Shown here in pieces: positions 1 through 52,624 of a stretch of DNA of 52,624 nucleotides. The notes under the pieces were generated by a model. That model had not been told where the DNA came from, did not search any database, and worked only from the letters and a program-made list of their open reading frames with translations. Source of the DNA: Gemmatimonadota bacterium (lineage in GTDB: Bacteria > Latescibacterota > UBA2968); the NCBI GenBank assembly GCA_009838845.1, contig VXRD01000158.1, forward strand, positions 1 to 52,624. The letters run 5' to 3'. The translations under genes were made by a program, and so were the position numbers. The number at the start of each line of letters is the position of its first letter. Position 1 is the first letter of the stretch.

Positions 1-75
1 ATGTATATCGGTTCGAATCAGTTTGATTTAGCCGAACAGGAAGAAATTCTCGAACGCTTGGCATTGCTGCCATAA
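1..75 (+). CDS. C-terminal tail of a gene entering from upstream (partial)
   Basis: The first 24 codons are open and end in TAA at 73-75. The frame is already open at base 1, and the Met at base 1 has no visible upstream context, so this is most simply the tail of a longer gene outside the window. The tail is acidic (DLAEQEEILERL) and probably helical. No family can be assigned from so short a piece. It is followed by an AT-rich gap with a candidate promoter for the next operon. Confidence 0.4.
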   Translation: MYIGSNQFDLAEQEEILERLALLP

Positions 76-97
76 TTCAGATTAAAAAATATAAAAC

Positions 98-127
98 TTG
101 ACAAAAAATTGGTGGTGTTCAAATATT
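98..127 (+). promoter_or_regulatory. candidate sigma70 promoter of the oxygenase/exporter operon
   Basis: A perfect -35 box TTGACA lies at 98-103. The best -10 with acceptable spacing is AATATT at 122-127 (18 bases). A better-looking TATTCT at 124-129 would need a 20-base spacer. An AT-rich stretch with short TTAAG/CTTAA inverted repeats follows at about 137-165. The next gene starts at 214. Confidence 0.35.
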
Positions 128-213
128 CTTTTTATCTTAAGAAGTTTTTTAAGACTTAAACAAGGTGTCCCGTTACCTGACCTCGATAATTTGGGTTAAA
201 ATGAGGTGATAGA

Positions 214-1389
214 GTGCAGATACCTTCTTCATATCAACCCGGGTATGAAAAAGCACTTCTGACCGATCCCGATCTCGCCAAAACGTACATCCAGCACACG
301 CTGATTGGCGATCCCGATGCCGATGCCCTGATCAATGGATTAGCCGGTATTGACGAGAAGCAACAGGGCGAATTCATCAGGGCTGGGATGGACCTGGATG
401 AGGAAAAACTGCGTGATGCGCCTCAGGCAGTACGGGCGTTTTTTGAGAAGGTCGGGACGCCGCCCGCGTGGTTTGATCCCGAGTCAGTATATCCCGGATG
501 CCGTGGCTTCCAAGCCTATTCAGATCTGTTTCTTACCTCGTTTGTCGTGGATATTATTGTACAGGGTTTCACTACGCTAATCAGCCAATCGTTTTTCACC
601 ACAGGAAGGCTGACCGATCAGGGGGTGCGGCGGCTAAAGCAAAATATACTTCACCTCCTGGAAATTATGTTGCCGGGTGGCCTGGAGCGATATGGCGAGG
701 GCTGGAAACTGTCTGTCCGTCTGCGGCTGGTGCATGCACAGGTCAGGCGGCATCTTCTCGCTTCTGAGGAGTGGGACTATGATGCCCACGGCATGCCGAT
801 CAGTACTGCCCACATCGCGCTCGCGTCCTGTAATTTCTCCGGGATGCTGTTGCGGTCAGCCACGCGAATTGGCGCACGTCTAAACGATGAAGAACGCGAC
901 AGTTTTATGCAGATATGGCGCTATACCGCTCATCTGATGGGTGTGCCCGAGGCACTCTTGTTCAGCAATGAGACCGAAGCCTGTGAAACATACCGCGTGG
1001 GTTATATCTGCGAGCCGCCTCCCGGTCTGGAAGCTATTGCTATGGCAAACTCGGTGATTGCCTCGGCTCCTTACGTGATCGGTATTAAAGACGAGAAAGA
1101 GCGAGATAATCTATCTGGTTTTGGATACCGCCTTTCCCGAGCGTTGATTGGAGACGAACTCGCCGATCAACTCATGTTCCCCAAAAGTCGGACATCTGGG
1201 CCCGGGACACTGGTATATTTGCGGCTGAGGCGCAGAATCCAGGATATCCTCGATGTCCTGCTATGGTGGAGACCGGGTCATCGTACCCAAAGCTTCATGG
1301 CCTTGCTCGACGTATCTACGCTCGAAGAACATAAAATCAGTTACCGATTACCCGACAAGCTACACGCAGACGAGGCGAAGCCGTGGTGA
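214..1389 (+). CDS. DUF2236 / MpaB-Lcp-type oxygenase family protein
   Basis: This 391-residue protein belongs to the oxygenase MpaB family (DUF2236), the fold of latex-clearing protein and fungal MpaB. These are b-type haem oxygenases that cleave isoprenoid chains or act on lipids. The key block is visible: Gly-Gly-Leu-Glu-Arg-Tyr near 155-160, then RLVHAQVRRHLL with His174 and His180. His174 is in the position expected for the haem-ligating His in Lcp (inference from motif). The downstream block HMAL-like LMGVPEALLF is also typical. There is no signal peptide. The start is GTG, preceded by GAGGTGAT at 203-210. It sits 79 bases upstream of an RND exporter on the same strand, suggesting a lipid or isoprenoid that is oxidised and then moved to the outer membrane. 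The substrate is unknown. Confidence 0.8.
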   Translation: MQIPSSYQPGYEKALLTDPDLAKTYIQHTLIGDPDADALINGLAGIDEKQQGEFIRAGMDLDEEKLRDAPQAVRAFFEKVGTPPAWFDPESVYPGCRGFQAYSDLFLTSFVVDIIVQGFTTLISQSFFTTGRLTDQGVRRLKQNILHLLEIMLPGGLERYGEGWKLSVRLRLVHAQVRRHLLASEEWDYDAHGMPISTAHIALASCNFSGMLLRSATRIGARLNDEERDSFMQIWRYTAHLMGVPEALLFSNETEACETYRVGYICEPPPGLEAIAMANSVIASAPYVIGIKDEKERDNLSGFGYRLSRALIGDELADQLMFPKSRTSGPGTLVYLRLRRRIQDILDVLLWWRPGHRTQSFMALLDVSTLEEHKISYRLPDKLHADEAKPW

Positions 1390-1468
1390 GGTATGACGGT
1401 CTTTATCCACCAATATATAAATGAGGAAATCATTCGCTTGGTGAACTCGTCGCCGCACTTAATCCGAA

Positions 1469-3772
1469 ATGGTCGAAGGAGTGTTTCTTTTGCGATTAGA
1501 ACGCTACACCGCTGTCATTTTGCGCTATCGATGGTTGGTCGTTGCGCTCGCAACGCTGGTCATGCTGGCATTGACGGCAGGTGTTCGCTTCATTACTGTC
1601 ACGAACGATTACCGCATTCTGTTTGGTGAAGACAATCCGCAACTCCTCGCTTTCGACGCTCTGGAGAACACGTATTCGGCCTCCAATACGGCACTGATTG
1701 CCATTGCGCCCCGAGATGGCTCGGTGTTCACCCGCGAGGCGCTTGGCGCGGTTGAAGAATTGACCGAAGCCGCGTGGCGTGCGCCTTATTCCAGTCGCGT
1801 CAATTCCCTTACCAATTATACCCATAGCGAAGCACTTGATGACGATTTGGTTGTCGCTCCGCTCGTTGACGACGCATCTTCTCTGAGCGATGTCGATGTG
1901 GTGCGTATCGAGAAGATCGCGTTGGACGCAATCGAAATTGCCGGGCGTCTGGTGTCTCATGATAGACGCACGGCCGGGGTGGCTATTAATTTTATTCTGC
2001 CCAAAAATCACGACCAGGCAGTGATCGAAATTACCGATTATCTCGATTCGATCCTGAGTCAAGCCCGTACGAGCCATCCGGATATCGATTATTACCTGAC
2101 TGGCGATGTGGTCATGCATCGGACTTTTGCCGATGTCACGAAGAGCGACATGGAGACTCTGACACCTGTTGTATTTCTCATCATTGTAGGTGCCACAATT
2201 ATTCTCCTGCGTTCGATTCTCAGCACTTTGGCCATTGTTGCCGTGATCGTGTTTGTCATCAATACGACTATGGGATTCGCCGGCTGGAATGGCGTGGTGT
2301 TCAGCCCCACCAATGCCGGCGTGCCGATTATTGTCATGGTGATCGCCATCGCGGATTCAATCCACATTGTCACGAGTGTTTTACTGGGTATGAGGCGCGG
2401 TCTGGACAGAAATGCGGCGATTGTTGAGTCGATCCGCATCAATGCCTATCCGATATTTATTACCTCGGTCACGACGGCGATTGGATTCCTCAGCCTGAAT
2501 GCCTCAGATTCACCGCCTTTTCACATTTTGGGCAATTACGTGGCATTTGGCGTCTTGTGCGCGCTTGTTTACACTATGACGCTATTGCCGGCATTGCTTT
2601 CGATTCTGCCATTGCGCGCGTCTCTTGTGCAGTCTCAGAGGACGGCTTTTTTTGACCGCTTTGCTGACTTTGTCATCGCTCGGCGCAATTTTTTGCTCTG
2701 GTTCGTCACTGCGGTTGTCGTTGTCCTGATACTCGGTGTCTCCCGCATTGAGTTGAGCGATAATATGGCGCAGTATTTTGATGATCGCTACGAGTTCCGG
2801 CGCGATACGGATTATATTATTGATAATCTGACTGGTCTGGATAAGCTGGAATATTCGCTGAGTGCAGGGCGCGAAGGTGGTATTACTGATCCGGAGTATC
2901 TGCGCCAGGTCGATGCTTTTGCCGAGTGGTACCGGGCGCAACCCGAAGTGACCCATGTCCAGGCATTTTCGGATATTATGAAACGTCTCAATAAAAATAT
3001 GCACGGCGACGATCCAGCTTTTTATCGCTTGCCCAAAGACCCGGACCTCGCGGCGCAGTACCTGTTGCTCTACGAGTTTTCGCTTCCGTTCGGTAGCGAT
3101 CTCAACGACCGCATAGATGTCGCCAAATCCGCTACGCGTCTGAGTGTCGTGACCAGGAATGCGTGGTCTCGAGATTTGCGTGAACTCGATAAGCGTGCGC
3201 AGGTGTGGCTCCAGGCCAATGCACCCGCTTTTGCACACGAAGCATCGGGTCTGAGCATTGTTTTTGCCCATCTGTCCCTGCGAAATATCAATAGTATGTT
3301 GCGCGGTACGATCACTGCGATGGCACTCATTTCATTCATTCTGATCTGGATTTTCAAAAGTGTTCGGGTGGGTCTCCTCAGCTTGTTGCCCAATTTTATC
3401 CCCGCGATTATGAGTTTTGGCCTGTGGGGCTATCTCGTCGGCCATGTGGGGATTGCCTCTTCGGTGGTGATCGCCGTTGTTTTTGGAATTGTTGTGGATG
3501 ATACGATTCATTTTCTGAGCAAATATCTGAAGGCCCGGCGCGATGGCCTTCCCGCACCCGAAGCTGTGCGCTATACCTTTAACACGGTGGGCCATGCGTT
3601 ATGGACGACGACCGCAGTGTTGTCAGTGGGCTTTCTGGTGTTCGCCACATCGGGATTTGAGGTGAGTTGGGCACTCGGTCTTTTGGTCACGATTACGATT
3701 GTCTTCGCGCTTGTTGCCGACTTTTTACTTTTGCCAACTCTACTGATTGCTATTGATCGGAGAAATTCATGA
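1469..3772 (+). CDS. RND superfamily (MMPL-type) exporter
   Basis: This 767-residue inner-membrane protein has the internal duplication of MMPL/HpnN-type RND exporters. Each half has one N-terminal transmembrane helix, a large periplasmic loop and a bundle of five to six helices (about 230-400 and 610-760). The second half carries the typical VFGIVVDDTIHFLSKY segment, with acidic residues in the proton-relay helix. Such proteins move hydrophobic lipids from the inner membrane. The ATG at 1469 lacks a Shine-Dalgarno. An in-frame TTG at 1490, eight bases after AAGGAG, would remove only seven residues and is a good alternative start. The stop overlaps the next gene by four bases (ATGA), so the two are translationally coupled. 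Substrate unknown. Confidence 0.85.
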   Translation: MVEGVFLLRLERYTAVILRYRWLVVALATLVMLALTAGVRFITVTNDYRILFGEDNPQLLAFDALENTYSASNTALIAIAPRDGSVFTREALGAVEELTEAAWRAPYSSRVNSLTNYTHSEALDDDLVVAPLVDDASSLSDVDVVRIEKIALDAIEIAGRLVSHDRRTAGVAINFILPKNHDQAVIEITDYLDSILSQARTSHPDIDYYLTGDVVMHRTFADVTKSDMETLTPVVFLIIVGATIILLRSILSTLAIVAVIVFVINTTMGFAGWNGVVFSPTNAGVPIIVMVIAIADSIHIVTSVLLGMRRGLDRNAAIVESIRINAYPIFITSVTTAIGFLSLNASDSPPFHILGNYVAFGVLCALVYTMTLLPALLSILPLRASLVQSQRTAFFDRFADFVIARRNFLLWFVTAVVVVLILGVSRIELSDNMAQYFDDRYEFRRDTDYIIDNLTGLDKLEYSLSAGREGGITDPEYLRQVDAFAEWYRAQPEVTHVQAFSDIMKRLNKNMHGDDPAFYRLPKDPDLAAQYLLLYEFSLPFGSDLNDRIDVAKSATRLSVVTRNAWSRDLRELDKRAQVWLQANAPAFAHEASGLSIVFAHLSLRNINSMLRGTITAMALISFILIWIFKSVRVGLLSLLPNFIPAIMSFGLWGYLVGHVGIASSVVIAVVFGIVVDDTIHFLSKYLKARRDGLPAPEAVRYTFNTVGHALWTTTAVLSVGFLVFATSGFEVSWALGLLVTITIVFALVADFLLLPTLLIAIDRRNS

Positions 3773-4578
3773 TACCAATACGACCAATACACCTGTTTTT
3801 CGCGCTTTGTCCAATTATTTTGTTTTGTCTCGGTGTGTCATCACCTGCTCGTTCCGAAAGTGCAGAGGAAACCGGGTTGAAAATCGCTCAGGATTCCCAG
3901 GATCGCGAGAAGGGTTTTGGTAATTTTACGGCTCAGCAAACCATGGTGTTGCGCAACAAACACGGGCAAGAGAGCCGGCGCCAACTCCGGGTAAAGGTTC
4001 TCGAAGTCTCCGAAGATGGCGACAAAAGTCTGTTTGTGTTCGATGAACCGCGCGATGTCAAGGGAACGGCGTTGCTTATTCACGCTCATCGGGAAAGCGC
4101 GGACGACCAATGGCTTTATTTGCCCGCTCTGAAACGCGTCAAACGCATTAGTTCGTCCAACCAGTCCGGCTCTTTTATGGGGAGTGAATTTGCTTATGAG
4201 GACCTGACCCCTCAGGCTGTGGAGAAATTTACCTATCGTTACCTGCGCGACGAGGCATATGGCGATTTGACATGCACGGTTACAGAACGCTTTTCCGTGG
4301 ATAAGAAATCGGGCTATAGCCGCCAGGTGGTCTGGAGGGATAAGGACGAGCTTCGCGTCTGGAAAGTGGAGTATTACGACCGCAAGGATGCCCATCTGAA
4401 GACACTCACTCTGGGGAATTATGCGCAGTATCTGGAGCGTTATTGGCGTGCTGGTGAGATGACGATGGTCAATCATTTAACCGGGAAAAGTACCGTTCTG
4501 ACCTGGACGGATTTTGAGTTTCAGGCTGATCTCAACGATCGCGATTTCACACAAACTGGGCTGAAACGGGTGCGTTGA
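3769..4578 (+). CDS. outer membrane lipoprotein-sorting protein (LolA-like)
   Basis: This 269-residue protein has an N-terminal signal peptide (hydrophobic stretch about 8-22, cleavage near SPARSES). The mature part matches the outer-membrane lipoprotein-sorting family, a LolA/LolB-like half-barrel. The diagnostic stretch is QWLYLPALKRVKRIS followed by GSFMGSEFAYEDL, which is very conserved in proteins encoded beside RND exporters. It is expected to ferry a lipid-like cargo through the periplasm. Start and stop overlap the exporter and the next gene by four bases each, so the three proteins are almost certainly made together. The cargo is inferred to be whatever the exporter extracts, not necessarily lipoproteins. 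Confidence 0.85.
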   Translation: MIPIRPIHLFFALCPIILFCLGVSSPARSESAEETGLKIAQDSQDREKGFGNFTAQQTMVLRNKHGQESRRQLRVKVLEVSEDGDKSLFVFDEPRDVKGTALLIHAHRESADDQWLYLPALKRVKRISSSNQSGSFMGSEFAYEDLTPQAVEKFTYRYLRDEAYGDLTCTVTERFSVDKKSGYSRQVVWRDKDELRVWKVEYYDRKDAHLKTLTLGNYAQYLERYWRAGEMTMVNHLTGKSTVLTWTDFEFQADLNDRDFTQTGLKRVR

Positions 4579-5837
4579 TGTTACGTCGTACCGCTCTTCA
4601 TATTTTACCTTTCGGCGCTGTCTGGATTTTGGTTCTGGTCTTTGCTGTTGGCGCACATGCCGAAATTGGGATTGACCGCGATTTTTCCGGGCGCGTGAAT
4701 GTCGAAAGCCGATGGTTTCCCCGGGCCGGTGTTTTTTCCGGTCAGGGGGCACAGGCCATCGGTTTTGTTGTAGTACCCAACCTCTATCTCGCAGACGCTG
4801 AGGGTAGGAGTTTCACGCTATCGCCATTTTTTCGCTATGACAAAGCGGATCCACGCCGCACCCATGCCGATCTGCGAGAAGCCTATTTTCTGGTATTCGG
4901 CGAAATCGGCGATGGCGAATGGGAGTTGCGCGTGGGTATTGATCAGGTCTTCTGGGGCGTTACGGAATCGCAACATCTGGTCGATGTTGTCAATCAGATC
5001 GATCTGGTGGAACATCCAAATGGAGAGGCTAAGCTGGGGCAGCCGATGGTCAATATTACCTGGTCCAGCGATTGGGGAGTAGTGGAATTTTTTGTTTTAC
5101 CGTATCACAGGGTGCGCACGTTTCCGGGCGAATCCGGCCGCCTGCGCCTTCCACTTGTTGTAAATGATGAGCAGATTGAGTATGAGAGCGAGGCGTATCT
5201 GGATTTTGCCGCGCGGTACAGTCAGAGTTTTGGCGCTTTCGATGTTGGCCTGAGTGTGTTTAACGGTACCAGCCGGGAGCCTTTTCTGATGCCGGGTGCG
5301 GATAGTAGTGGAGCGCCGGTATTGGTTCAGTTCTACGATCAGATCCGGCAGTTTGGGCTGGATGCGCAACTGACTGTCGGTTCCTGGTTGTTCAAGGTAG
5401 AAGCGATTCAGCGTGTGGGTGCCCGAAATCTGCTGGGTATAGAAGAAGATTATGTGGCTTCTGTTTTTGGTGGCGAATACACGTTTTATTCCGTATTTGG
5501 TTCGGCCTTTGATGTCAGTTTGCTCGGCGAATGGAATTACGACGGACGGGGGCGTAATGCGACCCCGAGTCGCTCGCCCAATACGCTCGAGAATGATTTC
5601 TTTTTTGCCACGCGCATTGCGTTCAACGATGTTCAGAGTACTGAAATTGTCGCGAGTATTCTGGGGGATGCGGGTCGTTCTACACGCGCACTATCTGTCG
5701 AATTGGACCGGCGCATCTCTGATCAGTTGTCTCTGAATATAGAGGCGATTCATCTTCTCTCTATTGACAAAGCAGATATCCACTACGATACGCGCCGCGA
5801 TAGTTTTATTGATGTGAGTCTGATGTACAATTTTTAG
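4575..5837 (+). CDS. putative outer-membrane beta-barrel protein of the exporter operon
   Basis: This 420-residue protein has a signal peptide (hydrophobic about 10-25, cleavage near AHAE). The remainder is rich in alternating polar/aromatic strands, and the chain ends in Asn-Phe (FIDVSLMYNF), the usual C-terminal barrel-insertion signal with a terminal Phe. It resembles DUF1302-like outer-membrane proteins that travel with RND exporter and LolA-like genes, though membership is inferred from context and composition. It overlaps the preceding gene by four bases and is the last gene before a strong terminator. It is likely the outer-membrane end of the same lipid transport route. Confidence 0.6.
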   Translation: MMLRRTALHILPFGAVWILVLVFAVGAHAEIGIDRDFSGRVNVESRWFPRAGVFSGQGAQAIGFVVVPNLYLADAEGRSFTLSPFFRYDKADPRRTHADLREAYFLVFGEIGDGEWELRVGIDQVFWGVTESQHLVDVVNQIDLVEHPNGEAKLGQPMVNITWSSDWGVVEFFVLPYHRVRTFPGESGRLRLPLVVNDEQIEYESEAYLDFAARYSQSFGAFDVGLSVFNGTSREPFLMPGADSSGAPVLVQFYDQIRQFGLDAQLTVGSWLFKVEAIQRVGARNLLGIEEDYVASVFGGEYTFYSVFGSAFDVSLLGEWNYDGRGRNATPSRSPNTLENDFFFATRIAFNDVQSTEIVASILGDAGRSTRALSVELDRRISDQLSLNIEAIHLLSIDKADIHYDTRRDSFIDVSLMYNF

Positions 5838-5869
5838 TTGTTGCACAATCTCTAATTAAAAAACAAAAT

Positions 5870-5895
5870 CCCCGCCCGGGAAGATCAGGCGGGGG
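5870..5895. terminator. bidirectional intrinsic terminator
   Basis: CCCCGCC at 5870-5876 pairs with GGCGGGG at 5888-5894 around an 11-base loop. It is followed by a T-rich run on the plus strand (GTTTGTTTGT) and preceded by an A-rich run (AAAAAACAAAAT) that is a T-tract on the minus strand. It separates two convergent operons. Confidence 0.85.
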
Positions 5896-5917
5896 TTTGT
5901 TTGTATAGAAGGAGCGA

Positions 5918-7237
5918 TCACATTACGCCAGGTTCCATACCCGGTTCGCCCGCGTGATAGGACGCCAGGCACCAGGGGTCTCGGGTTTCTTTGCGGAAGG
6001 TGCGAACTTTTTGTCGCATGGATTCGGCGATGTCCTGAACTGCGGGATCGTCGATGATGTTGGTGGACTCCATGGGGTCGTTTTCAATGTCGAAGAGGGC
6101 TTCGGCATCCTGGTGTAGAAATTTTTCCGTGCGGCGTTTGCCCATTTCCAGATTTTCTCGGCGAATGGCCTGCCAGGTGGGCGATGCCCACAGGTCACTG
6201 GGCAAAGGTGTGGTGATTTCGGGATAGAGATTGCGCACGTATTTGTATTTGCGTCCGCGCAACACCCGGTAGGGATAGTAATTGGTGACTTCGTGGAAGG
6301 TATGGGAAAAGAAGGTTTCGTCAAATCCTTCGGGATGTGTTTCGTTCAGGATGGGGACGAGGGATTTTTCGGGCAGGCCTTCAGGGGATTCAACGCCGCA
6401 CCATTCATAGACGGTCGGGGCGATGTTGTTCCAGTTGACGAGGGCGTCGCTGATAACGGCTTCGGCATTTGGGCGCACAATGATGAGCGGGCAGTGATGG
6501 CCCGTGTCAAAAGAAGAGGCTTTGCCGCCGGGAAAGGGCATGCCGTGGTCGCTCATGACAATGATCATGGTGTCATCGGTTCGGCCAGCGTCTTGTAGTG
6601 CCTGAACGGCCATGCCAATTCCGGTGTCGAGGCGAGAGACGGATTGGTAGTATTCGGCAAATTCCCGTCGGACATCTGGATGATCGGGCAGAAAATCGGG
6701 GACGATGACTTCTTCGGATGAATACGTGACTTCGGGGACGCCGGGATAGGTTTGTTTGTTGCCAAAGTCCCGATGGGGGTCGGAATAACCGACGTGCAGA
6801 TAGAATGGCTGATCGCTGTCAATGGTTTCAAAAAATTTTGAGATGTTGTCTGCGATAAAGCGCACATTGCGCCCTCCGCCAGCTTCGTAGTTCCAGGGAT
6901 AGACAGATTCGGGTTGTACATGGAGTTTGCCGACAACGCCGGTTGTGAATCCGGCGGATTGCAGTGTTTTGGGAATTGACGGCATGTTGAGTTGCGTGTG
7001 GAAGTTGTGAATGCTGTGCGAGTGGCCGTATTGTCCGTGCGTGTGGCTGTAGTGTCCGGTGAGGAGGTTGGCGCGGCTGGCTGCGCACGATGGGGTGGTG
7101 CAAAAGGCGTGCTTAAATAAGGTGCCTCGCGCGGCAAGTGCATCTACGCTGGGCATTTTGATGACGTTGTTGCCATAACATCCGGCAATGGGGCTCCAAT
7201 CGTCGGCAATGAGTAAGAGGACGTTGCGGTAGGACAT
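5918..7237 (-). CDS. sulfatase (type I, formylglycine-dependent)
   Basis: This roughly 439-residue alkaline-phosphatase-superfamily sulfatase resembles heparan N-sulfatase and arylsulfatase types. The N-terminal metal motif is LLIADDW (8-14). The nucleophile motif is Cys51-Ala-Ala-Ser-Arg followed by ANLLTG; the Cys is the presumed formylglycine site. Ala replaces the usual Pro of CxPxR. The second metal site is seen in MSDHGMPFPGGK. There is no signal peptide, so the enzyme is probably cytoplasmic or exported by a route not visible here. The start is set by AAGGAG five bases upstream of ATG at 7237; the longer frame adds eight unlikely residues. It is the third gene of a sulfatase/DUF3604/sulfatase unit. 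Confidence 0.9.
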   Translation of the reverse strand: MSYRNVLLLIADDWSPIAGCYGNNVIKMPSVDALAARGTLFKHAFCTTPSCAASRANLLTGHYSHTHGQYGHSHSIHNFHTQLNMPSIPKTLQSAGFTTGVVGKLHVQPESVYPWNYEAGGGRNVRFIADNISKFFETIDSDQPFYLHVGYSDPHRDFGNKQTYPGVPEVTYSSEEVIVPDFLPDHPDVRREFAEYYQSVSRLDTGIGMAVQALQDAGRTDDTMIIVMSDHGMPFPGGKASSFDTGHHCPLIIVRPNAEAVISDALVNWNNIAPTVYEWCGVESPEGLPEKSLVPILNETHPEGFDETFFSHTFHEVTNYYPYRVLRGRKYKYVRNLYPEITTPLPSDLWASPTWQAIRRENLEMGKRRTEKFLHQDAEALFDIENDPMESTNIIDDPAVQDIAESMRQKVRTFRKETRDPWCLASYHAGEPGMEPGVM

Positions 7238-7313
7238 AATATCTCCTTGTTGTGATTGCACCCTTTGGGCGCTTCAATGCGGGTGGTTATGTGGTTTTCC
7301 ATTCGGTTTAATA

Positions 7314-9131
7314 TCATACTTTGTCTAACCAGATCGGGCTGGTCCACGCCCGGTGGCCATCGTGCTGGTAGATGCGAAGGTAGCAGTAGTGAACACCTGA
7401 GGGTGAAAAGGTCAGGTGGACGGTATCTCCCAGAATAATGTGCTGTTTTTTGGGTGTAAAGGTTTGGGATATGTCCCCGTTGACCATCAATTCGATGCGG
7501 TCTATGTCTGCTGTGCCCAGAACTTCAGCGGTAAATTCGTAGCGATGTGCCCTGACAGTGCTGCCCATGGGATGGGAATTGATCTGAAAATCGATATAGA
7601 TCCGGGCGCCAGTGGTGGCGTAGCACCGGCGCTTTGAGAATGCATCGAAGATGGTGGGGCGGTCAAGCCGTTCCGCCCACAGGCCGGTAAGTCCCGCGGG
7701 TTTGCCAGGTCCCGGTTCCGGATAAGGGTTTGCCGGACGGGAGTCGTGGGTGTCGCTGCCGCTGACAATACCGAGTTTGAGACCCTGAAACTGGATGGCC
7801 CGGTTGATTTTGGCTTCTTCAAGATCTACGTTGACATTCTGCTTCTGGTAGATTTCTGCGAGGCATTCCCGTTCGTAAAAGGCGGTGTGAAAGTGCCCTT
7901 GAGTGAATCCACCCCGGGCATGGACGGCGTCGTAGAGTTCTCGGTAATCCTTGCAGTAGACGGTTTCCGGATGGTAGCGCGCTTGGAGTTTGGGGTCGTG
8001 GGCTTCGGGTCGATCTTCGCAGAAGATGGGAGAAAGACCGTCCAGATCGGGAAAGAATCCGAGACGGTGACTGCCGTCGGGTGGTGTGGCGAATTCAATG
8101 GAGGGAAGAGCAATAAATTCTCCGGGCAGTGTGAAGGAACGCCAGGCATCTATAAGCTGTTCCCAGACTTCGGCGATGCAGGCGCTATACGAAAAAAGTT
8201 GTCCGCCCGAGAAGCTCAGATGGGCGATGTCTCTGGCCCAGATAAAATAGTCTGTCAGAGGGCGCTGGTTGAACAGCATGCCGTGGATATCACCCCAGTA
8301 CAGAGTTAAATCAGAGGGTGTAGTAGTGACTCGCGTGGGATTGCTCTGAGCGTTCAGCTTTCCACGCCTGGCAGAGACCTGGTCCCAGGGGGCCTTCGCA
8401 GAGAGGTGGGTACGCGTGGTGTGGGAATTATCCAGAAATACGCTGATGCTTTCCGCTGCAGTAGCAAGGGTGAGTTCGTCTTTAGAAAAGACGGGATTGC
8501 CGTATGTGTCGATGGGGGTGACCTGCGCTGCGATACGCCCTGTGCTCAGCGCGTGCGCTGTCACCCGGAGCGTTTCCACAGATCCGGGCGCAATGGTGAG
8601 GGGATTGCTCTTGAGAATGGAGAGGTCTGTATCTCTGGGCAAAAAAAAGTGATACTTACCTCCTGGATGATGAAAAGAAAGGACACCGTCCAGATCTTCG
8701 ACAAGCCAGAAGTGAAAGGCGTCAATGGCGTTCTGCGGGAGCAGAAACCCGTCCGGATGGGTGCGAAGTGCAATGGTGACGCGTTCTCCGGGTGCAACCC
8801 GACCTTTTTTGCACCTGATGTGAACGGCGTGGAGAAACTCGGGCGTCAACGGGTGCGTGTCAAAGGTGCGCACAACGCCGCCTCCCACAAGGGGGACGCC
8901 CTCCCAGTCCGTGTCTGGTGGGCCTGTGATCTCGATGCCGTCGTGGGGTTGAAATGCCTGGTCCCTGTTGAGGTACTGGCGGATGTCGTAGAAGATCCAC
9001 AGGTTTCCACCGGCCCGAAATCCACCGTCCGGTGCCCGGTAGTGGAGCCGAAGATCCACGGGACAGCAGACCTGAAGCCTGCCGGCTGCGGTTGCCCAAA
9101 ATCGGCTGTCGGGCATGTGAATGTCTCGCAT
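7314..9131 (-). CDS. DUF3604 domain protein (predicted PHP-like metallohydrolase)
   Basis: This roughly 605-residue protein falls in the DUF3604 family, whose members carry PHP/amidohydrolase-like metal motifs. Visible blocks are YWGDIHG, TQGHFHTAFYE, and VSGSDTHDSRP followed by GLTGLWAE and RRCYATTGARI, the family's usual C-terminal signature. The His and Asp residues in these blocks are likely metal ligands. The start at 9131 directly follows the stop of the upstream sulfatase (TAAgATG) and uses AAAAAGG as ribosome site. A longer frame from 9167 has no ribosome site. Lying between two sulfatases in one transcription unit, it may act on the same sulfated compound. No biochemical function is established for the family to my knowledge. 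Confidence 0.8.
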   Translation of the reverse strand: MRDIHMPDSRFWATAAGRLQVCCPVDLRLHYRAPDGGFRAGGNLWIFYDIRQYLNRDQAFQPHDGIEITGPPDTDWEGVPLVGGGVVRTFDTHPLTPEFLHAVHIRCKKGRVAPGERVTIALRTHPDGFLLPQNAIDAFHFWLVEDLDGVLSFHHPGGKYHFFLPRDTDLSILKSNPLTIAPGSVETLRVTAHALSTGRIAAQVTPIDTYGNPVFSKDELTLATAAESISVFLDNSHTTRTHLSAKAPWDQVSARRGKLNAQSNPTRVTTTPSDLTLYWGDIHGMLFNQRPLTDYFIWARDIAHLSFSGGQLFSYSACIAEVWEQLIDAWRSFTLPGEFIALPSIEFATPPDGSHRLGFFPDLDGLSPIFCEDRPEAHDPKLQARYHPETVYCKDYRELYDAVHARGGFTQGHFHTAFYERECLAEIYQKQNVNVDLEEAKINRAIQFQGLKLGIVSGSDTHDSRPANPYPEPGPGKPAGLTGLWAERLDRPTIFDAFSKRRCYATTGARIYIDFQINSHPMGSTVRAHRYEFTAEVLGTADIDRIELMVNGDISQTFTPKKQHIILGDTVHLTFSPSGVHYCYLRIYQHDGHRAWTSPIWLDKV

Positions 9132-9132
9132 C

Positions 9133-10446
9133 TTACCTTTTTGAACTGTTGTCGCGTTTTCGCTCATCGGCTATTTGTTCGAGCATGCCATGCATGCGGT
9201 CGGTTTGTGAGGAGGTAATATTTGTTGTTTCATAGGGGTCGGAACCGATGTGAAAGAGTTGGGTTTCTTCCGGGGTTTGGCCTTCTTCGTAGATCAATTT
9301 CCAATTGCCCGTTCGCATGCCAAAGGACGATCCCCTGAAGTTCCAGAAGATAGACCGTTCTTCGGGTACGGTGATGTCCCCTGTAAGCAGGGGCCAGATG
9401 TCCTGGCCATCCCATTGGGGATCGCTGCTGGGCGTGTAATTGATGAGATTGGTCAGGGTTGGCATCCAGTCGGTTATGTGCAGGGGGTGAAAGCATTTGC
9501 CGGGTTGGAGATGAAAAGGCCAGTTGATCAGGGATGGGGTGCGTATGCCGCCTTCGTAGAGTTGAGATTTTTGACCTCGCAAGGGCAGGTTGCTGCCCAG
9601 GCGCGGCATTTCTTCGTGGCGGCCCGGGTATTTGTCCGTGTCGTGAAGGGGACCGGCAGGGATGGCGCCGTTGTCCGATGAGAAGATGATGATGGTGTTT
9701 TCGCGCTGGCACAGGCGGGCAAGGGTTTCGACGAGTTGGCCGATGGCGTGGTCCATCTGGCTGGCGTACGCGGCATAGGTTTTGTATGAGCGGTCTTTGT
9801 TGTCGTCGGGATCGTAGCGCCGGTCTGAATAGCGGTCTATCCAGTGCTGTGGTGCTTTGATGGGGGTGTGAACAGCGGTGAAGGGGACATAGCAAAACCA
9901 GGGGTCTGTTTGCGCTTCGATCCATTGGATGGCTTCCCGGGCGATGAGGTCGGTGACGTGGCCGCGTTCTTCAACGAGTTCGCCATTGCGGTGCCAGGTG
10001 ACGCTGAATGGCCCCGATTTGTAGCGGTGGTTATACGGATCAACGCCGCCGGCAAGGCTCCCATAAGCGGTATTGAAACCAAATTGGTTGGGACCGTATT
10101 CGGGAGAAGATCCCAGATGCCATTTTCCAAAGAGGCCGGTTTCGTAGCCCGCATTGCGGAAGGATGAGGCCAGTGTTTCATACCCATCTGGCAGGACGGG
10201 GGCATTGGATGGGACGGTGGCGTGGCGTCCAAAGCGACCGGGATGGCGGCCCGTCAGCAGACAGGTGCGGGTGGGGGTACACATGGGACAGACGTAGTGC
10301 TGGTCGAGTTCGATTCCCGTGGCTGCGAGGCGGTCGATATTGGGCGTGCGAATGTGTGAGCCGTGATAGCTGACGTCACCCCAGCCCATGTCGTCGGCGA
10401 GGATGAAGAGGATGTTGGGTTTTTCAATTTTTCCGGATTTGGTCAT
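9133..10446 (-). CDS. sulfatase (arylsulfatase A-like)
   Basis: This 437-residue type I sulfatase has ILADDMGWGDV (metal site) at 15-25 and a canonical Cys56-Thr-Pro-Thr-Arg motif followed by TCLLTGRHPGR. The Cys is expected to be converted to formylglycine by a maturase not present in this window. The second metal site is FSSDNGAIPAG. No signal peptide is visible. AAAGGA lies eight bases before the ATG. It is the first gene of the unit with DUF3604 and a second sulfatase, and the use of two sulfatases of different subtype implies a multiply sulfated substrate (inference). Confidence 0.92.
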   Translation of the reverse strand: MTKSGKIEKPNILFILADDMGWGDVSYHGSHIRTPNIDRLAATGIELDQHYVCPMCTPTRTCLLTGRHPGRFGRHATVPSNAPVLPDGYETLASSFRNAGYETGLFGKWHLGSSPEYGPNQFGFNTAYGSLAGGVDPYNHRYKSGPFSVTWHRNGELVEERGHVTDLIAREAIQWIEAQTDPWFCYVPFTAVHTPIKAPQHWIDRYSDRRYDPDDNKDRSYKTYAAYASQMDHAIGQLVETLARLCQRENTIIIFSSDNGAIPAGPLHDTDKYPGRHEEMPRLGSNLPLRGQKSQLYEGGIRTPSLINWPFHLQPGKCFHPLHITDWMPTLTNLINYTPSSDPQWDGQDIWPLLTGDITVPEERSIFWNFRGSSFGMRTGNWKLIYEEGQTPEETQLFHIGSDPYETTNITSSQTDRMHGMLEQIADERKRDNSSKR

Positions 10447-10464
10447 GTCAGGTGTCCTTTGAGA

Positions 10465-10560
10465 AGCAGTCAGCGGTCAGCGGTCAGCTTTCAGTTCCCT
10501 GCCCATCCGCTCTAAAACAGCAAAACTGCTTGTTTTGCTGACTGCTGAAAGCTGATTGCT
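10465..10560. repeat. palindromic intergenic repeat element (AGCTGA-rich)
   Basis: The gap holds near-tandem copies of GGTCAGC (10474-10488) ending in CAGCTTTCAG (10485-10494), whose exact reverse complement CTGAAAGCTG lies at 10545-10554. Nested inside is a perfect hairpin, CAGCAAAAC (10518-10526) and GTTTTGCTG (10532-10540), with a five-base loop. The composite looks like a REP or MITE-like non-coding repeat rather than a plain terminator, because no long T-tract follows. Confidence 0.65.
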
Positions 10561-10566
10561 CATAGC

Positions 10567-10974
10567 TTACAAAATCCACTGTCTGATTTTACCGTTTTCC
10601 CTGTGTTTCGCATACCACAATAATAGGATTATGATTGCGACACCTATGCCATCCCATACCACATCGGTCCAGACGCCAGTGCGACTGGGTACAAAGGATT
10701 GATGGTATTCGTCCAATATCGCATAGAGAATAGATATCAGGACGCTCCAAAATACACAGGAGGTAAATCGGTTCTTTGTCCATAGAGATCGGAAACATAA
10801 ATAGGTCAGAATAGCATATTCTGCTATGTGTGCGAATTTGCGCGCCGCATGGTGTATTCGTTCACTAAAAAAGAAAAATTTTTCTGTATTTCCGAACGAT
10901 AACAGGCCACTTGAACCAATAAAAATTAAGAGTAGCCAGACAAACAGGGCGATGCGCCAATGCGTTGTTGTCAT
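10567..10974 (-). CDS. VanZ-like family membrane protein
   Basis: This roughly 135-residue protein has four predicted transmembrane helices and the VanZ signature: HIAEYAIL after helix two, and DEYHQSFVPSRTGVWTDVVWDGIG before the last helix. The family includes the teicoplanin-resistance accessory protein VanZ, but most members in environmental bacteria are of unknown function and no resistance role should be assumed. The start is ATG 10974, with GGTGGA eight bases upstream overlapping the stop of the preceding LolA-like gene. The longer frame would run into that gene. It forms a two-gene unit with the LolA-like protein. Confidence 0.85.
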   Translation of the reverse strand: MTTTHWRIALFVWLLLIFIGSSGLLSFGNTEKFFFFSERIHHAARKFAHIAEYAILTYLCFRSLWTKNRFTSCVFWSVLISILYAILDEYHQSFVPSRTGVWTDVVWDGIGVAIIILLLWYAKHRENGKIRQWIL

Positions 10975-10987
10975 GAGTTTTTCCACC

Positions 10988-11728
10988 CTACTGTGCAGTT
11001 TTGAGGGCTTGTATCGCGTCGTCGGTGGCGTCGATGACATGGGCACCCGCGGGTACGATAAATTCAAACCATTTGTCTTTCAAGTCTGGGTTGATGGTTA
11101 AATTGTGAAAGGTCTGCGTGATGATCTCATTGTTTTCGGCATCAAAAAAGCCAATCCGGCGCAATAGGCCATCTTCGGGATTGATGAGTAATTGTGCTTT
11201 GACAGGGGGATTAGGCAGTTGTGCGTGCAAGAGATTGACTTTGATCTTTGCTTCAAAGACGCGGTGGGAGCGTTCCTCAAATATTTCGTCTGCGGTGTAG
11301 CGAATGCTCGTCCATTCCAGACCTCTAAAGGGACGCAAAGGGTCGGCCTGGTCTGCATCGGCTTCGAGGTTGGTGATGCGATAGACACGCCCCAGGTTCA
11401 CTTTGGAGACGATTTTTTCTTCGCGGTCATAGGTCCACATCAATCCGCCGTCAGACAAACGTTGTGAAATAATTACTTGATCTTGCACGGTGTCGAGACG
11501 CATCAGGTTGGGGCGCTTAAAGGTTGCACTGGCATTGAGTGTCAGTTCTTGATCCATAACGCGAATAATGGTTGTTTGTTCTGCCTTACAGGTGGCGATT
11601 TCTCTGGCGTTTTTTTGAATTTCGACCATTATTTCATCGGTCTTACCATCTCCTGTTGACATTTTGTTTTCGTTTTCCGCGCTGACCTGAGTTGTGAGGA
11701 TCAGCATTGCGATCACCCAGCGTTTCAT
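10988..11728 (-). CDS. outer-membrane lipoprotein carrier protein LolA-like
   Basis: This 246-residue periplasmic protein has a signal peptide (about 1-18, cleavage after VSA). The mature part has the features of the LolA/LolB fold: an N-terminal helix, then antiparallel strands with the KRPNLMRLD and DGGLMWTYD segments that mirror the LolA FKRPNLFRW/SDGxxLWxYD pattern. It should shuttle lipoproteins from the inner to the outer membrane. AAGGAG sits six bases ahead of the ATG. The start codon lies only 12 bases from that of the divergent trmY-like gene, so each promoter must be inside the other coding region or transcription must be leaderless on one side. Confidence 0.75.
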   Translation of the reverse strand: MKRWVIAMLILTTQVSAENENKMSTGDGKTDEIMVEIQKNAREIATCKAEQTTIIRVMDQELTLNASATFKRPNLMRLDTVQDQVIISQRLSDGGLMWTYDREEKIVSKVNLGRVYRITNLEADADQADPLRPFRGLEWTSIRYTADEIFEERSHRVFEAKIKVNLLHAQLPNPPVKAQLLINPEDGLLRRIGFFDAENNEIITQTFHNLTINPDLKDKWFEFIVPAGAHVIDATDDAIQALKTAQ

Positions 11729-11740
11729 GACTGGCTCCTT

Positions 11741-12337
11741 ATGAGAAATTTTATTCTTCGCGCTCGCAAAGGTCCCACCACACCCGATTTTTCACTGGAT
11801 GATCTGAGCCGGGTTGGACGATTGGAGATTGTGGCGCATTGTTTGGCCAACGCGCTTTTTTATTCTCAAAATATACGAACAAATACTGTTGTACATCTCG
11901 TATTTGATGGGCCTTCGGACCCACCGAAAACCGTGCGTTTTGAAAGCGATCATCTGACCTATTTGGGTGGGTTTGATGAACGCACGCTGGCAGGGGCTGT
12001 GCAAAAAGCACTATCTACCGGCAAGGGTTTGTCACTGGGCGAAGAGCGGCAGGTTGATGACGGTTTGTTTGTGGCAAAAAAGGGATTTGAACGCGTTGTG
12101 CAAGATCGCACAGAATCGCTCTATGTACTCGAGCGCCGAGGTGTTGACATTCGCACGGTGACATTTTCCCAGGATGTAACTTTTGTTTTTTCAGATCATC
12201 TCACAATGCCAAAAAAAACGGCTAAGTATTTGCGCCGCCTCGGTGCCAAGCCGATTTGCGTGGGGCCCCGAATGTTGTTTGCCTCTCAGTGTATCGTGCT
12301 GCTACACAATGAGTTGGACCGACAGGGTATTTGGTAA
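11741..12337 (+). CDS. trmY: tRNA pseudouridine(54)-N1-methyltransferase TrmY-like (COG1901)
   Basis: This 198-residue protein is full length for the SPOUT methyltransferase TrmY, which in archaea makes N1-methylpseudouridine at tRNA position 54 using S-adenosylmethionine. The recognisable signature is at the N-terminus, PTTPDFSLDDL (12-22), preceded by a basic Arg-rich start. The C-terminus has FVFSDH followed by a final VGPRMLFASQCIVLLHNELD, the knotted SAM-binding end. The N-terminus aligns with the family from residue 1, so the ATG at 11741 is right even though no Shine-Dalgarno is visible. The gene is rare in bacteria. It is convergent with the next gene (6-base gap). Confidence 0.85.
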   Translation: MRNFILRARKGPTTPDFSLDDLSRVGRLEIVAHCLANALFYSQNIRTNTVVHLVFDGPSDPPKTVRFESDHLTYLGGFDERTLAGAVQKALSTGKGLSLGEERQVDDGLFVAKKGFERVVQDRTESLYVLERRGVDIRTVTFSQDVTFVFSDHLTMPKKTAKYLRRLGAKPICVGPRMLFASQCIVLLHNELDRQGIW

Positions 12338-12343
12338 AGTGAT

Positions 12344-12841
12344 TTACTGAAAGAGTTTGAATGTTGCGCCGATGTGTCCGGAAAATCCGCTGACGACATC
12401 GTTTTGATCTTCGACAAATTTGATTCTGACAAATATCCCGAGTTTTTCACCTATTGGAAATTTGTATCCCAATTCTCCACCTATAAAACGCTCAGAAACA
12501 CCATCGGATAATACAATTCCAATACTCGGTCCCAAAAATAGCTTGTGGGTTTCAAAATCGCGCATGCCAATCGCATAATTGAGACTCGTGCCCAGGGTCT
12601 GCATCATCGGGCTGGCAAAACTTATGTCGTAAAACGGCGCAAATATGAATGGACCGGGCAGGTTGAGATGGACAGAGGCGTGCAGGGCGATTCCGCCAGC
12701 TGATTCAAAACGCGGACGGACACTGTCATTCCACATAAAGCCTCCACCGAGATTTACGCCGTCGATAAATGCCGCATGGGCAGTGCCTATATTAGCAGAC
12801 AACACACATAGCGCGAGACAAAAACTTTTTAGAATCTTCAT
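12344..12841 (-). CDS. hypothetical secreted, probable outer-membrane protein
   Basis: This 165-residue protein has a clear signal peptide (hydrophobic about 5-20, AHA cleavage) and a short, glycine-rich, strand-forming mature region ending in ATFKLFQ. The size and alternating pattern fit a small beta-barrel of eight strands. No family is recognised. It lies 11 bases downstream of manC on the same strand and may be cotranscribed with it. AGGAGCG is present upstream of the ATG. Confidence 0.6.
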   Translation of the reverse strand: MKILKSFCLALCVLSANIGTAHAAFIDGVNLGGGFMWNDSVRPRFESAGGIALHASVHLNLPGPFIFAPFYDISFASPMMQTLGTSLNYAIGMRDFETHKLFLGPSIGIVLSDGVSERFIGGELGYKFPIGEKLGIFVRIKFVEDQNDVVSGFSGHIGATFKLFQ

Positions 12842-12852
12842 AAACGCTCCTT

Positions 12853-13932
12853 TTAAAGATACTGTTCACTATCTGATCGCTCGCCCAATGCCGCGACCAC
12901 ATCTTTTACGCGCTGAGAGCTATCGCGGGGCAAAATAAGCAGGGCATCGCCCGTATCGACTACGATTAAGTTCTCGACATCGACCAGCGCGATTACTTTT
13001 TCTTTGTTGCCATAAACCGTTGTGTTTTTTGCATTGAGCGATAGCACATTGCCACGCAGCACATTGCCATTTTCATCTGTGGGCAAGACATCTGTTAAAG
13101 CACCCCACGCGCCGATATCGCTCCACTCGATATCTGCTTGCAGGGTCGCAATATCTGACGCGCGTTCGATAATGGCATGATCAATGGCGATGTTTTTCAT
13201 CTGTGGATAGATTTTGGTAATGACGTCTGCTTCTCGTCCCTCTTTGGCAGCGGTGCCAATTTGTTCGAGCAGGGCATACATCTCGGGTTCAAATTTTGCA
13301 AAAAGATCCAGCATTGTTCTGGCTTTCCACACAAACATATTGCTATTCCACAGATATTGACCGCTCTCCAGATATGTTTTTGCAGCTTCCGCATCGGGTT
13401 TTTCTGTAAATGACTCTACGGCATAAACCGGCTCGTTGTTTATCTTTGCAATCACATCGCCTTTTTGTATATATCCAAAGCCAGTGTCTGCGCGCGTTGG
13501 TTTTACACCGAGTACAAACAGGGTCTCGGCGCGACCTTTCAGCGCGTCTTCCGCTACTTTGAGCAACCGACAAAATTCCTCTGGTTTGCCAATGTGATGA
13601 TCAGAGCCCAAACTCGCAATTGTACATCCGGGAAAACGAGCTTCCAACAAGGCGCACTCAAGCCCGACCGCAGGCCCTGTGTTGCGGAGTGCTGGTTCTA
13701 CAATTGCGTTTTCAGCAGATAATTCGGGCAATTGTTCTCGAACGCTATGCAATAGTTTAACGCCGGTAGAGATATAAAGGTCATCTATTTCAGCCAGCGA
13801 ATTAAGGCGATTTACCGCCTCCTGCAACATCGTGCGTTCACCGGTCAAAGCGTGAAATTGTTTGGGTTTGCTCTTGCGACTTAAGGGCCATAGCCGCGTA
13901 CCAACACCACCCGCGCGAATTACAAATTTCAT
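12853..13932 (-). CDS. manC: mannose-1-phosphate guanylyltransferase
   Basis: This 359-residue enzyme makes GDP-mannose from mannose-1-phosphate and GTP, feeding capsule, exopolysaccharide or glycolipid synthesis. The nucleotidyltransferase signature is at the N-terminus, RAGGVGTRLWPLSR (6-19), followed by KPKQF. The substrate segments FGYIQKG, FTEKPD and WNSNMFVWKA are present. Its length matches the single-domain class without the fused phosphomannose isomerase (about 470-residue bifunctional forms). The transcript starts in the gap shared with nadA. The product name is secure; manC versus related symbols for single-domain forms is a naming choice. Confidence 0.9.
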   Translation of the reverse strand: MKFVIRAGGVGTRLWPLSRKSKPKQFHALTGERTMLQEAVNRLNSLAEIDDLYISTGVKLLHSVREQLPELSAENAIVEPALRNTGPAVGLECALLEARFPGCTIASLGSDHHIGKPEEFCRLLKVAEDALKGRAETLFVLGVKPTRADTGFGYIQKGDVIAKINNEPVYAVESFTEKPDAEAAKTYLESGQYLWNSNMFVWKARTMLDLFAKFEPEMYALLEQIGTAAKEGREADVITKIYPQMKNIAIDHAIIERASDIATLQADIEWSDIGAWGALTDVLPTDENGNVLRGNVLSLNAKNTTVYGNKEKVIALVDVENLIVVDTGDALLILPRDSSQRVKDVVAALGERSDSEQYL

Positions 13933-13970
13933 GTCTCATATCCAGAGATCATAAAGTCAAAAGTAATATT

Positions 13971-13980
13971 CCTTGCAAGG
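13971..13980. promoter_or_regulatory. 10-base perfect palindrome between divergent manC and nadA
   Basis: CCTTGCAAGG is self-complementary. A second CCTTG lies at 13995-13999, giving a CAAGG-14-CCTTG inverted repeat that reaches the -35 of the proposed nadA promoter. It may be an operator, but no regulator is known. Confidence 0.3.
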
Positions 13981-13996
13981 GGGTACAACCGAAACC

Positions 13997-14025
13997 TTGC
14001 AGCAAAGGCCGTCTTTGTATATCTT
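13997..14025 (+). promoter_or_regulatory. candidate nadA promoter
   Basis: TTGCAG (13997-14002) and TATCTT (14020-14025) are separated by 17 bases. Transcription from about 14032 would give a 50-base leader. That leader contains a perfect hairpin GGGGT-GCT-ACCCC (14050-14062), just ahead of AGGAG (14068-14072). Confidence 0.45.
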
Positions 14026-14081
14026 TATCCAAATCCACACGCATCATCGGGGGTGCTACCCCACAACAGGAGTTGATTGTT

Positions 14082-15131
14082 ATGGCACTGACTGCCACTA
14101 CTTTGGAAGAGACCTATCAACAGATGTCCGAGCGATTAGAGGGCATTGTACCCGATATCGAGTTGCGCTATAAAGCCGAGTTGGCTTACGAAATCAATAA
14201 GTTAAAAAAAGAGCGCGGAGCCATTATTCTCGGGCATAATTACATGGAGCCGGCACTTTATCACTCTGTGCCAGATGTCGTGGGCGATTCGCTCGAGTTA
14301 TCGCGGAAAGCCGCAGAAACCGACGCCGATCCCATTGTTTTTTGCGGCGTGCGCTTCATGGCCGAGACCGCAAAAATTCTCAATCCCGACAAAACCGTGC
14401 TCTTGCCTGCGCGCGTTGCAGGCTGTTCACTCGCCGCGAGCATTACCGCGGAAGATGTTCGCAATCTGCGCGAACAATATCCGGGTGTTCCCATTGTCAC
14501 GTATATTAACACTTATGCCGATGTCAAAGCCGAATGCGATATTTGCTGTACATCGGGCAATGCCCATAAAGTCGTCGAATCGCTCGATTCGGATACCGTT
14601 ATCTTTTTGCCCGACGAATACTTAGCCGCCAATGTGGCGCAAGAGACCGATAAGCGCATTATTTTTCCCACAATAACGGGATTTTCCGATCCCAAGCCCG
14701 GTCTTGAATACGAAATGATCGGCTGGCATGGCAGGTGTGAGGTCCACGAGCAATTTACCGTTCAGGATATTGAAGATGTGCGCGTGCAGTTTCCAGATGT
14801 CGTTGTTCTCTCCCATCCGGAATGCAGCCCTGAAGTGGTCGCTGCGTCCGATTTTTCGGGCAGTACCTCTCGCATGGTCGATTATGTGCGCGAAATGGAT
14901 GCCGAGCGGTATTTGCTGCTCACAGAATGCAGCATGGGCGACAATATCGCAGCGGAAAACCCGAATAAAGAAATGGTTGGCCTGTGCAGCATTCGCTGTC
15001 CACATATGAACGAAATTACACTTGAAGATACGCTCAATGCACTCGAATATAACGAGCAAATCATCGAAGTGCCCGAAGACATCCGCGTGCGTGCATTAAA
15101 AGCTGTGGAACGCATGCTGGAGATTGTATGA
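14082..15131 (+). CDS. nadA: quinolinate synthase
   Basis: This 349-residue enzyme condenses iminoaspartate with dihydroxyacetone phosphate to quinolinate in de novo NAD synthesis. The three cysteines expected to hold the [4Fe-4S] cluster are visible: Cys115 in AGCSLAAS, Cys248 in SHPECSPEV and Cys306 in CSIRCPHMN. The family motif GHNYMEPALY begins at 51, and HGRCEVHEQF is also present. ATG 14082 is preceded by AGGAG with a nine-base spacer, so the TTG three codons upstream is not needed. nadB and nadC are not in the window. A strong terminator follows 29 bases after the stop. Confidence 0.95.
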   Translation: MALTATTLEETYQQMSERLEGIVPDIELRYKAELAYEINKLKKERGAIILGHNYMEPALYHSVPDVVGDSLELSRKAAETDADPIVFCGVRFMAETAKILNPDKTVLLPARVAGCSLAASITAEDVRNLREQYPGVPIVTYINTYADVKAECDICCTSGNAHKVVESLDSDTVIFLPDEYLAANVAQETDKRIIFPTITGFSDPKPGLEYEMIGWHGRCEVHEQFTVQDIEDVRVQFPDVVVLSHPECSPEVVAASDFSGSTSRMVDYVREMDAERYLLLTECSMGDNIAAENPNKEMVGLCSIRCPHMNEITLEDTLNALEYNEQIIEVPEDIRVRALKAVERMLEIV

Positions 15132-15160
15132 TCGCTTTAAAAACACAGTTACGCGATACC

Positions 15161-15188
15161 AAAGGCCCGGTAGATTCCGGGCCTTTTT
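15161..15188 (+). terminator. intrinsic terminator after nadA
   Basis: AAAGGCCCGG (15161-15170) pairs perfectly with CCGGGCCTTT (15177-15186) around the loop TAGATT, followed by further T residues. The A-rich 5' side allows weak function for the convergent M20 gene too. Confidence 0.92.
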
Positions 15189-15239
15189 GCATTTCGATAT
15201 TGAGTATCAGACCTGTGTGTTTTTGGTCAATGTCTAATC

Positions 15240-16571
15240 TCACTCACCATCGTAAACTTCTGTTTGGAACAGATTGTTTTGAAAATCGAGGTACTGATCT
15301 TTTGTCATCTCTGGTTTGTAATTTGCAAGCACGGCTTTTGCCTCTGTAGCGCGGTCGTAAAGCAGATCCACTGCTATCATAGACAGTGATTTCGCCGGTT
15401 CTACATATCCCATCTCTTTATCGGAAATATGCCACTCGACGCTGTGTCCCGGTCCCGAAGCCCCCGACATATAGGGATGAATCGCGGGCATAATGCAGGA
15501 TATATCGCCCATATCAGTTGAGCCGGTTCTGTGGCCAACTGTACAAAATTCATCTTCTCCAAAACGCGCTCTGGCATTTTTTCCATAGAGTGCCTGCAAA
15601 TCCGCATTGTTTTTTAATGGCATATATCCCGGTAGAGTTTCTATTTCTACTGTTGCGCCAAGTGCCATTGCGCCGGCTCGAAGTGCGCGATCTACTTTCA
15701 TACTGGCATCGAGAATCGCTTCTGCAGTGCGTCCTCGCACATAAGTTTCCATACAAACTTCGTCGGGGATGACATTGACCAACTCTCCGCCTTTGGTGAT
15801 GATGGGATGCACTCGAACAGAATCGTGATCCTGGAATGTTTCGCGCTGTGCATTGATGGCATTCAGTGCAATTTGAGCGGCATTCAGTGCATTGATGCCC
15901 CGATGAGGTGCGCCTCCCGCATGCGCGGCTTTGCCCACAAACCGAATCATCTTTGCTACAAATCCGTTAGACGAGGCGGAAGCCGCGGCTTTGGTCAATG
16001 ATTCATCGCTATGTGTATGAATCATAATCGCCATATCGATATCGTCAAAATGCCCGTGCTTGATCAATTCGGGTTTGCCACCCAGAAAGCTCAATTTCCC
16101 AGATTTCACCAGATTCAAACGGTATTCAACCTCTACAAATTCCTCTGCGGGCACGGCGAAAAAGACGACTCTTCCCGCCAAATCATCAACTACGCGCGCA
16201 TCTACCATGCCCATCATTGCGCCCATTAATCCCGCGATCTGTGCATTGTGACCACAAGCATGTGCCGCTCCCGTATCGAGATTGGCATTGGGATGTCCGG
16301 AAACCAGGAGCGAGTCGAGTTCGCCAATTAGTGCAACGGTTGGCCCCGGCTTACTTCCCTGCAATACGCCTTTTACACCTGTAATTGCCAGCTCGGTTTC
16401 ACACGGTACGCCAAATTCGTCCATTGTTTGCGATACCAACTTTGCTGTCTCAAATTCTTTAAATCCCAACTCGGGATTTAACATAATGTGATCGCCAATG
16501 CGACAAATCTGATCTCGACGTCGATCAATGGCTTCACAAACGCGCTTCTTGAGTTCGGCTTTTGTGGGCAT
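15240..16571 (-). CDS. M20 family amidohydrolase / metallopeptidase
   Basis: This 443-residue cytoplasmic enzyme belongs to the M20D group (aminoacylase, aminobenzoyl-glutamate hydrolase and related). Metal-ligand blocks are visible: GELDSL (83-88), GAAHACGHNAQ (101-111, with His104 and His108), EEFVEVE and a C-terminal HSVEWH. The lid/dimerisation domain contains GKAAHAGGAPHRGINALNA. It would hydrolyse an amide bond in an N-acylated or para-aminobenzoyl-type amino acid; the exact substrate cannot be told. The ATG has GGAGGAATTT directly upstream. It lies 27 bases downstream of an MraY-like gene on the same strand. Confidence 0.85.
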   Translation of the reverse strand: MPTKAELKKRVCEAIDRRRDQICRIGDHIMLNPELGFKEFETAKLVSQTMDEFGVPCETELAITGVKGVLQGSKPGPTVALIGELDSLLVSGHPNANLDTGAAHACGHNAQIAGLMGAMMGMVDARVVDDLAGRVVFFAVPAEEFVEVEYRLNLVKSGKLSFLGGKPELIKHGHFDDIDMAIMIHTHSDESLTKAAASASSNGFVAKMIRFVGKAAHAGGAPHRGINALNAAQIALNAINAQRETFQDHDSVRVHPIITKGGELVNVIPDEVCMETYVRGRTAEAILDASMKVDRALRAGAMALGATVEIETLPGYMPLKNNADLQALYGKNARARFGEDEFCTVGHRTGSTDMGDISCIMPAIHPYMSGASGPGHSVEWHISDKEMGYVEPAKSLSMIAVDLLYDRATEAKAVLANYKPEMTKDQYLDFQNNLFQTEVYDGE

Positions 16572-16598
16572 AAATTCCTCCGATTATTTTTTATTTTT

Positions 16599-17642
16599 TT
16601 ACCTGATTTTTAATAATAATATCAGCAAAAGAGGCGTTACAATGGCTTGTAAAAGTGTAAATCTGACCAGTACCTGTGTATTGGACCAGCCCCATTTTTG
16701 ACGGACGTGATCGTGCAGGGGATAACGCACTTGTTTGAAAATGCCGATTTTAAAAAAGCGCAATAAAGCGACTTTCAGAAGGCCTGTTGCGCCATTGACC
16801 AGCACGACTCCGGCTACTACAATAATCAAAAACGGATTCCCACACGCCAGGACCAGCATGCCGAGTAATAAGCCCAGAGGGCGAGATCCGGCATCGCCCA
16901 TCAACACGGCACTCGGATTGGCATTGTGCCATAAATAGCCCACCAGACAACCCGTCATGACAAAAGCCATTACCGCCCAATTGGCAGCCTCTTTGTAGTG
17001 CGGTACAAGTAGATATTGGGCGATATCCCTATGTCCTACAATAACGTACAGCGCGCCGCCCAAAAAAATGAATGCCAGCATGCACAAACTGCCCGATAGG
17101 CCATCCACACCGTCTGTGCAGTTTGTGGCGTTAATAGTCATCCACAACAAGCATGTAGCAATGGGGATATAAATCCAGGGTGGCACAATAACCGACGTCT
17201 TAATTAGCGGTAGCCACACTTCGACTGCTGCCATCTGGCACACGACCATAGCACCTAAAATGGAGATGACCAGATCGAACAACCCCATGCGGTATTCACT
17301 CCATTCATAGCGGTCATCGAAAAATCCCACCAGCATTGCCAGGAATAGGCATCCCAAAGCAGCCAGATATCGCGTTCCAAGTGGTACAAATAAAAATCCG
17401 ACAATAATAAAAATAGAAATGAAAATAACGCCTGCCCCTGCGGGCTTGCCCTTATTTTGTGCGGCGCCAACAGCGTGAGCACGCCCCTGGTCACGCGGTA
17501 ATCGGTGCCACAATTTGGGTAAAATTCTCCAGGTTAACACGCAGGCGAGTGCGGTACCTGCACCAACCAAAAATAGATAAGAAGTGAAGAGGCGAAATGG
17601 CCCATAGATGTCCAACAATTGCTCACCCAGCCAGTAGAGCAC
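16599..17642 (-). CDS. MraY-like phospho-sugar polyprenyl-phosphate transferase
   Basis: This 347-residue integral membrane protein has about ten helices and the PNPT (MraY/WecA) signatures: FFDDRYE with Asp109-Asp110, NATNCTDGVDGL (171-182), MGDAGS (248-253) and a PLHDH segment (308-312). The last corresponds to the PLHHH(F) motif of MraY, so peptidoglycan lipid I synthesis is the likeliest role. Oddities are Glu at the place of the usual Lys in DDxxK and His-Asp-His in place of His-His-His. The gene stands alone, away from any mur/fts cluster. The start is GTG, with GGGAG eight bases upstream. A role on another UDP-sugar cannot be excluded. Confidence 0.75.
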   Translation of the reverse strand: MLYWLGEQLLDIYGPFRLFTSYLFLVGAGTALACVLTWRILPKLWHRLPRDQGRAHAVGAAQNKGKPAGAGVIFISIFIIVGFLFVPLGTRYLAALGCLFLAMLVGFFDDRYEWSEYRMGLFDLVISILGAMVVCQMAAVEVWLPLIKTSVIVPPWIYIPIATCLLWMTINATNCTDGVDGLSGSLCMLAFIFLGGALYVIVGHRDIAQYLLVPHYKEAANWAVMAFVMTGCLVGYLWHNANPSAVLMGDAGSRPLGLLLGMLVLACGNPFLIIVVAGVVLVNGATGLLKVALLRFFKIGIFKQVRYPLHDHVRQKWGWSNTQVLVRFTLLQAIVTPLLLILLLKIR

Positions 17643-17781
17643 AGCGCAAACTCCCGTGTGATATGATTTGAAAAATGAAACAAATCAGGACCAATGTAAG
17701 GTCTCTATCATTAAAGGGCAAGTCTGAACTCATAGCCGATTCCTTTGTGGGCGGTCGTTTACTTATTTTCAAAGAAAATCC

Positions 17782-17810
17782 TTGACGCGAAAACACAGAC
17801 TTTCTATTTT
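17782..17810 (+). promoter_or_regulatory. sigma70 promoter of the hisI/prs operon leader
   Basis: TTGACG (17782-17787) and TATTTT (17805-17810) are separated by exactly 17 bases. The predicted start at about 17816-17818 is within a few bases of the leader ORF's ATG at 17820, so that ORF would be translated from a nearly leaderless transcript. The adjoining 17643-17781 gap, upstream of the divergent MraY-like gene, shows no other feature I can support. Confidence 0.65.
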
Positions 17811-17819
17811 GTGATTATT

Positions 17820-17969
17820 ATGAACGCATTGATCAACAACCCGGTTACTTTTACTAATCCAAACACAGTTTTGGCCGGGAATGCGTTTGCCCGTACCGCT
17901 CAGCACCATACTCATCATGCTACGTCTGCGACTTTTTGCACGATGCGCTCGGCGGTGGATATGTCATAA
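17820..17969 (+). CDS. putative histidine leader peptide (attenuator)
   Basis: This 49-codon ORF contains His29-His30-Thr31-His32-His33 (codons 17904-17918), a density of His far above chance. It starts almost at the predicted transcription start and ends 21 bases before a strong terminator, followed at once by the first gene of an operon with hisI and prs. No homology is recognised, and leader peptides usually show none. No Shine-Dalgarno is visible, consistent with leaderless translation. TACCGCT (17894-17900), just before the His codons, can pair with GGCGGTG (17951-17957). CGGCGG (17950-17955) can instead pair with CCGCTG (17995-18000) inside the terminator. These are the alternative pairings expected of an attenuator. 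The function is inferred. Confidence 0.55.
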   Translation: MNALINNPVTFTNPNTVLAGNAFARTAQHHTHHATSATFCTMRSAVDMS

Positions 17970-17990
17970 TAGTTGTCCAATGAAATGAAC

Positions 17991-18025
17991 AAGCCCGCTG
18001 TCGAGAGACAGTGGGCTTTTTTTTT
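17991..18025 (+). terminator. attenuator terminator upstream of the methyltransferase-hisI-prs operon
   Basis: AAGCCCGCTGTC (17991-18002) pairs with GACAGTGGGCTT (18007-18018) around GAGA, with a single G-T wobble, and runs into nine T residues (17017+1000 to 18025). The ribosome site AGGAG of the next gene starts one base later at 18026. Terminator and gene are therefore on one transcript and only readthrough can express the operon. Confidence 0.85.
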
Positions 18026-18037
18026 AGGAGAATGACT

Positions 18038-18760
18038 ATGACAAACAATGACGATGCTTATGGACGGATGATGTGGGATTTTCATCGCGGCATACCCTCA
18101 GAGGAAATTGTAGAACGCGAAGATGGATATATAACTGCTGGTATTTCCAGTACATATTTCGATCCTCATCGCGACTGGCCCCCGCATCAGCGAGAATCGA
18201 TGAATTATGTTCGTGGACGCGTTCTCGACATAGGTTGCGGACCCGGACGCCATGCCCTCTACCTCCAGGAAGAAGGTTTTGATGTTTTGGGTATTGACTC
18301 TTCTCCTCTTGCGATCAAGGTAGCTCAAGAACGAGGTCTCAAAAAAGCCAGGATTTTGAGTGTAACACAAATTTCCTCTCGGCTCGGCCAGTTTGATACC
18401 TTGCTCATGATGGGTAGTAATTTCGGTCTCTTTGGCAATTTGAAGCGCGCCCGGTGGCTTTTGAGAAAGATGCGTAATATGACATCTGCCGATGCGAGAA
18501 TTATTGCCGAATCCGCAGATCCTTACAGCACAACGCGAAAAGCTCATCTGGATTATCACAAATTGAATCGCGAGCGGGGCAAGTTCTCGTGTCAGCTCAA
18601 AATTCGCATTCGATATGAACACTATATCGGCACATGGTTTGAATACCTCAAAGTATCCCGAAAAGAGATGGGATTTATTCTCGAAGGTACTGGTTGGCAA
18701 ATTTCGCGATTTATTCCGGAAACGGGGAGTGTTTATGTCGCGATTATTGAAAAAAATTGA
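18038..18760 (+). CDS. class I SAM-dependent methyltransferase
   Basis: This 240-residue protein has the Rossmann SAM-binding motif [15 protein letters not shown] (62-76) and the acidic motif II LGIDSSP (84-90). The target is unknown. It has an N-terminal extension of about 55 residues before the SAM fold. The start at ATG 18038 is seven bases after AGGAG; an ATG at 18032 is too close. It is the first gene after the proposed attenuator and lies 21 bases before hisI. Its role in a histidine/PRPP operon is unclear. Confidence 0.8.
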
Positions 18761-18781
18761 AGGCAAGCGGAGGAAATAGTT

Positions 18782-19210
18782 ATGTCTATTGATTATCAAC
18801 TCGAAGAAGGGACGGATATCCATCTCGATTTTGAAAAGCTTCGAAAGGTTGCACAGGCCGATCATCCCGTCATTCCCGTTGCTGTGCAGGATGTGGATAG
18901 CAAAGCCGTTCTCTTGATCGGCTATGTCAATAAACAGGCGCTTGGCTACGCGCTTGAACACCGCGTGGCAACATTCTGGAGTACATCGCGCAATGAACTC
19001 TGGATTAAAGGGGCTACGTCTGGCGATATGCTCGAACTGGTCGATGTGCGCATCAACTGCGAGCAAAATTCACTGCTTTATCTCGTGCGTCTCAAAGGCG
19101 ATGGATCGTGTCATACGAAAGAAGATGGACGAGCGCGTTACGGCTGTTATTACCGCAGTATCGACAGTGGGAAATTGGTATTTGTAAACCCCAAAACTAT
19201 ACCGGAGTAA
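18782..19210 (+). CDS. hisI: phosphoribosyl-AMP cyclohydrolase
   Basis: This 142-residue protein is the third enzyme of histidine synthesis, opening the purine ring of phosphoribosyl-AMP. The family core is visible: Phe-Trp-Ser-Thr-Ser-Arg (65-70), LWIKGATSGD (73-82) and the zinc cysteines Cys93, Cys110 and Cys122. The usual metal-binding stretch DCDxD is here Asn-Cys-Glu-Gln-Asn (92-96), so the aspartates that normally bind Mg are replaced. There is no fused HisE domain. GGAGG precedes the ATG. The gene is followed six bases later by a GNAT gene. The operon is headed by a His-rich leader peptide. Confidence 0.9.
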   Translation: MSIDYQLEEGTDIHLDFEKLRKVAQADHPVIPVAVQDVDSKAVLLIGYVNKQALGYALEHRVATFWSTSRNELWIKGATSGDMLELVDVRINCEQNSLLYLVRLKGDGSCHTKEDGRARYGCYYRSIDSGKLVFVNPKTIPE

Positions 19211-19216
19211 TGAGTT

Positions 19217-19717
19217 ATGTCATTACAGGTTGTAAATCGAATCCACGCAGATCAATGGCAAATTCTCAGGGATGTGCGTCTTCGCGCACTTGAAGATGCG
19301 CCTTACGCTTTTGGTACAACGCTGGCAGAAGGCGAAAAAAGGACCGATAGAGACTGGCAGGAAATGGCGAGAGATCATGCCAATCTGTCGGATCGCGCAT
19401 ATTTCATGGCTTATGTGGGGGATAATCCCTGTGGGATGGCGGGGTGTTATCGCAGGGCATCAGACGCAGTAGTGCTCACTGCGATGTGGGTCGCACCCGA
19501 ATTTAGGGGACAAAATATCGGTGAGCAGATTGTGGGCGCTGTCATAGAATGGGCGCGAGAGGGTGGGGCCACCATGCTCGAAGCCTGGGTCAGTGAAGAT
19601 AATCCTGCGCGATTTTTTTATCAAAAAATCGGGTTTGAAGAGACCCGTTTAACCGAACCGCTTCGCTCAGATTCCAAAATTCAGATCATTTTGATCAGGC
19701 GCGATATTGCACCCTGA
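19217..19717 (+). CDS. GNAT family N-acetyltransferase
   Basis: This 166-residue protein has the GNAT fold: an N-terminal helix pair, the central strand VVLTAMWVAPEFRG, and the acetyl-CoA pyrophosphate loop R-G-Q-N-I-G (about 96-101) followed by a long helix. The substrate is unknown; it resembles RimI-like or small-molecule acetyltransferases. It is cotranscribed between hisI and prs. The short N-terminal segment ALEDAPYAFGTTLAEGE is common in GNATs of environmental bacteria. Confidence 0.85.
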   Translation: MSLQVVNRIHADQWQILRDVRLRALEDAPYAFGTTLAEGEKRTDRDWQEMARDHANLSDRAYFMAYVGDNPCGMAGCYRRASDAVVLTAMWVAPEFRGQNIGEQIVGAVIEWAREGGATMLEAWVSEDNPARFFYQKIGFEETRLTEPLRSDSKIQIILIRRDIAP

Positions 19718-19829
19718 AATCCGGGTTGATTCACAATCTTCTCAACACTATATTGCTCACATGATAAATGGTGTACAAATGCGATTGATTAAGATAAATC
19801 AGGGCACTCGACGACAGGAGGGAGAAAAC

Positions 19830-20804
19830 GTGGGTTACGATCTCAAAGTTTTTTCGGGTAATACCAATCGACCATTGGCCGAAGATATTTGCAATATTCT
19901 CGATACTCGGCTTGCCGAAGCCACTGTGAGCCGTTTTTCCGGCGGCGAAACACATGTGCAAATTGATGAAAACGTACGTGGCTGCGATGTTTTTATTGTT
20001 CAACCTATTTGTGCAAATGAAGAAGAAGACATCTCGCCCAATGACGCCTTGATGGAACTGCTCATTTTGATCGATGCTGCGCGACGCGCCTCTGCCCGAC
20101 GCATCACGGCGGTTGTGCCCTATTATGGCTATGCACGGCAGGATCGCAAAGACCGCCCCCGCGTGCCTATCACAGCCAAACTGGTCGCCAATATGATTTA
20201 TACCGCTGGGGCGCGGCGGGTTTTAACCCTGGACCTGCACGCCAATCAGATCCAGGGGTTTTTTGACATACCCGTTGACCACCTCTATTCCATTAACATT
20301 TTAGGTGAGTACTTCAGGCTGAAAAATCTCAAAAATCTCGTTGTTATCGCCCCCGATGTCGGCGGCATAAAAATGGCACGCGCGTATGCCGAACTGCTCG
20401 GTGCGTCGTTAGCTATTGTAGATAAACGCCGCTGGAGCGGTCAAAAAACCGAAGTCCTGAACGTTATTGGTGAGGTGAAAGACAAAAATATCGTCATTGT
20501 TGATGACATTATCTCTACGGGGAGTTCCCTCATCGAAGCTGCCTCTGCACTCAAAGACAAAGGCGCGCGCGATATATGTGCCACCATTGTCCACCCGGTG
20601 CTGGCAGATCCCGCCGTTGAGCGCGTGCAAAATTCTGTGCTTACAGAGCTTGTCGTTTCCAATTCCATTCCCGTGCCCAAACGCGCCCAAAATGGCAAGA
20701 TCAAAATTTTATCAGTCGCTCCCATTCTCGCCGAATCCATCCGCCGCATCAACAACGATGAATCCGTCAGCAATCTCTTTGCCAATGCGAGAGTTGAAGG
20801 GTGA
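19830..20804 (+). CDS. prs: ribose-phosphate pyrophosphokinase (PRPP synthetase)
   Basis: This 324-residue enzyme transfers pyrophosphate from ATP to ribose-5-phosphate, making PRPP for purines, pyrimidines, NAD, tryptophan and histidine. Visible motifs are FSGGETHVQI near the N-terminus, YYGYARQDRK, the ATP/flexible-loop DLHANQIQGFFD, and the PRPP-binding VDDIISTGSS near 225-234. The start is GTG 19830, just after AGGAGGGAG (19816-19824). The longer frame adds 41 residues that overlap the GNAT gene and have no family counterpart. It is the last gene of the attenuator-led operon. Linking PRPP supply to hisI makes sense for histidine control, since PRPP is the first substrate of that pathway. 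Confidence 0.95.
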   Translation: MGYDLKVFSGNTNRPLAEDICNILDTRLAEATVSRFSGGETHVQIDENVRGCDVFIVQPICANEEEDISPNDALMELLILIDAARRASARRITAVVPYYGYARQDRKDRPRVPITAKLVANMIYTAGARRVLTLDLHANQIQGFFDIPVDHLYSINILGEYFRLKNLKNLVVIAPDVGGIKMARAYAELLGASLAIVDKRRWSGQKTEVLNVIGEVKDKNIVIVDDIISTGSSLIEAASALKDKGARDICATIVHPVLADPAVERVQNSVLTELVVSNSIPVPKRAQNGKIKILSVAPILAESIRRINNDESVSNLFANARVEG

Positions 20805-20840
20805 AATGTACGCGCTGTAAAGGGGTTTGATTTATATAAT

Positions 20841-20880
20841 AAAAACCGACCTGATGATGAGGCCGGTTTTTATTTTTTTT
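20841..20880. terminator. intrinsic terminator after prs (bidirectional)
   Basis: AAAAACCG-A-CCT (20841-20852) pairs with AGG-C-CGGTTTTT (20860-20871) around GATGATG with one mismatch, followed by TATTTTTTTT. The A-rich left arm gives a T-tract for the convergent minus-strand gene. Confidence 0.88.
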
Positions 20881-20908
20881 ACGTTACAGTTCTGCACTGA
20901 AAACGGCG

Positions 20909-21445
20909 TCACGGTTTGCCGATGTTAAAGCCAATCCCCACGGCTGTGCGCAGGGCACTTGCGTCTTCTTGCTCGCCAATGACCCAGCGTACCTCAAACA
21001 AAATTTCCATTCTGCGGTTCAACAATTGTTTTTCCATGCCGACCAGAATAAAGTGAAGCGCAGCCTGGTATTCGTTTTGAAATTCGTTGATGATCAACCG
21101 CTCGCGCCGCACCCGGTTCACTCCCAATCCACCGCCCATATACGCATACGCGGTTCCCGATTTATGCGGCCACAAGTACTTTAGAAAAGCCCCACCACCT
21201 CTTGCTTGAATCTCGGTACCGTCAAGATCAGATCCGCTGCCCGTTTCAGCACCTATCTCGAGGCGGAGATTGGGCGAAAAGACGGTTGCAATATCTGCTT
21301 GAAGCACAAAGAAATGCCTTGTGTCGTTTGCCTGTACAACGTCTAAACCAACCTTGGTTGCCAGATTGTAGAGCTTAAAACCGGCCTGGGCACTCGTTGT
21401 AAAAAAAATTAAGACCAAAAGTCCGACACCAGCAAAGACCCTCAT
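20909..21445 (-). CDS. hypothetical outer-membrane beta-barrel protein
   Basis: This 178-residue protein has a signal peptide (hydrophobic about 4-18, AQA cleavage). The mature part is rich in alternating strands (FVLQADIATVF, LRLEIGAETG, YAYMGGGLGVNRV), as in small outer-membrane barrels. No catalytic motif is seen and no family is recognised. AGGAGTTTATT precedes the ATG. It is a single gene convergent with prs. Confidence 0.6.
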   Translation of the reverse strand: MRVFAGVGLLVLIFFTTSAQAGFKLYNLATKVGLDVVQANDTRHFFVLQADIATVFSPNLRLEIGAETGSGSDLDGTEIQARGGGAFLKYLWPHKSGTAYAYMGGGLGVNRVRRERLIINEFQNEYQAALHFILVGMEKQLLNRRMEILFEVRWVIGEQEDASALRTAVGIGFNIGKP

Positions 21446-21489
21446 AATAAACTCCTGACAGCACTTTTTGACGGTGCCGGATAAATTTT

Positions 21490-21807
21490 CTATCTACACG
21501 ACGCCAGTGCTAATTGTTTGAGATAAGAATAGGTATAAATTCCCGTATCGTGTCCATCTGTCCACCGAATTTGGATGGCATAATTTCCGACTGGAATGAC
21601 ATCCGACAGATCTGCCGATGGCGTTTGATCCGCAGTAATCATCTGCAATTGCTCGTCTTGCTTTGCCCGCAGGTCTCCACACAATGCACATGGGCAGGCT
21701 TTCCGCACGTCGGATAATTGCACGCGCAAAATTCCATCGTCCGCCCAATCCATTTCGAGCCATCCCTCTGCGCGGTCAACGCGAATACGTTTGGGTTTTT
21801 CTGCCAC
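21490..21807 (-). CDS. DUF971 domain protein (GBBH-like N-terminal domain)
   Basis: This 105-residue protein is a stand-alone DUF971 domain, the N-terminal domain of gamma-butyrobetaine hydroxylases. The signature is complete: RKACPCALC (cysteines likely bind zinc or an iron-sulfur unit) and VGNYAIQIRWTDGHDTGIYTYSYL at the C-terminal part. Stand-alone forms are linked in the literature to iron-sulfur or Mrp/ApbC-type proteins, but the function is not settled. It starts 11 bases after the stop of the TPR-protein gene upstream, so the two are probably cotranscribed. Confidence 0.85.
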   Translation of the reverse strand: MAEKPKRIRVDRAEGWLEMDWADDGILRVQLSDVRKACPCALCGDLRAKQDEQLQMITADQTPSADLSDVIPVGNYAIQIRWTDGHDTGIYTYSYLKQLALASCR

Positions 21808-21818
21808 GACCAGCCCCC

Positions 21819-22511
21819 CTAACGCTTCAACCGATGCCTTAATCCCAATTCCTGAAGCAAAATACCGTATTGCTCGCGCAGATCGTTTTGCAGAGCAAAG
21901 GCGCGATTATAGGCGATTGCCGCATCTTCAAAAAAACCCTGAGCTGTCAGGGCACGCCCCATTAAAATATAATTAAGCGCGTAATGGGGCCTGCGTTCTG
22001 TGGTCTCACTGGCCATGTCGAGTGCCTGCTCTAATTGTCCCGTTTTTAAGTAAATCCAGCCCAAACCCTGATAGGCTGCGATGACATCGGGATTCAGGGC
22101 AAGCCCCTGCTGATAATATTGCTCTGATAGAATTATATCGCCTATTCGCTGATATAAATATCCAAGCGTGACCAGAGCGCTTGCGTCAGTCGAGTCTTGG
22201 ACAGCCAATAGCTGACAGGCGTCAATTGCGCGATCAAAATCTTCCATCCGCAAATAAGCTGATATGAGAAGGCGCAATGCTTGTGTGTGTGCGGAGTTTT
22301 TTTCCAAAATATCGCGCAAGGCGACAGTAGCAGCACCGGGATTGCCAGCTTCCAGCGAATCGACAACACTTTTCAATGCGGGGTCGAGAATTACAGCCAT
22401 CGAATCATCCGAAACCACGACCATAGATTCACTGCTTTCAAACACCTCTTGAGCACTGGAAATCTCTGCACCCAAAAGCATAACGACGATTATTCCCAGT
22501 CGCAATATCAT
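21819..22511 (-). CDS. secreted tetratricopeptide-repeat protein
   Basis: This roughly 230-residue periplasmic protein has a signal peptide (MILRLGIIVVMLL, cleavage after SSA) and about five TPR units spanning 50-215. Typical helix pairs are seen in ALVTLGYLYQRIGD, AYQGLGWIYLKTGQ and YILMGRALTAQG. TPRs bind protein partners, so this is a scaffold or assembly factor of unknown complex. ATG 22511 is preceded by AGGA; the longer frame adds ten residues ahead of the signal sequence. It is upstream of the DUF971 gene. Confidence 0.8.
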   Translation of the reverse strand: MILRLGIIVVMLLGAEISSAQEVFESSESMVVVSDDSMAVILDPALKSVVDSLEAGNPGAATVALRDILEKNSAHTQALRLLISAYLRMEDFDRAIDACQLLAVQDSTDASALVTLGYLYQRIGDIILSEQYYQQGLALNPDVIAAYQGLGWIYLKTGQLEQALDMASETTERRPHYALNYILMGRALTAQGFFEDAAIAYNRAFALQNDLREQYGILLQELGLRHRLKR

Positions 22512-22572
22512 ATATTTTTCCTGACAGTACCAAAAAGTCACATCAATGCGAGGTGCTTGGGGGACAATACCC

Positions 22573-22866
22573 TCATAGATACAAGGGGCGTCCTGTGTAG
22601 GGCCATTGATCGGATGACTTTGGCAAACTCAGTCGAGTCGTCGAAGTTGCATCCCATACAAGGGGATCGACTATGGGGTAATCAGTAGAGGCGTGTGGCA
22701 AAATTGCACGATGTAATCGCTGGCTTTGGCGTATAGAAAGGCCCGGCTCGTAAATTTCAATGGCCGGGCGATTGCACCACATCACAAGAACAAGGTCCGG
22801 ATCAATCTCTATTCGCTGACAAATCAATTTGAGTATCAGATAAGCACCTGCCATAAATTTGGTCAT
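22573..22866 (-). CDS. hypothetical small protein
   Basis: This 97-residue ORF has a good ribosome site (AAAAGGA five bases before the ATG). No domain is recognised. The N-terminus FMAGAYLILKLI is mildly hydrophobic; the rest is polar with several Trp and His. It lies 30 bases downstream of the EF-hand-tailed secreted protein and 61 bases upstream of the TPR gene, all on the minus strand. It could be a spurious ORF, although its start context argues for expression. Confidence 0.4.
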   Translation of the reverse strand: MTKFMAGAYLILKLICQRIEIDPDLVLVMWCNRPAIEIYEPGLSIRQSQRLHRAILPHASTDYPIVDPLVWDATSTTRLSLPKSSDQWPYTGRPLYL

Positions 22867-22896
22867 AGAGTCCTTTTCTATTTTTTGCTTTGATCG

Positions 22897-23742
22897 CTAA
22901 CCGCTCTTGCTGCCAAACGCGGCGACAAAGAGGAGAAAGTCTGGAAAATCAATTGTCCCACTGCTATCCAGATCCATACTGGCATTAAAACCGTCATCGG
23001 ATGAAGACTTGCCAAATTGCGCGACAAAGAGGAGAAAGTCTGGAAATTCAACCGTGCCGTTGCCATCAAAATCACCAGTTAGCATAGTCGGTGGTGGTGT
23101 TGGCGGTGGTGTTGGTGGTGGTGTTCCCGTATCCTTCATTTTCGCAAAAGTAATTACGATCCTGATTGGATCATCTGGCGGTACGTGCTGAGACAGCGCA
23201 CTCATAGCCAGGGGTCTTACAGCTTCGGATAATGACTGCAATAATTCATCTAACAGAAGCGGGCGTATGATCTTCAGTGAATCCGCCGTAGCTGTGTACG
23301 TATAATTGAGTGGGTCTTCATTTTCGAGCGTTATGGTGAGTGCATGGGTATCGGATGCGACTGTATAATTTCCCTCGTATCGGCTCGTATCGTGTACAGC
23401 GACCGTAAGTGGAACCAATAATACCGCAGAGACATTGGTTAATGTTGTGTAGTCAGATTTAACACTGCCATCTGAACCAAAAGTTATTGTGCCGTTGATC
23501 TCACCTTCAACTGTAAGAGGTGATACAGCCTGCACGAGCCCGGCTGGAACATAAGCATCCAGCCCGACCTTCTCAGCTACCCAGGAGCCGACGATCTCGC
23601 CACCTTGCGGCGTGGGAGTTTCCGGTATCAGTCCCGCATCTGCCTGTCCAAATGTTATGAACGCCGTTATAAGTAAAACGCAGTTTCTCAATACCTTAAA
23701 CTGCCATTTTTTGACCGCGACGCCAAAATTTGATCCGTTCAT
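22897..23742 (-). CDS. secreted protein with two C-terminal dockerin-like EF-hand repeats
   Basis: This 281-residue protein has a signal peptide (hydrophobic about 19-33, cleavage near ADA), then a lipocalin-like strand-rich region of about 170 residues with no recognised family. A Pro-Thr linker (PPPT repeats) and two calcium-binding loops follow. The loops read DFDGNGTVEFPDFLLF and DLDSSGTIDFPDFLLF, each ending in a helix FVxxFG, like a dockerin type I duplication. No cohesin is present in the window. The start is ATG 23742 after GGAGGAGGG; the longer frame is not needed. The same tail occurs on the S41 peptidase at 28168-29718, so it is a mobile module likely serving surface anchoring or assembly. 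Confidence 0.7.
   Translation of the reverse strand: MNGSNFGVAVKKWQFKVLRNCVLLITAFITFGQADAGLIPETPTPQGGEIVGSWVAEKVGLDAYVPAGLVQAVSPLTVEGEINGTITFGSDGSVKSDYTTLTNVSAVLLVPLTVAVHDTSRYEGNYTVASDTHALTITLENEDPLNYTYTATADSLKIIRPLLLDELLQSLSEAVRPLAMSALSQHVPPDDPIRIVITFAKMKDTGTPPPTPPPTPPPTMLTGDFDGNGTVEFPDFLLFVAQFGKSSSDDGFNASMDLDSSGTIDFPDFLLFVAAFGSKSG
23090..23124. repeat. short tandem repeat encoding a Pro-Thr linker
   Basis: Three imperfect copies of a 12-base unit (GGTGGTGGTGTT on the plus strand) encode the PPPT linker between the globular part and the EF-hand tail of the minus-strand gene. Copy number may vary between strains. Confidence 0.7.
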
Positions 23743-23836
23743 ATCCCTCCTCCAGTGTTTATTCGGTTCTTCCAAAACACACGATCACTTTTCAATTTAC
23801 GCAATTCGCGTGTCCTCTGCAATACTTAAACGCTTG

Positions 23837-23865
23837 TTGTCAAATCTTTCATCGCGTGCTATTTT
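23837..23865 (+). promoter_or_regulatory. sigma70 promoter of the hydroxyacid dehydrogenase gene
   Basis: TTGTCA (23837-23842) and TATTTT (23860-23865) are separated by 17 bases. Transcription from about 23872 leaves a short leader with the ribosome site AAAGGAG before ATG 23905. Confidence 0.6.
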
Positions 23866-23904
23866 GAAGTATTCTGCAAAATGATACCTGCGAAAGGAGT
23901 GTGT

Positions 23905-24849
23905 ATGCAATATCGAGTTCTCGTCGATGTCGATCTTCCCGATGAAATTCCAGAGATGATAAATAACCGCTGCGAACTGCACATTTTGGCGCACGACAAT
24001 GTTTCAGATGATAAAGTCGCGTCTGCACAAGGGCTGCTCACTTATGGACACCCGATTATCGGCGGTGATTTTATGGATCGCATGCCCAATTTGAAGGTTA
24101 TCAGCAATTTTGGTGTTGGTGTAGATCACATTGACCTGTCAGCAGCCAAACAGCGCGGAATTCCAGTTGGCAATACGCCCAATATGCTCGATGGCGCAAC
24201 AGCCGATATGACTTTTGCAATGCTCATGGCCGCCGCCCGCAATATCGTTATTGGCGACCGTTTTGCCCGCAGTGCGGCGTTTACGCACTACGATCCACGC
24301 ATTTTGATCGGTCACGAAATCCACGGTACAACACTGGGTATTATTGGTATGGGAAATATCGGTAGGCAGGTCGCACGACGGGCAAAGGGATTTGGCATGA
24401 ATGTGCTTTATCACAACCGAAAACCCGATCCCAAAGCCGAGGTCGAGTTGGGCGCGACTTATGTATCCCTCAACGATTTGCTCGAACAATCGGATTTTGT
24501 CACTTTGAATGTGCCGCTGACTGAGGAAACGCGAAATATGATTGGTCGAGATCAGCTCAGGCGAATGAAAAGAACCGCCATACTGGTCAATCTGGCGCGA
24601 GGAGGTGTTATCGATCACGATGCACTCGTAGAAGCTCTTGATAATAATTGGATCGCAGTTGCCGCGCTCGATGTGACCGAGCCAGAACCTCTTCCACGCG
24701 ATCATCCCCTCCTGTCTATGGACAATGTAGTTATAGTTCCCCACCTGGGCAGTGCCACACGCCAGACGCGTATAGCAATGGCCCAGCGCACGGTAGATAA
24801 TCTTATAGCTGGACTCACGGATCAGCCATTGATCACTTATGTGGTGTAA
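23905..24849 (+). CDS. D-isomer-specific 2-hydroxyacid dehydrogenase
   Basis: This 314-residue NAD(P)-dependent dehydrogenase is in the glyoxylate/hydroxypyruvate reductase-like group. The dinucleotide motif is GIIGMGNIGRQVARR (near 142-156). The catalytic Arg lies in LVNLARGGVID, the Glu in VTEPEPLPRDHPL, and the His in VIVPHLGSAT. It reduces a 2-keto acid such as hydroxypyruvate or glyoxylate, or oxidises the hydroxyacid. ATG 23905 follows AAAGGAG. It is a single gene with its own promoter and converges with the sulfatase gene after eight bases. Substrate not determinable. Confidence 0.9.
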   Translation: MQYRVLVDVDLPDEIPEMINNRCELHILAHDNVSDDKVASAQGLLTYGHPIIGGDFMDRMPNLKVISNFGVGVDHIDLSAAKQRGIPVGNTPNMLDGATADMTFAMLMAAARNIVIGDRFARSAAFTHYDPRILIGHEIHGTTLGIIGMGNIGRQVARRAKGFGMNVLYHNRKPDPKAEVELGATYVSLNDLLEQSDFVTLNVPLTEETRNMIGRDQLRRMKRTAILVNLARGGVIDHDALVEALDNNWIAVAALDVTEPEPLPRDHPLLSMDNVVIVPHLGSATRQTRIAMAQRTVDNLIAGLTDQPLITYVV

Positions 24850-24857
24850 GATAGGTG

Positions 24858-26207
24858 CTAAGCGCATTCAGCGCTCATTTTGTCGCATCGTCGTCTCAGT
24901 CGTTTGAGGTGATTTGAGAATCTGTGATCTCCCGCGAGATTGAATGATTCGTGGGGGTCATTGCGAAGGTCGTAGAGTTCCTCATAGACGGGCTGTTGCT
25001 CGTAGTAGCGAATGTATTTCCATCGTTGTGTGCGTACGCCTTCGCTCTTGGGGATTTCGGCGCGGTGGAACCGGTGTTCGCAGAAGAACGCTTTTCGCCA
25101 GTCAACTTTCTTTTTTTCCAATAATGGAACAAGAGATTTGCCCTGCATTTTGTCCGAAACGTTCAGATTCGCCAGTTCGAGGATGGTTGGCGCAATATCG
25201 ATGTTTAGTGCCAATTCTTCGCGAATGAGACCTCGATTGTTTTCATCAGCCCGTGGATCGAGGATAATAAGGGGTATGCGGATCGACTGTTCGTTCAACT
25301 GCCAGCAGTCGCTGAGTCCGCGATCTCCGTAGTACATCCCGTGGTCGGATGCGAAGATTATGACTGTGTTGTTGGATAATGACAGTTGATCCATGGTCCC
25401 GAGAATCCTGCCTATGTTCCGATCCACACCGCTCACCATTCGGTACAGCCCTCGCATGTTTCTCTGGTAGTCCTCAGATGTCGCATAGCGTTTTTGCCAT
25501 CGCACGCGACTCTCTGTTTCGCGAAGAAATTTTGGCAACTGTCGGAAAAAGTCGGGATGGGCGTTGAATGGCTCTGGTATCTGCGTCTCTGCATAGAGAT
25601 GATCTTCAGTAGCGGGCCAGATGTAGCAGCGCGGATCATTGTCCTGCGCGTGCGGCGCATTGAAACTGATGGAGAGACAAAATGGCTGGCCGGGGTGATC
25701 TGATTGATGTGTGCGCAGGAAGTTGATCGTTTTGTCCCCTGTCATGTCGGTCAGGTGGCGCACACTGCCATCGGGATGTCTGATTTCATACCCTTCTTCG
25801 GTCCAGTGTTCGTAGTTGTCGAACACGTCAAACATCTTTCCCACTGCATCTCCGTCCTGCAGAGAAGGGGCGATTCCGTTGGTGGCTATGCCGAATTTGC
25901 CGATTAGCCCCGTGCGATAACCCGCCATTTTAAGAGTAGCAGGGTAGGAGATGTCGGTGTATGCGCTTTGAAGGGGTGGTGTGAGGAAGGTGAATCGGTG
26001 GCGTCTTTCATAGGTGCCCGTGAGATAGCTGGCCCGGCTTGCAGCGCAGATTGGACTTGTGCAGAACGCGTTTTCGAATCGCACGCCGCTTGCGGCAAGT
26101 CGATCTATGTTTGGGGTTTTGATGATTGGATTGCCAGCGCAACCGAGCAGGTCATTGCGCTGGTTGTCGGTCAGTAGAAAGAGGATGTTCGGAGGAGGTG
26201 CCTTCAC
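24858..26207 (-). CDS. sulfatase (type I)
   Basis: This 449-residue sulfatase has the metal motif FLLTDNQRND (10-19) and the nucleophile motif Cys54-Ala-Ala-Ser-Arg followed by ASYLTG. Like the sulfatase at 5918-7237, it has Ala instead of Pro in CxPxR. The second metal site is FASDHGMYYGDRG. No signal peptide is seen. The gene overlaps the upstream Gfo/Idh/MocA gene by four bases (ATGA), so desulfation and oxidation are translationally coupled. The likely role is removing sulfate from a sugar that the two neighbouring enzymes then metabolise (inference). Confidence 0.9.
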   Translation of the reverse strand: MKAPPPNILFLLTDNQRNDLLGCAGNPIIKTPNIDRLAASGVRFENAFCTSPICAASRASYLTGTYERRHRFTFLTPPLQSAYTDISYPATLKMAGYRTGLIGKFGIATNGIAPSLQDGDAVGKMFDVFDNYEHWTEEGYEIRHPDGSVRHLTDMTGDKTINFLRTHQSDHPGQPFCLSISFNAPHAQDNDPRCYIWPATEDHLYAETQIPEPFNAHPDFFRQLPKFLRETESRVRWQKRYATSEDYQRNMRGLYRMVSGVDRNIGRILGTMDQLSLSNNTVIIFASDHGMYYGDRGLSDCWQLNEQSIRIPLIILDPRADENNRGLIREELALNIDIAPTILELANLNVSDKMQGKSLVPLLEKKKVDWRKAFFCEHRFHRAEIPKSEGVRTQRWKYIRYYEQQPVYEELYDLRNDPHESFNLAGDHRFSNHLKRLRRRCDKMSAECA

Positions 26208-27274
26208 ATCTCATCCAATTCAATGCGTTGACCGGTGTCATTTGATCTGTACGCCGCTTCAATGATTCTGGCGACTTTTAAGGCATCTTCTCCAGAGGTT
26301 GGAGCCGCACCTTTGCCCGCGGTAGATCGAATAAAGTCATCCAAAAAAGTGATCCCATAAGCACCGCCATAAGCATCGACTTCGGGTAGCGTATAATCAA
26401 AGGTTCGCTGAGATGCCGTGTGCCAGCCTTCTGCAACGCTTTCGAGATACAATTCTGATGGGCCACCTGAGGGCGTCCAGAACACGCGGCCCTCGTGACC
26501 GCGAAATCCCATATACGTGTCGTAATTCGGCCCCATATAACCCGCGCCACTTATTGATAGTTGATAACCGGCCTGCATACTGCCCAGCGCGCCATTGGAA
26601 AACCGAAAGGATAGAGACGCCACGTCTTCAACATCGATGTTTTCGCCGCTGAGCGTATCGACAATTGCAGAAACGGAGACGATGTCTGCGTCCATTACAT
26701 AGCACAGCAGATCAATATAATGACACCCCAACCACGATAAGATACCGCCGCCGGAGATTGACCGATCAAATAGCCAGTGTTTGGGATCGCGAAATTTTAC
26801 CTGTGATGTGACCATCCGAGATTCACAAGATGTCACGTGACCTATTGCACCACCTTGCACGAGTCTTCGCGCTTCACAAGCGGTGGGGTGATAGCGATTC
26901 TGATACATGACGCCCAGTTGGACACCCGCTTTTGCCGCACCATCCACGACCTGAGAAACAGCGGCAACCGAAGCACCAATGGGTTTTTCACTGATGATGT
27001 GGATACCCTGCTCGAATAAGCGCAGACAAAGGTCCGGATTCTGGTCGTTTTGGGCGCAGGCTACACCAAAGGCTATATTTTCAGAGCCTAAAAGTACGCT
27101 GAGATCGGAATAAGTACCTGCGACTTTATCTGTTGAGTTAAAGCTGTTCAGAGCCGAGGGGTCGGCGTCATAAAGAATGATCTCATCTACCAGTGAAGAA
27201 GCCTGCAGGGTTTTGAAATGGGCTTCTGAATGGGGATGTGTCAGGCCAAATAAGCCAGCGCGAACGGGTTGCAT
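26204..27274 (-). CDS. Gfo/Idh/MocA family oxidoreductase
   Basis: This 356-residue NAD(P)-dependent sugar or inositol dehydrogenase-type protein has an N-terminal Rossmann fold with a degenerate glycine motif (GLFGLTHPHSEAH) and the family's Glu-Lys-Pro motif in HIISEKPIGA, holding the catalytic Lys. The C-terminal alpha/beta domain contains GGGILSWLGCHYIDLL, with the His/Asp-type active-site pattern. It is coupled to the sulfatase and lies 23 bases downstream of a sugar isomerase/epimerase gene, forming a three-gene catabolic unit. Substrate unknown. Confidence 0.88.
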   Translation of the reverse strand: MQPVRAGLFGLTHPHSEAHFKTLQASSLVDEIILYDADPSALNSFNSTDKVAGTYSDLSVLLGSENIAFGVACAQNDQNPDLCLRLFEQGIHIISEKPIGASVAAVSQVVDGAAKAGVQLGVMYQNRYHPTACEARRLVQGGAIGHVTSCESRMVTSQVKFRDPKHWLFDRSISGGGILSWLGCHYIDLLCYVMDADIVSVSAIVDTLSGENIDVEDVASLSFRFSNGALGSMQAGYQLSISGAGYMGPNYDTYMGFRGHEGRVFWTPSGGPSELYLESVAEGWHTASQRTFDYTLPEVDAYGGAYGITFLDDFIRSTAGKGAAPTSGEDALKVARIIEAAYRSNDTGQRIELDEM

Positions 27275-27296
27275 TAGATTATCCTCATGGATAGGG

Positions 27297-28106
27297 CTAT
27301 AAATACGGCAGTACTTCGCGCTTGAGCGCGTTGAGATATGTCCATTCTTCGCCGAGATCCTGGAAGATCAATGTGTAATATCCCGAGAAATTGACTTTGC
27401 GCGTCAAGTCCAAACAGGTCAGGAATTGGTCCCGCAACATGATCCCATCTTCGTAATCCGCTTTGGTGTGAATCGTATCTGCAAATGGCAACGCCTCTGC
27501 GAGGTCGCCCAGCTTGTGTTCCCCTTTGAAGTTGCCAAAATCAGTACACAATCCGATTTTTCCCTCGCATCTGTTCAAAATATCCAGTAGAGGGGCTGCG
27601 CGCTGGGTTAATCGCTTGAAATTCTCGGTCATGACACGTACGCCACAATCGCGTGCATAGTCCGACAATTGCAGGAGATTTTGCGCGCTGAGTGCTATGG
27701 ATTCCGCGTCTGGCTCTGCTTCGCCGGCGATTACGCGCACATTCGCCGCGCCACAGGTGGATGCGATGTCAATCCATCTCCGAATTTCCGCCAGGTCCTT
27801 TTCCCTTTGTTCGAGATCGGGATGCGTAATATCCCAGGCGTCGATTAAGATGCTGTAAAGCGATACGCCGTGTCTGTCCAGTTCTGCACGCAGATCTGCG
27901 ATAAACGCATCATCCGTTGTGGGGAAATGAAAATGGCAGATTTCCAAATGCCCGATGCCGTGTGATGCTATTTCGCGGGGGACATCGAGCAGTTTTATGC
28001 GCCCTCCATCGCCATTTCGGTTCACAAATCCATCGGGCGTGCGATCGTACCACGCCTTGCCCAAAGCGCGGTGTAAGCTCCAGGTGGAAATAGATAGTTC
28101 TGGCAT
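27297..28106 (-). CDS. sugar phosphate isomerase/epimerase (TIM barrel, AP2EC family)
   Basis: This 269-residue xylose-isomerase-like TIM barrel has the family's metal-binding acidic and His residues on successive strands (HLEICHFHF, ENFKRL, GLCTDFGN, TIHTKADYEDG). The family covers hydroxypyruvate isomerase, inosose dehydratase/isomerase and related sugar epimerases. The ATG is preceded by GAGGAG. It is first in the unit with a Gfo/Idh/MocA oxidoreductase and a sulfatase. This pairing is typical of inositol- or keto-sugar-like degradation, but the reaction is not fixed by sequence. Confidence 0.85.
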   Translation of the reverse strand: MPELSISTWSLHRALGKAWYDRTPDGFVNRNGDGGRIKLLDVPREIASHGIGHLEICHFHFPTTDDAFIADLRAELDRHGVSLYSILIDAWDITHPDLEQREKDLAEIRRWIDIASTCGAANVRVIAGEAEPDAESIALSAQNLLQLSDYARDCGVRVMTENFKRLTQRAAPLLDILNRCEGKIGLCTDFGNFKGEHKLGDLAEALPFADTIHTKADYEDGIMLRDQFLTCLDLTRKVNFSGYYTLIFQDLGEEWTYLNALKREVLPYL

Positions 28107-28167
28107 ATTATAGTCTCCTCAATGCGAATTTGCGTCCTGGTGTAACCTTCCATATACAGGATAACGC

Positions 28168-29718
28168 CTACTTACCAAAGGCGTTGGCAAAGATCAGAAA
28201 GTCCCCAAATCCAATTGTGCCATCGTTATCCAGATCGTATCTCGCATCATATCCTTCGTCGCTCTGGCTCAATTCGAATTGCTGCACAAATAGCAAAAAA
28301 TCGGTAAAATCAACGCGACCATCACCACTAAAGTCGGGCCTTGCCAGCAAAAAATCAAGGGCTGTTTTGATCAATAGGTCCTCGCCTGTAGTGTCGGTAG
28401 AAAATGCAACGTGGACATCAGGTGATAGCCCCTTCCCTTCGAATGGATCTCCATCGGGTGTGAAAGCTACCCAAGAGGGCAAAAACACGATCACGCCATT
28501 CGACAAGGATACAGGTTGTGGATTACCTGAACTGCCGTAGGACATCTCGCCCATCAATGTGCATTGTGACACCTGCTTCATCATTAACAGGAATGCCTCG
28601 CAACTACTCACGTTGACCGGTCCCATCAGAACGACTGTGCGCCCTCGAAAACCGAGGACGGATGGCGTCGGATTCAACGTTCGGGTCATAATTTCAGAAA
28701 ATCCTGACGGCATGGAAGGATCGCGGAAGTGATGCTGGGCATACACTACGGGATGCTCGACAAATCGACCGGCAATTTCCCGAGCCAACTGCTCGGCTCC
28801 TCCGCTATTGAATCGAACATCCAAAATCAAGGTATCATCAGACGATAGTCCGTCGATCCAGGTCCCGGCGGCTTCGATATCTCCGGCCTGTTCTCGTCGC
28901 CAAGTTCCAATCATTAGATACGCTGGTCCATCCTGAAATCTTCCGGTAGCCACTACGTCATTGACAGATCGAAACCCAGAGACCGTTTTTTTGATCAGAT
29001 CTAAATCCACATTTGGGCTGATGCTTCGCCGAAAGCTGGCAAAAGTTTCATCACCCACTTTGAGCCAGATGTGAATATCGCGGGCGATCTCTAAGAGCTG
29101 CCCAGCAAGCGTGGCAAATTGGGCGCGCGTTTTCGCATCGATTAACCGCGACTCAAACTCGGCAAATCGGGCGTCCCAATCCACGCCCCGCAGATCGCGA
29201 TGGGAATACCGATCCTCAATGGTCGATCTCAACTGCTTCAACGATTCTCGATTCAGTTCTTGAGATAGAGAATCCACTGTGCCCGATGGCGCAGTGCGGA
29301 AGGAGATGGGATATGGGACTGCGGGAAGCCCGTTGGTTCCTCGGAAATTCTGATAACGGTCTGAGTTTATGCTCAACCAGTATGCGTGATCCGGTTTGAG
29401 TCTTATCGAGAGAACGATGGTCGTGTTGGATATCCACTGCGGTCTGCCGACAACTTCTGGGAACGTGGGACCACCACCCACAAACGAATAACCGCTGGTC
29501 ACCATGGGCTGATCGAAAGTAACGCGCAGTTCATTCGTCGCGGGATCCACTGACATCGCGCCATTCTCCGGAGAGGTCCGAACTACGCGAGGACGTTCCT
29601 GAGCATCTACGGTTACGAATCCGATGAAGAACCAAAGACATAACAGCGTTCGGCGTACAATCAACGCCCGATGCAAGCGCCATGTAGATAATTCTGTAAT
29701 CTTATGACCGACTCGCAC
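28168..29718 (-). CDS. secreted S41-family peptidase with Ig-like and dockerin-like EF-hand domains
   Basis: This 516-residue secreted protein has a signal peptide with a long N-region (hydrophobic 24-36, cleavage near VDAQ). An SbsA-type Ig-like domain (about 43-145) with the typical VRTSPENGAM start comes next, then an S41 (tail-specific protease/tricorn) domain (about 155-440). The proposed nucleophile is Ser371 or Ser372 in NVSSCEAF and the proposed His is His216. The Lys of CtpA-type enzymes is absent, so the tricorn-like Ser-His-Ser-Glu arrangement is more likely. Two calcium loops follow (Asp462-Asp470 and Asp495-Asp506). The start is GTG, five bases after the stop of an antitoxin-like gene, with AAGG at suitable distance. 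Confidence 0.8.
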   Translation of the reverse strand: MRVGHKITELSTWRLHRALIVRRTLLCLWFFIGFVTVDAQERPRVVRTSPENGAMSVDPATNELRVTFDQPMVTSGYSFVGGGPTFPEVVGRPQWISNTTIVLSIRLKPDHAYWLSINSDRYQNFRGTNGLPAVPYPISFRTAPSGTVDSLSQELNRESLKQLRSTIEDRYSHRDLRGVDWDARFAEFESRLIDAKTRAQFATLAGQLLEIARDIHIWLKVGDETFASFRRSISPNVDLDLIKKTVSGFRSVNDVVATGRFQDGPAYLMIGTWRREQAGDIEAAGTWIDGLSSDDTLILDVRFNSGGAEQLAREIAGRFVEHPVVYAQHHFRDPSMPSGFSEIMTRTLNPTPSVLGFRGRTVVLMGPVNVSSCEAFLLMMKQVSQCTLMGEMSYGSSGNPQPVSLSNGVIVFLPSWVAFTPDGDPFEGKGLSPDVHVAFSTDTTGEDLLIKTALDFLLARPDFSGDGRVDFTDFLLFVQQFELSQSDEGYDARYDLDNDGTIGFGDFLIFANAFGK

Positions 29719-29723
29719 AATAC

Positions 29724-29984
29724 TTACCTTGAAACCGATGACACCCGATGAAGATGCGCTTCACGCGGCGGTGTTAGCGAGTCCGTGCGTGCTTCCGGCG
29801 CGAGCAGCAGTTCCTTGAGGTCTGGGCTGTCCATCTTCTCTAATCGTCTCCACTGATCAATGGGGACGAGCACAGCTGTCTCCACACCCCGCTTGGTCAC
29901 AATCTGTGGCCCCTCAGCAAGGCTCGTCTTGAGTAGCTCGCTGAACCGCGCCCTGGCGTCCTGTACTTGCCATGTCTTGGTCAT
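29724..29984 (-). CDS. Phd/YefM-family antitoxin, orphan
   Basis: This 86-residue protein has the Phd/YefM N-terminal DNA-binding fold: WQVQDARARFSELL, then GPQIVTKRGVETAVLVP and IDQWRRLEK. In complete modules the C-terminal tail wraps a toxin encoded immediately downstream. Here the next gene is the S41 peptidase, and no PIN, RelE/Txe or Doc toxin is seen on either side. It may be a solitary antitoxin, a relic, or a repressor of the peptidase gene, to which it is linked by only five bases. A good AGGAAG site precedes the ATG. Confidence 0.8.
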   Translation of the reverse strand: MTKTWQVQDARARFSELLKTSLAEGPQIVTKRGVETAVLVPIDQWRRLEKMDSPDLKELLLAPEARTDSLTPPREAHLHRVSSVSR

Positions 29985-30017
29985 ACTTCCTCCAAAGATT
30001 GCTATGATGTCTGATTT

Positions 30018-31079
30018 TCACGTATTCTTGCAGCCCACTTTTTCAGATAGGTGGCAGATCGCCTGTGCGGCTTCTTCAACATCGGATTTGGAGATGCCGA
30101 TGTGTGGGATCAATCTTATCAGGTGTGTGCCGATGACGCTTACGCGTATGCCGTATTCGGCGAGTAATCGGTCGCCAAAATCGCGGCCGGAAATGCCCAA
30201 TTGAGCCACGTCAAAGCGCACCATGTTGGTCTCTACGCCTTCGACATTGATTCCAATTCCGGGTGCTTTTGCAATGCCTTTTGCCAGGCGTTTTGCATTG
30301 GCGTGATCTTCTGCCATCCGTTCGACGTTGTGTTCTAACGCGTAAATACCCGCAGCGGCAATGATGCCAGCCTGCCGCATGGCGCCTCCGATACGCTGTT
30401 TCCACTGCCAGGCATTGAGAATAAACTCTGATGGTCCCGCCAGTACAGCCCCCACAGGCGCGCCCAGGCCCTTGCTCAGATCGATCCACAGGGTGTCAAA
30501 AGACTCGGCGTACGCTTTTGGTGCAATGCCAGTTGCAACTGTTGCATTTAGCAATCGTGCGCCATCCATGTGCGTTAAAGCACCTTTTTCGTGCGCCATA
30601 TCGCATACTGCGCGTATCTGTTCGAGGGACCATATACGTCCCCCCGGCATATTTGTGGTCTGTTCGGCACAGACGAGGCGGAAGGGCGGTCTGTATCGCG
30701 TTGACGGCACCATAACCTCTGCCATTTGCCCGGGTGTAAACATGCCATTTTTTCCATCAATGGGATACAGCGTTGCGCGAGCGAGCACCGCTGCGCCACC
30801 GGCTTCTGATATGAGCGGGTGTGCGGTGCGATCCACCAAAATGAGATCTCCTGCGCGGCAGTGAACCGCATAAGAAATCTGGTTGCACATCGTTCCCGAT
30901 GGCAAAAAAAGGGCCGCCTCTTTGCCCAGCATCTCGGCGACCATATCCTGTAGGGCATTCACCGACGGGTCTTCGCCCTTTTGCTCATCACCCACTTCTG
31001 CCCGACACATAAACTCGCGCATCGCTTGCGTTGGCACGGTGGATGTATCACTGTAAAGATCAATTTTAATGTCAGTCAT
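30018..31079 (-). CDS. ltaE: low-specificity L-threonine aldolase (beta-eliminating lyase family)
   Basis: This 353-residue PLP enzyme cleaves threonine or allo-threonine to glycine and acetaldehyde. It begins with the family hallmark [12 protein letters not shown] (5-16). The PLP Lys is Lys203 in [13 protein letters not shown], and HMDGAR (170-175) holds the PLP Asp. The start codon directly abuts the stop of the PAC2 gene (TAAATG), so translation is coupled. Specificity could extend to other beta-hydroxy amino acids, which would fit a catabolic setting. Confidence 0.9.
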
Positions 31080-32039
31080 TTATCTGCTTTCTCCTGGGCC
31101 AGATTTGAAAAGATTCAGAAACCGATCTTCGTAAAATGGATAGAGGTTCCAACGGTCGAGTTCTGCTTTGAGTTCATTGGCTTTTTTGTGAAACTGATCA
31201 TTTTTTTTCACTTCGCGAAACATCTTTTCAATGCGTTCCATAACGGACTGAGGCACTTTATCCTCTTCGATCTTTCCGCCTGGAAATTCGTTTTCTGGAA
31301 TATCGTCCATGTGGGAAAATGTCTTTTGGATTTGCATCTCAATATCTTCCATTGTGCCTTCCATCTTTTCGGCAGCGTCGTCAATTTCCGACATATCGAC
31401 CGAAAAATTTAACAAATGTGCCAGAGTCAGCACAATCTCTTTTGAGGCTTTGGGGTTTGGGATGGGTGCTGCGTATTGCGGCATGGTTCCCAAAAAACAG
31501 GCTGCATTGAGATCGCGTTTTTGAGCAAAGCCCAGCAACAGACCATTAAGCCCTGAGACCATCCCCTCTTTCAAGATCTCCACGCCATGCGATGCCAGTA
31601 AATCTCGAAATTCAGTGTTGTTCGCCACTCCCAGCACCTGTGCATCTTCTTTGTGACTGGACTGTGTGAGATAGGCCGCTCCTGTGAGAACGGTATCGAT
31701 GCCGACCCGCTGTCCCACGTCCAGAATTTTGTCCAATAATTCATCGCCGGGTACTCCGCCTATTTGCGCTTCACTTTGAAAAATAATCAAATCGTGTTCT
31801 TCCACTGCATAAAATACATGGGCAGGCGGATCGGGAAAGGTCGCGAGCCCATCTTCTACGATCATGGCTTCGGGCGTGAAGTGGGATTGCATGTCTATTT
31901 CTGCAAATGCGACGGCATCGAGTTTGCGCCGGATATAGTCAATCGCACCAATTCCTACACTGCCCATACCGGGCCATCCGGCAATTAATACGGATGCCTG
32001 AAAGGAACGGGGCAATTCTTTCAATACGTTTAGTTTCAT
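31080..32039 (-). CDS. PAC2 family protein
   Basis: This 319-residue protein belongs to the PAC2 superfamily (proteasome assembly chaperone 2-like). The N-terminal strand-loop AGWPGMGSVG (20-29) and the internal GVPGDELLDKIL/LTGAAYLTQSSH blocks are diagnostic. The C-terminal 80 residues form a charged, helical coiled-coil-like tail. Bacterial and archaeal PAC2 proteins have no agreed function. It is coupled to a threonine aldolase. No proteasome gene is in the window. Confidence 0.75.
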   Translation of the reverse strand: MKLNVLKELPRSFQASVLIAGWPGMGSVGIGAIDYIRRKLDAVAFAEIDMQSHFTPEAMIVEDGLATFPDPPAHVFYAVEEHDLIIFQSEAQIGGVPGDELLDKILDVGQRVGIDTVLTGAAYLTQSSHKEDAQVLGVANNTEFRDLLASHGVEILKEGMVSGLNGLLLGFAQKRDLNAACFLGTMPQYAAPIPNPKASKEIVLTLAHLLNFSVDMSEIDDAAEKMEGTMEDIEMQIQKTFSHMDDIPENEFPGGKIEEDKVPQSVMERIEKMFREVKKNDQFHKKANELKAELDRWNLYPFYEDRFLNLFKSGPGESR

Positions 32040-32110
32040 TTTGTGACCTTTCCACAGAGGACAGAGCGTTTTAGAAATAATATCAAATTACAGACCTGGA
32101 CACAACCAGG

Positions 32111-33202
32111 TTAATGCCCAGAGTGCCATTTCTCGAGCGGATGAGAGCGATCGGGGTTTGGAAAAACAACGCGCTGTCCAGAAATTTGGGATGCGTACGC
32201 TCCGTGAATCATTTCCAATGCCCAACGTGCATCTCGATCACTGGAAATGGGTGCGCGGTCGCGTTCTATAGCGTCAATCAGGTCGATAATGGCGCGATAA
32301 TTTCCCGTCTCCTGCAAGTGATCACCCGCAAGGTCGAGCGCCTGCCACTCACGACCACCTCTCCAGGGTGCCCACAGTCCATCTTCGTAAATGGATATTG
32401 CTTCTGCTCCTCCGCTTATGGCTATCCGCCCAGATTCTCCGACCAGCACCAGCCCATAGCCCTGTCCTTTTCCCGATTGATTGGCCCGCGAGACAAATGA
32501 GCCATCCACGCCATCGCGAAAGGAAAACAGGCTGACCACGCCATCGCCCGCAATCGCGCCAATTGGCTCTGTGGCTTCCCGCACATCCTCGGGTGTGATT
32601 TCACGGTCTCCAACTGTAACGCGCGCTGTCATCCACAGGGGATCGCCACCCAAAAAGCGCATCATGTTGAAGAGATGTGTTCCCAACACCAGCATGTCTT
32701 CGCCGCCTCCCCGATGGTCTTGTTTGCCATACCCATGCATGGATAGGAGCTTTCCAATTTGATTTTCCCGTATTAAATCGCGCACTTGATGTAATTGCCT
32801 GAGGTAAACAGCCTGATGCGCTACGGCAATTTTGCGGTTGTGCTGTTCGGCGGCAGCCACGATGCGGTCTGCGGACGCGAGGTCGCCTGCAAGTGGTTTT
32901 TCCGAATAGACATGGCAGCCAGCTTCGATACACGCCACGATCATTTCTTCGTGACAATCGACCCACCGGGGACACACGCTGACAATATCGAGGTCTTCTT
33001 TTTTTAGCATGTCGCGATAGTCCGCATACCCTCGCTGTGCTCCGGCATCTGCGATAGCCTTTTCCCGTCCGGCAGTATTCGGATCGGACACAGCAATCAT
33101 ATCCACGCAGTCGATTTTTTGATAGGGCACATGCAGGCCATGTCCAAAATTGCCCTGCCCGGTCCGACCAATAGCACCGGCGCGATAGCGTTTTTCTGCC
33201 AT
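32111..33202 (-). CDS. Gfo/Idh/MocA family oxidoreductase
   Basis: This 363-residue NAD(P)-dependent oxidoreductase has an N-terminal Rossmann domain (AIGRTGQGNFGHG) and a conserved Glu-Lys-Pro in HVYSEKPLAGD, with the catalytic Lys. The C-terminal domain includes GGGEDMLVLGTHLFNMM. AAGGAG sits five bases from the ATG. It lies 12 bases after the MDR dehydrogenase and belongs to the isomerase-MDR-oxidoreductase unit at 32.1-35.1 kb. Likely a sugar or cyclitol dehydrogenase; substrate unknown. Confidence 0.9.
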   Translation of the reverse strand: MAEKRYRAGAIGRTGQGNFGHGLHVPYQKIDCVDMIAVSDPNTAGREKAIADAGAQRGYADYRDMLKKEDLDIVSVCPRWVDCHEEMIVACIEAGCHVYSEKPLAGDLASADRIVAAAEQHNRKIAVAHQAVYLRQLHQVRDLIRENQIGKLLSMHGYGKQDHRGGGEDMLVLGTHLFNMMRFLGGDPLWMTARVTVGDREITPEDVREATEPIGAIAGDGVVSLFSFRDGVDGSFVSRANQSGKGQGYGLVLVGESGRIAISGGAEAISIYEDGLWAPWRGGREWQALDLAGDHLQETGNYRAIIDLIDAIERDRAPISSDRDARWALEMIHGAYASQISGQRVVFPNPDRSHPLEKWHSGH

Positions 33203-33214
33203 TATGACTCCTTA

Positions 33215-34255
33215 TTAGGGTAAAAATACGACACCCAATGCCGCGTTGGGATTCCGAATGAGTTCTTCACAGGCTTCGGGTGCGTCATCCAATGCAACCC
33301 GATGGGTGATGAGGGGAGCTACTTTTAAGTGTCCGGTATCCATAAAGCGTAAGCATTCCTCCAGGTTTCGCCTCGTTGTCCATTGCATAAAAACGGAGGG
33401 ATAATCCGCACCGTGTTCCCATTCCTCGTCGTGATAGCCCGGTCCTGTGCGTGCGGCACTGCGGACATCCAGATTGCCCAGCGCGGATGCAAAGCCGTGT
33501 TCTATCCGGGCGCCACCCACAATGACAATGCGACCCATCAAGTGCGTGTCGGGTGCTTTTTTAATCATTTTGCTAAGCGTGATAAAAGCTGGCGTGCCAT
33601 CACCACCAAAGGCAATTACACCGCCATCGATACCATAACCTCGCGTAAAAGTTTGCGATACTTCAACCGGGTCTTCCTCTGTGATATTGACCCCGCGCAG
33701 CAAGCCACAGGTAGCGGCTTTTTTAAGACGCATGGGCAATTGGTCCAGGCCCATTACATAACATCCCGAAATGCGTGCCCACTGACAGGTAAATTGCCCC
33801 ACAAGTCCCAGGCCTGCCACGGCAATGTGTTCGCTGAGTTGGAATGCGCCGCGCCGCACGGCATTTAAGGCGGTTGCAACGAGATGAATAGACGAGGCGT
33901 CTTCATCGCTGACGCCATCGGGAATGGGTACTGCCATATTGCGCGGCACACAGGCATGGGTCGCATGTTGGGCATATCCGCCCCCCATACAGGCCACGCG
34001 CGTCCCAAGCGGTATGTCTTCACACCCCGCGCCTTGCGCCACGACCACGCCGGCATTGGAATATCCAAACGGGCGAGGTACGGCATCCGACGGGTTTTCT
34101 CGCCGCCTTTTCACCCCACCCAACTCTGTGCCGGGACTGACCATGCTCGCCGAGACTTCTATTTGAACCTGGCCTGGCTTTGGGTCTGCAACCGGTTCTT
34201 CGATGACCGAAATTCCGCCTTGACCGTCAATTGCCGCTACTTTTCGCATTGTCAT
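33215..34255 (-). CDS. MDR family dehydrogenase (BchC-like, no catalytic zinc ligands)
   Basis: This roughly 346-residue medium-chain dehydrogenase/reductase has an N-terminal GroES-like fold and a C-terminal Rossmann fold (VAGLGLVGQFTCQWA). The usual catalytic Cys is replaced by SPGTEL and no structural four-Cys lobe is present. That is the pattern of the bacteriochlorophyllide-dehydrogenase-like (BchC-like) branch of MDR proteins, not of classic zinc alcohol dehydrogenases. ATG 34255 lies five bases after AGGA; an upstream GTG overlaps the isomerase stop. It is part of the isomerase-MDR-Gfo unit. Confidence 0.8.
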   Translation of the reverse strand: MTMRKVAAIDGQGGISVIEEPVADPKPGQVQIEVSASMVSPGTELGGVKRRRENPSDAVPRPFGYSNAGVVVAQGAGCEDIPLGTRVACMGGGYAQHATHACVPRNMAVPIPDGVSDEDASSIHLVATALNAVRRGAFQLSEHIAVAGLGLVGQFTCQWARISGCYVMGLDQLPMRLKKAATCGLLRGVNITEEDPVEVSQTFTRGYGIDGGVIAFGGDGTPAFITLSKMIKKAPDTHLMGRIVIVGGARIEHGFASALGNLDVRSAARTGPGYHDEEWEHGADYPSVFMQWTTRRNLEECLRFMDTGHLKVAPLITHRVALDDAPEACEELIRNPNAALGVVFLP

Positions 34256-34263
34256 TCGTGTCC

Positions 34264-35055
34264 TCACATTGCTACAATTTGTTTCATGCGTTTTGCCATC
34301 TCAATTTGCACGTCTCGATCGCCACCTACTTCGTGGATGACATATCGGTCATAGCCAATATCCCGCAATCCTTTCATGACTTCTGCCCAATCCGTATCCC
34401 CATCCATCAGCGGTACGAAATTGCGTTGCTGACGAACAAAGTCCTTAAAATGTACCCGTTTAATGCGGTGTTGAAGCCCGCGAATCCAGTGCTCTGGATA
34501 GCCGTAAAACATCATATTGGCTGTGTCGAGATAAATTCCGACCCAATCATTGCCCACGGCATCGACAAACTCGCGCGCTTCTTTCGGGTTGAGCAAAAAT
34601 TTATTCCACACATTCTCTATGCCAACTGCAACGCCTTTTTCCTCGGCATAAGGGGCAATTTCTTTCATCGAGACCAGAAAATCATCCCAGGCATCTTCAT
34701 AGGTACCATCAACAGGGAGTTGGCCTGGATGGAGTAATACCGCGTCGGTTTCGACCAGATGCGCCACGTCAATAGCGCGGCGCAAGCTCTTCATGCCGGC
34801 TTCGCGCTCTGCCGGGTCTCGGCTGAGAAAATTGCCCCGGTTATCATATCTGGCAATCGCACTGCTGATTTCAATGCCCGCATCGTCACACCGCGTTTTG
34901 ACACCGCGGACCTCGTCGTCACTCATATCTACATTTGGATCGCCTTCTGGTGAAAATACCAGTTCGAGTGCTTCGTAACCCGCATCGCGGCACAATTGCA
35001 ATGTTTCATCCAGTGTCAGTTTGCCCAGGATAATTTGCGTTACACCTATTTTCAT
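34264..35055 (-). CDS. sugar phosphate isomerase/epimerase (TIM barrel)
   Basis: This 263-residue xylose-isomerase-like TIM barrel has metal-site residues in GYEALELVF, GIENVWNKF, IYLDTANMM, RVHFKDF and the C-terminal VIHEVGGD. It is first in an operon with an MDR dehydrogenase and a Gfo/Idh/MocA oxidoreductase. Stop and following start are nearly overlapping. By family it interconverts keto/aldo sugars or dehydrates inososes. Confidence 0.87.
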   Translation of the reverse strand: MKIGVTQIILGKLTLDETLQLCRDAGYEALELVFSPEGDPNVDMSDDEVRGVKTRCDDAGIEISSAIARYDNRGNFLSRDPAEREAGMKSLRRAIDVAHLVETDAVLLHPGQLPVDGTYEDAWDDFLVSMKEIAPYAEEKGVAVGIENVWNKFLLNPKEAREFVDAVGNDWVGIYLDTANMMFYGYPEHWIRGLQHRIKRVHFKDFVRQQRNFVPLMDGDTDWAEVMKGLRDIGYDRYVIHEVGGDRDVQIEMAKRMKQIVAM

Positions 35056-35067
35056 CGCGTGTCTCCA

Positions 35068-36747
35068 CTAAATTGGGTTGTGTGTTTCGGGGGTATTTGC
35101 GCCTCTGTTTTGCAACTCTTCGGCGATTTCTTCCATCAGAACAGCCAGTTCAAGAACATTTTCGCTCGTGACTGAGCCAAGAAATACACCTGTGTCTCGA
35201 TCTGTGATTGGGATTACGGACAACGAATGATCCGTCATGCGCTTGAGCACGTCTTCAATTGGCTCATCGGGCTGAGCCTGCGGCAAATCTGTGCGCAACA
35301 CAGTGCTCAGGCTCAGGTTTGCCCGCAAACGCGAGGACATTGCCTGCAGGCGGGGAAGCGAGACGATCCCTGCAATCTCGCCGCGATCAACCACGAGATA
35401 ATCCCGTTGATTTGGCACGGGCCAATCATTAATAAAATCCTCTGCTGAAAGCGTAGAATTGGGATATGTGCGCGTGCTGTCCATGACGTGGTTGACGGTA
35501 ATATCCTGCATTGCGCGGCGGGCAAAAGAAAGCGGTACAGATTTCGGTAGCTTAAGTTGGTGCGTTTTCTTGGCTTTGTTGATCGCCAAGTTGATTGCTT
35601 GCGGCATCAGCATAATATAGCCGAACATCATGAGCACGAATAGCGAAAAGACATCCTTGCCGATTACGCCGTTCTCGAAGAGGACGAGGAGGAGGGCGAT
35701 TTCCGCCACGCCCTTTGCCATTAGTCCCGTGGCCTGGGCAAAGGGATTGTCCAGACGCGCCATATAGGTACCGATAACGGCACCGGCGAATTTGCCCAGA
35801 GACGGGAACACGACTAATGTCGCGATGGTCGCGATTGGCAAGGTCAGAAAAGAAAGATTCAGGTGCAAACCGGCCGAAGCGAAAAAGAGCGGGACAAACA
35901 AGCCCTCTGCCGCGCTTCGCAAACCGGGCAGGACGTCTTCGTGGACCTGACGGGGCATACTCGACAGGGCCGTGCCGAAAAGCAGCGCGCCAATGGAGCC
36001 GTGCAGGTGGAGATGTTCGGCACCCACTACCATCAGGAAAAGGCCGCCGATCAGCAGCCCAAACGACAGTTCGGGTACATTTAAGACCTTCTGCAAGAAG
36101 ACAATCGCATGGGGCAGTAGTCGCGCCGATATGAACCAGGCCACCACTGCAAAACTCGCCATTTGGATCAGCAGCAAGAGTACGCTGGCAACACTCAGTT
36201 CGTATTCGTGCGCGCCAATTTTGCTGATGGAGAACCCGACCACGAGGAGGGCGATCAATTCGGCGATGATGACTGTGGTGAATATCTCGAGGCCGATAGG
36301 TTCTTTGAAATGTCCTTTGTCGGCGAACACCTTTGCCACAAGCCCCAGGCTGGACAGCGAGAGAATGCCAGCCAGCGCCAGTGCCTCTGTGAAATTGAGG
36401 TTGAGGGCAAAGCTGATGTTGAAAAGGTTTGATGTGAACACCAAAGCGACGATGAGTGAGATGAGCACCGACACGGTGGCTGCGACAAAGAACCGTCCGC
36501 GAATCGTTGCCACAAAGCTGGGGATGTCGATTTCATCGAGGCCGACCAAAAAGAAGAAGACGAAGATGCCGATGCCCAAGAACGTCTGGAGTTCTGGCGT
36601 TGGTTCGACGATATTTGTGATGGGGCCGAGCAAGGTGCCCGTGATTGTATAGGCGACGATTGAATTTAAGCCAAAACGGTTAAACAGACCCTCGAAAATC
36701 TTACCTACGACGATAAGCAGACCAAGGGGTAGTAAAGCGTCAATCAT
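35068..36747 (-). CDS. cation:proton antiporter (CPA2) with C-terminal CBS pair
   Basis: This 559-residue protein has about 12-13 transmembrane helices in the first 390 residues, matching the Kef/NapA-type sodium or potassium/proton exchanger domain. TGTLLGPI (helix two) and FFLVGLDEIDIP are typical. The C-terminus (about 415-535) holds two CBS motifs that would bind an adenine nucleotide and gate transport. No Shine-Dalgarno is strong here. It lies only 12 bases downstream of no other gene and is divergent from the solute-binding protein gene. Ion specificity is not evident. Confidence 0.85.
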   Translation of the reverse strand: MIDALLPLGLLIVVGKIFEGLFNRFGLNSIVAYTITGTLLGPITNIVEPTPELQTFLGIGIFVFFFLVGLDEIDIPSFVATIRGRFFVAATVSVLISLIVALVFTSNLFNISFALNLNFTEALALAGILSLSSLGLVAKVFADKGHFKEPIGLEIFTTVIIAELIALLVVGFSISKIGAHEYELSVASVLLLLIQMASFAVVAWFISARLLPHAIVFLQKVLNVPELSFGLLIGGLFLMVVGAEHLHLHGSIGALLFGTALSSMPRQVHEDVLPGLRSAAEGLFVPLFFASAGLHLNLSFLTLPIATIATLVVFPSLGKFAGAVIGTYMARLDNPFAQATGLMAKGVAEIALLLVLFENGVIGKDVFSLFVLMMFGYIMLMPQAINLAINKAKKTHQLKLPKSVPLSFARRAMQDITVNHVMDSTRTYPNSTLSAEDFINDWPVPNQRDYLVVDRGEIAGIVSLPRLQAMSSRLRANLSLSTVLRTDLPQAQPDEPIEDVLKRMTDHSLSVIPITDRDTGVFLGSVTSENVLELAVLMEEIAEELQNRGANTPETHNPI

Positions 36748-36888
36748 AGGTAGGGTCTCATCAATTGTTGGATATTTAACCAGCCAGGGTAGGGTGGTGA
36801 ATTATACGCGTATTTGATATGAAAAATAAATCGCCTATTAAAAAAAGCAAGCCTTTCTCACGCCCTTTGCCCAGCGTTTATATAATGC

Positions 36889-36917
36889 TTGACAAGGTGC
36901 GGTTTTTTCCCTATCAC
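36889..36917 (+). promoter_or_regulatory. sigma70 promoter of the solute-binding lipoprotein gene
   Basis: A perfect TTGACA (36889-36894) and TATCAC (36912-36917) are separated by 17 bases. Transcription from about 36924 gives a 60-base leader to ATG 36984. The rest of the 36748-36983 gap is AT-rich with no further feature I can support. Confidence 0.65.
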
Positions 36918-36983
36918 ATCGCTTTGTTCATGCTGTTCGCAAACCGTCATCACATACAACACAATAACTCTGGAGATTGCGCT

Positions 36984-38294
36984 ATGAGGCACACATGTAT
37001 TCTATTTGGTCTGATATTTCTCGTTGTGGGCTGTAAGCCCGCTGAGTCGCCGACACCTGTGGAGCGCGCTATCACAATATGGTGGGCGCAGTGGGATCCC
37101 GCGGATGGGCTTCAGGAATTGGGCAATAAATTCGAACAGGAAACGGGTATTGCCGTTAATGTCCACCAGATTCCCTGGCCGTCTTATCAGGATCAGGTCT
37201 TTCTCAATTTTGGAAATAATAAAACGGATTTTGATATTGTGATTGGCGATAGTCAGTGGATTGGTAGAGGTGCGACGCGCGGTCTTTACGTCGATCTGAC
37301 CGACTGGTTGCCCACGGCAATTGATATAGACAAAATTCATCCCCGCGCCGCGCGTTATTTGTGTGAATATCCGCCCGGTGGTGGCAAATTCTACGCCGCG
37401 CCCTGCGAGACCGATGCCATCGGATTTGTCTATCGCAAAGACTGGTTTGAAGACCCTGCCGAGCAAGCGTCATTCAAAGAAAAATATGGGCGGGATCTGA
37501 CGATTCCCGACAATTGGGATGAATTCCGCGATCTGGCTGAATTTTTCCATCGTCCAGATCAAAAACAATACGGCTGTGCTTTGCTTACCGGCCGAGGGTA
37601 TGATTCGATGACGATGGGCTTTCAGATGTTTATGTGGGGTTTTGGAGGCTCGTGGGGTGAGTTTGGCGACTTTGCGGTGGATGGGTATGTCAATAAACCG
37701 GAAGTGGCAGAAGCCCTTGCGTATCTGAAGGAGTTGTTACAATACGGTCCCAATGGCGCGACCAATTTCGACTATGGCAAAACCTTCGAGGCCTTTATCA
37801 ATGGTTCGACGGCTATGAGCATGAATTATTTCGCCTTTTATCCCGGTATTGTGAAACAGATGGGGGACAAGGCGGGTTTTTTCATGGTGCCCAAAGCCGG
37901 CGACAAGCGCGTGGTGAGTCTGGGGGGGCAGGGGTTCAGTATTTCGACCAAAACGTCCGCAGAGCAACAAGAACTGGCCAAGCAATTCATCGCGTGGTTC
38001 TTGCAAACGGATATCCAAAAAGAATGGATTACCAAAGACGCCGGATTTACCGCCAATACGGATATTCTCAATAGCGATGAATTCCGAAACGCATCTCCGT
38101 ATAACCGCGCTTTTGCAGAATCGCTCGATTATCTCCAGGACTTTTGGAATGCGCCTGTTTACAACGAGTTGCTCGCGGTCTCACAGCGTTATTTAGGCGA
38201 AGCGATTGACGGGGTTACGCCCGCGCAGGAAGCCCTTGACAAAATCGCTGCCGAACACGAGCAGATTTTCAAAGATGCCGGTTTGTTGAAGTAA
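36984..38294 (+). CDS. ABC-transporter extracellular solute-binding lipoprotein (family 1), orphan
   Basis: This 436-residue lipoprotein has a signal peptide with lipobox LVVGC (Cys17). The mature part is a family 1 sugar-type binding protein, with an N-terminal ITIWWAQWDPADG and a central GGSWGEFGDF. The C-terminal binding segment SLGGQGFSIS is also typical. It binds a sugar or oligosaccharide in the periplasm. No permease or ATPase gene is present within the window, which is unusual. ATG 36984 follows TGGAG. The next gene (29 bases on) is a Gfo/Idh/MocA oxidoreductase in the same orientation, suggesting uptake followed by oxidation. Confidence 0.88.
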   Translation: MRHTCILFGLIFLVVGCKPAESPTPVERAITIWWAQWDPADGLQELGNKFEQETGIAVNVHQIPWPSYQDQVFLNFGNNKTDFDIVIGDSQWIGRGATRGLYVDLTDWLPTAIDIDKIHPRAARYLCEYPPGGGKFYAAPCETDAIGFVYRKDWFEDPAEQASFKEKYGRDLTIPDNWDEFRDLAEFFHRPDQKQYGCALLTGRGYDSMTMGFQMFMWGFGGSWGEFGDFAVDGYVNKPEVAEALAYLKELLQYGPNGATNFDYGKTFEAFINGSTAMSMNYFAFYPGIVKQMGDKAGFFMVPKAGDKRVVSLGGQGFSISTKTSAEQQELAKQFIAWFLQTDIQKEWITKDAGFTANTDILNSDEFRNASPYNRAFAESLDYLQDFWNAPVYNELLAVSQRYLGEAIDGVTPAQEALDKIAAEHEQIFKDAGLLK

Positions 38295-38323
38295 TCATAA
38301 CTCAAAAAGGAAAGTACAACTCT

Positions 38324-39358
38324 ATGTCCTCTTTTAAAATGCCAGAAGACATCAAAGTGGGTGTTATAGGCTATGGCGGCGCATTCAATATGGGCCGTCA
38401 GCATCTCACGTTTATGAAAAAGGCGGGTATGACGCCTGTTGCGGTTGCAGAACTCGACGAAACGCGCTTGAAAGTCGCACGAGAAGAATTTCCCGGTATC
38501 GAGACCTATACATCTGTGTCTGATATGCTGGACAAATCCGATGTCAATCTCGTTGTGATCATCACGCCACACAATACCCATGCCGATCTGGCATTGCAAT
38601 GCCTGTGCGCGGGGCGCCACGTTATCAGCGAAAAGCCACTGGCGATTACGACTGAGGAATGCGATGCTATGATCCGCGAAGCCGAAAAGCAAGACCTTCT
38701 TCTTTCCACCTATCACAACCGCCATTGGGATGGGTGTATCCTGGAAGCCCTCGAACAAATTCACCAGCGCAAGGTTATTGGCGAGGTCTATCGCATTGAA
38801 GCCCACATGGGAGGATACAATCGACCGGGCGACTGGTGGCGCAGTAGCAAGAGCATTTCTGGGGGGATCCTCTACGATTGGGGTGTTCACCTTCTCGAAT
38901 ATTCGCTCCAAATTCTGCAATCGGATATTGTGGAGGTTACCGGGTTCGCGCACACCGGTTTCTGGGCTGATGAGACCCGCTGGCAGGCGGATACCAATGA
39001 AGACGAGGCCACGGCTATCGTGCGTTTCAAAAACGGGACATGGATCAATCTCACTATGTCGAGTATTGCATCTGCACCCCGCAAGGGGTGGCTCGAGATT
39101 ACCGGTACGACCGGTACTTATATTTTTGATGGTGGGACGTACGAAATTTTACAGATAAAAGATGGGGAAAAGGTTGTCTCCTCTGGTAAGAATCCCAGTC
39201 ACCAATACGATAAATACTACGATAATATTGCCGCGCATCTCTCGAAGGGTGAAGACCTGATTATCACGCCCGAATGGTCTCGCCGCCCCATTCACATCCT
39301 GGACCTTGCCTGTAAAAGCGCAGCGATGGGGCAAACGCTCAAGGCGAAGTACGCATAG
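38324..39358 (+). CDS. Gfo/Idh/MocA family oxidoreductase
   Basis: This 344-residue oxidoreductase has a clear N-terminal dinucleotide site (VGVIGYGGAFNMG, 13-25) and the catalytic Lys in the VISEKPLAI motif. The C-terminal domain contains GGILYDWGVHLLEY, holding the active-site Asp/His. It follows the solute-binding lipoprotein after 29 bases with AAGGAAAG upstream and ends at a bidirectional terminator. It is presumably specific for the sugar bound by that lipoprotein. Confidence 0.9.
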   Translation: MSSFKMPEDIKVGVIGYGGAFNMGRQHLTFMKKAGMTPVAVAELDETRLKVAREEFPGIETYTSVSDMLDKSDVNLVVIITPHNTHADLALQCLCAGRHVISEKPLAITTEECDAMIREAEKQDLLLSTYHNRHWDGCILEALEQIHQRKVIGEVYRIEAHMGGYNRPGDWWRSSKSISGGILYDWGVHLLEYSLQILQSDIVEVTGFAHTGFWADETRWQADTNEDEATAIVRFKNGTWINLTMSSIASAPRKGWLEITGTTGTYIFDGGTYEILQIKDGEKVVSSGKNPSHQYDKYYDNIAAHLSKGEDLIITPEWSRRPIHILDLACKSAAMGQTLKAKYA

Positions 39359-39380
39359 GTGTTGGCAAATACACAGAAAA

Positions 39381-39417
39381 AGCGGCCAATGTCTCTCAAC
39401 ATAGGCCGCTTTTTTTA
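39381..39417. terminator. bidirectional intrinsic terminator
   Basis: AGCGGCC (39381-39387) pairs with GGCCGCT (39404-39410), with ATGT/ACAT extending the stem inwards. Seven T residues follow and A residues precede, so it can end both convergent transcripts. Confidence 0.9.
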
Positions 39418-39428
39418 TTTTAATTTTT

Positions 39429-40151
39429 TTAAATACCAATCCGCTTTGGAAAGACAGTTACCCCCCAATTCACATACTGGTCTCGCTCCTCAGGTGTCTC
39501 GGCGCTCATGCCTACTCTCACTTGTGTGTCTTTTACCTGATTGAGCACATGTTTTACGCAGTCTTCCACCGTCCGATATGGAAATTGAGGGTGCGCCTCA
39601 ATACTAAACAGCAGATCGTTTGGCCCAAAGTTCAATACATCTACTCCTGGTTTAGCTAACTGTGCAGCATTGATTACTGCTTCAACAGATTCAATCTGAA
39701 TTGCCAGCCATCCGTACGCATTCCACCAGGGAGCGTATTCCAACCGGTCTGGTCGCTCGTCCAGTCCCACCCGATGTACGCCGCCCCAACTGCGTTTGCC
39801 CATCTGGGGATAATAAAAGGCGTTTACGGCTTCATCTACAATTGCCTCGCTTTCTACTTCTGGTACCATAATCCCCGAAGGCCCCAAATCGAGATAGTTG
39901 CCAATCAGATAGGCGTGGCGAGTGTGCTTAATCCGGATCTGAACGGGCAAATTCAATTCCCGGGCCATTATACAGAAAGCCACCAGTTGGGCTTCGTTAA
40001 AAGGCCCGTGTTGTGCATCTACATTTAGATAGTCGCATTCGTGTTTTGACAGAATATCCGTTAGTTCACCCTTTTCAATATCCATTGGCACGCCAATAGA
40101 ATTTACAATTTCACCATTCCGAATCCGCTGTTTTAGAGTTTGTTTCGACAT
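39429..40151 (-). CDS. HpcH/HpaI-family aldolase
   Basis: This 240-residue class II aldolase cleaves 2-keto-3-deoxy sugar acids or related 4-hydroxy-2-oxo acids. The family blocks are NVDAQHGPFN (His as catalytic base), QIRIKH, and GIMVPEVESE (metal-binding Glu). AGAGGTG precedes the ATG. It is followed upstream on the strand by two amidohydrolase genes and may be read with them. A paralogue lies at 51681-52463. Confidence 0.87.
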   Translation of the reverse strand: MSKQTLKQRIRNGEIVNSIGVPMDIEKGELTDILSKHECDYLNVDAQHGPFNEAQLVAFCIMARELNLPVQIRIKHTRHAYLIGNYLDLGPSGIMVPEVESEAIVDEAVNAFYYPQMGKRSWGGVHRVGLDERPDRLEYAPWWNAYGWLAIQIESVEAVINAAQLAKPGVDVLNFGPNDLLFSIEAHPQFPYRTVEDCVKHVLNQVKDTQVRVGMSAETPEERDQYVNWGVTVFPKRIGI

Positions 40152-40165
40152 TATACACCTCTTGT

Positions 40166-41269
40166 TCAGTCCAGGTCGTAGAGTTCCCGGGCATTCTCTG
40201 CCATAATTTGTTTTTTGACTTCTCGATCCGATACATTGCTCAGTGCCTGGTCGGGCGAATCAAAATCCCAGTGCGGATAATCGGTTGCAAACATCAGTTT
40301 GTCGTCCATGTCCATGTGCGCCAGCATCTGCTCGAAATACGCCGGGTCTGAAGGCTCTTCTACAGGCTGTGTGGTCAGATAGAAATGGTCCCGGATATAT
40401 TCCGAGGGCAGGCGCTTTAAATAGGGCACTTCCATCTTGAGTTTTCGGTACCAGTTATCCATCCGCCACATCAAAGGTGCCACCCACCCAAAGCCGCCTT
40501 CGATCAGAACGATTTTTAAGTCGGGAAATCGTTCGAATACGCCTTCGTACACATAGCTCGTTACCTGCGCCTGAAATGCCATGGGCATCCCGCCGTGATC
40601 CTGAATATAATGCGCCGCCTTGCCCGCGCCCGTAATTGGGCCAATACCCGTGCCGCCAAAGTGAATGCCGATGGGGAGGTCGTAGTCAACGGCTGCTTCG
40701 TAAATTTTCCAGTATTTACGGCGGCCCAGTGGCTCCATTGTGCGGGCCATGAACATCAATTGTACAAATCCCGGGTGATTGCCCAGGCGTTCAATTTCTG
40801 CTACGGCGAGATCGGCGTCTTCATACGCGACGGTCAGGGATGCGCGCAATCGCTCATCTTTTTCCAGCCATTCGGCTATTTGCCATTCATTTACCGCCTG
40901 TGCAATTGCCGCTCCGTATTCCAGGTTTTGCTGTCCCCCAGCAGGCGATAGCGGGTTCAATATGCCGTAGTCCATTTCCCAGGTATCCAGCAATTGTTCC
41001 TGCATAAAACCCAGATGCGACCCAGGGGGTCCTTCAGGGGGGAATGCATCGTTTCGCGCGGCAAAGGGCACAGCTCTCGGACAATTGGACCCTGAGCGTC
41101 TGCGCCCTGCAATGCTCAGATGGTAATCTTTCCAGGCGCTGGGCATATAATCTACCCAGACCTCAGTGGCGGGAGACTGATAGCCATCTACATTGTGAAT
41201 ATCGCAATCGATTACCGATAGTTTTTCTCTCTTTTTGACCTCTGGCTCTTCTAAAATCGTCATCGCCAT
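40166..41269 (-). CDS. amidohydrolase family protein (ACMSD-like)
   Basis: This 367-residue amidohydrolase_2 protein has metal-site motifs VIDCDIHN (Asp21-x-Asp23-x-His25), GIHFGGTG, LIEGGFGW and FATDYPHWDFD, the last being the C-terminal Asp of the barrel. The family includes decarboxylases and lactonases acting on aromatic or sugar acids. It is 12 bases from a paralogue and both share a C-terminal YPHWDFD/YPHWHFD end. Specific reaction unknown. Confidence 0.85.
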   Translation of the reverse strand: MAMTILEEPEVKKREKLSVIDCDIHNVDGYQSPATEVWVDYMPSAWKDYHLSIAGRRRSGSNCPRAVPFAARNDAFPPEGPPGSHLGFMQEQLLDTWEMDYGILNPLSPAGGQQNLEYGAAIAQAVNEWQIAEWLEKDERLRASLTVAYEDADLAVAEIERLGNHPGFVQLMFMARTMEPLGRRKYWKIYEAAVDYDLPIGIHFGGTGIGPITGAGKAAHYIQDHGGMPMAFQAQVTSYVYEGVFERFPDLKIVLIEGGFGWVAPLMWRMDNWYRKLKMEVPYLKRLPSEYIRDHFYLTTQPVEEPSDPAYFEQMLAHMDMDDKLMFATDYPHWDFDSPDQALSNVSDREVKKQIMAENARELYDLD

Positions 41270-41281
41270 AGCGGTATCTCC

Positions 41282-42349
41282 TCACAATTTGTAAAACGCT
41301 CGTGCATTTTCTCTCAAAACTTTTTCCAGTAGCGAATCGGATAGCCCTTTTGGAATGGCATCATCCGGTCCGTCAAAATGCCAGTGCGGATAATCGGTCG
41401 AAAACATCAGTATTTCATCCGAGTCCAGTTGTCCAATCATTTGCAAAAGGTGTTCGGAATTTATGGGCGTATCCATCGGTTGTAGCGTCATTCGAATGTG
41501 TTCTCGCACGTAATCCGATGGGGGGCGCACAACCCAGGGGGTGTCTCGGCGCAGGCCTTTCCACTCTTTGTCCATGCGCCACATCCATGCGGGCATCCAG
41601 CCGAATCCACTTTCGATTAATACCACCCGTAATTCGGGAAACCGCGCAAACGCGCCTTCGGAGATTAAGCTCAGGACTTGTGCCTGAAAAATCTGCGCCA
41701 TATCGGCACATTCTTCAATATAGGTCGAAGGCCAGCCCACGGGTGTGGGGGGAAGCGATGAAGCACCGCCAAAATGAATGCCAATTGCCAGGTCGTGTTT
41801 TACTGCGGCCGCGTACATCGGATTGTATTCGCTTTTTCCATACAGGGAATAGGAGCGTACAGGGAGTATTACCTGTACGAAGCCGGGATGATCGCCAAAG
41901 CGTTCAATTTCTCGCGCGGCGAGGATGGGATTCTGGCTGGGTACGACCAATGAAGCGCGGAGACGCGCGTCTTTCTCAAGCCAGTGATCAATCTGCCACT
42001 GGTTGACCGCTGTTGCAAGCGATGCTGCGAGGTCTTCGTTGTGTACGCTTTGCACCCAATAGCCACAGGTCAAAATCCCCACTTCCACGTCCCAGGGATC
42101 GAGTACCTGTTTTTGCGTCAGTCCCAGGTCGGAGCCCGGGGGACCATTTGTGGGTCGAGTACCTTGCCGCGCAGATGTGGGCGCGCCACCCGGATAATCA
42201 TTCGCGCCGGGGCCTCGAAAATGGGATTCGCGAATATACGCGACCCAGTGGTCTTCCAGATATGGAACAAGGGTTTCCAGGGAGGCAAACGCATTGTGAA
42301 TGTCGCAGTCGATAACGGGACGGCCAAGGCCTGTAAAATCAGCGGGCAT
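41282..42349 (-). CDS. amidohydrolase family protein (paralogue)
   Basis: This 355-residue protein shares the design of the gene at 40166-41269: VIDCDIHN at the N-terminus, GIHFGGAS, LIESGFGW and FSTDYPHWHFD. The two are clearly tandem paralogues, probably from a duplication, with diverged central regions. It is separated from the secreted hydrolase gene by 23 bases. AAAAGAAAAG precedes the ATG with no strong Shine-Dalgarno. Confidence 0.85.
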   Translation of the reverse strand: MPADFTGLGRPVIDCDIHNAFASLETLVPYLEDHWVAYIRESHFRGPGANDYPGGAPTSARQGTRPTNGPPGSDLGLTQKQVLDPWDVEVGILTCGYWVQSVHNEDLAASLATAVNQWQIDHWLEKDARLRASLVVPSQNPILAAREIERFGDHPGFVQVILPVRSYSLYGKSEYNPMYAAAVKHDLAIGIHFGGASSLPPTPVGWPSTYIEECADMAQIFQAQVLSLISEGAFARFPELRVVLIESGFGWMPAWMWRMDKEWKGLRRDTPWVVRPPSDYVREHIRMTLQPMDTPINSEHLLQMIGQLDSDEILMFSTDYPHWHFDGPDDAIPKGLSDSLLEKVLRENARAFYKL

Positions 42350-42372
42350 ATTCTTTTCTTTTTAGAATGTGA

Positions 42373-44013
42373 TCATTGCGAGACGCCGCCGTGTGCGTCA
42401 AAAAAATCGAAAATAGACGGTAGAGCTGTGAACCATATTGTGTTGTGCGTATCGTCGGGATATTCGGTATAGGTGAAATTTGTCATATACTTTGCCAACA
42501 GTTTTGCGGTGCGTCGAGCGGGTTCTGCCAGCGCGACCATGTCCTTTGCTCCTTGCGAAAATAGCACGGGAAGATCGGCATGCGGTTTGACGTGTCTCGA
42601 TCTTACCCAACGCCCACTGGCCGCGATTGGCGCGATGGCGGCAAATTTTTCGGCATGCCTCAATCCCAGAATCCAGGTGCCACCTCCGCCCATCGAATGA
42701 CCGGTGAGGTACACGCGCTCTGGATCGATATTGTAGATGGACAATACGCGATCCAATACATCCATGACATCTTGCCCGCCAATTCTGCGATACCCAGTAA
42801 AAGGCCCGCGTCCACTCGGCGCGACAAATAAATATCCGCGTTCTTGTGATAGATGCTTGCACAGGTTCTCTGTTTCGCCTCTTCTGCGCCGGTCCAACCA
42901 GGTGTTTTCGCTGCCAGAAGCACCGTGAAGGCCAATGATCAGCGGCCATGATCGATCCGGCGTATATCCCTCTGGCACAAATATGCGGTAGGGTACGAGT
43001 TGGCTGTCAACTGCTGATTGATACGCGAGGTGAAAGTCGCCAGTGCTTTTCTTCAGGGGGTCTTCTCCTGCCAAAAGTGCCGAAGATAGGGTTTCGGCGA
43101 GGTCGATGTCCGCCGGTATGTTAATCGCGCCGCGCCATGTCAATCCCCTGCCGCTTCTGCGGTATTTCATGACCATAGGTTGCGCTGTTCGCCTGAGATC
43201 TCCCACGTATTTGGCGTGCATTTCCTCGAGATGCGCGACGATATATTCGATTGTTTCGATAGCTGCCCGCTGGGACGCACCACGGGACGCGATATTCTCG
43301 CCATGCAAGGTTTTTAGCCGCGTTTGCAAAATTTTCAAGCGTGAAGACATTGTGTCTGTGTGCAAAAAAGCTCTTGTGACTCTCAGCAGAAGTTTGCCCG
43401 CTGGATCGCGCAATTCATAGCGCACACCTGCGCGTCCTTCAGGCAAACCCGTTGTTGATAGGGCGCAATTGAAAGCGCGGACAGACGAAATTGGGAGTGT
43501 GCGCTCGTCAACCACACCCTTTGTTCCCCGCAGCGATAGCCGCGCCGTATATTCGCCTGAAAGCGGATGTCCCAGGCTAAAGAGGGGTTTCAGTTGTACG
43601 TGAAGCGTGTCGTCCGTGTTCGTGATGGTGCGATTTAATACCAGGTTGTAGCTTGCGGCGAGTTCTGTACCTTCGCCAGAGCTACTGTCTCGCGTCATTG
43701 CCATAAATCGTATAAACAGGCGGTAGGCGCGATAGTTGTCTTTTTTTTCGAAAGCTGCAAAGGCTGTATCCGATAGTGCCTGGAGATTGGGTGGTATGCC
43801 CTCATCTGTTGCTTTCAGGCGGTTCAATGTAGAACGCGTGACCACTGTAAATGCGCGGGCATCTTCCCAGGCGATATCGCCGAGTTGTTCGCCTTCGAGC
43901 AGTGTGATAGGATGCTGAGCATAGCCTCTCATACAGGATCCTATTATGCAGAATAGGAATATGCCGCATATTGAGGTGTACTTAAAAAGAAGATGGGGGA
44001 AAGAGATGGGCAT
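42373..44013 (-). CDS. secreted alpha/beta hydrolase (carboxylesterase / depolymerase-like)
   Basis: This roughly 546-residue protein has a signal peptide (hydrophobic about 12-25). The first 300 residues carry no recognised catalytic motif and look like an N-terminal accessory domain. The C-terminal alpha/beta hydrolase domain has IGLHGASGS (oxyanion loop), GHSMGGGGTW with the nucleophile Ser, and a catalytic His in DDTHNTIW. The fold matches PHB-depolymerase/feruloyl-esterase-like esterases. ATG 44013 follows AAAGGAG; the longer frame adds nine unneeded residues. It probably cleaves an ester in a polysaccharide or polyester. Confidence 0.8.
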   Translation of the reverse strand: MPISFPHLLFKYTSICGIFLFCIIGSCMRGYAQHPITLLEGEQLGDIAWEDARAFTVVTRSTLNRLKATDEGIPPNLQALSDTAFAAFEKKDNYRAYRLFIRFMAMTRDSSSGEGTELAASYNLVLNRTITNTDDTLHVQLKPLFSLGHPLSGEYTARLSLRGTKGVVDERTLPISSVRAFNCALSTTGLPEGRAGVRYELRDPAGKLLLRVTRAFLHTDTMSSRLKILQTRLKTLHGENIASRGASQRAAIETIEYIVAHLEEMHAKYVGDLRRTAQPMVMKYRRSGRGLTWRGAINIPADIDLAETLSSALLAGEDPLKKSTGDFHLAYQSAVDSQLVPYRIFVPEGYTPDRSWPLIIGLHGASGSENTWLDRRRRGETENLCKHLSQERGYLFVAPSGRGPFTGYRRIGGQDVMDVLDRVLSIYNIDPERVYLTGHSMGGGGTWILGLRHAEKFAAIAPIAASGRWVRSRHVKPHADLPVLFSQGAKDMVALAEPARRTAKLLAKYMTNFTYTEYPDDTHNTIWFTALPSIFDFFDAHGGVSQ

Positions 44014-44101
44014 AAGTGTCTCCTTTTTATAAATCAACACGAGTCATTCGACAAAATAAGTTGCCATTGGGAAAAAAGCAAGGCTAAGGAACAATTCCGA
44101 C

Positions 44102-44130
44102 TTGTGCGATGCAGAATCCCACTTTATCAT
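44102..44130 (+). promoter_or_regulatory. sigma70 promoter of the sialate esterase gene cluster
   Basis: TTGTGC (44102-44107) and TATCAT (44125-44130) are separated by 17 bases. Transcription from about 44137 leaves room for the AAGGAT site before ATG 44174. Confidence 0.45.
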
Positions 44131-44173
44131 GGTCTGATACTACTATTGTCAATCTTATGCAAAGGATGCAATC

Positions 44174-45703
44174 ATGACTTCTACTCTTCGCAAATCCATT
44201 GTCGCCCTGCTGTTATTGCTTCCATATCCCGTCCTCGCAGATGTTTCGCTGCCTGCAATTTTCTCAGATAATATGGTGTTGCAGCGACAAATTGCAATAT
44301 CCGTGTGGGGAAATGCCAGTGCCAATGAAGAGATTACCATTGAGTTAGATACCCAGCGCGTGACGATCACAGCAGATGCAGGGGGCACATGGCAGATTCA
44401 CCTGAGTCCTATGGATGCGGGAGGCCCGTATCAACTCACTGTGCGCGGCAAGAATGTTGTCACTTTTAACAATGTGATGGTGGGGGAGGTCTGGGTTTGC
44501 TCGGGGCAATCCAACATGGCCTGGTCCGTCAGGCGTTCTCAAAATGCGGAGGAGGAGATCAAAGCGGCAGATTATCCCAATATCAGACTTTTTACAGTCA
44601 AACGCAGTGCCACTCAAAGGCCCGCGCAAGATGTTGAGGGCATGTGGAGTGTATGCGATACGAGTAGTGTCGGCAATTTTTCTGCGGTGGCCTATTATTT
44701 TGGGCGCCGCCTGCACAAATCTTTGAATGTGTCCATTGGTCTTATCAATACATCCTGGGGTGGTACACCGGCTGAAGCCTGGACTTCATTGCCCGCGCTT
44801 CAAGTCGTACCGGAGTATGCGCCGCTGGGTAAACGCTGGGCAGAACATATCGCCGCTTATCCAGAAGCACAGAAGAGATTTCAAGCCAGACTCGCTGTCT
44901 GGCGTGCAAATACCGATAGCTTGCGCGCTCTGGGGCAACGCCGCCCGCGAGCACCGCGCGGTCCAAATCATCCCCATCGCCCGTCTGTGCTCTACAATGG
45001 GATGATCGCACCTCTCGTTCCCTATGGCATTCGCGGTGCGATATGGTATCAGGGGGAATCAAATGCTGGCCGCGCGTATCAATATCGCGCGTTGTTTCCA
45101 GCGATGATTCAGGACTGGCGTTCGAGTTGGGGGCAGGGCGCATTTCCATTTTTCTTTGTACAGCTTGCCAATTTTAGACAGGTAAAGGAAAATCCAGAGG
45201 AGAGTGCCTGGGCTGAATTGCGCGAGGCGCAATTGATGGCGCTTTCATTGCCAAATACGGGTATGGCTGTGGCGATTGATATTGGAGAGGCAGACGATAT
45301 TCACCCGAGGAATAAACAGGATGTTGGCTTGCGTCTGGCTCTGGGGGCAGAAGCTACGGTCTATGGTATGGATCAACCGCATTCTGGTCCTGTGTATCGG
45401 TCTATGGCGGTTGAAGAAGACAAAATTCGCCTGAAATTTGATCACGCGTATGGCGGCCTGAAAGCAAAGGGCAATATGCTCAAGGGTTTTGCAATTGCCG
45501 GACAAGATAGCAAATTTATCTGGGCAGAGGCAAAAATTGATGGCAACGATGTGCTGGTCTGGAGCAAAGATGTGCAGCAGCCCGTTGCTGTCCGATACGC
45601 ATGGGCAGATAATCCAGTTTGCAATTTGTACAATGGCGCAGATTTGCCAGCATCGCCTTTTCGCACAGATGACTGGCGCGGTATCACCGCTGATCGGCAG
45701 TGA
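44174..45703 (+). CDS. sialate O-acetylesterase
   Basis: This 509-residue secreted enzyme has a signal peptide (about 8-22, cleavage after LAD). The SGNH-type domain has VCSGQSNMAW (nucleophile Ser113), GLINTSWGGTPAEAW and the C-terminal Asp/His in DIGEADDIHPRNKQ. The family removes acetyl esters from sialic acids or other acetylated glycans. It heads the plus-strand cluster with an MDR dehydrogenase, two Gfo/Idh/MocA enzymes and a PhyH protein. Whether the natural substrate is sialic acid is uncertain, as no other sialic-acid genes are seen. Confidence 0.88.
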   Translation: MTSTLRKSIVALLLLLPYPVLADVSLPAIFSDNMVLQRQIAISVWGNASANEEITIELDTQRVTITADAGGTWQIHLSPMDAGGPYQLTVRGKNVVTFNNVMVGEVWVCSGQSNMAWSVRRSQNAEEEIKAADYPNIRLFTVKRSATQRPAQDVEGMWSVCDTSSVGNFSAVAYYFGRRLHKSLNVSIGLINTSWGGTPAEAWTSLPALQVVPEYAPLGKRWAEHIAAYPEAQKRFQARLAVWRANTDSLRALGQRRPRAPRGPNHPHRPSVLYNGMIAPLVPYGIRGAIWYQGESNAGRAYQYRALFPAMIQDWRSSWGQGAFPFFFVQLANFRQVKENPEESAWAELREAQLMALSLPNTGMAVAIDIGEADDIHPRNKQDVGLRLALGAEATVYGMDQPHSGPVYRSMAVEEDKIRLKFDHAYGGLKAKGNMLKGFAIAGQDSKFIWAEAKIDGNDVLVWSKDVQQPVAVRYAWADNPVCNLYNGADLPASPFRTDDWRGITADRQ

Positions 45704-45727
45704 GTCCCACCTTCACAGGAGATTCCA

Positions 45728-46762
45728 ATGTCCGCTATGAAAGCAGCACTTTACAAGGGTATCCGCGAAATTGAATGGCAAGATGTTGAATATACGCCCC
45801 CGGCACCGGGTTATATTACTCTGCAAACGAGGAGTTCTGGTATCTGCGGTAGCGATCTGCACAATTATTTTGGCGAGTGGAAACCTTCACTCGAACGCGC
45901 CGCGGGACACGAGTTGTGTGGCACGGTTGCCGAAGTTGGCGAGGGCGTGACTGATATTGAGGTGGGAGACCTCGTCACTGCCGAATGTTTCTCGCATTGC
46001 GGTACATGTCACTACTGTGTTACAGGTCGCTACAATCACTGCGCCAATCGCAAGTGGTTTTCGGGAGAATCGCACGGTGGTTTTGCCGAATATACAACCG
46101 CACACAAAAATAGTGTCTTCAAATTGCCCGACATGACTTTTGAACAGGGTGCGCTTGTAGAACCCCTCGCTGTCGCGCATCGTGCACTCGCACAGGCAAA
46201 AGCGTCTTACCAGGATCGGGTTGCCGTGATCGGTGGGGGAACAATTGGTCAACTTTGTCTGGCAGTTGCCAAAGCTATTGGTGTGCGCGAAACGCTGATT
46301 ACCGCCAAATATCCGCAGCAGGCCGACCTCGCGCGTGACCTGGGCGCGGATCACATCGTCGATATTACAACGACCGATGTGAAGGATGTGGTTAATGATC
46401 TCACCGATGGCATGGGGTATGACGCCGTTATCGAAACTGTGGGCACCGCGCAGAACTTCGATGATTCTATCGCTATATCGCGCCGCCATGCCATGATCGT
46501 TCTCGTGGCCGGTTACTTCAAGCCCCTCGAGGTTGACTTGCGATCAATTGTCTGGTCCGAAGTCAATATCACGGGGTCCAATTGTTACGGTTTCAGCGGC
46601 ATGCGGACCGATTTTGATGTCGCTATTGACCTTATTACTTCTGGGCGCGTGGAAGCTACGAAACTCGTCACCCATCGCTACCCCTTTGCCGATATCGCCG
46701 AAGCTTTTCACACCGCCGCTGACAAAAAGTCCGGTTGTGTCAAAGTGCATCTCGTAAAATAA
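45728..46762 (+). CDS. zinc-dependent MDR alcohol/sugar dehydrogenase
   Basis: This 344-residue medium-chain dehydrogenase has complete zinc sites: catalytic Cys40 (GICGSDLH) and His61-Glu62, and structural cysteines Cys91, Cys94, Cys97 and Cys105 in CGTCHYCVTGRYNHC. The Rossmann loop is VAVIGGGTIGQL. It resembles threonine 3-dehydrogenase/sorbitol-type polyol dehydrogenases. AGGAG lies six bases before the ATG. It lies 24 bases downstream of the sialate esterase and 13 bases before a Gfo/Idh/MocA gene. Confidence 0.9.
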   Translation: MSAMKAALYKGIREIEWQDVEYTPPAPGYITLQTRSSGICGSDLHNYFGEWKPSLERAAGHELCGTVAEVGEGVTDIEVGDLVTAECFSHCGTCHYCVTGRYNHCANRKWFSGESHGGFAEYTTAHKNSVFKLPDMTFEQGALVEPLAVAHRALAQAKASYQDRVAVIGGGTIGQLCLAVAKAIGVRETLITAKYPQQADLARDLGADHIVDITTTDVKDVVNDLTDGMGYDAVIETVGTAQNFDDSIAISRRHAMIVLVAGYFKPLEVDLRSIVWSEVNITGSNCYGFSGMRTDFDVAIDLITSGRVEATKLVTHRYPFADIAEAFHTAADKKSGCVKVHLVK

Positions 46763-46775
46763 AAAGGTTTGTGCT

Positions 46776-47978
46776 ATGGGTATTCGTCTCGGTATTGTCG
46801 GCGTAGGGGCATTTGCACAGGGCTTTATTCCCCTGTTCAATGCACATCCAGATGTAGATCAGGTCGTTCTGTGCGATCTGGATGAAGAAAAACGCCAGAG
46901 TAACGCCGAAAAACACGGGATTGTGCAGACGTCGCCGTCTCTCGATGATCTGTGTGATACCGATGTTGATGCTATCGCGCTTTTTACCCAGAACTGGTTG
47001 CACGGGCCGCAGGCAGTGCAAGCACTTCGCGCGGGTAAACACGTCTATTCAGCCGTGCCACCGGGCATGGCACTCGACGAAATTCGCGCGATTGCCGAAG
47101 CTGTCTGCGAGACGGGTAATATCTATATGCTCGGTGAAACGAGTTACTATTATCCGGCAGTGATTTACTGTCGGCAGCGATTCCGCGAGGGCGCATTTGG
47201 CGATATTGTGTACGCCGAAGCCGAATATTATCACGACTGGGATCACGGTCTGTACGCTGTTGCAAAGTGGCGCGGAGGGAAAAATTGGCGCGAAACCGCT
47301 GGCAAACCCCCTATGTTTTATCCCACCCATTCGACGAGTCAGATTCTCTCTATCACTGGCGCGCGTATGACCCACGTTTCATGCCAGGGTTTCACAGATC
47401 GCCACGAGGATAGAATCTATAAATCAAATAAGTGGAATAATCCTTTCAGCAATGAGTCTGCGCTGTTCAAACTGTCCGATGGCAGCACCGCGCGCATCAA
47501 TGAATTTCGCCGTGTTGGACATCCGGGGACGGTGCGTATGACGATGTTTGGCACACAGGGCAGCTTTGAACACAATGCCTCGGGTGCCGTCTGGCTCACA
47601 AAAGATCGGTCTGAACGCGAATCTCTCGACGCGCAACTCACCTGTCGCGTAGCGGTAAGACGCGTTGAGGGCGATATGGATAAGGTTATCGCAGACGATG
47701 GAACGCATCACACAGTTGCTCCCGTTCATCCCGTTCACCGCTTGCCCGATGCGTTTAGAGGTTTGCCCAATGGTCACAATGGCTCACATCAGTTTCTGGT
47801 TGACGATTTTGTTCGCGCCTGTGTCTCGGACAAGACGCCGCCGAACAATATTTACGAAGCTGCGCGCTATATGATCCCGGGCCTCATTGCCCACGAATCG
47901 GCCCTTAAGGGCGGTGAATTGCTCGAGATTCCCGATTTGGGCGATCCGCCCACGGGTAATCGTCTGGAAATTGATTGA
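46776..47978 (+). CDS. Gfo/Idh/MocA-like protein lacking the catalytic Lys motif
   Basis: This 400-residue oxidoreductase has a good N-terminal Rossmann motif (GIVGVGAFAQGF, about 6-17), but the family's Glu-Lys-Pro is Ala-Val-Pro in HVYSAVPPGM. The Lys that normally takes part in catalysis is therefore missing. The C-terminal substrate domain is present (YPTHSTSQIL). It may be a dehydrogenase using other residues or a non-catalytic partner. It sits between the zinc MDR and PhyH genes. Confidence 0.85.
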   Translation: MGIRLGIVGVGAFAQGFIPLFNAHPDVDQVVLCDLDEEKRQSNAEKHGIVQTSPSLDDLCDTDVDAIALFTQNWLHGPQAVQALRAGKHVYSAVPPGMALDEIRAIAEAVCETGNIYMLGETSYYYPAVIYCRQRFREGAFGDIVYAEAEYYHDWDHGLYAVAKWRGGKNWRETAGKPPMFYPTHSTSQILSITGARMTHVSCQGFTDRHEDRIYKSNKWNNPFSNESALFKLSDGSTARINEFRRVGHPGTVRMTMFGTQGSFEHNASGAVWLTKDRSERESLDAQLTCRVAVRRVEGDMDKVIADDGTHHTVAPVHPVHRLPDAFRGLPNGHNGSHQFLVDDFVRACVSDKTPPNNIYEAARYMIPGLIAHESALKGGELLEIPDLGDPPTGNRLEID

Positions 47979-48024
47979 TCAGTTGTGGGGAGAGTAGAAT
48001 TCATCCATAAACAGGGAGTTGACC

Positions 48025-48762
48025 ATGTCTTATTTTTCTAATGAAGAAAAAGCCTTTTTTAAAAAAAATGGTTATGTTGTCAAACCCGACCTGATTGCAT
48101 CAGACCTACTCAAAAATGCGCGGGATGCCGTGTGGGAATATATCGAGGCGGATCGCGATGATCCCCAGACATGGATTAACGCGGGGCCAAAAGGCAATCT
48201 GCCGTGTAGCGACCATCCCGCAGTCGCGGCTATGAGGACAGATACACCGCTTTACGATATGGCCGAAGAACTCGCGGGTAAGGGGCGTCTTCGTTCGCCT
48301 GGGAATGGGCTGTGTAAAATGATTTACCCGAGCGGGCATACGGACTGGCAGCCGCCGCGAGGACATCTGGACGGGTATCTCATCGAGGGGGTTGCGGATA
48401 CTTTCACCGTTGCTGTGACTATTAATATCAGCGATGTTTTGCCCCGTGGCGGCGGTTTTACCACATGGGCGGGAGCACACCTCAAGGTTGCCAGATATTT
48501 CCAGGCGCATGCCCTGACTAATTTGAGCGGTCTCAAAGTGCCCGGTTTTTTACATCCCGATACGCGCTATGAACACGCCGCACCTGCGGGCACGGTTTGC
48601 TTCTGGCACCACTATATGTTGCACACGGCCAGTATGAACTGTCGGACAGATATCCGCATGGCGCTTGTCAATCGCTTTGCTTTCAAGAACCTGAGCGATA
48701 TCCTGTTCGACCTGCCCTTCGATCTGTGGGATCACTGGGAAGGCTTGCGCGATATCAACTGA
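48025..48762 (+). CDS. phytanoyl-CoA dioxygenase (PhyH) family protein
   Basis: This roughly 245-residue Fe(II)/2-oxoglutarate dioxygenase has the expected ligands: His114-x-Asp116 in RGHLDGY, a distal His200 in HHYMLHTA, and an Arg211 to hold 2-oxoglutarate. Members in this setting hydroxylate small molecules or sugars rather than phytanoyl-CoA. GGAG lies seven bases from ATG 48025. It is in one run with MDR and Gfo/Idh/MocA genes. Confidence 0.87.
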   Translation: MSYFSNEEKAFFKKNGYVVKPDLIASDLLKNARDAVWEYIEADRDDPQTWINAGPKGNLPCSDHPAVAAMRTDTPLYDMAEELAGKGRLRSPGNGLCKMIYPSGHTDWQPPRGHLDGYLIEGVADTFTVAVTINISDVLPRGGGFTTWAGAHLKVARYFQAHALTNLSGLKVPGFLHPDTRYEHAAPAGTVCFWHHYMLHTASMNCRTDIRMALVNRFAFKNLSDILFDLPFDLWDHWEGLRDIN

Positions 48763-48774
48763 AAGGATGCCGTT

Positions 48775-49746
48775 ATGGCACGAATGAAACGACTTGAAAA
48801 GCTCGATGGCTTCGCCAATGTGCAGATGGTCGAAGTCGAACAGCCAGAACCCGGTCCCGATCAGATGCTGATTGAGGTCAAGCGCAGCCTGATTAGCAGG
48901 GGGTCGGAGCTATTTTGGCGATACGTCCGGGAAGAGGCGGTAAGTCCTGAGATGATGGGGTATTCCGACGCGGGTGAGGTCGTGGGCGTGGGGGCCAACA
49001 TCCAGGATTTCGCAGTGGGACAGCGCGTCATGGCGAACACCCCGCACGCTCAGTACGTCATTGCCGGCGAAACCGAGAGATCCCGGCGCGCTTTCCCCCT
49101 TCCGGAAGAACTCAGCTATGAGACCGCGACCTTTCTCCCTCTCGCGACCAGTTCTGTGATGTGGATGCGCTCTTCGCCAATAGAACCCGGGCAGACCGTT
49201 GTCGTGCTCGGTCAGGGGATTGTAGGTGCCCTGTGCGCTCAGATCGTCTGGGAACGCGATCCCGGATGTGTAATCGTCGTCGATGCACAGCCTCTCCGAT
49301 GCGATATCGCGCGGAAACTGGGGCACGAAAATGTGATCAATGTCTCCCAGACCGACTCCGTGGCAGCGGTCAAGGAACTCACAGATGGCAAGGGTGCCGA
49401 CCTCGTCGTCGAGTGCGTCGGGGGCTACGCTGGTATCCAGTCCTTCGAACAAGCTCAGAAGATGCTCGCATCCCGGGGAACGATTCATCTCATCGCGAAG
49501 TATCAAGGTGCTCCATTGCCTCTGGAAGGGGACGCCTTTATGAATAAGCAGATCATCGCGGGCATCCGCATCGATACACCCAGAGAGGCGTGTATGCGGG
49601 ATGCAGCCCAGATGCTGATCGACGGACGGGTCAAAGTCGCCGAACTGATCACCCACAGACTCCCATGGGAACAAACTCCGGATGCGTATCACCTGCTCTA
49701 TCACAAGCCGGACGAAGCACTCGGCGTCATTCTGGAGTGGGATTGA
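48775..49746 (+). CDS. MDR family dehydrogenase (BchC-like, no zinc ligands)
   Basis: This 323-residue MDR protein has SRGSEL in place of the catalytic Cys, no four-Cys structural lobe, and the Rossmann loop VVLGQGIVGALC. It is a close relative in type of the MDR at 33215-34255. It begins 12 bases after the PhyH stop, with GAAAGGATG upstream, and is followed after 28 bases by a Gfo/Idh/MocA gene, repeating the MDR-oxidoreductase pairing. Substrate unknown. Confidence 0.85.
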   Translation: MARMKRLEKLDGFANVQMVEVEQPEPGPDQMLIEVKRSLISRGSELFWRYVREEAVSPEMMGYSDAGEVVGVGANIQDFAVGQRVMANTPHAQYVIAGETERSRRAFPLPEELSYETATFLPLATSSVMWMRSSPIEPGQTVVVLGQGIVGALCAQIVWERDPGCVIVVDAQPLRCDIARKLGHENVINVSQTDSVAAVKELTDGKGADLVVECVGGYAGIQSFEQAQKMLASRGTIHLIAKYQGAPLPLEGDAFMNKQIIAGIRIDTPREACMRDAAQMLIDGRVKVAELITHRLPWEQTPDAYHLLYHKPDEALGVILEWD

Positions 49747-49774
49747 TCTGATTTTGAGCAGGACAGGAGACGCT

Positions 49775-50971
49775 ATGAAGAAACTTCGATTGGCTGTTGT
49801 GGGTTGCGGTGCTTATGAAAGTTCCCGTGCTCGCGGATATATCGCGACGATGGTCAAGCTGACCGATCTCTACGATTTGTGCGCGATCTGTGATCATAGC
49901 GAGCAGGCGTTACAGGTTGTTGGCGAGCGTTTTGGCGTTGACGCGAGATATACCGATTTTGAAGCGATGCTGGATGGGGAAAAGCCAGATGTGGTTTTTA
50001 TTCTTGTCCCCACAGATGGACAGGCGGTCATGGCTTTGGCGGCTGTTGAGCGCGGCTGTCATATTATCACGGAGATTCCCTATGCCCACACGCTGGCGAT
50101 TGGCGATGCAATTGATCGGGCATGTCGAGATAGAGGCGTTGTTTGGGAGGTTGCTGAAAATGTCTGGCTCTGGCCTCAGGAACAATTAAAGCAAAAGATC
50201 GTTAGAAAAGGACTGCTTGGAAAACTGACACATGCGCGTCTGTGGTACACGTCTGGTAGCTATCACGGGATCAACGGGGTTAGAATGATCCTCGACAAGG
50301 CCGCGACCCGTGCCCTGGGCTATGCACAATCGGTGGAGGTGTTGCCATATAGCAATTATGGCGGGGAACAGGAAACGACCCGATGGTGGGAGAGTGCTGT
50401 TGTCGAGTTCGAAGATGACATTGTTTGTTTATACGAGATGTCGCCAGCGGGTGCGCGCAGTAACTTCTGGGATATCGAAGGGGTGGAAGGGCATCTTTCG
50501 GGCAATGAACTGGTGCTTTATGGAGGTAGTGAACGCACATCTTACCCAATTCGGGAGATGTTCGAGGAGATTGACGGAGAGCAGATTCTCTCGTCTGTTC
50601 GCGTAGATACCGATCCACCGGTTGTCTGGGAGAATCCATTCAAGCGCCAGAAGGTTTCCCATGCGGACGATGTGGCTAAAGCCGCGATTCTCAATAGCCT
50701 TTACAGGGCAGTGACAGAGGGAGCAGAACCGCAGTACAGTCCTGCAAATGCCCGCAGGGATCTGGAGATCTGGATTGCGATTCGCGAAAGCGCGAATAGG
50801 GGTAGTGTCTGGGTTGATCTTCCGCTGACGGAAGAGACAGATCTCGAGTGTCGCTTTGAAGCCGAATTTGTTCGGCAGTACGGGGGGCATCCCATCACAG
50901 ACCACAAGCGTCTGTTAAATGCCCCTTTCCAGCGTCTCAGTCCGCTGTGGACGGTGGCTGGTTGGTTGTGA
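49775..50971 (+). CDS. Gfo/Idh/MocA-like protein with altered EKP motif
   Basis: This 398-residue oxidoreductase-type protein has an N-terminal AVVGCGAYESSRARG Rossmann loop. The EKP motif is Glu-Ile-Pro in HIITEIPYAH, so the catalytic Lys is lost, as in the paralogue at 46776-47978. ATG 49775 follows ACAGGAG; the longer frame overlaps the MDR gene and is not needed. It is the last of the cluster's oxidoreductases. Confidence 0.85.
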   Translation: MKKLRLAVVGCGAYESSRARGYIATMVKLTDLYDLCAICDHSEQALQVVGERFGVDARYTDFEAMLDGEKPDVVFILVPTDGQAVMALAAVERGCHIITEIPYAHTLAIGDAIDRACRDRGVVWEVAENVWLWPQEQLKQKIVRKGLLGKLTHARLWYTSGSYHGINGVRMILDKAATRALGYAQSVEVLPYSNYGGEQETTRWWESAVVEFEDDIVCLYEMSPAGARSNFWDIEGVEGHLSGNELVLYGGSERTSYPIREMFEEIDGEQILSSVRVDTDPPVVWENPFKRQKVSHADDVAKAAILNSLYRAVTEGAEPQYSPANARRDLEIWIAIRESANRGSVWVDLPLTEETDLECRFEAEFVRQYGGHPITDHKRLLNAPFQRLSPLWTVAGWL

Positions 50972-50999
50972 TGTGCACTACTCAGATTGGAGAGATATG

Positions 51000-51665
51000 A
51001 TGCGTTTTTTTATGATGTTCTTGTCGATGGTTATTGTTTCAGCTCAAACTGTGCAAGCGCAACCGGCAGATGTGAAAAGTCATGTTGCTGCGCTTAAAGG
51101 CAAGACGTTCTGGATCAAAATCGATTTTGTAGAGGTGAATGACGGGATTCGAGGTATTGATGCGGCAAATGTTTTTGAGAATGGGGAAGTTTCATACCGC
51201 GCCACAATAGGCGGTTTTCGCCAATCTCAGTCTCAGTCTGCAGAGGATTTTGCCGAGGAAGTCAGGAATATCATTATACGAGATGAGCTTTCGGGGTGGA
51301 GCGTGCGGGTGATCCAAAGGGGCGCGAAAGTTCAAATCCGAAAAGCTGAGGCAAGGGAGAAAGAGGTCTATATTGAACTCGACAGACTGTCAGGTGCTCG
51401 CCATGCCGTTCGCCTCAAGGTCAATAGGGATAAGTACACGATTCCCGAAGTTGAACGTCTTTTCAATATCGCCTTTGCTGCAAGCGAAGCGGAATTAGAA
51501 GGTGCAGAGGATACCGTTTTGCTCAAAATGAATATGTCCATTGAAGAAGTGATCGCCCTGAAAGGCAAACCCAAAACGCGCGTTGACCTCGGCTCCAAAA
51601 CCGTTCTCACTTATGACGACTTGAAACTGATATTCAAAGATGGGAAATTGGTTGATGCGGAATGA
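51000..51665 (+). CDS. secreted protein with C-terminal BamE/SmpA-like domain
   Basis: This roughly 221-residue protein has a signal peptide (MRFFMMFLSMVIVSA, cleavage near VQA). The middle 120 residues are unrecognised. The C-terminal 50 residues read LKMNMSIEEVIALKGKP, then YDDLKLIFKDGKL, the pattern of BamE/SmpA/OmlA-like domains (MSxxEVxxLxGxP ... FxDGKV). BamE itself is a small lipoprotein; this protein has no lipobox Cys. A tandem ATG at 50997 is equally possible. Its frame starts 28 bases after the preceding gene. Confidence 0.65.
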   Translation: MRFFMMFLSMVIVSAQTVQAQPADVKSHVAALKGKTFWIKIDFVEVNDGIRGIDAANVFENGEVSYRATIGGFRQSQSQSAEDFAEEVRNIIIRDELSGWSVRVIQRGAKVQIRKAEAREKEVYIELDRLSGARHAVRLKVNRDKYTIPEVERLFNIAFAASEAELEGAEDTVLLKMNMSIEEVIALKGKPKTRVDLGSKTVLTYDDLKLIFKDGKLVDAE

Positions 51666-51680
51666 AGTCTCTTCTTATCT

Positions 51681-52463
51681 CTACGCATTTTCCAGCACGT
51701 CTCTCATCGCTTTGCCCTCTTCGCGGAACCATTGCATTAAGATGCTCACATCGGTTCCCACACAAAAGTGTTTCACGCCCATGTCCAAATATCGCTTCGC
51801 GCCTCTGGCATCTCCGAGTTCTGCCCGGGGCGCAACGCCCATTTTAAGCGATGTTTCGATCACGTATTTTTCCGCTTCTTGTACCTTTTCTCTGGCATAG
51901 CCCGTGTTCAGAGAATAATCTCCTGGCCCAAACTGTATCATATCTAAGCCCGGTACGGAGAGCAGTGCTTCCAAATTTTCGACTGCTTCCTTCTTTTCGA
52001 TCATGATCGCGACAACGGAATCGCGACACGACTGAATAAATTCAGCCCCTCCTGTATCCACACCGAACCGCACGTACCGGCGCATATTTACTCCGTGATG
52101 CCCACCATCTTCTGGCGTGTCGGGACGCACGGCTGCCACACAGGCTGCCACATCTTCTACTGTACGCACATCGGCGAATAAAACATTTTGAATGCCCGCA
52201 CCTATGGCGCGATTTGCAATATGTCCACGCGGATCTTCTTCGACCTTGATCATTGCCGACATCTCGTCGAATAGATCGATAGCCCGCCCGATATTATCCA
52301 TGGTGTGTAAATCATACGGGGCGTATTCCGATACGTATTCGATGTAGTCAAACTGTCCCGAATATCCCACCATTTCAAATACCGATGGCCACGGGCTGTG
52401 TACATGGGTTCCCAGACTGGGTTTATCGGCATCGAGCAGTTCTCTCAGCTTATTTCGTCGCAT
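51681..52463 (-). CDS. HpcH/HpaI-family aldolase
   Basis: This roughly 260-residue class II aldolase (2-keto-3-deoxy-acid type) is distantly related to the one at 39429-40151. Visible blocks are DYIEYVSEYAPYD, FGVDTGGAEFI, MIEKKEAVENLE (metal Glu) and LDMIQFGPGDYSL. ATG 52463 follows AGGAG by four bases, so the longer frame from 52517 is unlikely. It is convergent with the BamE-like gene (15-base gap). It probably cleaves a sugar-acid intermediate. Confidence 0.85.
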   Translation of the reverse strand: MRRNKLRELLDADKPSLGTHVHSPWPSVFEMVGYSGQFDYIEYVSEYAPYDLHTMDNIGRAIDLFDEMSAMIKVEEDPRGHIANRAIGAGIQNVLFADVRTVEDVAACVAAVRPDTPEDGGHHGVNMRRYVRFGVDTGGAEFIQSCRDSVVAIMIEKKEAVENLEALLSVPGLDMIQFGPGDYSLNTGYAREKVQEAEKYVIETSLKMGVAPRAELGDARGAKRYLDMGVKHFCVGTDVSILMQWFREEGKAMRDVLENA

Positions 52464-52585
52464 GTTTTCTCCTTGAAAGTATTGTTGCACCTGGTAGCGC
52501 AGTTCATTTTCTATCAATACACAAAAATAGTGAAAAAATCCAGTGGTCTTCTCTGCGCCCGCATCCAGACCCAGACAATTTTGGG

Positions 52586-52614
52586 TTGCCTCTTGAACAA
52601 GATGAAGTTATACT
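52586..52614 (+). promoter_or_regulatory. candidate promoter reading out of the window
   Basis: TTGCCT (52586-52591) and TATACT (52609-52614) are separated by 17 bases. It would serve a plus-strand gene beyond the right edge. The 52464-52585 stretch shows nothing else. Confidence 0.4.
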
Positions 52615-52624
52615 ATTAGCAAGG

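Follow-up and report, generated by a model that had tools for sequence, protein, structure and literature searches.

Which RNA would a bacterium modify with a protein whose archaeal relatives are tRNA N1-methylpseudouridine-54 (m1Psi54) methyltransferases? The question is raised by a gene in a stretch of 52,624 nucleotides (contig VXRD01000158.1 of assembly GCA_009838845.1, hereafter the window) from a Gemmatimonadota bacterium that is assigned to the Latescibacterota in GTDB. A sequence-only reading had taken the encoded protein for an archaeal-type TrmY and had offered two options, an unusual tRNA modification or a different target RNA, of which the latter turned out to be the better reading. 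Here, we describe the family, predicted fold, conservation, selection and clade position of this protein, which is an intact, dispensable member of a bacterial branch of COG1901.

Family, predicted fold and conserved residues

The protein (Table 1) matches the Pfam profile PF04013 from end to end (E 2.8e-54, 184.3 bits against a cut-off of 25.5), and this full-length match above the curated cut-off places it in COG1901/PF04013. In addition, it scores 206.6 bits with NF002560 (cut-off 183), the NCBIfam equivalog model for 'tRNA (pseudouridine(54)-N(1))-methyltransferase TrmY'. An AlphaFold2 model, for which 30 sequences served as input, reached a mean pLDDT of 91.1 and a pTM of 0.90. Its five top fold matches in the PDB were chains of solved COG1901 structures, with TM scores (query) of 0.87-0.92, among them the M. 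jannaschii TrmY MJ1640 (3aia, 0.92), AF_1056 (2qmm, 0.89) and VCA1059 of Vibrio cholerae (UPF0217; 2qwv, 0.87). The predicted model thus has the SPOUT fold of these three structures, with the knot not itself traced. The next nearest fold, with a TM score of 0.65, was that of the SPOUT protein Nep1/Emg1, an rRNA pseudouridine-N1-methyltransferase, which however belongs to a different family and shares 11-15% identity in structural alignments. By sequence, VCA1059 was the best match in the PDB (155 bits), ahead of AF_1056 (112 bits) and MJ1640 (97 bits).

Table 1. The TrmY-like gene, regions within it and its two neighbours in the window.
Feature	Coordinates	Strand	Details	Evidence
TrmY-like SPOUT methyltransferase gene (COG1901/PF04013)	11741..12337	+	198 aa, ATG start	Profile and structure matches
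Codons of PTTPDFSLDDL	11774..11806	+	Residues 12-22	Alignment
Putative C-terminal knot / SAM-site region	12176..12322	+	Residues about 146-194	Conservation, model secondary structure
LolA/DUF2092-like protein, divergent neighbour	10988..11728	-	Start codon 12 nt from TrmY start	
Convergent neighbour	12344..12841	-	No Pfam match	Pfam search

The residues common to at least 36 of 38 bacterial rows of the alignment as well as to AF_1056 and MJ1640 include R2, F4, R46, E80, G108, G134, D152, A181, C184, H189 and D193. Five of these (D152, A181, C184, H189 and D193) are present in all 38 bacterial rows and in both archaeal proteins, and C184 and H189 vary among the rows of archaea to which we apply the label DPANN (genomes of the phylum of L059, Woesearchaeota, together with L066, an archaeon). 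The C-terminal region, with D152, G175-P176, C184 and H189-N190-E191-L192-D193, would by analogy with the SPOUT fold comprise the knot and the SAM site. That this region is intact, as the sequence-only reading had stated, was confirmed by the sequence and agrees with the model. The same reading had regarded PTTPDFSLDDL as a signature; while the motif is indeed present, it does not characterize the family, as the region is similar in Latescibacterota and partly so in archaeal members but differs in the Vibrio member VCA1059, which has PTDSQRLLDEI at this position. Several residues, namely E29, G175, F180 and E191, differ between the bacterial branch and AF_1056/MJ1640, and these differences could reflect an altered specificity or an altered chemistry.

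A bacterial branch of COG1901

A tree built from 63 selected rows placed all 38 of the bacterial ones in a single clade (support 99/95), with the 23 DPANN rows outside of it. The root was chosen, with AF_1056 and MJ1640 as the only two euryarchaeal rows and the chosen outgroup; with this rooting, the window protein is placed not among archaeal TrmY but together with VCA1059 and the other bacterial members. There was little support for the Latescibacterota as a single group (42/2), with a long-branched gammaproteobacterial row (L055) placed among them, and the tree program marked the branches of AF_1056 and L147 as long and the composition of L141 and L147 as unusual. The window protein shares 58-96% identity with 13 further rows from Latescibacterota. 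For gammaproteobacteria (23 rows) the range is 40-47%, and for the spirochaete the value is 41%. Among DPANN, the 12 nearer rows reach 38-47% and the remaining 11 rows 25-36%; AF_1056 and MJ1640 lie at 32-35%. Both the clade and the higher bit score of VCA1059 compared to the archaeal structures therefore speak against the designation as archaeal-type, and in this sample the protein lies inside a large bacterial clade that unites 38 of 38 bacterial rows, a placement that the sequence-only reading had named as speaking against its interpretation. The gene represents an old bacterial lineage, which perhaps goes back to one early transfer.

The resemblance to VCA1059 extends to the C-terminal motifs MPKK...GPxMLFASQC...HNE[LI]D, which are common to both proteins, whereas towards its N-terminus the window protein is more like the archaeal members (FSLDDL, PPK, DER). 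Archaeal TrmY proteins such as MJ1640 and AF_1056 share PF04013, the fold and the residues D152, C184, H189 and D193, yet they are outside the bacterial clade and have a Pus10 partner, which was not found here (see below). The DPANN members (e.g., L059, L066 and L130) resemble the window protein in their HNELDR and LFA/SxC-like motifs and, for the 12 nearer rows, in their identity, and they likewise occur without Pus10 over the cut-off; however, their hosts are archaea and they are not inside the bacterial clade. One of these genomes (G160) encodes two COG1901 paralogues, L137 and L152, of which one is similar to the bacterial branch and the other falls in another DPANN branch.

The window protein adds to an already known bacterial COG1901 subfamily. 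Bacterial members were noted as possible transfers from archaea in 2007 (PMC1829167), a table from 2016 lists COG1901 both as 'TrmY Archaeal m1Psi54 methylase' and as 'Bacterial unknown methylase' (PMC5041015), and a review from 2017 describes the family as occurring only in archaea (PMC5372735). Within the retrieved passages of the open-licence literature searched, we found no assigned target for a bacterial member.

Distribution, conservation and loss

PF04013 was found in 25 of 41 genomes (the own genome and 40 relatives), including 10 of the 11 genomes of its genus within the Latescibacterota; in two genomes (G001 and G014) it was present only as pieces at contig ends, and some of the 16 genomes called as lacking TrmY are incomplete. 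Phylum-wide, it was found in 25 of 64 genomes, all of them from the own class and none from the 17 genomes outside this class, and the gene spans three families and 10 genera. The search matched three archaea only among 14 control genomes. A scan of genome contigs, which relies on short conserved patterns and may therefore miss rarer or more distant carriers, revealed 220 stretches encoding relatives. Among the best 80 of these 220, which were examined, 20 belong to the own phylum, 57 to Pseudomonadota (mainly Photobacterium, Vibrio, Shewanella and Alcanivorax), 1 to a spirochaete and 2 to archaea. For plasmids, 5 Vibrio/Photobacterium records came up, and one scan for viral carriers gave 31 pattern matches with no relatives among them.

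Within the genus, the gene is under strong purifying selection, with dN/dS values of 0.033-0.171 in 28 of 28 pairs of 8 sequences. Nevertheless, it is dispensable: G008, a closed genome from this genus, has no TrmY, and the aligned parts of both flanking genes, homologues of the LolA-like gene and of the convergent neighbour, are 24 nt apart, compared to 620 nt including TrmY between the corresponding genes in the closed genome G007. Since TrmY has a divergent LolA-like gene upstream of it in 10 of the best 80 loci, six of the genus and four others, G008 most likely lost TrmY. Four other genomes without TrmY (G012, G015, G017 and G018) contain a LolA-like gene with no TrmY adjoining. The spacing between the divergent start codons (11726-11743) was the same in all 5 relatives of the genus examined. 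By eye, no Shine-Dalgarno-like sequence precedes the TrmY ATG on its own strand in the genus, and the sole motif of this kind in the interval serves the minus-strand gene; TrmY in the genus thus seems to start without a Shine-Dalgarno sequence.

Two alternative accounts of the gene itself have to be weighed against these data. Its absence from G008 between conserved neighbours, its patchy detection among the 41 genomes, some of them incomplete, and the start region without a Shine-Dalgarno-like motif would suit a degenerate or silent relic, but the frames are intact, dN/dS is low in every pair and the residues of the C-terminal region are invariant, which makes a relic very improbable. A recent horizontal import from an archaeon could draw on the nearer DPANN rows, which match the window protein as closely as the gammaproteobacterial ones do and are placed directly below the bacterial clade when AF_1056 and MJ1640 are used as outgroup. 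It is hardly credible, however, given that every bacterial row falls into one well-supported clade, that its distribution in the phylum covers three families and 10 genera, and that a neighbour is conserved in 10 loci, whereas the gene may go back to an old single transfer.

Enzymes acting at tRNA position 54

The sequence-only reading had named a Psi54 synthase, TrmA and TrmFO as the genes to look for. Archaeal TrmY works with the synthase Pus10 (PMC7912444). A profile model that found archaeal controls gave no match for Pus10 in any of the 41 own and related genomes, nor in any of 7 additional carriers among bacteria. In 28 DPANN genomes, of which 22 encode COG1901, no Pus10 exceeded the cut-off, and 27 contained weak partial matches that span some 80-100 profile positions. 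A match below the cut-off was likewise obtained for one of the four archaeal controls; this is presumably Sulfolobus acidocaldarius, for which PMC7912444 states the lack of Pus10, and the weak DPANN matches are therefore probably Cbf5-like.

The results for the enzymes of ribothymidine (m5U) formation differ between groups. TrmFO was not found over the cut-off in any of the 41 genomes. Weak matches in 38 of them were confined to profile positions 271-392; the frames are 622-787 aa long, a length that points to MnmG, and the matches were not counted as TrmFO. PF05958, the TrmA/RlmC/RlmD family, had no match in any of the 11 genomes of the own genus (G000-G010), but it matched in 28 of the 30 other genomes searched (below the cut-off in one of the 28); a second model, for TrmA, likewise gave no match in G000, G007 and G008. 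This suggests that the m5U enzymes of tRNA as well as of rRNA were lost in the own genus, the genomes of which measure 4.6-6.5 Mb. PF05958 proteins are present in all 15 TrmY-positive relatives from other genera (in the three of these examined with the TrmA model, they scored far below its cut-off), and G008 is without both PF05958 and TrmY. Thus, there is no sign that either replaced the other. Loss of m5U54 is known elsewhere, as its enzymes are described as absent from most Mollicutes (PMC7226160).

Outside the phylum, the search covered TrmA, which exceeded the equivalog cut-off in 12 of 23 TrmY carriers (20 Pseudomonadota, 1 spirochaete and 2 DPANN). The other 11 carriers had no TrmA over the cut-off (weaker matches only in 10, none in G063). 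TrmA makes m5U at tRNA position 54, and a conflict with this modification was therefore found for about half of the 23 carriers. They include the two Vibrio genomes examined (those of L077 and L095), which carry TrmA; the genus of the window has no PF05958 match. A similar case may exist in archaea: the prefix of the locus PF1403 is presumably that of Pyrococcus furiosus. As PF1403 represents COG1901 in PMC1829167, and P. furiosus tRNA contains m5U54/m5s2U54 according to PMC7668247, an archaeal member would also occur where position 54 is not m1Psi.

A candidate pseudouridine methyltransferase and its target

We propose that the protein would act as a dimeric SPOUT (trefoil-knot) enzyme that takes a methyl group from SAM and places it on the N1 atom of a pseudouridine within some structured RNA. 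Dimerization, the use of SAM and the N1-pseudouridine chemistry are here extrapolated from archaeal TrmY and from the structural neighbour Nep1, which performs N1-methylpseudouridine chemistry, while the fold and the conserved residues of the model suggest SAM-dependent methyl transfer to RNA. Because no Pus10 over the cut-off was found in the branch where it was searched and TrmA accompanies the protein in 12 of the 23 carriers from other phyla, the target pseudouridine would most likely be the product of a common bacterial synthase, either TruB or an enzyme of the RluA/RsuA type, and would not be Psi54 made by Pus10. Such substrates should exist, since TruB was detected in 39 of 41 genomes and every one of the 11 genomes of the genus gave 3-4 PF00849 matches; for this family, the closed genomes with and without TrmY did not differ (3 each). 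All in all, we consider N1-methylation of some pseudouridine other than Psi54 probable, another chemistry or a lost activity doubtful though conceivable, and Psi54 as the target unlikely.

As a counterpoint, the score above the cut-off of the equivalog model NF002560 would name the protein a TrmY acting on Psi54. For a true TrmY function, an unrecognized bacterial enzyme, either a TruB of broader specificity or a paralogue of the RluA type, would have to make Psi54, which the protein would then methylate, so that m1Psi54 takes the place of m5U54, to which it is similar in shape. The genus of the window, where neither PF05958 nor TrmFO over the cut-off was detected and the TrmA model found nothing in three genomes, would fit such a function, as would the DPANN archaea with the COG1901 members nearest to bacteria, which also manage without Pus10 over the cut-off. 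On the other hand, Pus10 was not found in any of the 41 genomes, G008 lives without both PF05958 and TrmY, carriers with TrmA should not need the protein for position 54 in most tRNAs, and we infer from the PF05958 proteins of the TrmY-positive relatives outside the genus that TrmY is older than the loss of this family. It is therefore improbable that the protein makes m1Psi54 in bacterial tRNA, and of the TrmY-type interpretation in the sequence-only reading, the TrmY-family enzyme in a bacterium holds, but the Psi54 substrate is not supported. Similarly improbable is the variant in which, in the own genus, the known m5U54 enzymes would be gone and m1Psi would have replaced ribothymidine at tRNA position 54, formed by this protein on a Psi54 from a bacterial synthase other than Pus10; bacteria would then have arrived independently at their own form of the archaeal T-loop. 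A concrete case of the preferred reading, methylation of a pseudouridine other than Psi54, would be an rRNA target such as a helix 69 pseudouridine (23S 1911/1915/1917), partly overlapping with the m3Psi1915 enzyme RlmH. RlmH (PF02590) was missing from 9 of 41 genomes, more often in those with TrmY (7 of 25) than in those without (2 of 16), and within the family f4 from 6 of 10 compared to 1 of 9 (Fisher p 0.057); the genus g14 (G026, G030, G031, G036 and G039) has TrmY but no RlmH match in all five genomes. Together with the fold likeness to the rRNA enzyme Nep1, this is consistent with an rRNA target. However, the association is not significant over the 41 genomes (p 0.44), five of the seven genomes with TrmY and without RlmH are from one genus, and the own genome carries both genes, and we regard this particular target as unlikely.

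It is worth noting that COG1901 occurs here without a recognizable Pus10. Since both a coherent bacterial branch and DPANN members lack Pus10 over the cut-off, the position number in the database name, Psi54, is probably wrong for them. For culturable bacteria, Shewanella and Photobacterium among them, this suggests a pseudouridine methylation that has yet to be assigned, and the genus of the window, with no TrmA/TrmFO-type enzyme detected, is a natural place to ask about tRNA position 54.

Genomic neighbourhood

The neighbourhood was also considered as a clue to the target and was rejected as such, as homologous neighbours recur within groups only and none of them is linked to RNA. This is based on Pfam annotation of one or two examples from each of the larger groups. 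Among the best 80 of 220 loci, the recurrent neighbours in Latescibacterota groups are the LolA-like gene (10 loci) and an M23 peptidase gene (9 loci); those in gammaproteobacteria encode a PmbA/TldD-type peptidase (12), an ABC-transporter ATPase (11), a phosphomethylpyrimidine kinase (11), a DUF3087 protein (10) and a glycoside hydrolase 97 (8). The product of the convergent neighbour in the window might, as a guess, be outer-membrane-like. In another family of the class (L045-L053), the M23 peptidase gene follows TrmY in 9 loci, often with a bactofilin gene (7 loci), as annotated with Pfam on L045 and L049 for the peptidase and on L045 for bactofilin. Elsewhere in the window (7314-10446), a gene for a DUF3604 protein adjoins a sulfatase gene.
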